From assembly GCA_017624715.1 (NCBI GenBank), contig JAGAMN010000007.1:1-39379 (forward strand): a stretch of 39,379 bases of DNA, written 5' to 3'. Origin of the DNA: Oscillospiraceae bacterium (lineage in GTDB: Bacteria; Bacillota; Clostridia; Oscillospirales; Oscillospiraceae). How positions within the stretch are numbered: position 1 is the stretch's first letter; every line of letters begins with the position of its first letter. This document shows, piece by piece, positions 1 to 39,379 of this stretch. Position numbers and translations under genes: made by a program. A model generated the notes under the pieces. That model ran no database searches. It saw nothing but the letters and a program-made list of their open reading frames with translations, and was not told where the DNA came from.

Positions 1-1
1 A

Positions 2-448
2 GGTACAGAGCGCGGTATCACCGAGTCCACTCCCACATTCTCTGCTTGCTTCGGCCAGGCATTCCTGGAGCTGCACCCCACCAAGTACGGTGAGGAGCTG
101 GTCAAGAAGATGGAAGCCAACGGCGCCAAGGCCTACCTGGTCAACACCGGTTGGAACGGCACCGGCAAGCGCATCACCATCAAGGACACCCGTGGCATCA
201 TCGATGCTATCCTGGATGGCTCTATCCTGAAGGCTGAAACCAAGAAGATCCCCCTGTTCGATCTGGAGGTTCCCACCAGCCTGCCCGGCGTGAACCCCGC
301 CATCCTGGATCCCCGCGACACCTACGCAGATGTTGCTGAGTGGGAGCGCAAGGCTGAGGATCTGGCCGGCCGGTTCATCAAGAACTTCGTCAAGTACACA
401 GGTAATGAAGCCGGTAAGGCTTTGGTCGAAGCTGGCCCCAAGCTGTAA
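2..448 (+). CDS. pckA: Phosphoenolpyruvate carboxykinase (ATP), 3' end
   Basis: C-terminal 148 codons of an ATP-dependent PEP carboxykinase; the 5' part lies before the window and frame 2 is open from the first base. The enzyme interconverts oxaloacetate plus ATP with PEP, CO2 and ADP in the cytoplasm, and in fermenting Clostridia it may run in the carboxylating direction. Visible family features are [19 protein letters not shown] at the window start, the NTGW-GTG-KRI stretch, the [11 protein letters not shown] helix, and the VPTSLPGV and LDPRDTYAD segments typical of the PckA C-terminal domain. A strong hairpin terminator follows 16 bp after the stop, so this is the last gene of its unit. 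The next gene (jag) is convergent. Family assignment is firm; the physiological direction is not visible. Confidence 0.93.
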
Positions 449-464
449 GCTCAATATGATAATG

Positions 465-498
465 AAGATCGCACCGGTTACCCGGTGCGATCTTTTTA
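465..498 (+). terminator. Intrinsic terminator of pckA
   Basis: A perfect 13-bp stem (465-477 with 482-494) and 4-base loop run into a T tract, 16 bp after the pckA stop. Confidence 0.9.
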
Positions 499-514
499 TA
501 AACGGAAGAAATCT

Positions 515-542
515 GTAGGGGAGGGTCAAGACCCTCCCCTAC
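515..542. repeat. Palindromic repeat, family A (minimal copy)
   Basis: A perfect 13-bp inverted repeat (GTAGGGGAGGGTC) around two bases. Longer relatives with the same outer ends lie at 7685-7757, 10442-10509 and 27772-27843. No coding content. Confidence 0.8.
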
Positions 543-550
543 GAAAATGC

Positions 551-649
551 TGTCATTGCGAGGGAGCAAAGCGACCGTGGCAATCCCCTAAGTAGGGAGA
601 AAATCTTTGGAGATTGCCACGCCAGTGTGCGCACTGGCTCGCAATGACA
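551..649. repeat. Palindromic repeat, family B
   Basis: About 99 bp starting TGTCATTGCGAGG and ending with its imperfect complement CTCGCAATGACA. Internal GTGGCAATC and GATTGCCAC boxes form a second inverted pair. Related copies start at 4079, 4972, 15413, 20032 and 38665. Together with the family A copy it fills the gap between the convergent pckA and jag genes. Confidence 0.85.
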
Positions 650-665
650 GGTATTTTGCGGAAAC

Positions 666-696
666 AAAAAGCACCGCCGTGGTTTTCACGGCGGTG
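666..696 (-). terminator. Intrinsic terminator of the yidC-jag unit
   Basis: A 10-bp stem (672-681 with 687-696) is followed on the minus strand by a run of T (plus-strand A at 666-670), just after the jag stop. Confidence 0.88.
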
Positions 697-702
697 TAAT
701 CA

Positions 703-1569
703 TTAGCGAACGTATTCGATGACGACTCTGCGGTTAGGCTCGGTACCGGTGGAATGGGTGGTGATGTTGTCCATATCCTGCAGAGCGGCGTGGATCACAT
801 GACGCTCGTAGGCATTCATAGGCTCCAGGGTGGTGCGGCGGCGAGCCTTCAGCACCTGCTGCGCCTTCTTCCGGGCATAGCGGCGCAGGCTGTCCTCACG
901 CTTTTCCCGGTAATCCTCAGCGTCTACGCTGATGCGGATGTGACCTTCCACATTCCGGCCCACGCTGTAGTTGGCCAGATGCTGCAGGGCATCCAGGGTA
1001 TCACCCCGGCGGCCGATCAGGTAGCCCAGATCTTCACCGACCAGGTCAACTTTGTAAGTATTTCCCTCTTCCTTCCAGGCATGAGGGATGGCGGTGCTGC
1101 CCATGTGCTCCAGCAGACCCTTCAGGAACACCTCGATCTTCTCCTCTACGGAGCCGGCCTCGGCGGGGGCATAGGTCTTGGGAGTCTTGGGAGCTTCTAC
1201 CTTGGGCTCGGGCTTGTGCTCAGGCTTTGCAGGCTTGTGCTCAGGCTTTGCAGGCTTGGGCTCAGCCTTGGAAGCCTCGGTTTTCACGCTCTTGGGTTCT
1301 GCCTTGGGGGCTTCTGCTTTGGGGGCCTCGGGCTTCTTGGCCTTGGGCTTGGAGCGGGATGCGGAGCTCAGCGCAACCTTGGGGGCCGGATCGGGAGCTT
1401 CGTAGGTCACCTCGACCTTAGCGGGCTGTGCGCCCAGGCCCAGGAAACCGGGCTTTGCCTGCTGCAGGACCTGGACAGAGACGCTGTCCCGGTCCAGACC
1501 CAGCTGGGTCAGAGCGGCTTCAATGGCAAGGTCAATGGTCTTGCCGCTGGTTACAATGGTCTTTTCCAT
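703..1569 (-). CDS. jag: Jag / KhpB RNA-binding protein (SpoIIIJ-associated)
   Basis: A 288-residue cytoplasmic RNA-binding protein that, in characterised Firmicutes, works with the KH protein KhpA in cell elongation and division control. The order is: Jag-N domain (about 1-52, with the PGFLGLG motif); a low-complexity Ala/Lys/Pro/Glu linker (about 60-140) with an imperfect repeat built on KAEPK and KPEHKPA units; a KH domain whose GYLIGRRGDTLDALQHL segment holds the GxxG loop; and a C-terminal R3H domain (YREKREDSLRRYARKKA to the end). The start is ATG with GGAGG upstream, 3 nt after the yidC stop, so the two are translationally linked. The linker is longer than in the Bacillus protein (about 208 residues in total). 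The gene order yidC-jag supports the call. Confidence 0.93.
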   Translation of the reverse strand: MEKTIVTSGKTIDLAIEAALTQLGLDRDSVSVQVLQQAKPGFLGLGAQPAKVEVTYEAPDPAPKVALSSASRSKPKAKKPEAPKAEAPKAEPKSVKTEASKAEPKPAKPEHKPAKPEHKPEPKVEAPKTPKTYAPAEAGSVEEKIEVFLKGLLEHMGSTAIPHAWKEEGNTYKVDLVGEDLGYLIGRRGDTLDALQHLANYSVGRNVEGHIRISVDAEDYREKREDSLRRYARKKAQQVLKARRRTTLEPMNAYERHVIHAALQDMDNITTHSTGTEPNRRVVIEYVR

Positions 1570-1572
1570 TGG

Positions 1573-2811
1573 TTATTCCTCCGTATTCTTTTTGCTGTAA
1601 CGGTTGGGGTCGTAAGCACGGCCCTTGCAGTAAGGACGGTCGGCAATACCGGACAGAGCCTTATTTTCCTTAGGTGCTTCCTCGGTGACGATACCCTTCT
1701 TGGCATCGTACTCCTTCTTGGCGGCAGCCTTGGCGGCCTGATCTTCCTTCTGCTTCTTCTGCTGCATCTTTTTCTTGCTGGTATTTTCGGTGATGCCTTC
1801 GGGGTTGGCAGCCCGACGCTCAGCGCGGATGCGCTCCTTTTCAGCCAGGGCAGCTTCCTCTGCCAGGTGCTTCTTCAGACGCTCGGCGTCCTCGGCATCA
1901 TAAACCTTGCGGTAGTGCTTGGTCAGGATGATGTCTTCGATCATACGGATCAAACCGCCGATCAGCCAGTACAGGCTCAATGCGGCAGGTACGCCGAAGC
2001 CGATGAACAGGGAAATGATAGGCATCATCCAGGTCATCATCTTGGTGGACTGATTCTGCTGGGACTTCTCGGCAGTAGCCTTGTCTTCCAGGCCGTTCTT
2101 GTCAGTGACAACGGAGTTGTTCATCCGCTGAGAGATCTTCATGGAAACAATCTGCTGACCGGCGGACAGCAGGGGAATCAGCGCGCCGCCGATACGGGCC
2201 CAGGTCCAGCTGTCCCATGCCCAGAACTGCCATTCGGGTATCAGGCCCAGGTCAATACCCAGGAACTGGAAATTCAGACCCTTCAGGGTATCGGGGTTGG
2301 ACAAAGACTGACCGGCAGCAGCCAGAGCAGCCTGGATGGCTTCGCCCATTTCCTGCAGCTTGCTGCTGCTGATGGCCACGATTTCGGCGTAGTAGTTGAC
2401 ATCATAGTCAATGCCCAGAGTGGTGCAGATGGTCTTTGCCACATCCTGGGTTTCGTGCAGCATATACTGGATGGGTTGGCGGATAACGCCGTACAGGGGG
2501 ATCAGAATGAGCATGGGAACCAGGCTCCACAGACAGCCGCCGCAGCCCAGGGAAGCGCCTTCTTCGCGCTGCAGCTGCTGGATGGCTTCGTTCTGCTTCT
2601 GCTGGTCATTGGGATACTTTTCCTTGATGGCCTGCATTTTGGGAGTCAGACGGGACATCTTCATCATGCTCTTTTTGGACTTGGCGGTGATGGGCAGCAG
2701 CACGAGCTGCACGACCAGCGCAAAAATGATCAGCGCCAGGCCGTAGTTGCCGGAAAACTGGTACAGCCAGTCCAGAAGATAACCAAAAGGTATGGTAATA
2801 ATCTTATCCAA
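1573..2811 (-). CDS. yidC: YidC/Oxa1 family membrane protein insertase
   Basis: A 412-residue integral membrane insertase (SpoIIIJ/YidC1 type) that inserts proteins into the cytoplasmic membrane alone or with Sec. The first hydrophobic segment (LALIIFALVVQLVLLPITAK) leads into a cytoplasmic helical hairpin (MQAIKEKYPNDQQKQNE). Further membrane segments lie near PMLILIPLYGVIRQPI, IGGALIPLLSAGQQIVSM, MMTWMMPIISLFIGFGVPAA and LYWLIGGLIRMIEDIIL. The C-terminal tail is long, charged and Lys-rich, as in insertases that contact the ribosome. There is no lipobox cysteine at the N-terminus, unlike Bacillus SpoIIIJ. The start is TTG at 2811, with AAGGAG 8 nt upstream. An ATG six bases further up is out of frame and hits a stop after four codons. 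A Gly/Cys-rich GCGGC motif in the second hydrophobic region is unusual. Confidence 0.93.
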   Translation of the reverse strand: MDKIITIPFGYLLDWLYQFSGNYGLALIIFALVVQLVLLPITAKSKKSMMKMSRLTPKMQAIKEKYPNDQQKQNEAIQQLQREEGASLGCGGCLWSLVPMLILIPLYGVIRQPIQYMLHETQDVAKTICTTLGIDYDVNYYAEIVAISSSKLQEMGEAIQAALAAAGQSLSNPDTLKGLNFQFLGIDLGLIPEWQFWAWDSWTWARIGGALIPLLSAGQQIVSMKISQRMNNSVVTDKNGLEDKATAEKSQQNQSTKMMTWMMPIISLFIGFGVPAALSLYWLIGGLIRMIEDIILTKHYRKVYDAEDAERLKKHLAEEAALAEKERIRAERRAANPEGITENTSKKKMQQKKQKEDQAAKAAAKKEYDAKKGIVTEEAPKENKALSGIADRPYCKGRAYDPNRYSKKNTEE

Positions 2812-2823
2812 TTGACATTCTCC

Positions 2824-3036
2824 TTACGGAACGGGGTCGTAGAAATTTCCTTTGTAAAAGGGATTGCAGCGCATCAGCCGCTTAAATGCAAGCCAACCGC
2901 CTTTTAAAGCCCCGTATTTGTTGATAGCTTCCAATGCATATTGGGAGCAGGTGGGTCGAAAACGACACCGAGGTGGAGTGCAGGGGGAAATATGGCGCTG
3001 ATAGAAACGAATCATGGCAATTAAGATCTTTTTCAT
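2824..3036 (-). CDS. yidD: Membrane protein insertion efficiency factor YidD
   Basis: A 70-residue protein of the YidD/HlyA-like family, a small membrane-associated helper that improves YidC-dependent insertion. It starts [18 protein letters not shown] and carries the family's cysteine signature [20 protein letters not shown], then [16 protein letters not shown]. The start at 3036 was chosen over an in-frame upstream codon at 3144 because it gives the normal family length and its ATG overlaps the rnpA stop (ATGA), the usual coupled arrangement. It lies 12 nt before yidC. Small, but secure by motif and by gene order. Confidence 0.94.
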
Positions 3037-3371
3037 TGGGTCACCAGGATGCCTGCCTTTTCTGCCAACTGCAGATAGGCGTTGGTTAAGGTCTGAAAAT
3101 CGGCGTGAATGGCCTTGGTTCTTGCCACCACCACGATATCCCATCCCGGGGCGAACCGATCTTCATGTAAGCGGTATACTTCCCGTAAACGGCGGCGCAC
3201 ACGGTTGCGGACCACAGCATGCCCCAGCTTTTTGCTGACGGTGATGCCCACCCGATTGGTGTCCGTCCGATTCTTCCTTGCGTAGAGCACAAGGCAGGAA
3301 TTGGCATGTCCTCCGGTGTGGTACAGCCGCTGGAAAATATGATTCAGTTTCAAAGCGCTGGAAAATTTCAT
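3033..3371 (-). CDS. rnpA: Ribonuclease P protein component
   Basis: A 112-residue protein subunit of RNase P, which supports the catalytic RNA in 5' maturation of tRNA precursors. The N-terminus ([15 protein letters not shown]), the central [20 protein letters not shown] segment with the RNR signature, and the WDIVVVAR strand are diagnostic. The ATG at 3371 is preceded by GGGAGG. The stop overlaps the yidD start by 4 nt. A hairpin terminator and a repeat separate rnpA from rpmH, so expression from the rpmH promoter would need read-through; I see no clear separate promoter in 3372-3570. Confidence 0.95.
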
Positions 3372-3419
3372 AGGTATTCCTCCCTGCGGTGCAGAGATTG
3401 GGGTGATGTCTACAACATA

Positions 3420-3560
3420 CCCTCGGCCCCCGCTTTTAAGAGGGGGCTGGATTTTTGCGTAGCAAAAAGACTGGGGGAGTTCGTATTTTGCTCCCCCCGC
3501 CGCGGCTTTTGCCTCGGCACCCCCCTCATAAATGCGGAGGGCAAGGGGTGGTCCTTATGA
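3420..3560. repeat. Repeat, family C (CCCCC...GGGGGCT type)
   Basis: GC-rich element of about 140 bp between rnpA and the rpmH terminator. It contains GGCCCCCGC/AGAGGGGGCT arms, an inner TTTTTGCGTAGCAAAAA hairpin, an ACTGGGGGA box and a matching CCCCC-rich far end. Relatives lie at 6644-6812, 17347-17567, 19615-19732 and 38817-38945. Exact ends are uncertain. Confidence 0.7.
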
Positions 3561-3573
3561 AGATACTCCCAAT

Positions 3574-3609
3574 AAAAAAGGGAGCGGGGCGAACAATACT
3601 TCGCCCCGC
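3574..3609 (-). terminator. Terminator between rpmH and rnpA
   Basis: A 10-bp GC-rich stem (3584-3593 with 3600-3609) is followed on the minus strand by CTCCC and a T tract (A run at 3574-3579). It probably attenuates transcription from rpmH into rnpA. Confidence 0.8.
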
Positions 3610-3665
3610 ACGGACTCCCGTTTTGCATTGAGCTGTTCTTGCTGGGCGCAGAGCCTCAGCTAAGC

Positions 3666-3800
3666 TCAGGCAGACAGAACCTTGCGGCCCTTGGCACGAC
3701 GGCGGGCGAGAACCTTACGGCCGTTGGAAGTAGCCATTCTCTGGCGGAAACCGTGAACCTTGGAGCGGTGACGGCGGCTGGGCTGGTAGGTACGCTTCAT
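3666..3800 (-). CDS. rpmH: 50S ribosomal protein L34
   Basis: A 44-residue protein with the complete L34 sequence pattern: it starts [19 protein letters not shown], continues [19 protein letters not shown], and ends KVLSA. The start at 3800 has a strong GGAGG 8 nt upstream; an in-frame extension to 3863 is rejected because L34 is never that long. It is transcribed from a near-consensus promoter about 95 nt upstream and closes with its own terminator. In most bacteria dnaA lies divergently beside rpmH; here the neighbour is an unrelated zinc-ribbon gene. Confidence 0.97.
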
Positions 3801-3894
3801 GTAGTACACCTCCTCAAAATCAATAATGCTCGACAGCCGGCATATCCGGCCGCAGCGATACATTGTAAATGCCCATAATGGGTCATGCTAGGGT

Positions 3895-3923
3895 ATTATA
3901 ACCGAAAAAAGCAACCAGGTCAA
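3895..3923 (-). promoter_or_regulatory. SigmaA-type promoter of rpmH
   Basis: On the minus strand TTGACC (3923-3918), 17-bp spacer, TATAAT (3900-3895). The spacing is ideal and the match nearly consensus, fitting a ribosomal protein gene. Confidence 0.88.
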
Positions 3924-4025
3924 CCATTTTTTTCTGAAAACGGCCGAAAAAACCGGGGATAAGTTGGAATATGTGTGTAAAATACTTTCAGCCACAAGAT
4001 ATGGTGTTTCACACTAGAATAATCG

Positions 4026-4054
4026 TTGACGCAATGGTTGAAATATGATATATT
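4026..4054 (+). promoter_or_regulatory. SigmaA-type promoter of the zinc-ribbon gene
   Basis: TTGACG (4026-4031), 17-bp spacer, TATATT (4049-4054) preceded by TGA. The start codon is at 4215, so the family B repeat at 4079-4173 would be inside the 5' leader. Confidence 0.8.
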
Positions 4055-4078
4055 CTTCATAAGAAACACAGCTTTTGC

Positions 4079-4173
4079 TGTCATTGCGAGGCCGTAGGCC
4101 GTGGCAATCCCACCCGGTCAGGAGAAATGTTTTGGAGATTGCCACGTCGGGCTTCGCCCTCCTCGCAATGACA
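4079..4173. repeat. Palindromic repeat, family B, inside a 5' leader
   Basis: TGTCATTGCGAGG start and CTCGCAATGACA end, with inner GTGGCAATC and GATTGCCAC boxes. It lies between the promoter at 4026-4054 and the ribosome binding site at 4201. Confidence 0.85.
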
Positions 4174-4214
4174 AGTATCAGGGTGTGCTTTCCAGAGAAA
4201 GAGGAGGAATAAAT

Positions 4215-4754
4215 ATGATCTGTACAAAATGTGGACAGGGAATTCCCGATACTGCAACCGTGTGCGAGCACTGCGGTGCGGAAGTCGGCGAGGTGCTGCC
4301 TACCGGTGAGCTGCGCAAACCGGAAAATGTTATGCTGGGCATCGTCGGCGCACTGGTTGGCGCTTTGATCGGCGGTCTGTGCATCGTGCTGTTTTACCAA
4401 ATGAATGCCGTTTCCGCCATTTCCGGCGTTCTGTTGGCATTTGGCACCCTGAAGGGCTATGAGCTGCTGGGCGGCAAGCTGTCCAAGGTGGGTATCGCTG
4501 TTTCTGCTGTACTGATCCTGGTTATGCCTTTTGCCGCATACCTGGTCAGCAGCGGCATTGCTTTTGCCGATGAAGTGAAGCAATATGGCATGGAGCTGAC
4601 TTGGTTAGAAGGCATTCAGGCGTTTTTTGAGTTGCTGGAATATGACCCCGAAATGATCGATGCTGTAAAATCCGATCTGCTGCAGCTGTATCTGTACACC
4701 GGCCTGGGTGTTGTGGTATTCCTGGCAAGTAAGACAAAGAAGTTTAAGAAGTAA
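4215..4754 (+). CDS. Zinc-ribbon membrane protein of unknown function
   Basis: A 179-residue protein. It begins with a short zinc ribbon (C3-x2-C6 and C17-x2-C20, CTKCGQ and CEHCGA), followed by hydrophobic segments at about 39-63, 65-87 and 88-112, an acidic amphipathic stretch (about 115-150), and a final hydrophobic segment (about 153-173) ending in a Lys-rich tail. The zinc ribbon would face the cytoplasm if the tail does. The start at 4215 follows GAGGAGG; an in-frame extension to 4101 runs back through the repeat and is rejected. I do not recognise a named family beyond 'zinc-ribbon domain-containing protein'. It has its own promoter and terminator, so it is monocistronic. Confidence 0.8.
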   Translation: MICTKCGQGIPDTATVCEHCGAEVGEVLPTGELRKPENVMLGIVGALVGALIGGLCIVLFYQMNAVSAISGVLLAFGTLKGYELLGGKLSKVGIAVSAVLILVMPFAAYLVSSGIAFADEVKQYGMELTWLEGIQAFFELLEYDPEMIDAVKSDLLQLYLYTGLGVVVFLASKTKKFKK

Positions 4755-4758
4755 ACAT

Positions 4759-4788
4759 AAAAGGAGAGGGATTTCCCTCTCCTTTTTA
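4759..4788. terminator. Bidirectional terminator
   Basis: An 11-bp stem (4761-4771 with 4774-4784) flanked by A on the left and T on the right. It can serve the zinc-ribbon gene on the plus strand and tRNA-Leu on the minus strand. Confidence 0.85.
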
Positions 4789-4790
4789 CT

Positions 4791-4873
4791 TGGTGCGGAT
4801 GACAGGACTCGAACCTGCACGCTCACGCGTTGGAACCTAAATCCAATGAGTCTACCAATTCCACCACATCCGC
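4791..4873 (-). tRNA. tRNA-Leu (anticodon UAG)
   Basis: On the minus strand an acceptor stem GCGGATG pairs with CATCCGC, followed by discriminator A and an encoded CCA (tggt at 4791-4794). The anticodon arm is TTGGA-TTTAGGT-TCCAA, anticodon TAG. A class II variable arm precedes the T arm with GGTTCGAGTCC, and the D arm has GGTAGAC. Length is 83 nt including CCA. It reads CUN leucine codons. It is transcribed alone from a strong promoter 50 nt upstream and ends at the bidirectional hairpin. Confidence 0.95.
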
Positions 4874-4928
4874 ATATTTAAATTAATAGTGTCTTCCTGT
4901 TGCGGTGTCCGCATATTGGAACGGCTAC

Positions 4929-4957
4929 ATTGTAGCACGGCGCAATCGGAATGTCAA
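4929..4957 (-). promoter_or_regulatory. Promoter of tRNA-Leu
   Basis: On the minus strand TTGACA (4957-4952), 17-bp spacer, TACAAT (4934-4929). Confidence 0.9.
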
Positions 4958-4971
4958 CGAGAAAGAGTTTG

Positions 4972-5071
4972 TGTCATTGCGAGGGAGCTTTAGCGACCGT
5001 GGCAATCTCCCAAATATTTCACCCCAACCGGGGGATTGCCACACCAGTGTGCGCTACTTTTCGCAATGACA
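4972..5071. repeat. Palindromic repeat, family B
   Basis: Starts TGTCATTGCGAGG and ends TCGCAATGACA; the inner GTGGCAATC and GATTGCCAC boxes are conserved. It lies between the divergent tRNA-Leu and nfeD promoters. Confidence 0.85.
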
Positions 5072-5104
5072 GCGAATGGGCCTGTGGGATTTACACATTA
5101 TTTA

Positions 5105-5136
5105 TTGACGTGGAAATCATTTTTTGATAATATAAT
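5105..5136 (+). promoter_or_regulatory. Promoter of the nfeD-slipin operon
   Basis: TTGACG at 5105-5110 is followed by an AT-rich -10 region (GATAATATAAT, 5126-5136). Which hexamer is used is unclear: TAATAT gives the ideal 17-bp spacing. Confidence 0.65.
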
Positions 5137-5172
5137 TGTACCGGGCAAATCCTATTGATTGGAGGTAACCTT

Positions 5173-5625
5173 ATGACAACAGCTGCAATTATTTGGCTGA
5201 GCCTCGCAGGTGTGTTCGTCGTCGTTGAGGCGGCGTGTCCGTTCCATCTGGTGTCCGTCTGGTTTGCGGTGGGCGCGTTGGTGGCGGCCATCGTCGGACA
5301 GTTGGGCGGCGCGGTTTGGCTGCAAACGCTTCTGTTTTTTGGGGTGTCCATCGGTCTCATGGCTGTGCTGTGGCGCTATATCAAGAAGTTTATGACCTCC
5401 AAGGTCACAAAAACCAATGTAGACAGCGTCATCGGTTCCCAGGGCTATGTTACCGCTCCGGTGGATAACCTCAATGCCACCGGCCAGGTCAAATTGGGCG
5501 GCATGTACTGGACCGCCAGAAGCACCGACGGAAAGCCCATTTCTGAAGGAACTTTGGTTCAGGTGGACCGGATCGAGGGTGTCAAGGTCTTTGTCACCGT
5601 GGTCAAAGAAGAAATCAGCGTGTGA
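5173..5625 (+). CDS. NfeD family membrane protein
   Basis: A 150-residue short-form NfeD protein. Three hydrophobic segments lie at about 3-22, 27-45 and 47-68, followed by a soluble C-terminal OB-fold-like domain (about 85-148: VIGSQGYVTAPVDNL, GQVKLGGMYWTARS, GTLVQVDRIEGVKVFV). NfeD proteins are partners of stomatin/slipin proteins in membrane microdomains, and the next gene, 27 nt downstream, is the slipin. The start at 5173 follows GGAGG; the alternative at 5155 lacks a ribosome binding site. The Clp-like protease domain of long NfeD proteins is absent. Membrane scaffold role is from the family, not from this sequence. Confidence 0.88.
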   Translation: MTTAAIIWLSLAGVFVVVEAACPFHLVSVWFAVGALVAAIVGQLGGAVWLQTLLFFGVSIGLMAVLWRYIKKFMTSKVTKTNVDSVIGSQGYVTAPVDNLNATGQVKLGGMYWTARSTDGKPISEGTLVQVDRIEGVKVFVTVVKEEISV

Positions 5626-5652
5626 TACACGCATAAATAAGGAGGAACCGTT

Positions 5653-6573
5653 ATGACATTTATTATTATCGCAATTATCGCCATCGTCCTTATCATTATT
5701 ATTTCCAATATCGCCGTGGTTCAGCAGTCCCGGGCCTATGTTATCGAACGCCTGGGCGCATTCCAGAGCGTTTGGGGAGTGGGCCTGCACATCAAAATCC
5801 CCTTCATTGACCGCATTGCCCGTCGGGTCAGCCTGAAGGAGCAGGTTTTGGACTATCCTCCCCAGCCCGTTATCACCAAGGATAACGTTACCATGCAGAT
5901 CGATACCGTTGTGTATTTCCAGATCACCGACCCCAAGCTGTACGCCTACGGCGTGGAGCAGCCCATGGCCGCTATGGAGACCCTGACTGCCACCACTCTG
6001 CGTAATATCCTGGGCGACCTGGAGCTGGACCAGACTCTGACCAGCCGCGATGTGATCAATACCAAGATGCGCGCCATCCTGGACGAGGCCACCGACCCCT
6101 GGGGCATCAAGGTCAACCGTGTGGAGCTGAAGAACATTCTGCCCCCCGCTGACATCCAGAGCTCCATGGAAAAGCAGATGAAGGCCGAGCGTGACCGCCG
6201 TCAGGCTATTCTGCAGGCCGAGGGTCAGAAGAAGTCTGCCATTCTGATCGCCGAAGGTGAGAAGGAATCCGCGATTCTCCGTGCTACCGCAGAAAAGGAA
6301 GCTGCCATTTTAAAGGCAGAGGCTGAGCGGCAGTCCGCTATCTTGAAGGCAGAAGGTGAGGCTGAAGCCATCCGCAAGGTCCAGCAGGCGCTGGCTGACT
6401 CCCTGGAAATGCTGAACGACAAGGCTCCCAACGAGCAGGTTATCAAGCTCAAGTCCATCGAGGCTATGCAGAAGATCGCCGACGGCAAGGCCACCAAGAT
6501 CATCATTCCCAGCGAAATGCAGGGCCTGGTGGGCATGGCCAACGGCATCGTCGAAGGCGTAAAGGGCGAATAA
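5653..6573 (+). CDS. SPFH/stomatin-like membrane protein (QmcA/slipin)
   Basis: A 306-residue slipin. An N-terminal membrane segment (about 3-23) precedes the SPFH domain (about 25-185: RAYVIERLGAFQ, GLHIKIPFIDR, YPPQPVITKDNVTMQIDTVV, QPMAAMETLTATTLRNILGD). A long charged helix follows with five exact 11-residue units (185-239), each starting AIL and mostly followed by xAEG/xAEA. The C-terminus is a glycine-containing tail (QGLVGMANGIVEGVKGE). These proteins oligomerise into membrane rings or microdomains; they are not enzymes. The ATG has AAGGAGG upstream and the gene is co-transcribed with nfeD. A strong terminator follows. Confidence 0.93.
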   Translation: MTFIIIAIIAIVLIIIISNIAVVQQSRAYVIERLGAFQSVWGVGLHIKIPFIDRIARRVSLKEQVLDYPPQPVITKDNVTMQIDTVVYFQITDPKLYAYGVEQPMAAMETLTATTLRNILGDLELDQTLTSRDVINTKMRAILDEATDPWGIKVNRVELKNILPPADIQSSMEKQMKAERDRRQAILQAEGQKKSAILIAEGEKESAILRATAEKEAAILKAEAERQSAILKAEGEAEAIRKVQQALADSLEMLNDKAPNEQVIKLKSIEAMQKIADGKATKIIIPSEMQGLVGMANGIVEGVKGE

Positions 6574-6588
6574 TCCGGATAAAAGTAC

Positions 6589-6620
6589 ACCGCCGTGGGT
6601 TACCCCACGGCGGTATTTTT
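6589..6620 (+). terminator. Terminator of the nfeD-slipin operon
   Basis: An 11-bp stem (6589-6599 with 6604-6614) followed by a T tract at 6616-6620. Confidence 0.9.
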
Positions 6621-6643
6621 GCATACATTTATAGACAACGCCA

Positions 6644-6812
6644 AGGCCCCCTTGTGTAAAGGGGGCTGTCAAAAATCACTGATTTTTGACTGGGGGATTG
6701 TTTTGAACAGAACCATCCACAAACTTAGTCCGTGATTACAACATATTCCAGCAATCCCTCCGGGCGAAATCTTTGATTTCGCCCACCTCCCTTTACACAA
6801 GGGAGGCTTTTT
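6644..6812. repeat. Repeat, family C (with terminal inverted repeats)
   Basis: About 170 bp with ends AGGCCCCCTTGTGTAAAGGG and the near-complement CCCTTTACACAAGGGAGGCT. Inside are a CAAAAATCACTGATTTTTG hairpin, a CTGGGGGATTG box and a GGGCGAAATCTTTGATTTCG hairpin. No credible ORF. It fills the gap between convergent slipin and uppP genes. Confidence 0.8.
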
Positions 6813-6822
6813 GCGGGGTGTC

Positions 6823-7647
6823 TTAGAAAATCAAAAAATACAGCAGCACCACGGCACCCAGGATGATGCGGTAGATGCCAAATACGGAGAAAGAATGCTT
6901 CCGGACATATTCCATCAGGCCCCGGATCACCAGCAGGCTCACCACAAAGGCCACGATACAACCGGTGATCAGTACCATGATTTCGGTGGAGGTGGCCTGG
7001 ACACCTTCCATCATAAATTTCAGCAGCTTCAGTGCGCTGGCACCCAGCATGGTGGGAATGGCCAGGAAGAAGGAGAATTCTGCGCCGGCGCTGCGGCTTG
7101 CGCCCAGAAATAATGCACCCAAAATGGTGGCGCCGGAACGGGATGTACCGGGAATCAGACTCAGGCATTGGAACGCACCGATCAAAATGGCGGTCTTGTA
7201 ATCAATGGTATTCACATCATTGATGGGGAAATTGCGGTTTATGTTCCGCTTTTCCACCAGGATAAAGGCGATGCCGTAAACGATCAGCATGGCGGCAACC
7301 ACCCAGCCGTTGTACAGATGTGCATCCATCCAATCGTCTAAGAGCAGACCCAGCACCGCAGAGGGCAGCACCGCGGCGATGACCTTAAACCAAAGCTGCC
7401 AGGTATCCTTCTTCTGCACCGCGTCCTTCTTCGGATAGAAGGGGTTGAGTTTATGGAAAAACAGGACAATGACTGCCAAAATTGCGCCCAGCTGGATCAC
7501 CACCTGGAACATTTCGTAAAAGGCCGGGCTGACATCCAGCTTGACGAACTCGTCCAACAGGATCAGGTGACCTGTGGAGGAAACCGGCAGCCACTCGGTA
7601 ATGCCTTCAACGATACCGAATAACAGGGCTTTCAAAAATTCCCACAT
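6823..7647 (-). CDS. uppP: Undecaprenyl-diphosphatase
   Basis: A 274-residue polytopic enzyme of the BacA/UppP family. It removes a phosphate from undecaprenyl pyrophosphate at the outer membrane face, recycling the lipid carrier for peptidoglycan, and overproduction gives bacitracin resistance. Both family motifs are present: GIVEGITEWLPVSSTGHL at 11-28 and, in the second half, SLIPGTSRSGATILGAL. About eight hydrophobic segments are visible and the length is typical. The start at 7647 has AAGGAG upstream. It is a single-gene unit with its promoter at 7798-7826, so a family A repeat sits in its leader. Confidence 0.96.
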   Translation of the reverse strand: MWEFLKALLFGIVEGITEWLPVSSTGHLILLDEFVKLDVSPAFYEMFQVVIQLGAILAVIVLFFHKLNPFYPKKDAVQKKDTWQLWFKVIAAVLPSAVLGLLLDDWMDAHLYNGWVVAAMLIVYGIAFILVEKRNINRNFPINDVNTIDYKTAILIGAFQCLSLIPGTSRSGATILGALFLGASRSAGAEFSFFLAIPTMLGASALKLLKFMMEGVQATSTEIMVLITGCIVAFVVSLLVIRGLMEYVRKHSFSVFGIYRIILGAVVLLYFLIF

Positions 7648-7684
7648 ATGATTAACTCCTTTTGAGATTTTGTCGTTAGGGTCT

Positions 7685-7757
7685 GTAGGGGAGGGTCTTG
7701 ACCCTCCCTCTGGAAGTTAGGCGTATATGTTTTGGGAGGGTCAAGACCCTCCCCTAC
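7685..7757. repeat. Palindromic repeat, family A, inside the uppP leader
   Basis: Outer arms GTAGGGGAGGGTC and GACCCTCCCCTAC; each arm also carries an inner GGGTC/GACCC mini-palindrome. It lies between the uppP promoter and start codon. Confidence 0.85.
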
Positions 7758-7797
7758 ATAAAAGTCGGATGAGATAGGAAAGCGTTTGCTTGCCCCT

Positions 7798-7826
7798 ATC
7801 ATAACCCAATGGGCACACAAAAGCAA
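7798..7826 (-). promoter_or_regulatory. Probable promoter of uppP
   Basis: On the minus strand TTGCTT (7826-7821), 17-bp spacer, TATGAT (7803-7798). Confidence 0.7.
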
Positions 7827-7877
7827 GGAAAAAAAGCCACGTTAACATTTTTGGGGAGAACTCTTAAAAAAATGTTC

Positions 7878-7905
7878 ATGACAATTGGGAAAAATGCGCT
7901 ATAAT
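7878..7905 (+). promoter_or_regulatory. Promoter of the two-component operon
   Basis: ATGACA (7878-7883), 16-bp spacer, TATAAT (7900-7905), 38 bp before the response regulator start. Confidence 0.8.
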
Positions 7906-7942
7906 AGAAGAAAAACCAATTATCACAATCAGGAGGGTTATT

Positions 7943-8629
7943 ATGGGTATTTCGGTTTTGGTCGTGGAAGACGACCGCAACATTGCGGAATTGCTGCAAA
8001 TGTATCTGGAGAAAGAGGGCTATGCTGTGACCATTGCAGGCAACGGCGGCCAGGGTCTGGAAAAATTCCGTTTTCTGAAGCCGGATCTGGTGCTGCTGGA
8101 TGTGATGATGCCGGTAATGGACGGCTGGGCGGTCTGCAAGGCCATCCGGGCGGAAAGCACCACCCCCGTCATTATGCTCACTGCCAAGGGTGAGCTGGAT
8201 GACAAGATTACGGGGCTGAAATCCGGTGCCGATGATTACATTACCAAGCCCTTTGAAATGAAAGAAGTTCTCGCCCGGATCGAGGCGGTGCTCCGCCGCA
8301 GCTCCGGTGTGACCGGTGAGAAGAAGCTCCGCCGATTGGTTTACGACAAGCTGATCATCGACATGGATGCTTTCGAACTCATCGTCAACGGCAAGAAGAT
8401 CGACACACCCCCCAAGGAAATGGATCTGCTGTTCTATCTGGCCTCCTCTCCCAACCGGGTCTACACCCGGAATCAACTGCTGGATGAAGTCTGGGGCTTT
8501 GACTACTTCGGCGACAGCCGTACGGTGGATGTCCATATAAAACGGCTCAGAGAAAAGCTGGAGGGCATCAGCGAAAGCTGGAGCTTGAAAACCGTTTGGG
8601 GCGTAGGGTATAAATTCGAAGTCCTGTAA
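7943..8629 (+). CDS. OmpR/PhoB-family response regulator
   Basis: A 228-residue transcription factor. The receiver domain (1-120) has the acidic pair E9-D10-D11, the phosphoacceptor D53 (LVLLDVMMP), T80 and K102 (ITKPF). The winged-helix effector domain (about 130-228) has PKEMDLLFYLASSPNRVYTR, the recognition helix region SRTVDVHIKRLREKL and the final GVGYKFE hairpin. It is expected to bind tandem direct repeats after phosphorylation by the adjacent kinase. An AGGAGGG site precedes the ATG. The kinase would normally follow within a few bases; here 339 bp intervene, and the last seven codons including the stop are duplicated just before the kinase gene. Signal unknown. Confidence 0.94.
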   Translation: MGISVLVVEDDRNIAELLQMYLEKEGYAVTIAGNGGQGLEKFRFLKPDLVLLDVMMPVMDGWAVCKAIRAESTTPVIMLTAKGELDDKITGLKSGADDYITKPFEMKEVLARIEAVLRRSSGVTGEKKLRRLVYDKLIIDMDAFELIVNGKKIDTPPKEMDLLFYLASSPNRVYTRNQLLDEVWGFDYFGDSRTVDVHIKRLREKLEGISESWSLKTVWGVGYKFEVL

Positions 8630-8968
8630 ACTTCGAATTTAACTAAGTTTGCCTGCGGCAAGTGAAGTTTATTGCATAAGTGAAGTTGCTTCGCAGTGAA
8701 GTTTCGCCTTCCGGCGAAGGCAGAGGCAAACGTTTCTTCACTTGGCGCAAGCCATACTTCACAGGCTGCGCCTACTTCACTTTTGCGAAGCAAAAACTTC
8801 ACCTTGCTGAAAACTGCCATACTACTGACGTTAAAATATTATTGTGGAGGCAGTTGCGGTTAAATGCGGTAGCAAAGTAAAGAAAACAAGGTAAAATGAG
8901 GTTAAATTATGCTAATGATGTATGTTAATGTTCGTAGTTTGCGTTATAAATTCGAGGTGCTGTAAATT
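8630..8968. repeat. Insertion between regulator and kinase, with duplicated gene tail
   Basis: From 8637 to 8812 the spacer is built from short AGTGAAGTT units and their complements (three direct, four inverted), forming nested hairpins such as TTTTGCGAAGCAAAA. From 8813 to 8940 it is AT-rich with no clear gene. At 8945-8966 there is a second copy of 8609-8630 with 20 of 22 bases matching: both encode Tyr-Lys-Phe-Glu-Val-Leu-stop, and both differences are synonymous. The second copy ends 2 bp before the kinase ATG. A 16-codon mini-ORF (8915-8965) carries this tail. Confidence 0.75.
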
Positions 8969-10396
8969 ATGAAAACCACCTTTAGCCGAACATTTACCGC
9001 CATTACGGTCTTGATCGTCACGGCTATGGTGATCCTGGGAATCTCCTTTCAGCTGCTGGTCAGCAATTATCTGAAAGACGGTGCTATGGAAGAGCTGATC
9101 GACGATGGCCGGACCATTGTTGAGCTGGTGCAGGCCTATGTGTCCGACGAGCCCATCAATGACCGGGATTTTGGCATCGCCCTATCCGTGGCGGCCTCAG
9201 TCAGCGATGCAGATGCGGTGATCTGCAACAGTGCAGGTAAGTTGATCTGCTGTGCCCGGGATCCTTTGGGCTGTGAACATGTGGGTATGCAGCTGAGCCC
9301 GGAGTATATGAAGAAAGTGCTGGATAACGACGGCTTGACGGACACCGGCATCGTCCGGGGACTTTACGAGGACGAACGCTATGTGGTATCCATGCCGATC
9401 TATGGAACGCATGGCCAATTTCTGGGTATTGTGCTGGTGTCTTCGCCCATCGACAGCACCCAGCTGGTTATGAAACGGATCACCGAGATCTATGTGTTTT
9501 TGTCCATTTTGGTGGTGGTCATTGCCGTGGTTGTCATGATCGTTTTACTGCGGCAGCAATCCACGCCCCTGCGGGCCATGGCAAAGGCCGCCCGTGACTT
9601 CGGTCACGGCGAGCTCACTGCCCGGGTCAAAACCAACGGAAAATGTACCCAGGAAGTGGAAGACCTGGCCCTGGCCTTCAACAATATGGCATCTTCTCTG
9701 CAGAAAAGTGAATATCAGCGCCAGGAGTTTATTGCCAATGTTTCCCATGAGCTGAAGACGCCTATGACCACGATCTCCGGCTTTGTGGACGGCATCCTGG
9801 ATGGCACGATTCCTGCGGAAAAGGCCGAAAAATACCTGCTTTTGGTATCTGATGAGACAAAGCGCTTAAATCGGCTGGTGCGAAGCATGCTGGATATTTC
9901 CCAGCTTCAGGACAAGGGCGGTATTCCCGATGAGCAAAAGACCCGGTTCGACCTGGCAGAATGCGTAGGCCAGGTGCTGATCACCTTTGAGCGGAAGATC
10001 ACAGAGAAAAATCTGGATGTGAACGTGGCAATGCCGGACCTGCCGGTGTATACCCTGGCCAACCAGGACTACATCACCCAGGTGGTATACAATCTGTTGG
10101 ACAACGCGGTGAAATTTTGCCCCGAGGGCAAGCATATCTCCGTTGAGGTCACCACCGGACGAAGTAAGGCCTATGTGCGCGTCAGCAATGAGGGTCAGAC
10201 CATTCCCCCGGAAGAATTGCCCCTGGTATTTGATCGCTTCCATAAAATGGACAAGAGCCGCTCCCAGAATCGGGACAGCTGGGGTCTGGGCCTGTATATC
10301 GTTAAGACCATCGTCGGTGCCCACGGGGAAAATATCTCCGTTACCAGCCGGGAAGGAAAGACCACCTTTACCTTTACCCTTCCTGCGGTGAATTAA
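8969..10396 (+). CDS. Membrane sensor histidine kinase
   Basis: A 475-residue kinase. Transmembrane helix 1 lies at about 10-31, an extracytoplasmic sensor domain at about 35-170, helix 2 at about 174-196, HAMP at about 197-250, the HisKA domain with H260 in FIANVSHELKTPMTTISGF, and the ATPase domain to the end. The N box is YNLLDNAVKFCPEG and the G2 box is WGLGLYIVK. The G1 box reads SNEGQTI rather than DxGxGI, a variant common in Clostridia kinases. The sensor domain contains Cys pairs (ICNSAGKLICCARDPLGC) that could respond to redox or metal, which is speculation. It pairs with the upstream regulator. No ribosome binding site of normal strength is visible; translation may depend on the TAA at 8963-8965 three bases before the ATG. 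Confidence 0.94.
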   Translation: MKTTFSRTFTAITVLIVTAMVILGISFQLLVSNYLKDGAMEELIDDGRTIVELVQAYVSDEPINDRDFGIALSVAASVSDADAVICNSAGKLICCARDPLGCEHVGMQLSPEYMKKVLDNDGLTDTGIVRGLYEDERYVVSMPIYGTHGQFLGIVLVSSPIDSTQLVMKRITEIYVFLSILVVVIAVVVMIVLLRQQSTPLRAMAKAARDFGHGELTARVKTNGKCTQEVEDLALAFNNMASSLQKSEYQRQEFIANVSHELKTPMTTISGFVDGILDGTIPAEKAEKYLLLVSDETKRLNRLVRSMLDISQLQDKGGIPDEQKTRFDLAECVGQVLITFERKITEKNLDVNVAMPDLPVYTLANQDYITQVVYNLLDNAVKFCPEGKHISVEVTTGRSKAYVRVSNEGQTIPPEELPLVFDRFHKMDKSRSQNRDSWGLGLYIVKTIVGAHGENISVTSREGKTTFTFTLPAVN

Positions 10397-10441
10397 AAAC
10401 CTGGCCATTATGAGAAGCGGCAGAACCCTGAGATAGAATTC

Positions 10442-10509
10442 GTAGGGGAGGGTCTTGACCCTCCCTAAAAGCAATTGTGTCATGCGGGCGGGTCAAGACC
10501 CGCCCCTAC
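10442..10509. repeat. Palindromic repeat, family A
   Basis: Ends GTAGGGGAGGGTC and GACCCGCCCCTAC with inner GGGTC/GACCC pairs. It lies between the kinase and the PDZ gene, which appear to be one transcription unit. Confidence 0.85.
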
Positions 10510-10548
10510 AAAAAATATGACAATAAAAACCTTTTTTGAGGTAACTAT

Positions 10549-11097
10549 ATGAACGAAAACAACCATTCTACGGATTCCTGGGCACAGGATTCCTATGAGA
10601 CCGGCTCTACCAATCCCCCAAAAAGCCGGGGTGGCTTGGTGGCGGTGCTGCTGGTGCTGGTGATTTTGCTTTGCGGTGTTTCCAGCTACCTGGGTGTGCT
10701 GAACATCAAGCTGGGACAGCAGCTGCAGCAAGATAGGGATAGCAAGGTGCCCATCCTGTTCCTGCCGCAAAGCACGGATGCTTTTGATTCCACCGAAAAC
10801 GTCGTCAGCGCCGATGGATTGCTTCCCGGAGTGGAGGGACGGACGGTTTCCGAGCCTGAACGATCCTTTTACCATTGGCCTGCCGGCGTGGTGGTCACCA
10901 AGGTGCTGCCCGGCTCCGATGCCGCAAAAGCAGGGTTGACCATCGGCGATATTATCACATCGGTCAATGAAAAGGCCGTTACGGACACCCAATCTCTTCT
11001 GTCTATTTTGGAGGAGCTGCAGCCCGGCAGTAAAATTTCCGTCACCTTCTGCCGCAATGGCAGCAGCTACCACAGCTACCAGTGCACCCTGGAATAA
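10549..11097 (+). CDS. Single-pass membrane protein with a PDZ domain
   Basis: A 182-residue protein: a short polar N-terminus (1-25), one membrane segment (about 26-50, VAVLLVLVILLCGVSSYLGVL), a linker, and a C-terminal PDZ domain (about 100-180) with GVVVTKVLPGSDAAKAGLTI, GDIITSVNEKAV and the LEELQPGSKISVTF strand. It resembles the C-terminal half of HtrA/DegP proteases but has no trypsin-like domain and no catalytic triad. It probably binds extracytoplasmic C-termini or regulates a membrane protease. It follows the kinase and precedes the thioesterase by 18 nt, so it likely belongs to the same unit. Start ATG is preceded by TTGAGGT. Confidence 0.82.
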   Translation: MNENNHSTDSWAQDSYETGSTNPPKSRGGLVAVLLVLVILLCGVSSYLGVLNIKLGQQLQQDRDSKVPILFLPQSTDAFDSTENVVSADGLLPGVEGRTVSEPERSFYHWPAGVVVTKVLPGSDAAKAGLTIGDIITSVNEKAVTDTQSLLSILEELQPGSKISVTFCRNGSSYHSYQCTLE

Positions 11098-11115
11098 ACA
11101 AAGCGAGGGACGTAT

Positions 11116-11856
11116 ATGACAGTACCTTTTGAAAAAACCTTTCACATCACCGCTTCCGCGGTAGATCGGTTCGACCGTTTAAAACCCAGCTGTGTCCTAG
11201 ATTATATGCAGGAAGTGGCCGGCGATCACAGCGCAATGCTGGGTGCAGACCGAAATATGCTGACCCAAAAGGGCCTTTTTTGGGCGGTGATCCGTCACCG
11301 GATCCAAATTACCCGACTGCCCAAGGCCGGGGAGGATATTTTAGTGAAGACCTGGCCCATGCCCACCACCCGGACGGCTTACCCCCGGTCCACCATCGCC
11401 TGGGACGCTGAGGGAAATGAGTGCTTCCGCTCCATCAGCCTGTGGGTGCTGATGGATATGAAGACCCGGACCATGGTGCTGCCGGGAAAAAGCGGTGTTA
11501 CCGTGGAGGGCCTGCTCTTAGGCAGTGAATTGGCGGTGCCCGGCTCGGTGGTGCCCAGAACTATGGAGAATCTGCAGGAGCGGACCGTGCGGTTTTCGGA
11601 TTTGGATTACAATGGCCATATGAACAACTGCAAGTACCTGGAGTGGATCGCGGATCTGCTGCCCAGCGGGTTTCACAAGGACCGGCAGGTTCGGGAGATC
11701 ACCTTAAGCTACCTGTCCGAGGCTCGGGAAGGGGAAACTTTGGCTCTGCAGTGGCAGATGCAGGAAGATGGCTGTATGAGCGTGGATGCGAAGCGGACCG
11801 GGGAAGAAATTTCCGCCAATCATAGCCGTGTGTTTGCGGCACAAATACAGTTCTAA
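11116..11856 (+). CDS. Acyl-ACP thioesterase (FatA/FatB family)
   Basis: A 246-residue double hot-dog enzyme that hydrolyses acyl-ACP to free fatty acid plus ACP in the cytoplasm. The N-terminal hot-dog (about 5-130) contains LDYMQEVAGDHSAMLG and FWAVIRHRIQI. The C-terminal one (about 150-246) contains the catalytic region DLDYNGHMNNCKYLEW, where the Asn and His correspond to the plant FatB pair. Length fits the bacterial PF01643 members. It is 18 nt after the PDZ gene with a GAGGGA site, the last gene before the DnaA-box cluster. Why a thioesterase should sit with a two-component system is unknown; a membrane-lipid response is one guess. Confidence 0.88.
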   Translation: MTVPFEKTFHITASAVDRFDRLKPSCVLDYMQEVAGDHSAMLGADRNMLTQKGLFWAVIRHRIQITRLPKAGEDILVKTWPMPTTRTAYPRSTIAWDAEGNECFRSISLWVLMDMKTRTMVLPGKSGVTVEGLLLGSELAVPGSVVPRTMENLQERTVRFSDLDYNGHMNNCKYLEWIADLLPSGFHKDRQVREITLSYLSEAREGETLALQWQMQEDGCMSVDAKRTGEEISANHSRVFAAQIQF

Positions 11857-11881
11857 AAGATGTTATGGAAACCGTTCGACG

Positions 11882-12014
11882 GTTTCCACAACCTGTTGAT
11901 AACTGTGGATAAATTTCGACGCACCCCCTGCTGACCCATGGTTTGCAGGGGGTTTTCCTATGTTAGCCTGTGGAAAAAGCTGTGGAAAGTGTGGAAAACT
12001 CATCCCTGTCCACA
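11882..12014. promoter_or_regulatory. Cluster of DnaA-box-like sites
   Basis: Seven sites in 133 bp resemble TTATCCACA or its complement TGTGGATAA. One is perfect (11904-11912). Three have 8 of 9 matches (11894-11902, 11969-11977, 11990-11998) and three have 7 of 9 (11882-11890, 11981-11989, 12006-12014). Most point the same way. A GC-rich hairpin (CCCCCTGC/GCAGGGGG, 11924-11953) splits the cluster. An AT-rich stretch lies at 12245-12310. This could be oriC, part of a split origin, or a DnaA-titration site. Confidence 0.6.
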
Positions 12015-12082
12015 GAGGGACATAATGCAACTTGCAACAGCTTATGTAAACCGTCGATTCTTGTAAACGGCAGTTCTTTGGT

Positions 12083-12209
12083 TGTCATTCTGAGCGGAGC
12101 GTTAGCGAAGTCGAAGAATCCGTTTTCTCTTGCCGCCAATGGCGGCGCGGTGCTTCGCACCGCAAAGATGCGGCTCCTTCGACTCCCCTTCGGGTCGCTC
12201 AGGAAGACA
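12083..12209. repeat. Palindromic repeat, family D (TGTCATTCTGAGC type)
   Basis: Starts TGTCATTCTGAGCGGAGC and ends CGCTCAGGAAGACA, an imperfect terminal inverted repeat. Inner pairs include GTCGAAGAATCC with CTCCTTCGAC and a GCGGTGCTTCGCACCGC hairpin. A short fragment of the same family (CTGTCATCCTGAGCAGAGG) lies near 27868. Intergenic and non-coding. Confidence 0.75.
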
Positions 12210-12241
12210 TCCTCTGCTGCGTAATGGTTCGTTTTGGGGGA

Positions 12242-12270
12242 TTGCAATTCCTGTCTATATATGTTATATT
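12242..12270 (+). promoter_or_regulatory. Promoter of typA
   Basis: TTGCAA (12242-12247), 17-bp spacer, TATATT (12265-12270), with TGT just before the -10 box. Confidence 0.75.
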
Positions 12271-12322
12271 TTTTAAGTTAAGAGTATATGTGAAAATTTG
12301 CGCATTATAAGGAGCGTTTTTT

Positions 12323-14152
12323 ATGGTACCTCAGGAAAAAATCCGCAATATCGCCATCATCGCCCACGTTGACCACGGCAAAACCACCCTAGTCGACGAA
12401 ATGCTGAAGCAGGGCGGCATCTACCGCGAGAACCAGACCACCGTGGACAGAGTCATGGACTCCGGCGACCTGGAACGGGAACGCGGCATTACCATTCTGG
12501 CAAAAAACACCTCCGTCCATTATAAGGACACCAAGATCAACATCGTCGATACCCCCGGCCACGCCGACTTTGGCGGCGAGGTGGAGCGCATCCTGAAGAT
12601 GGTCAACGGCGTCTTGCTGCTGGTGGACGCTGCCGAGGGCCCCATGCCCCAGACCCGTTTCGTGCTGCAAAAAGCCCTGGAGCTGGGTCACAAGGTCATC
12701 GTGGTTGTCAACAAGGTGGACAAGCCCGATGCCCGTATTGAAGAGGTTATGGAGGAAGTGCTGGAGCTGCTGCTGGACTTAAACGCCACCGACGAGCAGT
12801 TCAATTCTCCCACCGTCTTCTGCTCCGGTCGTCAGGGCACCGCATCTTACGGCCCCGGCGAACAGGGTAAGGACTTAGTGCCTCTGTTTGAGACCATCGT
12901 CAACTACATCGATCCCCCCAAGGGCGATGTGGATGCACCCTTGCAGCTGCTGGTCAGCTCCATTGACTATAATGAATATGTAGGCCGCATCGCTGTGGGC
13001 CGCATTGAGCGTGGCAGCATCAAGGTCAACCAGGAGGTGGCCATTTGCGACTACCACGAACCCGACAAGAAGCAAAAGGGCAAGGTCGTTGCCCTCTATG
13101 CTTTCGACGGCCTGGGCAAAGCCCCCATTCAGGAGGCTTCCGCCGGTGAGATCGTGGCCCTGTCCGGTATGGCAGACATCACCATCGGCCGTACGCTCTG
13201 CGCCCCGGATGCGCCCGAGCCCCTGCCCTTTGTGAAGATTTCCGATCCCACCATCGAAATGACCTTTGCCGTCAACGATTCTCCCTTTGCCGGCCGGGAA
13301 GGCAAGTTTGTCACCTCCCGTAACCTGCGCGACCGCCTGGAAAAGGAGCTTTTAAAGGACGTTTCTCTGCATGTTACCGAAGCCAGCACCGATGCCTTCA
13401 ATGTTGCCGGCCGTGGCGAAATGCACCTGTCTATTTTGATGGAGACCATGCGCCGGGAAGGCTTTGAGTTCTCCGTTTCCACCCCCCGCGTGCTGACCAA
13501 GGTCATCGATGGCAAGGTCTGCGAGCCCATCGAACGGATGGTTGCCGACGTTCCGGAAGAATGCATGGGCGCTGTCATTGAGAAAATGGGCCGCCGGAAG
13601 GGCGATTTGCTCAGCATGACCCCCATGGGCAGCCGATACCGCCTGGAGTTTATGGTTCCGTCCCGTGGCCTGTTTGGCTACCGCAGCGAATTTTTGACCG
13701 ACACCCGGGGCGAGGGCATTATGTCCAGCGTTCTGGAAAGCTATGCCCCCATGAAGGGCGAGATCGAACGGCGGCTTACCGGCAGCTTGATCGCTTTTGA
13801 AACCGGCGAAGCCGTGGCCTACGGCCTGGGTGGTGCCCAGGAGCGTGGCGCGCTGTTCATCGGTCCGGGCACACCGGTGTATGCCGGCATGGTGGTGGGT
13901 ATCTGCAGCCGCAACGAGGACATGACGGTCAATGTCTGTAAGCGCAAGCAGCTGACCAATATGCGTGCTTCCGGTTCTGACGATGCCATCCGGCTGATCA
14001 GCCCCAAGGTCTTCTCTTTGGAGCAGTGCCTGGAATTCCTGGCAGATGATGAGCTGCTGGAATGCACCCCCAAGAGCCTGCGTATCCGTAAGCGGGAGCT
14101 GGATCATGGCATCCGTATGCGCGAGCTCATGAAAAAGCGTAATCAAGAGTAA
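12323..14152 (+). CDS. typA: Translational GTPase TypA/BipA
   Basis: A 609-residue ribosome-associated GTPase of the EF-G-like family that aids 50S assembly and growth under stress or cold. The GTPase domain has G1 [14 protein letters not shown] (15-28), switch I RGIT, G3 [12 protein letters not shown] and G4 NKVDKPDAR. Then come domain II (about 205-300), EF-G domain III/V-like modules ([37 protein letters not shown]), and the TypA-specific C-terminal domain ([15 protein letters not shown]...). Length is typical. The ATG at 12323 is preceded by AAGGAG. A CapA-like gene starts 25 nt after the stop, so the two are probably co-transcribed. Confidence 0.97.
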
Positions 14153-14176
14153 TGAATGCAGAAAGGCGGTAAAGCT

Positions 14177-15376
14177 ATGAAAATATTGACCGTCGGCTTG
14201 GCCGCTTTGCTGGTAGGACTGTTAGTACTGTCGGCCTACCTGCCCGGTCTGCTCAAGCCGGATGTGAATCCGCAGCTGAGCACCCGTCCGACGGAGTCTA
14301 TTCCAACGGAACCCTCTGTCCCCACACAGCCCTCTACTCCCACAGAACCGACGGAAATTACCGAACCTACGGAATCCACCGAAGCCACCGAGCCCACCGC
14401 GAAGCCGGAGGGGGAAAGCTTCCTGATTTCCTTTGCCGGTGACTGTACCTTTGCCACCAATCACAATGCTACCCCCAGTTGGGATCTGTTTCCCAATGTG
14501 GTGGGGGATAACTATGACTATCCCTTTGCCGGGGTCAAGCCATATTTTGATGCCGACGACCTGACTATCGTGAACCTGGAGTGCGCTTTGACAACCTACG
14601 ATCCCACGGAAGAAGAAATGAAGCTGCTGCAGCTGGATACCAAGTCCTTCCGTTTCCGGGGGCCGTTGGAATATGTGAACATTCTCACCAGAGGCAGTGT
14701 GGAAGTGGCCAGCGTTGCCAATAACCACGCCCGGGATTATGCTGAGCCGGGCTGGAAGGAAACGCTGGAAGTGCTGAAAAATGCCGGTGTCCGGTATGCG
14801 ACCTGGGGCAGCAACGCCCTGATCACCACGGAAAACGGCCTTACGGTTGGCATTTATGCCAATAATTCCTGGGTCACCGAGTCCGGCATGGTGAGCAATA
14901 TTAAAAAGCTGCGCCAGCAGGGGGCAGATGTGGTTATCGTATCTCTGCACTGGGGCGACGAGCGGCACTATGCGCCCAATGAATATCAGCAAAAGTTGGG
15001 TAGACTGGCCGTCGATTCCGGCGCGGATATCGTTTTTGGCCACCATCCCCATGTGCTGCAGCCCCTGGAGTTCTACAACGGCGGTCTGATCATGTACAGC
15101 ATGGGCAATTTCTCCTTCGGCGGCAATCGTAATCCCAGTGACAAGGATACGGTTGTCGTGCAGCAGGAGTTTGTCCGCACCGCGGACGGAAGCGTTGTGT
15201 TGGGTGAGACCATCCTGATCCCCTGCCGGATTAGTAGCATTACCAACCGTAACGACTATCAACCCACGCCCTATGATCCTACAGATCCGGGCTACTTAAG
15301 AGTTCTTTCCAAGCTGGACGGCAGCTATGCCCAGCAATGGCTTGAGCAGCAGGCCGAGAAGAACCCTGCCACATAA
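14177..15376 (+). CDS. CapA-family metallophosphatase-like protein
   Basis: A 399-residue exported or membrane-anchored protein. An N-terminal hydrophobic segment (about 4-24) is followed by a Thr/Pro/Glu-rich linker (about 32-78, repeated TEPT/TEST units), then the PGA_cap/CapA fold, a calcineurin-like metallophosphatase relative. Signature pieces are FAGDCTFATN, VNLECALT, SVANNHARDYAEPGWKETL, SLHWGDERHY, ADIVFGHHPHVLQPLEF and MYSMGNFSFGGN. The His and Asn residues in these motifs are the probable metal ligands. CapA proteins act in poly-gamma-glutamate capsule or wall metabolism, but no capB/capC is nearby, so the substrate is unknown. The start at 14177 (after AAAGGCGG) is preferred to an in-frame codon at 14156 that lacks a site. 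Confidence 0.88.
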   Translation: MKILTVGLAALLVGLLVLSAYLPGLLKPDVNPQLSTRPTESIPTEPSVPTQPSTPTEPTEITEPTESTEATEPTAKPEGESFLISFAGDCTFATNHNATPSWDLFPNVVGDNYDYPFAGVKPYFDADDLTIVNLECALTTYDPTEEEMKLLQLDTKSFRFRGPLEYVNILTRGSVEVASVANNHARDYAEPGWKETLEVLKNAGVRYATWGSNALITTENGLTVGIYANNSWVTESGMVSNIKKLRQQGADVVIVSLHWGDERHYAPNEYQQKLGRLAVDSGADIVFGHHPHVLQPLEFYNGGLIMYSMGNFSFGGNRNPSDKDTVVVQQEFVRTADGSVVLGETILIPCRISSITNRNDYQPTPYDPTDPGYLRVLSKLDGSYAQQWLEQQAEKNPAT

Positions 15377-15379
15377 TAC

Positions 15380-15413
15380 AATCTCCCGGCTTTTACAGCC
15401 GGGAGATTTTTTT
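15380..15413 (+). terminator. Terminator of the typA-capA unit
   Basis: A 12-bp perfect stem (15380-15391 with 15397-15408) followed by a 7-base T run. Confidence 0.92.
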
Positions 15414-15503
15414 GTCATTGCGAGGGAGCGTTAGCGACCGTTGCAATCTCCTGAGTATTTCTCCTAACCGGGGATTGCCACGGCCTGCGGCCTCGCAATG
15501 ACA
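15413..15503. repeat. Palindromic repeat, family B
   Basis: Starts TGTCATTGCGAGG directly at the terminator T tract and ends CTCGCAATGACA. Confidence 0.85.
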
Positions 15504-15567
15504 TGACATCTATAAAGTTTAAGATTTTCTTATATTTTGTCGAAAAAGCACATCTTTACGTTTTCTT

Positions 15568-15576
15568 TGCTATAAT
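15568..15576 (+). promoter_or_regulatory. Extended -10 promoter of the first YwaF-like gene
   Basis: TGCTATAAT (15568-15576), 41 bp before the start codon; no good -35 hexamer at the expected place. Confidence 0.6.
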
Positions 15577-15617
15577 ACCAAAAGATGATCCCAAAATTAC
15601 AATAAATGGAGCGTTTT

Positions 15618-16394
15618 ATGGGAGAATTCTTCGGTTTTGGCGGCTATCAGCGAGATGCTGAGGGCTTCATGTCCTGGCAGCATTTGACTTTCGTTACTTC
15701 CTTGATTTTGATCATGATCGGCCTGGCGGTTTTTCTGGGCCGGCGCAATAAGCACAGAAGCGATGCAGCAAAGAATACCGTGCTCATTTGGGCGGCGCTG
15801 CTGATTGACGGCTTTGAACTGTTTAAAATCATTTTGCTGTGCTTCCGCAGCGAGGATCCTATGAATTGGCTGTATAATCTGCCGTTGTTTTTGTGCAGCA
15901 TCCAACTGATCGCCATTCCTTTGGCGGCCTTCAGCAAGGGTCGGGTGAAGGAAGCATCTTTGGATTTTGTGTGCATTTTCGGCATTTTGGGCGCACTGCT
16001 GGGCACTTACGGTGCCGGTCAGAACTATGCAGCCTACCCGGTGCTGTCCTTTGATAATGTGGTATCCGGCATTACCCACTGCATTTCCGGCTTTGCGTCG
16101 TTGTACATCATGTTCTCCGGCATGTGCAGCATGAAAAAGCAAAATATAGTCATCACCATGGGCATCCTCTGCGGCTTCTGCATTGCTGCCTACATTGCCA
16201 ATATGCTGGTGGATTACAATTATATGTTCCTGATGCAGGGCGACGGCACGCCTTACGACATTCTTTATAATCTGGTAGGCGGCCATAAGGTGTTTTATCC
16301 TGCCAGCGTGGTGCTGCTGTTCTTCCTGTATATCACCGGTTTTTACTGGGTGTTTTTCCAGGTTACCAAGAAAAAGGCCGTGGCGGTTAACTGA
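15618..16394 (+). CDS. YwaF-like integral membrane protein (first copy)
   Basis: A 258-residue polytopic protein with about seven hydrophobic segments. It shares the layout of the TIGR02206/YwaF family: SWQHLTFVTSL near the N-terminus, the LPLFLCSIQLIAIPLAAF segment, and an ANMLVDYNYMFLMQGDGTPYD motif before the last helices. The function of the family is unknown. The start at 15618 follows GGAGCG; an in-frame ATG at 15606 overlaps that site and is rejected. The protein is a diverged paralogue of the next gene (both have the Asn-Tyr-Met/Leu-Phe-Met region), but each has its own promoter, and a terminator separates them. Confidence 0.78.
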   Translation: MGEFFGFGGYQRDAEGFMSWQHLTFVTSLILIMIGLAVFLGRRNKHRSDAAKNTVLIWAALLIDGFELFKIILLCFRSEDPMNWLYNLPLFLCSIQLIAIPLAAFSKGRVKEASLDFVCIFGILGALLGTYGAGQNYAAYPVLSFDNVVSGITHCISGFASLYIMFSGMCSMKKQNIVITMGILCGFCIAAYIANMLVDYNYMFLMQGDGTPYDILYNLVGGHKVFYPASVVLLFFLYITGFYWVFFQVTKKKAVAVN

Positions 16395-16399
16395 AAATA

Positions 16400-16429
16400 A
16401 AAAGGTGCGTTGCAAAACGCACCTTTTTT
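16400..16429 (+). terminator. Terminator after the first YwaF-like gene
   Basis: An 11-bp stem (16400-16410 with 16417-16427) and T run. Confidence 0.9.
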
Positions 16430-16486
16430 GTATGTGGTACCAGGGGAAGGTTTTTTGCCTTTCTTAAGAAAAGTTTAAGAAAACCC

Positions 16487-16515
16487 TTGCATTTTCTGTC
16501 GAAAGCTGTTACAAT
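16487..16515 (+). promoter_or_regulatory. Promoter of the second YwaF-like gene
   Basis: TTGCAT (16487-16492), 17-bp spacer, TACAAT (16510-16515), with TGT before the -10 box. Confidence 0.85.
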
Positions 16516-16544
16516 GACCCAAACTTATTGGAAGGGTTTGTGTC

Positions 16545-17306
16545 ATGAAAGACTTTTTAAAATACTTTTTGGGTGAGGGAACGGAAGTGGAATTTACCAA
16601 TTTTTCCCTGGCCCACTTCCTGCCGATCCTCATCATGATCGGTGTTATCTACCTGATCTACCGCTACCGTAAGCCTTTGGCAGACAGCAAATGGGATCTG
16701 AAGATCCGTTATCTGCTGGCCTTTATGCTGATTATTTCTGAAATGTCTTACTACTGGCGGCTGATCGCCGTGCCGGAACTGGGTCCCAATCCTGTAGATC
16801 ATCTGCCTATCACCGTTTGCGGTTGGGTGGTGGTTTTCGCAAGCTACATGCTGTTGGGAAAATCCCAGACATTGTTCGACATCTGCTATTTTTGGCTGTT
16901 GTCCGGTTCGGTCTTTGCGCTGATCACCCCCACGGTGATCTCCTACACCGGCCCTACCCGGTTCCGTTACTATCAGTTCTGGCTGGAGCACAGCTTGGGT
17001 TATGTTGCGGTGTTCTACATGATCTTCGTACATAAGATGCGCCCCACAGTCAAATCTGCCGTCAAGGCCTATATCGGCCTGGTGATTTTGGCAGTGGTTG
17101 CGTACTTTACCAATGATATGCTCCCCGGCGCAAACTACCTGTTTATGGCCAAGCCCGAGGCTGCGCCCTCCATTCTGGATATCCTGCCTCCCAACTTCGT
17201 ACTGCGGCTGATCATCATGGCTGCGGCTGTTTCCGCCCTGTTCGTGGTGGCATATCTGCCCTGGTACTTGAAGGACAGAAAGGCAAAAAAGGCAGTAAGC
17301 GTATAA
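16545..17306 (+). CDS. YwaF/TIGR02206 family integral membrane protein (second copy)
   Basis: A 253-residue protein with about seven membrane helices and clear family features: FSLAHFLPILIMIGVIYLI, DHLPITVCGWVVVFASYMLL, FRYYQFWLEHSLGYVAVFYM, and MLPGANYLFMAKPEAAPSIL. B. subtilis YwaF is uncharacterised; a distant relationship to TMEM164-like acyltransferases has been proposed for this superfamily, and the conserved His in LEHSLGY would fit, but that is inference. The start at 16545 is 29 bp after a strong promoter and has GGAAGGG at 16530. It ends in a basic tail. Confidence 0.85.
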   Translation: MKDFLKYFLGEGTEVEFTNFSLAHFLPILIMIGVIYLIYRYRKPLADSKWDLKIRYLLAFMLIISEMSYYWRLIAVPELGPNPVDHLPITVCGWVVVFASYMLLGKSQTLFDICYFWLLSGSVFALITPTVISYTGPTRFRYYQFWLEHSLGYVAVFYMIFVHKMRPTVKSAVKAYIGLVILAVVAYFTNDMLPGANYLFMAKPEAAPSILDILPPNFVLRLIIMAAAVSALFVVAYLPWYLKDRKAKKAVSV

Positions 17307-17316
17307 TATATAATGT

Positions 17317-17346
17317 ATAACCCCGGACGCAATTGCGTCCGGGGTT
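17317..17346 (+). terminator. Hairpin after the second YwaF-like gene
   Basis: A perfect self-complementary stem (ACCCCGGACGCAA and complement) centred at 17332. The T run is only three bases, so termination may be partial. Confidence 0.7.
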
Positions 17347-17567
17347 TATAGCTTCCCCCGGGGGGAAGCTGTCGCACAAATCGGCTTTTCGGAACCGATT
17401 TGGGTGACTGAAGAGGAATGCGGGCGGAAAACCTAAGGTTTTGAATCGGTGGAAGACTTTGAATTGTCCAACTGAGGCACAAGACTGAAAGGATTGCCGT
17501 ATTTTGTTTCTCCTCCCGTATTCCTCTTCCGACCTCGCTTTGCTCGGCCATCTTCCCCTCGGGGGAA
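17347..17567. repeat. Repeat, family C (long copy)
   Basis: About 220 bp with ends GCTTCCCCCGGGGGGAAGCT and TTCCCCTCGGGGGAAGG. The inner AGAGGAATGCGGG has a complement near CCCGTATTCCTCTTC. It fills the gap between convergent genes; no credible ORF. Confidence 0.7.
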
Positions 17568-17573
17568 GGTTTT

Positions 17574-17602
17574 ACCGCCCTCCTCGGGGTGAGGAGGGCG
17601 GT
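17574..17602 (-). terminator. Hairpin after ddh
   Basis: A 12-bp GC-rich stem (17574-17585 with 17591-17602), 7 bp after the ddh stop. It has no T tract on the minus strand, so it may protect the mRNA end or act with a factor. Confidence 0.5.
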
Positions 17603-17608
17603 TGATGT

Positions 17609-18592
17609 TTACAGCATGGTCTTCAGCAGTTCTTCTTTGCTCAGCAGGCTTAGGTCGGCCGGAGCAATGTCGAAAATGGTCTGACAGCCGGTAACGCCAC
17701 GATTGTACATCCGCATAGCTGCCCGGACACAGGCCACAAGCACACTGGCGGTAAACTGGGGATTGGAATCCAGGGTCAGCTTGTACTCAATGGTCTGGCT
17801 GCTTTCACCGTTCCAGCCGGTGTTGCCGCTGCGGATCACGCTGCCGCCGTGGGGCAGGCCGGAATGTTCGGCTTTCATCTGCTCCATGGTGATGAATTCC
17901 ACCGTAGTGTCGTAATCGGCAAAGTAATTGGGCATGGTCTTGATCGCAGTTTCAATGGCGGCCTTATCTGCATCCTCTTCTGCCACCACATAGCAGTATC
18001 GGGTATGCTTTTCCCGAGTGGTAAGCTGGGGATTTTCGCCCCGGCGCACCCGATCCATGGCATCTTCTACGGGAATGGTGTACTGCCGGCAGTCCACAAC
18101 GCCGGGGATTCGCCGCACCGCATCGGAGTGACCCTGGCTGACGCCCTTACCCCAGAAGGTGTAGTCCTTGCCCTGGGGCAAAATTGCCGAGGCATAGAGC
18201 CGGTTCACAGAGAACAGGCCCGGATCCCAGCCCAGGGAAATCAAGGCAATGTGGCCGCTTTCTTTTGCGGCGGCATCCACCGCGGCAAAATGGGCGGGGA
18301 TATTGGCGTGGGTATCAAAGCTGTCGATCACATGGAATTTCTTGGCAAATTCCGGGGTCATGGCAGGCAGATCTGTGGCGCTGCCGCCGCAGAGGATCAT
18401 CACATCGATCTTACCCTGCCAGTTATCTGCCTCCTGCAGAGGACACACCGGCACATCCGGGGTCAGTATCTTTACAGATGCCGGATCCCGGCGGGTAAAT
18501 ACCGCCTTCAGGGTCATATCCGGATTTTGGCGGATGGCGCACTCCACGCCCTTTGCCAAATTACCGTAGCCGATAATGCCAATACCTATCAT
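17609..18592 (-). CDS. ddh: meso-Diaminopimelate D-dehydrogenase
   Basis: A 327-residue NADPH-dependent enzyme that makes meso-2,6-diaminopimelate in one step from tetrahydrodipicolinate, ammonia and NADPH, for peptidoglycan and lysine. The N-terminal Rossmann motif GIGIIGYGNLAKG (3-15) begins the cofactor domain. LCGGSATDLP, VIDSFDTHANIP, LISLGWDPGLFS and WGKGVSQGHSDAVRRIPGV are the substrate-binding segments of this family. SGNTGWNGESSQTIEY is also typical. It is not DapB, despite a similar position and reaction partner. The gene is 50 nt downstream of dapA with GGAAG before the ATG, so it lies under the same lysine riboswitch. Confidence 0.95.
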   Translation of the reverse strand: MIGIGIIGYGNLAKGVECAIRQNPDMTLKAVFTRRDPASVKILTPDVPVCPLQEADNWQGKIDVMILCGGSATDLPAMTPEFAKKFHVIDSFDTHANIPAHFAAVDAAAKESGHIALISLGWDPGLFSVNRLYASAILPQGKDYTFWGKGVSQGHSDAVRRIPGVVDCRQYTIPVEDAMDRVRRGENPQLTTREKHTRYCYVVAEEDADKAAIETAIKTMPNYFADYDTTVEFITMEQMKAEHSGLPHGGSVIRSGNTGWNGESSQTIEYKLTLDSNPQFTASVLVACVRAAMRMYNRGVTGCQTIFDIAPADLSLLSKEELLKTML

Positions 18593-18642
18593 AGCTTACA
18601 CTTCCTTATATTTTGGATTTAGCTTTTCCAAAAACGAAAAAA

Positions 18643-19533
18643 TCAAACGTTGACACCTGCGTTTTTCATGCAGCTTAACAGGTGGTCGTAGTGGGCCTGC
18701 TCCATGGGTACCAGGGGCAGCCGCAGGTAATTTTCACAGAAGCCCATGGCAGCCATGGCGGCCTTCACAGGAATGGGGTTGACCTCGCTAAACAGCGCGT
18801 TGATCAGGGGCAGGTATTTTTTCTGCAGCTCCATAGCACCGGCCACGTCACCGGCAAAGTACCGGTTGCAGATCTCCACGGATTCCTTGGGCAGCACGTT
18901 GGACAGCACAGAGATCACACCCTTGCCGCCGCAGGCCAGCAGCGGCACGATCTGATCGTCATTACCGGAGTATATATCCAGCTTGTCGCCCACCAATGCG
19001 GCGGTTTCCACGATCTTACTTAGGTTGCCGTTAGCCTCTTTAATGGCCCAGATGTTGGGATGCTCCGCCAAAGCGGCATAGGTGGTCGGCTCAATGTTTA
19101 CGCCGGTACGGGAGGGGACATTGTACAGGATCACCGGCTTGGTGGAAGCGTCGGCAATGGCATTAAACATAGCCACCAGACCCTTCTGGGTGGTCTTATT
19201 ATAATAAGGTGTCACCACCAGCATGGCATCGTAGCCGATACGGCATGCAAATTGGGTCATGTCGATGGCATAGGCAGTGTCGTTGGAGCCGGTACCGGCG
19301 ATCAAGGGAACACGGCCATTTACCACTTCTGCCGCAAATTTCAGAACTTCCCGGTGCTCCTCGTCGGTAAGGGTGGAGCCTTCACCGGTGGTGCCGCAGA
19401 TAACCAGGGCGTTGATGCCTTGCCCGATCTGCCACTCGATGAGTTTTTTGAAGGCGGCATAGTCCACGCCGTCCTTGGTCAAAGGGGTCACCAATGCGGT
19501 GGCAACACCCTGGAAAATGGTTTGCTGTTTCAT
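18643..19533 (-). CDS. dapA: 4-hydroxy-tetrahydrodipicolinate synthase
   Basis: A 296-residue class I aldolase-fold enzyme that condenses pyruvate with aspartate semialdehyde, the first committed step to lysine and diaminopimelate. Visible are GVATALVTPLT (8-18), the INALVICGTTGEGSTLTDEE motif, the VTPYYNKTTQ tyrosine segment, and the Schiff-base lysine in WAIKEANGN. The start at 19533 gives the usual family length; the open frame extends upstream through the repeat to 19707 but without a site. AGCAGG lies upstream of the ATG. It heads the dapA-ddh operon behind a lysine riboswitch. Confidence 0.96.
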   Translation of the reverse strand: MKQQTIFQGVATALVTPLTKDGVDYAAFKKLIEWQIGQGINALVICGTTGEGSTLTDEEHREVLKFAAEVVNGRVPLIAGTGSNDTAYAIDMTQFACRIGYDAMLVVTPYYNKTTQKGLVAMFNAIADASTKPVILYNVPSRTGVNIEPTTYAALAEHPNIWAIKEANGNLSKIVETAALVGDKLDIYSGNDDQIVPLLACGGKGVISVLSNVLPKESVEICNRYFAGDVAGAMELQKKYLPLINALFSEVNPIPVKAAMAAMGFCENYLRLPLVPMEQAHYDHLLSCMKNAGVNV

Positions 19534-19614
19534 AAGTAATGCCTGCTTTCTGCTGAAATTTTTACTGTATGCGAAGAGACAATCATAACCACCGATTTTG
19601 TCGATGGTATGTAC

Positions 19615-19732
19615 AGGCCCCCTTGAGTAAAGGGGGCTGTCAGCCGAACAGGCTGACTGGGGGATTGTCTTTTTACAACCCCTCCGCCCAGTGTGCACAC
19701 TGGGCACCTCCCCTTACACAGGGGAGGCCTTT
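19615..19732. repeat. Repeat, family C, between riboswitch and dapA
   Basis: Ends AGGCCCCCTTGAGTAAAGGG and CCCTTACACAGGGGAGGCC; an inner TCAGCCGAACAGGCTGA hairpin, a CTGGGGGATTG box and a GCCCAGTGTGCACACTGGGC palindrome. It lies downstream of the riboswitch terminator, inside the dapA leader. Confidence 0.8.
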
Positions 19733-19736
19733 TCAC

Positions 19737-19765
19737 AAAAAAAGGACCGATGCAGATCATCGGCC
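19737..19765 (-). terminator. Riboswitch-controlled terminator before dapA
   Basis: On the minus strand a stem formed by GGCCGATG and CATCGGTCC around ATCTG is followed by seven T (plus-strand A at 19737-19743). It lies about 50 nt beyond the lysine aptamer and is the likely expression platform. Confidence 0.85.
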
Positions 19766-19814
19766 ATCAAAAGCAGCCCGGACGCAATGAGCCGGTGGTG
19801 TGCTGCGCAATGAT

Positions 19815-19973
19815 GATAGCCCTCCGCGGTTGCGACAGCCGGACAACTCTTATTTTGCCCGTCCAGGAATGGGCTTCGCCAATCCATTCCTTCGGCAGCG
19901 ACCCCTTTTTCCTGTGCCACAGCTTTGCGAAAGCCTCCCGGCCAGGGTACTGATGATACGCCGCACCTCTATC
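19815..19973 (-). ncRNA. Lysine riboswitch (L box)
   Basis: Read on the minus strand, the element opens with GATAGAGGTGCGG and closes with GGAGGGCTATC, the paired P1 ends of the lysine aptamer. Between them are GGGAGGCTTTCGCAAAGCTG, AAAGGGGTCGCTGCCGAAGG and GTTGTCCGGCTGTCGCAACC, matching the conserved junction and P4/P5 regions of the Rfam L-box family. Length (about 159 nt) is normal to slightly short. An intrinsic terminator follows. Lysine binding should stop transcription into dapA-ddh. It has its own promoter at 20000-20028. Confidence 0.93.
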
Positions 19974-19999
19974 AAAATTACAGATATTGGATTGTCTGT

Positions 20000-20028
20000 A
20001 ATTTACCATAAATCCGGGGTACTGTCAA
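20000..20028 (-). promoter_or_regulatory. Promoter of the dapA-ddh riboswitch operon
   Basis: On the minus strand TTGACA (20028-20023), 17-bp spacer, TAAATT (20005-20000) with TGG before it. An inverted repeat (ATTACAGA/TCTGTAAT, 19977-20002) just downstream would form a 5' hairpin ahead of the aptamer. Confidence 0.78.
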
Positions 20029-20031
20029 TAG

Positions 20032-20113
20032 TGTCATTGCGAGGAGCCGCAGGCGACGTGGCAATCTCCAAAGGGCTTCTCCTATCCGGGGGATTGCCAC
20101 GATCTGAATGACA
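20032..20113. repeat. Palindromic repeat, family B (degenerate copy)
   Basis: Starts TGTCATTGCGAGG; the far end has decayed to CTGAATGACA. It lies between the divergent dapA and ABC transporter promoters. Confidence 0.8.
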
Positions 20114-20117
20114 TTGG

Positions 20118-20146
20118 TTTACAAGCGGGGAAGAATATGGTATAAC
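20118..20146 (+). promoter_or_regulatory. Promoter of the ABC transporter operon
   Basis: TTTACA (20118-20123), 17-bp spacer, TATAAC (20141-20146) preceded by TGG. Confidence 0.78.
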
Positions 20147-20177
20147 AGTCGTAATAAGTCCAAATGAGGGGATAACT

Positions 20178-22523
20178 ATGAGCGAGCCTTTACTGACACT
20201 ACAAAATCTATACAAATATTATACCGGCAATCAATCCGTGGTCATGGGCTTAAACCATGTGGATCTGACCTTTTATCGGGGCGAATTTGTGGCGGTTACC
20301 GGCGAAAGCGGCAGCGGTAAGTCTACCCTGGCACAGGTGATCTGTGGTGTACTGCCCTATGAAAGCGGCGAGATGCTGCTTGCCGGAAAGCCCACCTCCC
20401 ACTATGACAGCGCCGATTGGGAGCGCTACCGCCGGGAGAAGATCAGCTACATATCGCAAAACTACGGTATCTTACCCGGCAGTACGGTGCTGACCAATGT
20501 GACCGGCGCCCTGCGGATCGCCGGTCTGCAGCAGCAAGACGCAGAGGAAAAGGCTAGACAGCTTCTGGAACTGGTGGAGCTGTGGGATCTGAAAAACCGC
20601 CGGGCGGGCAAGCTGTCCAGCGGTCAAAAGCAGCGGCTGTCCATTGCCCGGGCCCTGGCAAAACCGGCGCCCATTCTGGTGGCGGACGAGCCCACGGGCA
20701 ATTTGGACCCGGAAAACAGCGCCAAGGTCATAAAACTTCTTTCTCAGGCCGCGAAAGAGCGGCTGGTGATTCTCATTACCCACGATTTTCAGGAGGCCAA
20801 GGCCTATGCCACCCGGCGGATCCAACTCCAGGACGGCCAGGTTACCGCAGATGCACCGCTGCAACCTGCGCAGGACTGCACGGAAACCGCTGTTGCACCC
20901 CGGAAATCGGGAAATGTAAGCTTGTTTACCGCCCGGCTGCAGATGGCTGGCCGGTGGGTTTGGAGCAGTCTGGTGCTGCTGTTCTTTACGCTGACAGCCT
21001 TTGGCGTGTTTGCCTTTTTGGGTACGCTGATCGTGAATTTGGACGATACGTCTACCCGGATATACGATAAATCTGCCTTTGTAAATGGCGAAAAGACCCG
21101 AATCGTGGTGCAGCGCAGTGATTTAGGACCCATGACGGAAGCGGATTGGAACGCGATTTTGGGCGCGAAGCACGCGGTGGCTCTGGAACGGGGCGGCTAT
21201 GTGACGGATATTAACTATGCCTGGCGGCAGGATGTGGACTACAAGCTCCACCACCGGGTGGAACAGCGGGGGGATGACGATCACCGCTACTCGGTGATCC
21301 GCACCTCCGTTGAGCCTTTGCCGGAAGCCATGGACTTTGTGAAAACGAAGCCATTGTTTGCTGATGGCCGAAACTGGCTCACCGCCGGTCAAGAGCCGAA
21401 AAATATCACCGAAGTGGTGCTGGCAGGTTCTCCTGACCAAATCGGCAAGACGGTCACTGTCTATATTCAGGACCAAAAGAACTGGGCACGGGATGCCTAT
21501 CTGCGGCTGGATGTAACCGTGGTGGGTGTGACGGATTACGGCACCGGCCTTTACTTTCACGATGAGCTGAGCATGGCCATAACCGGCTTTATGATGGGCG
21601 GCGGCTGGGACGGCGGCGCTTACATTTACTTACCGGTCTACGGTGCCAGTATCCGCATGGATGCGGACATTTTCAAGGAGATCAACGGTCACAGAACAAT
21701 CTGGCAGGAAGATCTGACAGAGCGCTATATAGATGAAAACGGTGAGGAATTTATCCGCTGCTTCCTGCCGGGAGGCTTTTGCGCGCTGTCCGAGGCGCTG
21801 TATGAAAAATGTCTGCGTTACGACATCCCCGGTTCTATTCTTATGAAATTCTCCGGATATTCCGGTGGCGAAGCCGTTATTAGAAGTGTCATGGGCTACC
21901 ACGATTCCACTTTTATCGGCGCGGTGCATCTAAAACCGGAGGATTTCCACAGCATCGCTTACAAGGAAAATGCCAACCAGGTTTCTCTGACCATTACCGA
22001 TTACGCCTATACCGAGGACGTTTTGGCCCAGCTTCAGGATATGGGCTATATCGCCCTGTCGCCTTTCCGCCAGGGCTCTACAGAAAAAGATCCCGACCTG
22101 GCTGCCGAGAGAATGCAGACCCTGCTTGTCTGCCTGGGCGCGCTGATCGGTGCAGTAGTGCTGCAGATTTTGGTGCTGAAGGAGCTTTTTGGCATTCAAA
22201 TGGACAGCTATAAGCTACTGGCAGATATGGGTCTAGCCTGTCAGATCGCAAAAAGATCGGTACTGTGGCAGGTTTTGGCCTTTGCCCTCTGCGGTGAGGC
22301 CCTGGGCTTCGGCATCATTCAGCTTTGCGCGTTACTTGGCGTGGATCGGATCGAAAGCATGCTCCGGTATCTGCCCCCTGCAAACTGGCTGATTCTGCTG
22401 GGTGTACACCTGGCGGCCTCTTTGGCATCGGCCTGGGTGATTATGCGATCAGTTGGCAAAAAGGTATATCCCCAGACCGCCCAGGCCGGCGATCTGAACA
22501 TGGGAAAGGAGGTCGAGGACTGA
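20178..22523 (+). CDS. MacB-like ABC transporter, ATPase-permease fusion (first subunit)
   Basis: A 781-residue protein. The N-terminal ATPase domain (about 1-225) has Walker A GESGSGKST (42-50), Q-loop YISQNYGI, signature LSSGQKQRL (from 146), Walker B ILVADEPT (about 166-173) and the switch His in LITHDF. The permease half has one helix near 258-285, a large extracellular domain (about 290-640), and three helices near 648-668, 692-720 and 736-758. This is the MacB (type VII) topology, in which ATP use moves the outer domain rather than passing substrate through the membrane. Likely roles are export or removal of a peptide, lipid or lipoprotein; the substrate is unknown. Its stop overlaps the start of the second subunit, so they probably form a heterodimer. 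Confidence 0.9.
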   Translation: MSEPLLTLQNLYKYYTGNQSVVMGLNHVDLTFYRGEFVAVTGESGSGKSTLAQVICGVLPYESGEMLLAGKPTSHYDSADWERYRREKISYISQNYGILPGSTVLTNVTGALRIAGLQQQDAEEKARQLLELVELWDLKNRRAGKLSSGQKQRLSIARALAKPAPILVADEPTGNLDPENSAKVIKLLSQAAKERLVILITHDFQEAKAYATRRIQLQDGQVTADAPLQPAQDCTETAVAPRKSGNVSLFTARLQMAGRWVWSSLVLLFFTLTAFGVFAFLGTLIVNLDDTSTRIYDKSAFVNGEKTRIVVQRSDLGPMTEADWNAILGAKHAVALERGGYVTDINYAWRQDVDYKLHHRVEQRGDDDHRYSVIRTSVEPLPEAMDFVKTKPLFADGRNWLTAGQEPKNITEVVLAGSPDQIGKTVTVYIQDQKNWARDAYLRLDVTVVGVTDYGTGLYFHDELSMAITGFMMGGGWDGGAYIYLPVYGASIRMDADIFKEINGHRTIWQEDLTERYIDENGEEFIRCFLPGGFCALSEALYEKCLRYDIPGSILMKFSGYSGGEAVIRSVMGYHDSTFIGAVHLKPEDFHSIAYKENANQVSLTITDYAYTEDVLAQLQDMGYIALSPFRQGSTEKDPDLAAERMQTLLVCLGALIGAVVLQILVLKELFGIQMDSYKLLADMGLACQIAKRSVLWQVLAFALCGEALGFGIIQLCALLGVDRIESMLRYLPPANWLILLGVHLAASLASAWVIMRSVGKKVYPQTAQAGDLNMGKEVED

Positions 22524-24952
22524 TGCAGATACAAAATCTGAACAAAACCTATGACCGCCGCAGCAAAAATGCCAACCATGTGCTGAAAGATGTGTCCTTT
22601 ACCTTGCCAAAGACCGGCTTTGTGTGTATTTTGGGCCCTTCCGGCTGCGGTAAAACAAGCCTTTTAAATGCCATCGGCGGCCTGGATCGGTTCGATAACG
22701 GCAACATCACCACCGAGGAACTTACCGTCAAGCAGTACGGCACCAGGAGCTTTGAAGCGCTGCGGAATCGGAGCTTCGGCTACATTTTCCAAAACTATTA
22801 TCTGCTCCAGGAGCACAGCGTGGCCTACAATGTGTACCTGGGTCTGCACAGCCTGGGGCTTTCCCATGAAGAAAAGCTCCGCCGGGTAAAGAAGGCCCTG
22901 GCGGCGGTGGACATGGAGCGGTATTTGCGGCGAAAGACCTCGGCGCTGTCCGGCGGTCAGCAGCAAAGAGTGGCCATCGCCCGGGCTCTGGCCCGGCAGC
23001 CCAGAGTGATCTTCGCCGACGAGCCCACCGGCAACCTGGACGAAGCCAATACAATAAATATATGTACATTACTCCGCAAGATCTCCAAGACCAGCCTGGT
23101 GGTGATGGTGACCCACGAGGAGCGGATCGCCAATTTCTTTGCTGACCGGATCATCCGGCTGGAAGAAGGAAGAATCGCTTCCGACCGGGAAATTCAAGAT
23201 CGGGCGGCCTTGGAAACTGAGCAGGGCAACACCCTGTATGCCGGTGATTATCAGGAGCAGACCCTGTCCTGCGATGGGGTGCAGCTGCGGTTTTTGCAGA
23301 AAGAGGGCGCAGCCCCTGTAAATCTGCAGGTCATTGCCCTGGAAGACCGGGTCATTATCAAGCTGGACGACAGTCGGGGCGTGTCCTGCGGCAGTTCCGC
23401 AGAAAATCCGATGCTGCTGGAAGGCAAGCGACCGGTGCTCACATTGGAGCATGTGGAGCAGACACGAATTCCGGAACCGGACCGGGATGAAGCGAAGCCT
23501 GTCCGTGCCGGCAGGGGATTGACCTTCTCAATGATGTTCCGGGAGGCAACCCAACTGATGCGGGGCAAATCCGCCCGTCGGTTCGGCACCTGGTTCTTTA
23601 TGGTGATCCTCACGGTGCTGACGGTGCTGACTTTGGGGGATTATTTGACCGTATCTTCCGTAGATCCCCATGAATTTATCAAAACCGACTCCCATATTTT
23701 GGAAGTCCGGCTGGAGCGGGGCAGCAAATTGGGGGCCCAGCATTCCTCCATTACCCCCACGGTGCAGCAGTACTTAAGCTATGTGGAAACCCTGGGTGAC
23801 ATGGAATTGCTGCCCTATACACCGCTCAATCCTCAACTCAGCAGCAAGGTCTTCCTGCAAATGGGCACCCAGACTGTCAGTCTGGGCAAATTCAGCTACA
23901 TTCCGGCAGAATATATGCCGTCGGAGGATCTGATCATGGGCAGACTGCCCCAAGGCCCTGAGGAAGTGGCGGTGGATCGGTGGGTTTTGGATGCTGTGCT
24001 GCAGCAGGATGGCATCCTGCAAAACAGCATCGGTGATATTTCCTTCTTCCTGGACCGGGAAATCGGTTTTTCCAAAAGGGATTACACCGCCCGGATCGTG
24101 GGCATCACCGACAGCGGTGAAGCGGCCATGTATGTGCCCCGGACGGCCTTTGCCTGCCTGGGTGTCAACAGCATTCAGGCCATGACACTGTCGGAGCTGC
24201 AGTATCTGTTCCCAGGCATGTATGACGATATGGTGTTGGAGGAAACGGAGTGCCTGATCACTACCAAGGTAGCCGCAGGCCCGGGCAGCATTCTGAATAT
24301 CCGCAACCGGCAGTTTGTGGTAAAGGATCGGCTGATCGTTCCGCTGAACACCAATTATGTGGTATCGGACGAGAACATGAAAAACCTCTACCGGGATATG
24401 ATCACCGAGCGGTTTTGGCTGTACTGCCCGGATAAAACGGCTGCAAAGCAGCTGCTGGCGCAGTCCCTGCCTGCAGACTTAGAGGGCAAGCTCCAAATCA
24501 CGGTCATTGATGATTACACCACCTCCTGGGAGGCATATACCCAGGCATCTCATATGAAAGCCGATGCCCGAACCATCGTGACAGTTACGGTAATGATATT
24601 GGCGGCGGTGATGCTGTACCTGCTGCGCAGAGCTCAGGTTCACACCCGGATCGAGCTGCTGGCGGTGTACCGGCTGCTGGGTATTCCCAAGGGGAAGCTC
24701 TCTGCCATTTTCTCCATGGAAAGCCTGATGCAGTTTGCCCTCAGCGCCCTGCCCGCCGCGGCAGTTACCTGGGGTGTGGTGACGGTGCTGACCAAAATCG
24801 AGGACATTGCCTTTGCCATGGTGCTGCCCTGGCAGGCGGCGCTCTTGTGTGCGGTGGTGATTTTTGTTTACCATTTACTGGTAAGTCTGATCCCATTGTA
24901 CCGCTTGCTGGCTCTGCCCCCGGCACAACTGGCATCAAAATTTGATTTATGA
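22523..24952 (+). CDS. MacB-like ABC transporter, ATPase-permease fusion (second subunit)
   Basis: An 809-residue partner of the preceding protein; its ATG shares an A with the upstream TGA, and AAAGGAGG lies 12 nt before it. The ATPase domain (1-225) has Walker A GPSGCGKTS (38-46), signature LSGGQQQRV (from 142), Walker B VIFADEPTG and switch His MVTHEE. Between ATPase and helix 1 (near 350-375) is an extra stretch of about 120 residues (about 230-345) that looks beta-rich (YAGDYQEQTLSC, VNLQVIALEDRVIIKLDD) and is not in standard MacB. An extracellular domain (about 380-680) and three more helices (near 684, 735 and 770) follow. The in-frame extension upstream to 22325 overlaps the first gene and is rejected. 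Confidence 0.9.
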   Translation: MQIQNLNKTYDRRSKNANHVLKDVSFTLPKTGFVCILGPSGCGKTSLLNAIGGLDRFDNGNITTEELTVKQYGTRSFEALRNRSFGYIFQNYYLLQEHSVAYNVYLGLHSLGLSHEEKLRRVKKALAAVDMERYLRRKTSALSGGQQQRVAIARALARQPRVIFADEPTGNLDEANTINICTLLRKISKTSLVVMVTHEERIANFFADRIIRLEEGRIASDREIQDRAALETEQGNTLYAGDYQEQTLSCDGVQLRFLQKEGAAPVNLQVIALEDRVIIKLDDSRGVSCGSSAENPMLLEGKRPVLTLEHVEQTRIPEPDRDEAKPVRAGRGLTFSMMFREATQLMRGKSARRFGTWFFMVILTVLTVLTLGDYLTVSSVDPHEFIKTDSHILEVRLERGSKLGAQHSSITPTVQQYLSYVETLGDMELLPYTPLNPQLSSKVFLQMGTQTVSLGKFSYIPAEYMPSEDLIMGRLPQGPEEVAVDRWVLDAVLQQDGILQNSIGDISFFLDREIGFSKRDYTARIVGITDSGEAAMYVPRTAFACLGVNSIQAMTLSELQYLFPGMYDDMVLEETECLITTKVAAGPGSILNIRNRQFVVKDRLIVPLNTNYVVSDENMKNLYRDMITERFWLYCPDKTAAKQLLAQSLPADLEGKLQITVIDDYTTSWEAYTQASHMKADARTIVTVTVMILAAVMLYLLRRAQVHTRIELLAVYRLLGIPKGKLSAIFSMESLMQFALSALPAAAVTWGVVTVLTKIEDIAFAMVLPWQAALLCAVVIFVYHLLVSLIPLYRLLALPPAQLASKFDL

Positions 24953-24994
24953 TACAGATTTTGTGAAAAAAGTATAGATTTTCAAAAATCACAC

Positions 24995-25003
24995 TGCTAT
25001 AAT
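24995..25003 (+). promoter_or_regulatory. Extended -10 promoter of the dehydrogenase-kinase operon
   Basis: TGCTATAAT (TATAAT at 24998-25003); the -35 region is poor. Confidence 0.6.
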
Positions 25004-25040
25004 GAAAATGACATCAAATAAAAACCAGGAGGTACATACT

Positions 25041-26114
25041 ATGGCAATTCCCAAGACAATGAAGGCCCTGGTGGCCTACGACAAGGACGATTACAAGTTG
25101 GAGCTGAACTACCCCACCCCCGAGTGCGGCCCCGATGACATTATTATTAAGGTAGAAGCCTGCGGCATCTGCGCCGGCGACCTGAAGTGCAGCCACGGCG
25201 CTGCTATGTTCTGGGGCGACGATGTACAGCCCAGCTGGGTCAAGCCTCCCTTTATCCCCGGCCACGAGTTCTTCGGCCGCGTGGCAGAGGTTGGCGAAAA
25301 TGTCACCGAGTTCAAGATCGGCGACCGCATCACCGCTGACCAGATCGTTCCCTGCGGCGAGTGCAAGTTCTGCAAGACCGGCCGGTACTGGATGTGCCAG
25401 CCTCACAACATCTTCGGCTTCCAGTCCACCAACAACGGCGGTATGGCCGAGTATGTCCGTTACCCCAAGCAGAGCGTCATCGCCCGTGTTCCCGATGAAA
25501 TGAGCATCGAGGATGCCCTGCTCATCGAGCCCTACGGCTGCTCCAAGCACGCTGTTGACCGTGCAAACATCACCAACGAGGATGTCGTGGTCATTTCCGG
25601 TGCAGGCACTCTGGGTCTGGGTATGATCACCTACGCAAGAATGAAGAACCCCAAGCTGCTGATCGCCCTGGATATGCAGGACAACCGCCTGGAGAAGGCT
25701 AAGGAATTCGGCGCTGACCTGGTGTTCAACCCCGGCAAGTGCAATGTGGTGGACGAGATCATGGCGCTGACCGAGAATTACGGCTGTGACATCTACATTG
25801 AGGCCACCGGCAACCCCGCATCCGTTGTGCAGGGCCTGAGCATGATCCGTAAGCTGGGTACTTTCGTAGAGTTCTCCGTCTTCGGCAAGGAGACCACCGT
25901 AGACTGGTCCATCATCGGCGACCGCAAGGAGCTGGATGTTCTGGGCGCTCACCTGAGCCCCTATGCTTACCCCTTTGTCATTGACAATATCGTCAAGGGC
26001 AACCTGAAGACCAATGGCGTCGTTTCCAAGATCTTCAAGCTGGAGGATTGGGAAGAGGCCTTCGACTACGCTACCGGCAAGTACGGCGATTTCAAGGTTG
26101 CATTTGTATTCTAA
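25041..26114 (+). CDS. Zinc-dependent medium-chain dehydrogenase (polyol type)
   Basis: A 357-residue medium-chain dehydrogenase/reductase. The catalytic zinc ligands are C41 (ACGICAGD) and the PGHEFFGRV His-Glu pair. The structural zinc is bound by the four Cys of PCGECKFCKTGRYWMC. A Rossmann motif (SGAGTLGLGMI) and an acidic residue after the second strand (IALDMQDN) suggest NAD use. The conserved IEPYGCSKHAVDRA segment is close to sorbitol/threitol/erythritol dehydrogenases. With the FGGY kinase 12 nt downstream it should oxidise a polyol to a ketose that the kinase then phosphorylates. Which polyol is unknown. The start at 25041 has CCAGGAGG upstream; an earlier in-frame ATG overlaps the promoter. 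Confidence 0.88.
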   Translation: MAIPKTMKALVAYDKDDYKLELNYPTPECGPDDIIIKVEACGICAGDLKCSHGAAMFWGDDVQPSWVKPPFIPGHEFFGRVAEVGENVTEFKIGDRITADQIVPCGECKFCKTGRYWMCQPHNIFGFQSTNNGGMAEYVRYPKQSVIARVPDEMSIEDALLIEPYGCSKHAVDRANITNEDVVVISGAGTLGLGMITYARMKNPKLLIALDMQDNRLEKAKEFGADLVFNPGKCNVVDEIMALTENYGCDIYIEATGNPASVVQGLSMIRKLGTFVEFSVFGKETTVDWSIIGDRKELDVLGAHLSPYAYPFVIDNIVKGNLKTNGVVSKIFKLEDWEEAFDYATGKYGDFKVAFVF

Positions 26115-26126
26115 GGAGGTATCTTT

Positions 26127-27704
26127 ATGACCCCCAACCAGGCGATTCTCGCCGGAAAAACCGCCCTGGGTATCGAGCTGGGCTCTACCCGGATCAAGGC
26201 GGTGCTCATCGGACACGACCACCAGGTTCTGGCTACCGGCTCTTTCAGCTGGGAAAACCGATTAGAAAATGACCTGTGGACCTATCATCTTTCCGACGCA
26301 GTCCGCGGTGTGCAAATTAGCTTTGCGGAATTGGCAAAAAATGTCAAGAATCAGTACGGCGTGGCGTTGACCACTGTAGGTACTATCGGCATTTCCGGCA
26401 TGATGCACGGCTATCTGTCACTGGATGCAAATGGCAACCAGCTTGCCCCCTTCCTGACCTGGCGCAACACCAATACCGCCCAGGCGGCAGATGCGCTGAC
26501 GGAGCTGTTCCAGTTCAACATTCCCCTGCGCTGGAGCATTTCCCACCTGTACCAGGCAATGCTGGAAAAGCGGGCGCATGTGGGCGATATAGCGCACATC
26601 ACAACTTTGTCCGGCTACATTCACTACCTGCTGACCGGAGAAGTGGTTATCGGTATCGGTGAAGCCTCCGGTATGTTCCCCATCGATTCCACAATTTTGG
26701 ATTACGACGGCAATATGCTGACCCGGTTCGACGGCTTGGCCAAGAAGATGGGCTACGGCTGGGATATCCGTAAGGTGCTGCCCAAGGTGCTGTCCGCCGG
26801 CGCGGATGCCGGTGTACTGACTGCGGAAGGTGCAAAGCTGCTGGATCCCACCGGTGTTCTGCAGCCTGGCATTCCTATGGTTCCTCCGGAGGGTGACGCA
26901 GGCACAGGCATGGTGGCTACCAATTCTGTAGCTGCCGGCACCGGTAATGTGTCTGCCGGTACTTCCATCTTTACCATGGTGGTGCTGGAAAAGGCGCTGA
27001 GCAAGCTCTACCGGGATATCGACATGGTCACTACCCCCAGCGGCCTGCCCGTTGCCATGGTACACTGCAACAACGGCGCATCGGAGCTGGACGGCTGGAT
27101 GGGCATGTTCTCCCAGCTGGCAAAGCTGCTGGGTGCGGATACGGAAGACCTGTACGGCAAGCTGTTCAATGAAAGCCTGAAGGGCGATGCCGATTGCGGC
27201 GGACTGCTGCTTTACAACTATGTTTCCGGCGAGCCCATTTGCGGCCTGAACGACGGACGGCCGCTGCTGGTCCGACCCAAGGACAGCAAGCTGAGCCTTG
27301 CCAACTTTATGCGCAGCCAGATCTATGGCGTTTGGGCATCCCTGGCAGTGGGCATGCAGATTTTCACCGATGAGAAGGTGAATGTCCGCCGACTCACCGG
27401 TCACGGTGGCCTGTTCAAGACCCCCGGTGTTGCCCAGCGGTATCTGGCCGCGGCGGTAAATTCTGCTGTAACGGTCATGAAGACTGCCGGTGAAGGTGGC
27501 CCCTACGGCATGGCACTGCTGGCAGCCTACCGAAGCGTCCGGGAGCAGATGCCTTTGGAAGATTTCCTGGAAAAGGAAGTCTTTGCTGGGGCAGAGTCTA
27601 CGACCCTGCAGCCGGAGCAGTCCGAGGTGGCGGCCTTTGCCGACTACCTTGCCCGGTATCAAAAAGCCCTGGCGCTGGAACACTGCGCTGTAGAAACTGT
27701 ATAA
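26127..27704 (+). CDS. FGGY-family carbohydrate kinase
   Basis: A 525-residue sugar kinase. The N-terminal ATPase fold starts LGIELGSTRIKAVLIG (about 13-28). ISGMMHGYLSLD and FLTWRNTNT are substrate-side motifs, LSGYIHYLLTGE is the hinge helix, and D257 in PEGDAGTG is the probable catalytic base. The second domain has GTGNVSAGTSIFTMV and the nucleotide motif LTGHGGLFKTPGVAQ. It transfers phosphate from ATP to a keto sugar, probably a tetrulose, pentulose or hexulose produced by the adjacent dehydrogenase. AAGGAGG overlaps the dehydrogenase stop, so the pair is co-translated. No transporter or aldolase is adjacent, so the pathway is incomplete here. Confidence 0.88.
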   Translation: MTPNQAILAGKTALGIELGSTRIKAVLIGHDHQVLATGSFSWENRLENDLWTYHLSDAVRGVQISFAELAKNVKNQYGVALTTVGTIGISGMMHGYLSLDANGNQLAPFLTWRNTNTAQAADALTELFQFNIPLRWSISHLYQAMLEKRAHVGDIAHITTLSGYIHYLLTGEVVIGIGEASGMFPIDSTILDYDGNMLTRFDGLAKKMGYGWDIRKVLPKVLSAGADAGVLTAEGAKLLDPTGVLQPGIPMVPPEGDAGTGMVATNSVAAGTGNVSAGTSIFTMVVLEKALSKLYRDIDMVTTPSGLPVAMVHCNNGASELDGWMGMFSQLAKLLGADTEDLYGKLFNESLKGDADCGGLLLYNYVSGEPICGLNDGRPLLVRPKDSKLSLANFMRSQIYGVWASLAVGMQIFTDEKVNVRRLTGHGGLFKTPGVAQRYLAAAVNSAVTVMKTAGEGGPYGMALLAAYRSVREQMPLEDFLEKEVFAGAESTTLQPEQSEVAAFADYLARYQKALALEHCAVETV

Positions 27705-27715
27705 AGAACCGACCC

Positions 27716-27749
27716 AACCCGGGGTGTGCAAACGCACGCCCCGGGTTTT
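27716..27749 (+). terminator. Terminator of the dehydrogenase-kinase operon
   Basis: A 14-bp stem with one G-T pair (27716-27729 with 27734-27747) followed by T. Confidence 0.9.
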
Positions 27750-27771
27750 CTGTCCCTGCATATATTTATTT

Positions 27772-27843
27772 GTAGGGGAGGGTCTTGACCCTCCCTCGGG
27801 TATTTGTACCGTTGTCGGTGGGAGGATCAAGACCCTCCCCTAC
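27772..27843. repeat. Palindromic repeat, family A
   Basis: Ends GTAGGGGAGGGTC and GACCCTCCCCTAC, with inner mini-palindromes as in the other copies. It lies between the kinase terminator and the TetR promoter. Confidence 0.85.
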
Positions 27844-27966
27844 GGAACCAAATGGGGTTGAGGCGCTGTCATCCTGAGCAGAGGGGACAGATTGCACAAA
27901 AACGGCAGGCTGAATTGGTTAATTTGTAAATATTTTAAAATTTGGAAAAATTCAACAAAAAGAATA

Positions 27967-27995
27967 TTGACAAATTTTAGTACGCGTACTACAAT
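27967..27995 (+). promoter_or_regulatory. Strong promoter of the TetR-adhesin operon
   Basis: TTGACA (27967-27972), 17-bp spacer, TACAAT (27990-27995). The -35 box is perfect and the -10 box has five of six matches. Confidence 0.92.
27978..27991. promoter_or_regulatory. Probable TetR operator
   Basis: A perfect 14-bp palindrome, TAGTACGCGTACTA, in the promoter spacer and overlapping the first two bases of the -10 box. Binding there would block RNA polymerase. The adjacent TetR-type gene is the obvious ligand (inference). Confidence 0.7.
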
Positions 27996-28013
27996 AGAAT
28001 TGCTACAAAACCT

Positions 28014-28030
28014 CGGACAAATTTTGTCCG
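28014..28030. promoter_or_regulatory. Second inverted repeat in the TetR leader
   Basis: CGGACAAA and its exact complement TTTGTCCG flank one base, 16 bp before the ribosome binding site. The one-base centre makes a stable RNA hairpin unlikely, so a protein site is more plausible. Its sequence differs from the promoter palindrome. Confidence 0.45.
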
Positions 28031-28059
28031 CTTTAAAAACAAGACAGGAGGAAACGACC

Positions 28060-28755
28060 GTGGCCAGAATCAATAAAAGCGCATTGACAAAGCTGGAAAT
28101 CATCCAGGTAGCGTCAAGATTATTCCTGACTGAGGGATACTCCAATACCTCCATTAAAATGGTGTGCAAAGAGTTGGATATGAGTCCCGGCAATGTGACT
28201 TTCTATTTCCCTACGAAGGAGCATCTGCTGGCAGAACTGGTAGAACTTCTGTGTATGTATCAATGGAAACGGATGGAAATCGAAGCCGACGAGGGGATCA
28301 GCTCCATTATGGCGATCTGCCTGGAATTTACTGCTATGGCCACCATGTGCGAAGATCCCATTGCAAGAGACTTTCTCCGGTCGGCCTATACCAGCGACCT
28401 CTGCCTGGATATCATTCGCAGCAACGATGCCGACCGGGCCAAGAGGGTGTTTGGACAGTACCGACCCAACTGGAACCATGAACAGTATGTGGAGGCTGAG
28501 ATCCTGGTGTCCGGTGTGGAATATGCCACGCTGATGACTGCAGGCGAGCCGGTCTCCCTGGAGTACCGCATCTCCGGTGCTCTGCACAACATCCTGGGTG
28601 TCTATGGCGTCCCCCCGGAAGTACGGGAAATGAAGATCAAAAAAGTGTTTGCCATGGATTACCGCAATCTCGGCAAGAAAATCCTTTCGGAATTTAAACA
28701 ATATGTAGAAGACTCCAATGAGCAGGCGTTTATGGATCTGCTTCGCAGAGCATGA
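28060..28755 (+). CDS. TetR/AcrR-family transcriptional regulator
   Basis: A 231-residue dimeric DNA-binding protein. The helix-turn-helix lies at about 10-57: LTKLEIIQVASRLFLTEGYS, then SIKMVCKELDMSPGNVTFYF and PTKEHLLAELVELL. The C-terminal ligand/dimer domain (about 60-231) is helical and not assignable to a ligand. The start is GTG at 28060 with CAGGAGG 8 nt upstream; the open frame runs further back through the promoter, which cannot be coding. A palindrome in its own promoter points to autoregulation. The stop is 10 nt before the first possible start of the giant surface protein and no terminator lies between, so it probably controls that protein. Confidence 0.9.
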   Translation: MARINKSALTKLEIIQVASRLFLTEGYSNTSIKMVCKELDMSPGNVTFYFPTKEHLLAELVELLCMYQWKRMEIEADEGISSIMAICLEFTAMATMCEDPIARDFLRSAYTSDLCLDIIRSNDADRAKRVFGQYRPNWNHEQYVEAEILVSGVEYATLMTAGEPVSLEYRISGALHNILGVYGVPPEVREMKIKKVFAMDYRNLGKKILSEFKQYVEDSNEQAFMDLLRRA

Positions 28756-28825
28756 GGTTACCGCTATGAATGAAACAAAAGTAAATCGCTTTGAGGAACT
28801 TGAAAAAAAGAAGGAGTTGAGGAAA

Positions 28826-31800
28826 ATGACGGCAAAGAAGTATTCTCCCTTCCACCGTATGATCGCTGCCATTTTGAGCCTGGTACTGGTATTTTCCCTG
28901 GCACCGACCTTTGTCTTTGCCGCCGAAACCCAGTCCGCCGATCGCCTGGGTATCGTCGCCGGCAGCAAGGTTGCTGACGATCCCACCAGCGACGATTGGA
29001 TTCAGTATTTCGGCCCCAACAAGATGGACACCGAATTTGCCGGTGCCGTCTGGACAGATAAGTCTGTTTTCACAGGTGAAAGCAGTCTGCTGCCCGGCGT
29101 TAAGCTGAGCAATTCCAACAATTTCCTGGTTGCGCTGTCCGCTTTGGCAGCCAACTACACCATCACCGGCCATGCCACTGTACCCACCGACACCATGCTG
29201 GTGCTGGACCTGTCCGGCTCCATGCTGATCGATGAGGAGTACGGCCCCTTCCAGAACGGCTGGATGGTTGACGGCATCGATGTATCCAACGTTGCCGCAA
29301 TGCTGGATGCCACCAACGCTGCCATCGATACTCTGATGACCCAGAATAAGAACAACCGCGTTGGCGTCATTCTTTACTCCGGCAACACCTCCACCGGCTC
29401 TGCTGCCACCGCCTCCACCGCCACCGTGATCCTGCCCCTGGGCAGATATGACGGTGTTGACGCAAACGGCAAGACCGAGTACCTGAGCCTGGAGGCCACC
29501 GCCACCACCCGGTACATCTACGAAAACCTGGGAACCAACCGCAGACCCAACTGGCAGCCCACCGACCAGCAGGTGACCTACTACACCGGCAATGTAAATG
29601 TCAAGGTTGCCACCGGTCTGAAGATCGAAAAAGGTGACGAAGTCGAGGATGCTTCCAAGCGGGTCAACGGCGGTACTTACATCCAGAACGGCCTTTACAA
29701 GGCTTTGCAGGAGTTCCTGAAGGTCACCGACACCGTGGTACCTGAGGGCAATGCCCAGGCCGGCGCACAGCGTATGCCCGTTCTGGTTCTGATGAGCGAC
29801 GGTGCACCCACCATTGCTACCACCGACTATACCAATGTTGGCGATTCTAATGTAGGCTCCGGCAACGGCACCAACGACCGGATCACCATGCTGACCCAGC
29901 TGACTGCCGCCTATGTCAGAGGCGCGATCATTAACCATTATAAAGAAAGCTCCGGCGACAAGCAGGATATGCTGTTCCTGACCTTGGGTCTGGGCACCAG
30001 CTCCAATGCCGCCGCTACCGATACGCTGTATCCCGCCGGCAGCGACACCGATCTGAGCGGCTACTGGGATACCTACCTGGCAGCAACCGCCGGCAATGAT
30101 ATCACCATTACCATCGACGACATAGACCTGACCGTGGAGCGCAATGCTCTGGTCAGCGAAATGAACTATGTGGATAAGTACTTCTACGCAGCGGATGCTG
30201 AAGGCATGATCCACTCCTTTGAAGAGATTGTCAGCGAGATCCAGCTGAAGGCCGATACCTATAACACCCTGGTCTCCGGCGGCGATGCGGATATTTCCGG
30301 CTATATCACCTTTGAAGATGAGCTGGGCGAGTTGATGGAAGTCTATAAGGTGCAGGGCATCCTGATGAGCGACGGCAACGGCGGTGTGGTTCTGTACACC
30401 GGCAAGGGCATTGCTCAGGGTATGACAACCGGCACTCTGGGTACTGTGGACGGCGCTACCGACCGTGGCAATGAGCTGGTCCGCACGGTTAAGGAGCGGA
30501 TCCCCGGTCTGACTACTTCCACCGCCCAGCAGCTGATCAACAATGCATACAACGATCAGCAGCTCTACTACGAAAACGACTCCAACTGGAGCAACTACAT
30601 TGGCTGGTATGCAGATGCCGACGGCAATTACGTTGGCTTCTGGGATAAGGATTCCGGCTACGAAAATGCTCCCGCCGGTGCTGTTTATGCCAACAAGTCC
30701 TACGGCTATCTGGGCGTTGAGGGCGACAGCGATATGATGCACGTGGTGGTGCAGGTCCGTACCAACCTGAAGACCAAGCACCAGACTGTGTATTTCAAGA
30801 TCCCTGCAGCGCTGATTCCTACTGTTACTTACAATGTGACCCTGGATAAGGATGACACCACCAAGGTCGAATCCCTGACCCGTGAAGATGCGCTGCCTAT
30901 GCAGCTGGTCTTCGAGGTTGGCCTGCGCTCCGATCTGAATGCTGTCAATCTGGAAGCCAAGATCGCTGAACACGTAGCAAATGGCGGCCATGTTCATAAG
31001 AATGCCGACGGCACCTACTCCTTCTACACCAACTCCTGGGCCATCGGCAATGACCTCAACGGCAACGGCATTCCTGATCCCAACGAAGTGGAATCCGCCG
31101 TTGTGGCAGAATCCCACTTCAACCCGGCTCTGGATAACGGCCGCTTCTACTTCACCGAGGATACCCTGGTGCTGGATGCCAACGGCAATGTTGTCACCGG
31201 CAACACCAAGCCTGCCGGCACCACCTATCAGCACACCCGGGCCATCTACAACGCAACCGAAAAGACCTACATCTATATGCCCATGTCCGCAGAGACCGTG
31301 GCCAAGGCAAAGCGCAACGCCGACGGCCAGTGGTACATTCCTGCCGGTTCTCCCTACCTGGAGTGGAGCCGCTTCCGCTTCAACAAGGGCGAGAACAAAA
31401 CCGGCACTTTGGGCTATACCTTCGTGCCCGCCGCATTCTCTAACAATATTTCGGGCATTGATATCTATGCCTTCCTGGGCAACAACGGCACATTGAAGCT
31501 GGCCCCTGCCACCGGTATTACTCTGACCAAGAAGGTAGACGGCGTCATCGCTGATGCGGAAAGCTACACCTTCACCGTCAGCGTTCCTGCCGGTGTGACC
31601 GCCAATCCCATCGTCACCGATGCCAATGGCGATCCTATCCCCGGCATCACCACCACCGCTTTCGCAAACGGCAGCTTTGACCTGACCATCCCTGCTGATG
31701 TCACCGCTTACATTACCGGTATTCCTGCCGGTACCAATGTGACCATCACCGAGAAGCTCCTGGGTGACTACCATGTATCCGGAATCACCGTGAACGGTAT

Positions 31801-34800
31801 TAACCAGGCTGCCGGTTCTTCTGTCCAGGTTACCGTTCCTGCTGTTGTTGATGCTGTTAAGATCAACAAGGTGGAATTCACGAACATCGCCAACGGCTAT
31901 GGCGATCTGACCATTCTAAAGGACGTTACCCACAATTTGGGAACTGACCCCGATGTACTGGCAACCAAGGTGTTCACCTTCCGGGTGACCCTGTCCGGTG
32001 ACAGAGTCCATACAGGCGACACCTTCGCAACCAGCAATAACGGACCTGTGCAGGTTGCAGCCGACGGCACTTTGACCTTCGCTGACGGCACGCCGATTAC
32101 ACTGCGTAACGAAGAGTCCATTACGATTATCGGTATCCCTGAGGGCACTGCCTATACTGTGGTGGAGACAGATATTCCCAGCGGCTTTGCCTTTGACCAT
32201 GCCACTGCTTCCACTGGCATCATCGAAAGAGATACAGCCGCGGTTGCATCCTTCGTAAACCGCTACCCCGACACATACACTTCTGTAAATGTTCCTCTGG
32301 ACCTGACCGTCCGGAAACTTCTGGAAGGCACTCCCGCCAACGAGGAGATCTTCCGCTTCGCCCTGCAGCAGATGCTGCCGGACAGCACCTATCCGGATCA
32401 GAAGGTCTATGAGATCAGCTCTCTGGCTGCGGATAAGACCGTCAACGATAAGTCCATCGTTCTGCAGTATGCCAATGTGGGAACTTACTTCTACCGCATT
32501 GTGGAGAAGATCCCCGATGAAAAGACTCCCGGCATGACCTACTCTGCTACCCACGCTCTGTTTGCTGTGGTCGTTACCGATACAGATATGGACGGCGTGC
32601 TGGAAGTGGATGTTCGGGCAGAAGCCAACATCACCGCCAGCAGCACCTATGCAGATCCTGCCGACAAGGAAACCATCACCGGTGTTATTGTGGAAGCCAG
32701 CTTCACCAATATCTATCAGGTCCACAGCACCAGCGTCTCCGTCGGTGTCCACAAGGATCTGACCAACAATACCGGCGTTGAGATCTCCCTGACCAACTTC
32801 CAGTTCGGTCTTTACAATGTAGATGCCAGCGGCAATGCCATCGGCGCTCCCGTCCAGGTAGTCACTTCCAGTGCCTTGGGCGATGCAACCTTCAACATCA
32901 TCGTCGCTGAGGATAAGGACCTGACCTACATCATTAAGGAGATCATTCCGAATCCTGCAAGACCCGGTATGACCTACGATGCCAGAGAATATGTTCTTTC
33001 CATCGAGGTTACCGCCGCTATGGACGGTCAGCTGAGCGCAGTTTCCTCTGTGAAGCTGAAAGGCAGCAATACCGAAACGGCTGCGGTGTTCCATAACACC
33101 TATGCTTTGACCCCCGCATCCACCGCCGTTCCTTACTCCAAGACCCTGATTGGGCGGGCTCCTCTGGAAGGCGAGACCTTTATGTTCCAGGTGGTCAGAA
33201 CGGACGATACCTATCAGCCGCTGACCGGCGTGGGTGCATACAGCGAAGTCTATACCGTACCCGTAGGCAGTTACCTGTTCCAAGTGGGCCAGGACCTGCT
33301 GAACAAGGTAGGAACCTACCACTTTAAAATCACAGAGCTGCCCGGCACTTCCGGCGGTCTGCACTATGACAGCACGGAGTACCACATCGCCATCACCGTG
33401 ACCGATAACGGCAACGGCGCGTTGGTTGCTTCTGCTCCTGTGATCCATAAGGTTGGCCAGGCAGAAAGCGTCGCCAGCGCAGATTTTGTTAACACTTACT
33501 CTGTCACCGGCTCCGGTTCTGTGGTCATCGACGGTAAGAAGACCCTCTCCGGCAGAGACATCATCGCCGGTGAGTTTACCTTCGGCCTGTACACCGATCC
33601 CAATGGCGCTCCCATCGAGATCGTCACCAACCGTGCCGACGGCAGCTTCGTGTTCAGCGCTCTGAACTTCACCGAGGCCCATCTGGATACCGGCAACGGC
33701 ACCAAGGTTTACACCTACTATGTCAAGGAGATCCTGCCCACCGGCGCTGCCCAGGGCGTGACCTACGACACCACCGTGCACACCGTAACCGTCACTGTCA
33801 GCCATGATAACTATGGCGCGCTGGTAGTTACGCCTTCCGGTAATCATACCGGCAGCATTGTCATCAACAATGCCTACAATGCTCAGGGCGTGGATGTAAA
33901 AGTGCACGGCATGAAGCTCCTGGTTGGCGACTGGTCTGCAGTGCAGAACAAGACCTTCTCCTTCCAGCTTTACGAAGCCGATGAAAACTACCGCGTTACC
34001 AACACCACTCCCATTCAGGTGGTCAGCAACAGCGCAACCGGCGAATTCAGCTTCAACCTGTCCTTCGCCGACGGCCAGGAAGGCAACCACTACTACGTCC
34101 TCCGTGAGGATGTTTCCGCAGCGGCAGGCGGCATCAACTACGATGCTACCATCTACCGTGTGCTGGTCAATGTCACCGACAACGGCACCGGCAAGCTCCA
34201 CGCGCTGGTTTCCATGTACCATCCCGGCACCGGCAATGTTGCCAATGACACTACTCTGGGCGCACCTGTGGCAGTGTTCAGCAATGGCTACTCTGTGGAG
34301 CCTGTGCAGGTGATCCTGGAAGGCAAGAAGATCCTGACCGGCCGTGACCTGGCAGCAGGGGAGTTCACCTTCACCGTACTGGAGGGTACCAAAGCGGTTG
34401 CCACCGGCACCAACGCAGCCGACGGCACCATTACCTTCACCCCCATCACCTATGCAAAGCCCGGTGTACACACCTATATCATTCAGGAAGATGCCGGCAC
34501 TCTGGGCGGCGTGACTTATGATGACACCGTCTTTGCCGTCACTGTCACTGTTACCGATAACGGCCAGGGCAAGCTGGTTACTTCCGTGAACTACGGCACC
34601 CCCGTAGAGTTTGAGAATATCTACACCGCAGAGGCCACCGACGATGTTATCTTCAGCGGTGACAAGAACCTGACCGGCCGTGAGCTCCGGGAGGGCGAGT
34701 TTGAATTCGTTTTGAAGAACGAGTCCGGCGCAGCTGTGGAAACCGTCAAGAACGCAGCAGGCGGTAAGATCACCTTCTCCGCCATCAGCTTTGACAAGGT

Positions 34801-37800
34801 TGGCGTTTATAAGTACACCATCAGCGAGGTGGCCGGCACTTTGGGCGGCGTGACCTATGACGACAGCGTGTTTAATGTCACCGTCACCGTAACCGATAAC
34901 GGCCAGGGCAAGCTGATCGCCGATGTGCAGTACAGCGCTCCCGTGGTCTTCGGCAATGCCTACAAGGCTGCTCCTTCCGATGATGTGGTCTTCGGCGGCA
35001 GCAAGGTCCTGAACGGCCGCGACCTGGCAGCAGGTGAGTTTGAATTCGTTCTGAAGAACGAGTCCGGCGCAACCATCGAAACTGTCAAGAACGCTGCCGA
35101 CGGCAAGTTTGCCTTCTCCGGCATCCGCTACGACACCATCGGTACCTATAAGTACACCATCAGCGAGGTGGTTGGCACCCTGGGCGGCGTGACCTACGAT
35201 GATGCAGTTTATACCGTCATTGTCACCGTGGTTGACTGGGGTACCGGCAAGCTGGCTACTGAGGTGGTCTACGAGATCGCCGGTGGCGCGGTTGCACCCG
35301 AGGAAGTGGTGTTCACCAACAGCTATTCCGCTGATAATACCGACGAAGTTGCCTTCAGCGGCAACAAGGTCCTCACCGGCCGCGATCTGGTGGAAGGCGA
35401 GTTCCAGTTCGTCCTGAAGGACGAAACCGGCGCAACCGTCGAAACTGTGAAGAATACCGCAGGCGGCAAGATCACCTTCTCCAGCATCAGCTTCACCAAG
35501 CCCGGCACTTACAAGTACACCATCAGCGAGGTGGTAGGCACCCTGGGCGGCGTGACCTATGACGACAGCGTGTTCACCGTGACTGTCACCGTCACCGATC
35601 CCGGCGACGGCAAGCTGGTTGCCGATGTGCAGTACAGCGCACCGGTGGTCTTCAACAACACCTATGCAGCCGCTCCTTCTGATGAAGTTACCTTCGGCGG
35701 CAGCAAGGACCTGACCGGCCGTGACCTGGCTGCAGGCGAGTTCCAGTTTGTTCTGAAGGATGCCTCCGGCAAGCCCATCGGCAATCCCGTTGCCAATGAT
35801 GCAAACGGCAACTTCCGCTTCCCCACCATCGGTTATGACAAGACCGGCGTCTACAAGTACACCATCAGCGAGGTGGCAGGCAACCTGGGCGGCGTGACCT
35901 ACGACAGCTCCGTGTTTACTGTAACTGTCACCGTCACCGATCCCGGCGATGGCAAGCTGGTTGCCGATGTGCAGTACAGCGCTCCCGTCATCTTCCGCAA
36001 TACTTATGTTGCCGAAAAGACCGATGCGGTCGTCTTCGGTGGCGACAAGAACCTGACCGGCCGTGATCTGGCCGCAGGCGAGTTCGAGTTCGTACTGAAG
36101 AACGCGTCCGGCGCAACTGTGGAGACTGTCAAGAACGCAGCGGGTGGCAAGTTCACCTTCGCAGGCATCACCTTTGATGCTGTGGGTACTTACAAGTACA
36201 CCATCAGCGAGGTGGTTGGCACTCTGGGTGGCGTGACCTACGACGACAGCGTGTTCACTGTGACTGTCACCGTCACCGATAACGGCAACGGCAAGCTGGT
36301 TGCCGATGTGCAGTACAGCTCTCCCGTGGTGTTCAACAACAGCTACAAGGCTGACAAGACCAATGAAGTGATCTTCACCGGCGACAAGAACCTGACCGGC
36401 CGCGATCTGGCTGCAGGGGAGTTCGAGTTCGTACTGAAGAACGAATCCGGCGCAACCATCGAGACTGTCAAGAACGCAGCGGGTGGCAAGTTCACCTTCG
36501 CAGGCATCACCTTCGATGCTGTGGGTACTTACAAGTACACCATCAGCGAGGTGGCCGGCAACCTGGGCGGCGTAACCTACGACAGCACCGAGTTTACCGT
36601 CACGGTCACCGTCACCGACCCCGGCAATGGCAAGCTGGTTGCCGATGTGCAGTACAGCGCCCCCGTGGTGTTTAACAACACCTACAAGGCTGACAAGACC
36701 AATGAAGTGATCTTCACCGGCGATAAGAACCTGACCGGCCGTGACCTGGCCGCAGGGGAGTTCGAGTTCGTACTGAAGAACGCGTCCGGCGCAACCATCG
36801 AGACTGTCAAGAACGCAGCCGACGGCAAGATCACCTTTGCAGGCATCACCTTCGATGCTGTGGGTACTTACAAGTACACCATCAGCGAAGCAGCCGGTAC
36901 TCTGGGCGGCGTGACCTACGACAGCACCGAGTTTACCGTTACGGTCACCGTCACCGACCCCGGCAACGGCAAGCTGATTGCCGATGTGCAGTACAGCGCT
37001 CCTGTGGTCTTCACCAACAAGTATGTTGCGGAAAAGACCGACGAAGTTATCTTCACCGGCGACAAGAACCTGACCGGCCGTGATCTGGCCGACGGCGAAT
37101 TCTCCTTCGTGCTGAAGGATGCCACCGGCGCAGTTGTGGAGCTTGTGAAGAATGATGCAAAGGGCAAGATCACCTTCTCCGGTATCGCATTTGAGCGGGC
37201 GGGTGTTCACACCTACACCATCAGCGAAGTCAGAGGCGCTCTGGGCGGCGTGACTTACGATGATGCTGTGTTCACCGTCACCGTTACTGTCACCGATCCC
37301 GGCGACGGCAAGCTGGTTGCATCTGTTGCATACAGCGCCCCCGTCCTCTTCAAGAACACCTACAAGGCAGAACTGGTAGACTTCACCTTCGAAGCCGACA
37401 AGCATCTGGTGGATATCTCCGGCGGCGGCCGGGTGAACCTGGCAGTTCCTGCTGACCTGTACGAATTCCTGGTCAAGGATACCCTGAACAATGTGCTGGC
37501 AACGGTCAAGGCTGATGTAAACGGCAAGATCCACTTTGCCCTGCCTTACACCGCAATCGGCACCGGCCACACCTTCTTCCTCAGCGAAAAGGCCGGCACT
37601 GACGAGGGAATCACTTACGATCTGTCTGTCTACAAGGTCACCTACGACCTGGTGGACAATGGCGACGGCACGATTACTCCCGAGAACATCACCATCATCC
37701 GCATCAAGGATGCCAAGGGCAACGATGTGACCGAAAGTGCCACCGCAATGGTCTTCGAGAATACCTACCGTGCCCCGGACGCAACCCTGGATCTGTTCGG

Positions 37801-38605
37801 TCAGAAGCACTTGAACGGCGGCCGCGACATGGTCGCAGGCGAGTTCTCCTTCGTGCTGAAGGATGAGAGCGGTGCTGAGGTTGAGGTCGTTACCAACGAC
37901 GCAAACGGCGTGTTCTTCTTCAAGACTCTGACCTTCGACACTGTGGGTACTTACAAGTTCACCATCAGCGAAGTCAAGGGTACTGACGAGAAGGTCACCT
38001 ACGACACAACCGTCTATGAGATCACCGTCACCGTTACCTACGAAAACGGCGTCATGAAGGCCGTGGCTACCGTCAACGGCGAGAATGTGAAGGAATATGG
38101 CTTCACCAACATCTTCACCCCCGATGATGTATCTGTCAGCATCGATGTCCAGAAGATCCTGGAGAACAAGACGGATAAGGTTATAGGTCTGGACGGCTTC
38201 GCATTCCAGCTCAAGGGCCAGGGTAACGACACCGACAAGACCATTGTCAGCGACGAAAAGGGTATTGCACAGTTCGCCCTGACCTTCACCCTGGAGGACA
38301 TTGGCAAGACCTTCACCTACAACCTTAGCGAGGTTGCCGGAGATGTTCCCCACATGACTTATGACGAAACCGTTTACGAGATCGTCATCACTGTCACCCA
38401 GGACAGCACCACCGGTGCTCTGGAGCTGACTGTGACCCGGGACGGCCAGGCTGTTACCGACAGCGCAACCTTCACCAATGTCTTCTTCGAAGAGCCTCCC
38501 AAGACTTCGGATGCTTTCCAGCCCGCACTGGCGGCTATGATGGGCATCGCTGCCATCGGCATGTTGGCAGTGCTGGTCATCGGCAAGAAGAAGTTTGCTG
38601 AGTAA
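28826..38605 (+). CDS. Giant cell-wall-anchored vWA/isopeptide-domain adhesin
   Basis: A 3,259-residue surface protein if it starts at 28826 (AAGGAG 10 nt upstream); an ATG at 28766 would add 20 charged residues. The signal peptide has a Lys/Arg n-region, the hydrophobic core IAAILSLVLVFSLAPTFVFA and a cut near AAE. A vWA domain (about 115-455) has the MIDAS motif D128-L-S-G-S and VLVLMSDGAP. Residues 455-890 are unassigned and include a Ca-loop-like DLNGNGIPDPNE near 743. Then come two Cna/DUF5979-like domains and about 17 FctA/Spy0128-type domains. Each has a Lys near its start (GxKxLxGR), a Glu in YxISEV and an Asn in the final VFxNxY, the triad that forms intramolecular isopeptide bonds in streptococcal pilins. 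The end is PPKTSD (3224-3229), a helix and KKKFAE. Likely an adhesin or pilus-like stalk; ligand unknown. Confidence 0.9.
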   Translation: MTAKKYSPFHRMIAAILSLVLVFSLAPTFVFAAETQSADRLGIVAGSKVADDPTSDDWIQYFGPNKMDTEFAGAVWTDKSVFTGESSLLPGVKLSNSNNFLVALSALAANYTITGHATVPTDTMLVLDLSGSMLIDEEYGPFQNGWMVDGIDVSNVAAMLDATNAAIDTLMTQNKNNRVGVILYSGNTSTGSAATASTATVILPLGRYDGVDANGKTEYLSLEATATTRYIYENLGTNRRPNWQPTDQQVTYYTGNVNVKVATGLKIEKGDEVEDASKRVNGGTYIQNGLYKALQEFLKVTDTVVPEGNAQAGAQRMPVLVLMSDGAPTIATTDYTNVGDSNVGSGNGTNDRITMLTQLTAAYVRGAIINHYKESSGDKQDMLFLTLGLGTSSNAAATDTLYPAGSDTDLSGYWDTYLAATAGNDITITIDDIDLTVERNALVSEMNYVDKYFYAADAEGMIHSFEEIVSEIQLKADTYNTLVSGGDADISGYITFEDELGELMEVYKVQGILMSDGNGGVVLYTGKGIAQGMTTGTLGTVDGATDRGNELVRTVKERIPGLTTSTAQQLINNAYNDQQLYYENDSNWSNYIGWYADADGNYVGFWDKDSGYENAPAGAVYANKSYGYLGVEGDSDMMHVVVQVRTNLKTKHQTVYFKIPAALIPTVTYNVTLDKDDTTKVESLTREDALPMQLVFEVGLRSDLNAVNLEAKIAEHVANGGHVHKNADGTYSFYTNSWAIGNDLNGNGIPDPNEVESAVVAESHFNPALDNGRFYFTEDTLVLDANGNVVTGNTKPAGTTYQHTRAIYNATEKTYIYMPMSAETVAKAKRNADGQWYIPAGSPYLEWSRFRFNKGENKTGTLGYTFVPAAFSNNISGIDIYAFLGNNGTLKLAPATGITLTKKVDGVIADAESYTFTVSVPAGVTANPIVTDANGDPIPGITTTAFANGSFDLTIPADVTAYITGIPAGTNVTITEKLLGDYHVSGITVNGINQAAGSSVQVTVPAVVDAVKINKVEFTNIANGYGDLTILKDVTHNLGTDPDVLATKVFTFRVTLSGDRVHTGDTFATSNNGPVQVAADGTLTFADGTPITLRNEESITIIGIPEGTAYTVVETDIPSGFAFDHATASTGIIERDTAAVASFVNRYPDTYTSVNVPLDLTVRKLLEGTPANEEIFRFALQQMLPDSTYPDQKVYEISSLAADKTVNDKSIVLQYANVGTYFYRIVEKIPDEKTPGMTYSATHALFAVVVTDTDMDGVLEVDVRAEANITASSTYADPADKETITGVIVEASFTNIYQVHSTSVSVGVHKDLTNNTGVEISLTNFQFGLYNVDASGNAIGAPVQVVTSSALGDATFNIIVAEDKDLTYIIKEIIPNPARPGMTYDAREYVLSIEVTAAMDGQLSAVSSVKLKGSNTETAAVFHNTYALTPASTAVPYSKTLIGRAPLEGETFMFQVVRTDDTYQPLTGVGAYSEVYTVPVGSYLFQVGQDLLNKVGTYHFKITELPGTSGGLHYDSTEYHIAITVTDNGNGALVASAPVIHKVGQAESVASADFVNTYSVTGSGSVVIDGKKTLSGRDIIAGEFTFGLYTDPNGAPIEIVTNRADGSFVFSALNFTEAHLDTGNGTKVYTYYVKEILPTGAAQGVTYDTTVHTVTVTVSHDNYGALVVTPSGNHTGSIVINNAYNAQGVDVKVHGMKLLVGDWSAVQNKTFSFQLYEADENYRVTNTTPIQVVSNSATGEFSFNLSFADGQEGNHYYVLREDVSAAAGGINYDATIYRVLVNVTDNGTGKLHALVSMYHPGTGNVANDTTLGAPVAVFSNGYSVEPVQVILEGKKILTGRDLAAGEFTFTVLEGTKAVATGTNAADGTITFTPITYAKPGVHTYIIQEDAGTLGGVTYDDTVFAVTVTVTDNGQGKLVTSVNYGTPVEFENIYTAEATDDVIFSGDKNLTGRELREGEFEFVLKNESGAAVETVKNAAGGKITFSAISFDKVGVYKYTISEVAGTLGGVTYDDSVFNVTVTVTDNGQGKLIADVQYSAPVVFGNAYKAAPSDDVVFGGSKVLNGRDLAAGEFEFVLKNESGATIETVKNAADGKFAFSGIRYDTIGTYKYTISEVVGTLGGVTYDDAVYTVIVTVVDWGTGKLATEVVYEIAGGAVAPEEVVFTNSYSADNTDEVAFSGNKVLTGRDLVEGEFQFVLKDETGATVETVKNTAGGKITFSSISFTKPGTYKYTISEVVGTLGGVTYDDSVFTVTVTVTDPGDGKLVADVQYSAPVVFNNTYAAAPSDEVTFGGSKDLTGRDLAAGEFQFVLKDASGKPIGNPVANDANGNFRFPTIGYDKTGVYKYTISEVAGNLGGVTYDSSVFTVTVTVTDPGDGKLVADVQYSAPVIFRNTYVAEKTDAVVFGGDKNLTGRDLAAGEFEFVLKNASGATVETVKNAAGGKFTFAGITFDAVGTYKYTISEVVGTLGGVTYDDSVFTVTVTVTDNGNGKLVADVQYSSPVVFNNSYKADKTNEVIFTGDKNLTGRDLAAGEFEFVLKNESGATIETVKNAAGGKFTFAGITFDAVGTYKYTISEVAGNLGGVTYDSTEFTVTVTVTDPGNGKLVADVQYSAPVVFNNTYKADKTNEVIFTGDKNLTGRDLAAGEFEFVLKNASGATIETVKNAADGKITFAGITFDAVGTYKYTISEAAGTLGGVTYDSTEFTVTVTVTDPGNGKLIADVQYSAPVVFTNKYVAEKTDEVIFTGDKNLTGRDLADGEFSFVLKDATGAVVELVKNDAKGKITFSGIAFERAGVHTYTISEVRGALGGVTYDDAVFTVTVTVTDPGDGKLVASVAYSAPVLFKNTYKAELVDFTFEADKHLVDISGGGRVNLAVPADLYEFLVKDTLNNVLATVKADVNGKIHFALPYTAIGTGHTFFLSEKAGTDEGITYDLSVYKVTYDLVDNGDGTITPENITIIRIKDAKGNDVTESATAMVFENTYRAPDATLDLFGQKHLNGGRDMVAGEFSFVLKDESGAEVEVVTNDANGVFFFKTLTFDTVGTYKFTISEVKGTDEKVTYDTTVYEITVTVTYENGVMKAVATVNGENVKEYGFTNIFTPDDVSVSIDVQKILENKTDKVIGLDGFAFQLKGQGNDTDKTIVSDEKGIAQFALTFTLEDIGKTFTYNLSEVAGDVPHMTYDETVYEIVITVTQDSTTGALELTVTRDGQAVTDSATFTNVFFEEPPKTSDAFQPALAAMMGIAAIGMLAVLVIGKKKFAE
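34304..37372 (+). repeat. Nine tandem 333-366-bp repeats in the adhesin gene
   Basis: Units start at 34304, 34637, 34973, 35339, 35675, 36017, 36356, 36695 and 37034 and encode 111-122 residues each (protein 1827-2849). Each has the pattern GxKxLTGRDLAAGEF, KNAAGGKxTF, GTYKYTISEV, GTLGGVTYD, VTVTVTDxGxGKLVADVQYS and VVFNNxY. Units 6-8 are the most alike, including long identical DNA stretches. Flanking domains are diverged relatives. Confidence 0.92.
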
Positions 38606-38616
38606 TTCCCAATAAA

Positions 38617-38648
38617 AAAGGGCCATCGGTGCAAACCGATGGCCCTTT
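38617..38648 (+). terminator. Terminator of the TetR-adhesin operon
   Basis: A perfect 14-bp stem (38617-38630 with 38635-38648) with a GCAA loop; the 3' T tract is short. Confidence 0.85.
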
Positions 38649-38664
38649 CAGACTGTCAAAGAAC

Positions 38665-38800
38665 TGTCATTGCGAACCAGTGACCCTTGGTCACTGGTGT
38701 GGCAATCCCCAAAACAGGAGTAAAATGGCAGTTTTATGAGGGAATTGTTCGAAAATCATGGAGATTCCCACGCCAGTGTGCGCACTGGCTCGGAATGACA
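38665..38800. repeat. Palindromic repeat, family B (long copy)
   Basis: Starts TGTCATTGCGAACCAGTG and ends CTCGGAATGACA; it has inner GTGGCAATC and hairpins CCAGTGACCCTTGGTCACTGG and GCCAGTGTGCGCACTGGC. Its middle is longer than in other copies. Confidence 0.8.
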
Positions 38801-38816
38801 CCGCTTTTTAGTGCAT

Positions 38817-38945
38817 AGGCTTGCCTCTCCCTCCGGGAGAGGCGCCCAAGTGCATGCACTGGGGCGGAGAGGGCGTGTTTCATATTGCCCTCTCAGTCAA
38901 AAATCTTCAATTTTTGCCAGCTCCCCCGGAGGGGGAGCCAAGGGA
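38817..38945. repeat. Repeat, family C
   Basis: GCCTCTCCCTCCGGGAGAGGC at the left, an AAGTGCATGCACT palindrome, a CAAAAATCTTCAATTTTTG hairpin and GCTCCCCCGGAGGGGGAGC at the right. It lies between the convergent adhesin and GAPDH genes. Confidence 0.75.
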
Positions 38946-38973
38946 GAACCTCCCGCTACAAGACAGGTCCCTA

Positions 38974-39006
38974 TAAAAAAACCGCCGCACCGAATGGTGC
39001 GGCGGT
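38974..39006 (-). terminator. Terminator of the GAPDH gene
   Basis: An 11-bp GC-rich stem (38981-38991 with 38996-39006) followed on the minus strand by a T run (A at 38975-38980). Confidence 0.92.
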
Positions 39007-39031
39007 AAATATGTTCTTCAAGCTCTGTGAA

Positions 39032-39379
39032 TTACAGCAGAGTGGAGAAGTGCTTGATGGTGCGGACCATCTGAGAAACGTAGGAGTTCTCGTTGTCGTA
39101 CCAGGACACGACCTGAACCTGGGTCTTGCCGTCGGGCAGAGCGCAGACCATGGTCTGGGTAGCGTCGAACAGAGAACCGAAACGCATGCCGATGATGTCG
39201 GAAGAAACGATCTCATCCTCGTTGTAGCCGTAGGACTCGGTAGCAGCAGCCTTCATGGCAGCGTTGATGTCAGCAACGGTAACAGACTTGGAGCAGACAG
39301 CGTTCAGGATGGTGGTGGAACCGGTGGGGGTGGGGATTCTCTGAGCAGCGCCGATCAGCTTGCCGTTCAGCTCGGGGAT
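39032..39379 (-). CDS. gap: Glyceraldehyde-3-phosphate dehydrogenase, 3' end
   Basis: The last 115 codons of a type I GAPDH; the 5' part lies beyond the window and the frame is open to the last base. The enzyme oxidises glyceraldehyde-3-phosphate to 1,3-bisphosphoglycerate with NAD in glycolysis. Visible are [20 protein letters not shown], the [17 protein letters not shown] segment, [20 protein letters not shown] and the C-terminal helix. The WYDNE motif is the family hallmark; the [10 protein letters not shown] continuation is the variant seen in Bacteroides and some gut Clostridia rather than Bacillus WGYS. The catalytic Cys lies outside the window. Confidence 0.95.

Follow-up and report, generated by a model that had tools for sequence, protein, structure and literature searches.

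A candidate single-chain, sortase-anchored fibrillar adhesin with a pilus-tip-type head and a stalk of 17 FctA domains in a gut clostridium

A 9.8-kb gene of an Oscillospiraceae bacterium, a gut clostridium, probably encodes (with a probability of roughly 0.77) a fibrillar adhesin made of one sortase-anchored chain, in which a pilus-tip-type head is carried on an isopeptide-locked stalk whose length differs between species. The gene lies in a window of 39,379 nucleotides, the whole stretch of DNA that was analysed, which covers positions 1 to 39,379 of contig JAGAMN010000007.1 in the draft assembly GCA_017624715.1 (69 contigs, 2.27 Mb, 86% complete). An earlier sequence-only reading had described an N-terminal vWA/MIDAS head and a long run of about 17 FctA-type isopeptide domains, with tip and shaft fused in one chain. 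Published work is cited below from excerpts of the papers concerned. The features of the locus are as follows.

28826..38605, + strand: adhesin gene, an open frame of 3259 residues
28826..28924, + strand: predicted signal peptide, residues 1 to about 33, with a basic N-terminus and a hydrophobic stretch; cleavage site approximate
29060..29062, + strand: Lys79 in W-T-D-K-S-V-F, candidate isopeptide lysine of a split domain around the vWA domain; present in 72 of 72 aligned sequences
29192..30259, + strand: vWA domain, residues 123 to about 478 (end estimated), with MIDAS residues D128, S130, S132, T284 and D325
30260..31516, + strand: post-vWA half of the head, about residues 479-897, conserved with the vWA domain and without a known family
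30317..30319, + strand: candidate catalytic Asp498, in the post-vWA half
31031..31033, + strand: candidate partner Asn736 (in FYTN), in the post-vWA half
31517..31891, + strand: DUF7601 domain 1, about residues 898-1022, with K902, E976 and N1020; limits set by the triad
31901..32266, + strand: DUF7601 domain 2, residues 1026-1147, the best Pfam DUF7601 stretch, with K1032, E1114 and N1145
32306..34627, + strand: FctA units D01-D06, in one-to-one correspondence with units 1-6 of the relative L094
34655..37366, + strand: FctA units D07-D14, one multiplied unit type
37376..38482, + strand: FctA units D15-D17, divergent and without a clear counterpart in L094
38495..38605, + strand: sortase-type tail, with PPKTS (38495-38509), a hydrophobic stretch, KKKFAE and the stop
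38620..38645, + strand: perfect 11-bp hairpin, GGGCCATCGGT-GCAA-ACCGATGGCCC followed by TTTC, read directly in the sequence

The mechanically called open reading frame begins 36 codons upstream, at 28718. The start at 28826 is preferred, because a ribosome site (AAGGAG, 28811-28816) lies nine bases 5' of this ATG and the signal peptide, whose top 16-residue hydropathy reaches 2.47, follows it. The hairpin behind the gene probably marks its transcription end; it is absent from the output of a terminator scan that demands five T. Upstream, the gene is neighboured by genes for a TetR-type regulator, an FGGY kinase and a zinc alcohol dehydrogenase, and downstream by gapA on the opposite strand and the end of the contig. 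The regulator was considered as a fixed partner and rejected as too rare: a TetR-like frame directly precedes the gene in 12 of the 75 relatives that could be assessed. An antisense frame (31916-38626, 2236 amino acids) was likewise rejected as a gene: when synonymous codons were shuffled along the adhesin gene, 131 of 200 copies equalled or exceeded the observed antisense run of 2229 codons, and the long frame is therefore a consequence of composition.

The stalk consists of isopeptide-type domains. Pfam FctA (PF12892) matches the protein in 17 stretches, with a whole-protein score of 996.9 bits against a cut-off of 22.1, and all 17 units score above the curated cut-off. The NCBIfam model for the streptococcal pilin isopeptide linkage domain (TIGR03786) also finds 17 stretches. 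The array spans residues 1161-3219; in D15 the Pfam match is limited to the second half of the unit (37520-37768). A tandem repeat of period 339 covers 34493-37368 with 8.4 copies and 76% matches, and within it D07-D14 are up to 91% identical to each other (83-91% among D11-D13). A six-frame FctA search of the genome's own draft assembly returned 17 matches, every one inside the adhesin gene, and the same type of search found no FctA match in any of 14 control genomes. In the repeat region NCBIfam also reports ArgT, RNA polymerase alpha and QnrE, but these matches fall far under the cut-offs of their models and were dismissed as chance.

The residues required for intramolecular isopeptide bonds are kept throughout the stalk. 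In an alignment of the 17 FctA units, none lacks Lys, Glu or Asn, where the sequence-only reading had credited nearly all of them with the triad. Across 612 FctA domains of the family, taken from frames of the best 80 of 193 relatives (all 81 entries, incomplete genes included), the three residues are found in 574/578 (Lys), 608/609 (Glu) and 589/591 (Asn) of the positions present, or 99.3-99.8%. They are the three best-kept columns, followed among well-filled columns by two Phe at 96.7% and 94.8%. The profile behind these domains was made from the window's own units and thus favours look-alikes, a bias that alone should not raise the triad above core positions. A two-domain FctA profile matches 3B2M (Spy0128) over positions 5-242 of 247, and in the printed alignment the FctA Lys, Glu and Asn coincide with those of chain 5TTD, a “pilin isopeptide linkage domain protein”.

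Between head and FctA array, Pfam places two DUF7601 stretches, only the second of which is given a position. Their triads are equally well kept among aligned relatives, with 72/72 at each of K, E and N in domain 1, and K 71/72, E 71/72 and N 66/66 in domain 2. DUF7601 is a predicted isopeptide family, and FctA is also named as an isopeptide family in the excerpt of a recent survey (PMC12617251). The 17 FctA and two DUF7601 domains all carry Lys, Glu and Asn and therefore amount to 19 predicted isopeptide bonds, by which the stalk domains would probably lock themselves covalently. The sequence-only reading had set off an unassigned region of 435 residues after the vWA domain; this stretch probably corresponds to the familyless residues of about 479-897, while the two DUF7601 domains that follow had gone unnamed.

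The head contains a vWA domain. In the window copy, VWA_2 remains under the Pfam cut-off (20.6 bits versus 27), but the family is seen at E values up to 1 in 16 of 17 heads, the window among them, with a best value of 3e-11. The MIDAS is complete, and its five residues are invariant across 72 aligned sequences, which bears out the proposed vWA/MIDAS head. When a profile of 17 heads was compared with solved structures, it matched RrgA (2ww8, 1.3e-7) and GBS104 (3txa, 2e-6), as well as 3tvy and 3tw0 (both 4e-7), which we take to be GBS104 structures. Further matches were a membrane protein (4rck, 9e-5) and Mfa5 (6tnj, 0.0075). Pilus-tip adhesins are thus the best solved relatives of the head.

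Behind the vWA domain, the head continues for about 420 residues that are conserved together with this domain in the aligned relatives. A profile search of the PDB gave nothing better than E 2.9 for this post-vWA half, and the window copy has no Pfam match; among 37 members, scattered Pfam families appear in one or two members each, at best with 1.5e-4. Structural studies and ligand searches have a defined target in this region.

The pilus-tip protein GBS104 has its vWA domain inserted into an Ig-like domain that is closed by a Lys188-Asn692 bond with Asp597 (PMC12617251, Table 1), and Mfa5 and RrgA follow the same plan according to the excerpt of PMC7835359. In the window head, a twentieth isopeptide bond of this type, formed by K79 and N736 with D498 and closing around the vWA domain, has about even odds. 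Of the 112 heads with an aligned residue at each of the three positions, 107 have K, D and N together, a count that leaves out five proteins with missing positions and includes duplicates, since some contigs entered by two routes. The exceptions point both ways. In L082, Lys is replaced by Arg and Asn by Ser, and this joint loss suits a bond between the two residues; L081 and L180 lack the Asn and retain the Lys, which does not suit a K79-N736 bond. L154 has Asp in place of Asn, and L085 has neither the Lys nor the Asp. An insertion has to be assumed in the window head, because D498 and N736 are 238 residues apart, versus 95 for the corresponding pair in GBS104. Other invariant asparagines (N771, N886, N887) are possible clasp partners, and GBS104-like_Ig (PF21426) is not among the Pfam matches of the head or of its post-vWA half.

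The adhesin belongs to a family that is common in its relatives and is not a singleton. Searches for the head gave matches in 35 genomes out of 295 from the order, in 16 out of 60 close relatives (E values up to 0.001, partial matches included) and in 7 out of 398 genomes sampled across the phylum (E values up to 1e-10), the window's own genome being counted each time. One pattern, run against a species-genome collection, returned 242 stretches; from the 193 relatives that it gave, the 80 best were retained. These are metagenome assemblies with Clostridia, Oscillospiraceae, Erysipelotrichaceae or Bacillota in their titles. They gave 81 entries with 66 complete frames bearing the head, the remainder being 13 entries that run off the end of their stretch and the two entries of L148, whose head is split in two. 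Among the complete relatives, 65 of 66 carry the same head on 3-24 FctA domains, and the exception, L102, has none. The fusion of head and FctA shaft is therefore the rule among the best 80 of the 193 relatives, contrary to the expectation that the architecture would be little represented.

The number of FctA domains in the 66 complete relatives has a median of 8, with at least 10 in 13 and at least 16 in 5 of them. The 17 units of the window adhesin are a high number, yet below the 24 of L105 and the 18 of L146, two counts that Pfam itself also gives. In the 398-genome phylum sample, where up to ten candidates per genome were scored, FctA occurs in 15 genomes, the window's own included, and the window gene is the sole frame with at least 10 FctA matches among the matches listed. 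More distant heads are often without FctA (L081, L084, L086, L174, L181). In L174, from the same genus, a related head is carried on a giant DUF11-type shaft, so that heads and shafts may be exchangeable.

Stalk length can be compared directly with L094, the nearest relative fetched, the record of which is titled Oscillospiraceae and the head of which is 82% identical. The DNA of both organisms is colinear from inside the TetR gene (window position 27913) to 34962 and again over 38471-38648; the gapA end (38978-39379) is near the gene in L094 too, 95.5% identical and in reversed orientation. The window adhesin has 17 FctA units and L094 has 7 (Pfam count). Units 1-6 of L094 pair with D01-D06 at 67-82% identity, versus 22-41% for the other pairs of these six, and unit 7 is about equally similar to each of D07-D14 (59-69%). 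One unit type was either multiplied in the window lineage or lost in L094, and the best reading is that stalk length varies between species.

At its C-terminus the adhesin ends in a sortase-type tail. All 66 complete relatives possess a C-terminal hydrophobic stretch and a basic tail, and 48 of them an xPxTG motif, most commonly in the form SPKTG (10). The own draft genome contains four sortase matches. Three are found on contigs C46 and C33 beside pilin genes and presumably represent class C enzymes, and one is on contig C19 and is taken by us to be class-B-like. A sortase-like frame is present in 4 of 80 loci (best 80 of 193 relatives), directly upstream of the adhesin in two of them (L125 and L154), and of the genome's own sortases, the C19 enzyme is the one that all four of them resemble most. 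For this reason, a class-B-like sortase is the likely anchoring enzyme; the final Ser of the window motif makes this less certain, and the family may be served by more than one sortase. The SrtB motif of C. difficile is given as (S/P)PXTG in the excerpt of PMC5118464, and both PPKTS in the window and PPKTA in L094 deviate from it at the final position. Searched against the own genome, the window tail gave weak matches on contigs C11 (E 0.008) and C40 (E 0.07), and the matching C11 piece has no Pfam match.

An improbable alternative is that the adhesin serves as the tip or minor subunit of a sortase-polymerised pilus, the shaft of which would be built by the pilin operons on C46 or C33. The genome does have these two operons, where sortases adjoin GramPos_pilin backbones, and the head does resemble pilus-tip vWA proteins. 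Yet both operons possess large first subunits of their own with LPMTG and LPKTG tails, and their backbones end in LPSTG and LPQTG, all unlike PPKTS. The contig of the window, which ends 0.8 kb downstream of the gene, has no sortase match and no further FctA or SpaA gene besides the adhesin, and none of 20 other frames scanned in the window belongs to a pilin or sortase family. The gene thus does not lie beside a backbone pilin and a sortase, the setting of RrgA and GBS104. Among the best 80 relatives, 76 loci are without a sortase-like frame, although many flanks are short (both reach 3 kb in only 46 of the 80). Moreover, the chain bears its own long shaft. Given that the sorting motifs of the operons differ and the gene lies apart, the polymerised subunit was rejected as the main reading. 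The fusion of tip and shaft proposed earlier stands, with vWA head, FctA shaft and sortase-type tail in a single chain; the accompanying term “pilus-like fibre” is a fair comparison, and there is no sign of polymerisation.

Two further explanations concern the stalk itself. That it is not cross-linked, Lys, Glu and Asn being kept solely for folding, is very improbable: the bonds are predicted from sequence, but the triad is better kept than any other well-filled column and aligns with pilin isopeptide domains of solved structure. Least probable of all is an assembly or pseudogene artefact, for which one may invoke the fragmented and incomplete draft. The frame runs without a stop across 9.8 kb, comparable arrays exist in many other assemblies, and dN/dS values between window and L094 of 0.17 (head) and 0.21 (D01-D06) place the gene under purifying selection. 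The longest exact repeat within the gene measures only 53 bases, and misassembly of distinct units is therefore unlikely, nor did the array arise by assembly of long identical units; the draft array may hide a collapse of further identical units. Compatible with the adhesin as preferred here is the tentative idea, somewhat short of an even chance, that the target of the head is not a host protein but plant fibre, mucin glycans or other bacteria, and that it anchors the cell to hindgut particles or biofilm. Many relatives come, according to their record titles, from plant eaters (goat, sheep, roe deer, water deer, yak or buffalo), where caecum, colon or rectum was sampled, and the post-vWA half is without a known family. 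Nothing speaks directly against this idea, but the solved vWA tip proteins are discussed as presumably binding host-cell ligands in the excerpt of the Mfa5 paper (PMC7835359).

The preferred reading of a one-chain anchored adhesin suggests the following course of events. The signal peptide would export the adhesin, whereupon every one of the FctA (17) and DUF7601 (2) domains would fold and form its own Lys-Asn isopeptide bond with the assistance of Glu, resulting in a stalk resistant to pulling and proteases. PPKT/S would be cleaved and the chain joined to peptidoglycan by a sortase, for which the class-B-like enzyme on C19 is the likeliest candidate. The vWA head, perhaps within a split, isopeptide-closed domain like that of pilus-tip adhesins, would be carried far from the cell and bind a putative ligand via its metal site. 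At 4-5 nm per domain, the adhesin would reach about 90 nm. This reach would differ between species by gain or loss of one mid-stalk unit type. Sequence establishes the domains, residues, tail, homology, differing unit numbers and purifying selection, and bond formation, anchoring, adhesion and reach are inferred. The family shows wide use of the head type of pilus tips outside pilus operons, on probably locked single-chain stalks of uncultured gut clostridia. If the preferred reading is right, the number of FctA units acts as a gene-encoded ruler for the reach of a commensal, and unit turnover can be traced between close species.

A bolder interpretation falls only just short of an even chance. 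It holds that the genes represent an undescribed gut-clostridial family of one-chain “pili”, which would combine a head with its own clasp around the vWA domain (K79-N736, D498) and an isopeptide-locked shaft of 3-24 units, the reach of which evolves by multiplication of one mid-shaft unit. Such proteins would give these bacteria a reach like that of pili with no pilus to assemble; the window's genome has sortase-pilin operons as well.

How far the architecture is new depends on the level considered. A fibrillar adhesin is defined by great length, an adhesion region, rod-like repeats, a surface anchor and target binding (excerpt of PMC9210967); by sequence, the window protein offers 3259 amino acids, a vWA head, 17 FctA domains and a sortase-type tail. 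Long single-chain isopeptide stalks (PMC10619420, PMC12617251) and VWA-type heads with SpaA stalks (PMC8286594) are in print, and the expectation of a little-described architecture has to be toned down accordingly. The adhesin embodies no new principle, since isopeptide stalks, vWA heads and giant adhesins of a single chain have all been published. Searches of an open-access library, which mostly leaves out subscription journals, listed no title or abstract opening that describes a vWA head on a long FctA stalk, and among the many relatives no characterised protein was found. According to the excerpt of the isopeptide survey, tandem runs of such domains are frequent in long anchored monomers; as the survey database goes no further than 1280 residues, proteins of the length of the adhesin could not be in it (PMC12617251).

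Several known systems share single traits with the window adhesin. Like RrgA, GBS104 and Mfa5, it possesses a vWA domain with a MIDAS and a candidate split isopeptide domain in the order Lys - vWA - Asp - Asn, but these proteins are pilus or fimbria tip subunits, whereas the window adhesin has its shaft in the same chain. With Spy0128/FctA of Streptococcus pyogenes it shares FctA domains with Lys-Glu-Asn; Spy0128 is a two-domain subunit polymerised by a sortase, in contrast to the 17 domains on one chain found here. Mobiluncus belongs to a phylum distant from that of the window organism. The nearest published giant is the TIE adhesin of Mobiluncus mulieris, which in the excerpt of its description has 7651 residues with many isopeptide domains on a long single-chain stalk, among them one of known structure that is homologous to domain 2 of Spy0128, and 21 extra isopeptide domains compared with M. 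curtisii (PMC10619420). It differs by a thioester domain in the head region, admixed ester-bond domains and an LPxTG tail (PMC10619420). A Pfam scan at E values up to 0.1 found no thioester domain (TED) in the window adhesin, which therefore lacks the head that characterises a TIE protein.

Periscope proteins are also monomeric anchored rods with variable repeat numbers, and their highly identical repeats vary within populations (excerpt of PMC9704523); the window units are at most 91% identical, and their numbers differ between species-level genomes (17 versus 7). Finally, Collagen_bind, VWA or TED heads combined with SpaA stalks are reported for nearly all Firmicutes genera in the excerpt of PMC8286594. 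The window adhesin resembles these fibrillar adhesins in its N-terminal adhesive domain, tandem stalk and sortase-type tail on a single chain, and it differs from them, as they appear there, by an FctA instead of a SpaA stalk, by its 17 units and by a post-vWA half that belongs to no named family.

Among the relatives of the vWA-headed window protein are a divergent homologue from the same genus, a longer protein and a head that lacks a stalk:

L174 (G317, contig C110), 833-19999, minus strand: divergent vWA-head relative
L105, 9893-22447: relative longer than the window protein, 4184 residues with 24 FctA domains
L067, 7185-9959: stalkless head of 924 residues with a sortase-type tail

The L174 frame comprises at least 6388 residues, reaching the edge of the fetched stretch, and over this length contains no FctA domain. 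A 5000-residue piece of it matches DUF11, DUF7927, DUF7601, DUF7619 and GBS104-like_Ig; at its C-terminus the protein has a PKTGD tail. Since a related vWA head is thus combined with matches to these other domains and without FctA, the types of head and shaft look exchangeable. The L067 protein likewise harbours no FctA domain, and because its head comes with a sortase-type tail, a head can presumably be anchored without a stalk. Two further relatives have interrupted frames, either between the head and the FctA array (L071) or inside the head (L148); the breaks, left as they stand, reflect either sequencing error or decay.

Further frames were considered in the window and in the same draft genome:

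Window 31916-38626, minus strand: antisense open frame of 2236 aa, opposite the gene for the vWA-headed protein
Window 15606-17306: adjacent gene pair matching the TMEM164 family (PF14808)
Window 754-2907: 717-aa frame with short tandem repeats at 1201-1326
Contig C11 (L168), 8389-8502: terminal segment of a 491-aa frame, similar to the tail of the window protein

The antisense frame was rejected as a gene: composition accounts for its length, as 131 of 200 synonymous shuffles yielded frames as long or longer. The 717-aa frame, overlapped by two long opposite-strand frames, gave zero matches in a Pfam scan. The end of the C11 frame aligns with the window tail at 42% over 39 residues (E 0.008), a resemblance which suggests that this protein is possibly sorted in the same manner.

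The window's own genome also encodes two pilin-sortase operons, on C46 (L075) and C33 (L076). Their first subunits, of 1294 and 1055 residues, respectively, carry SpaA arrays, and the latter also matches a thioester domain at a score under the cut-off. The backbones of both operons are of the GramPos_pilin type.
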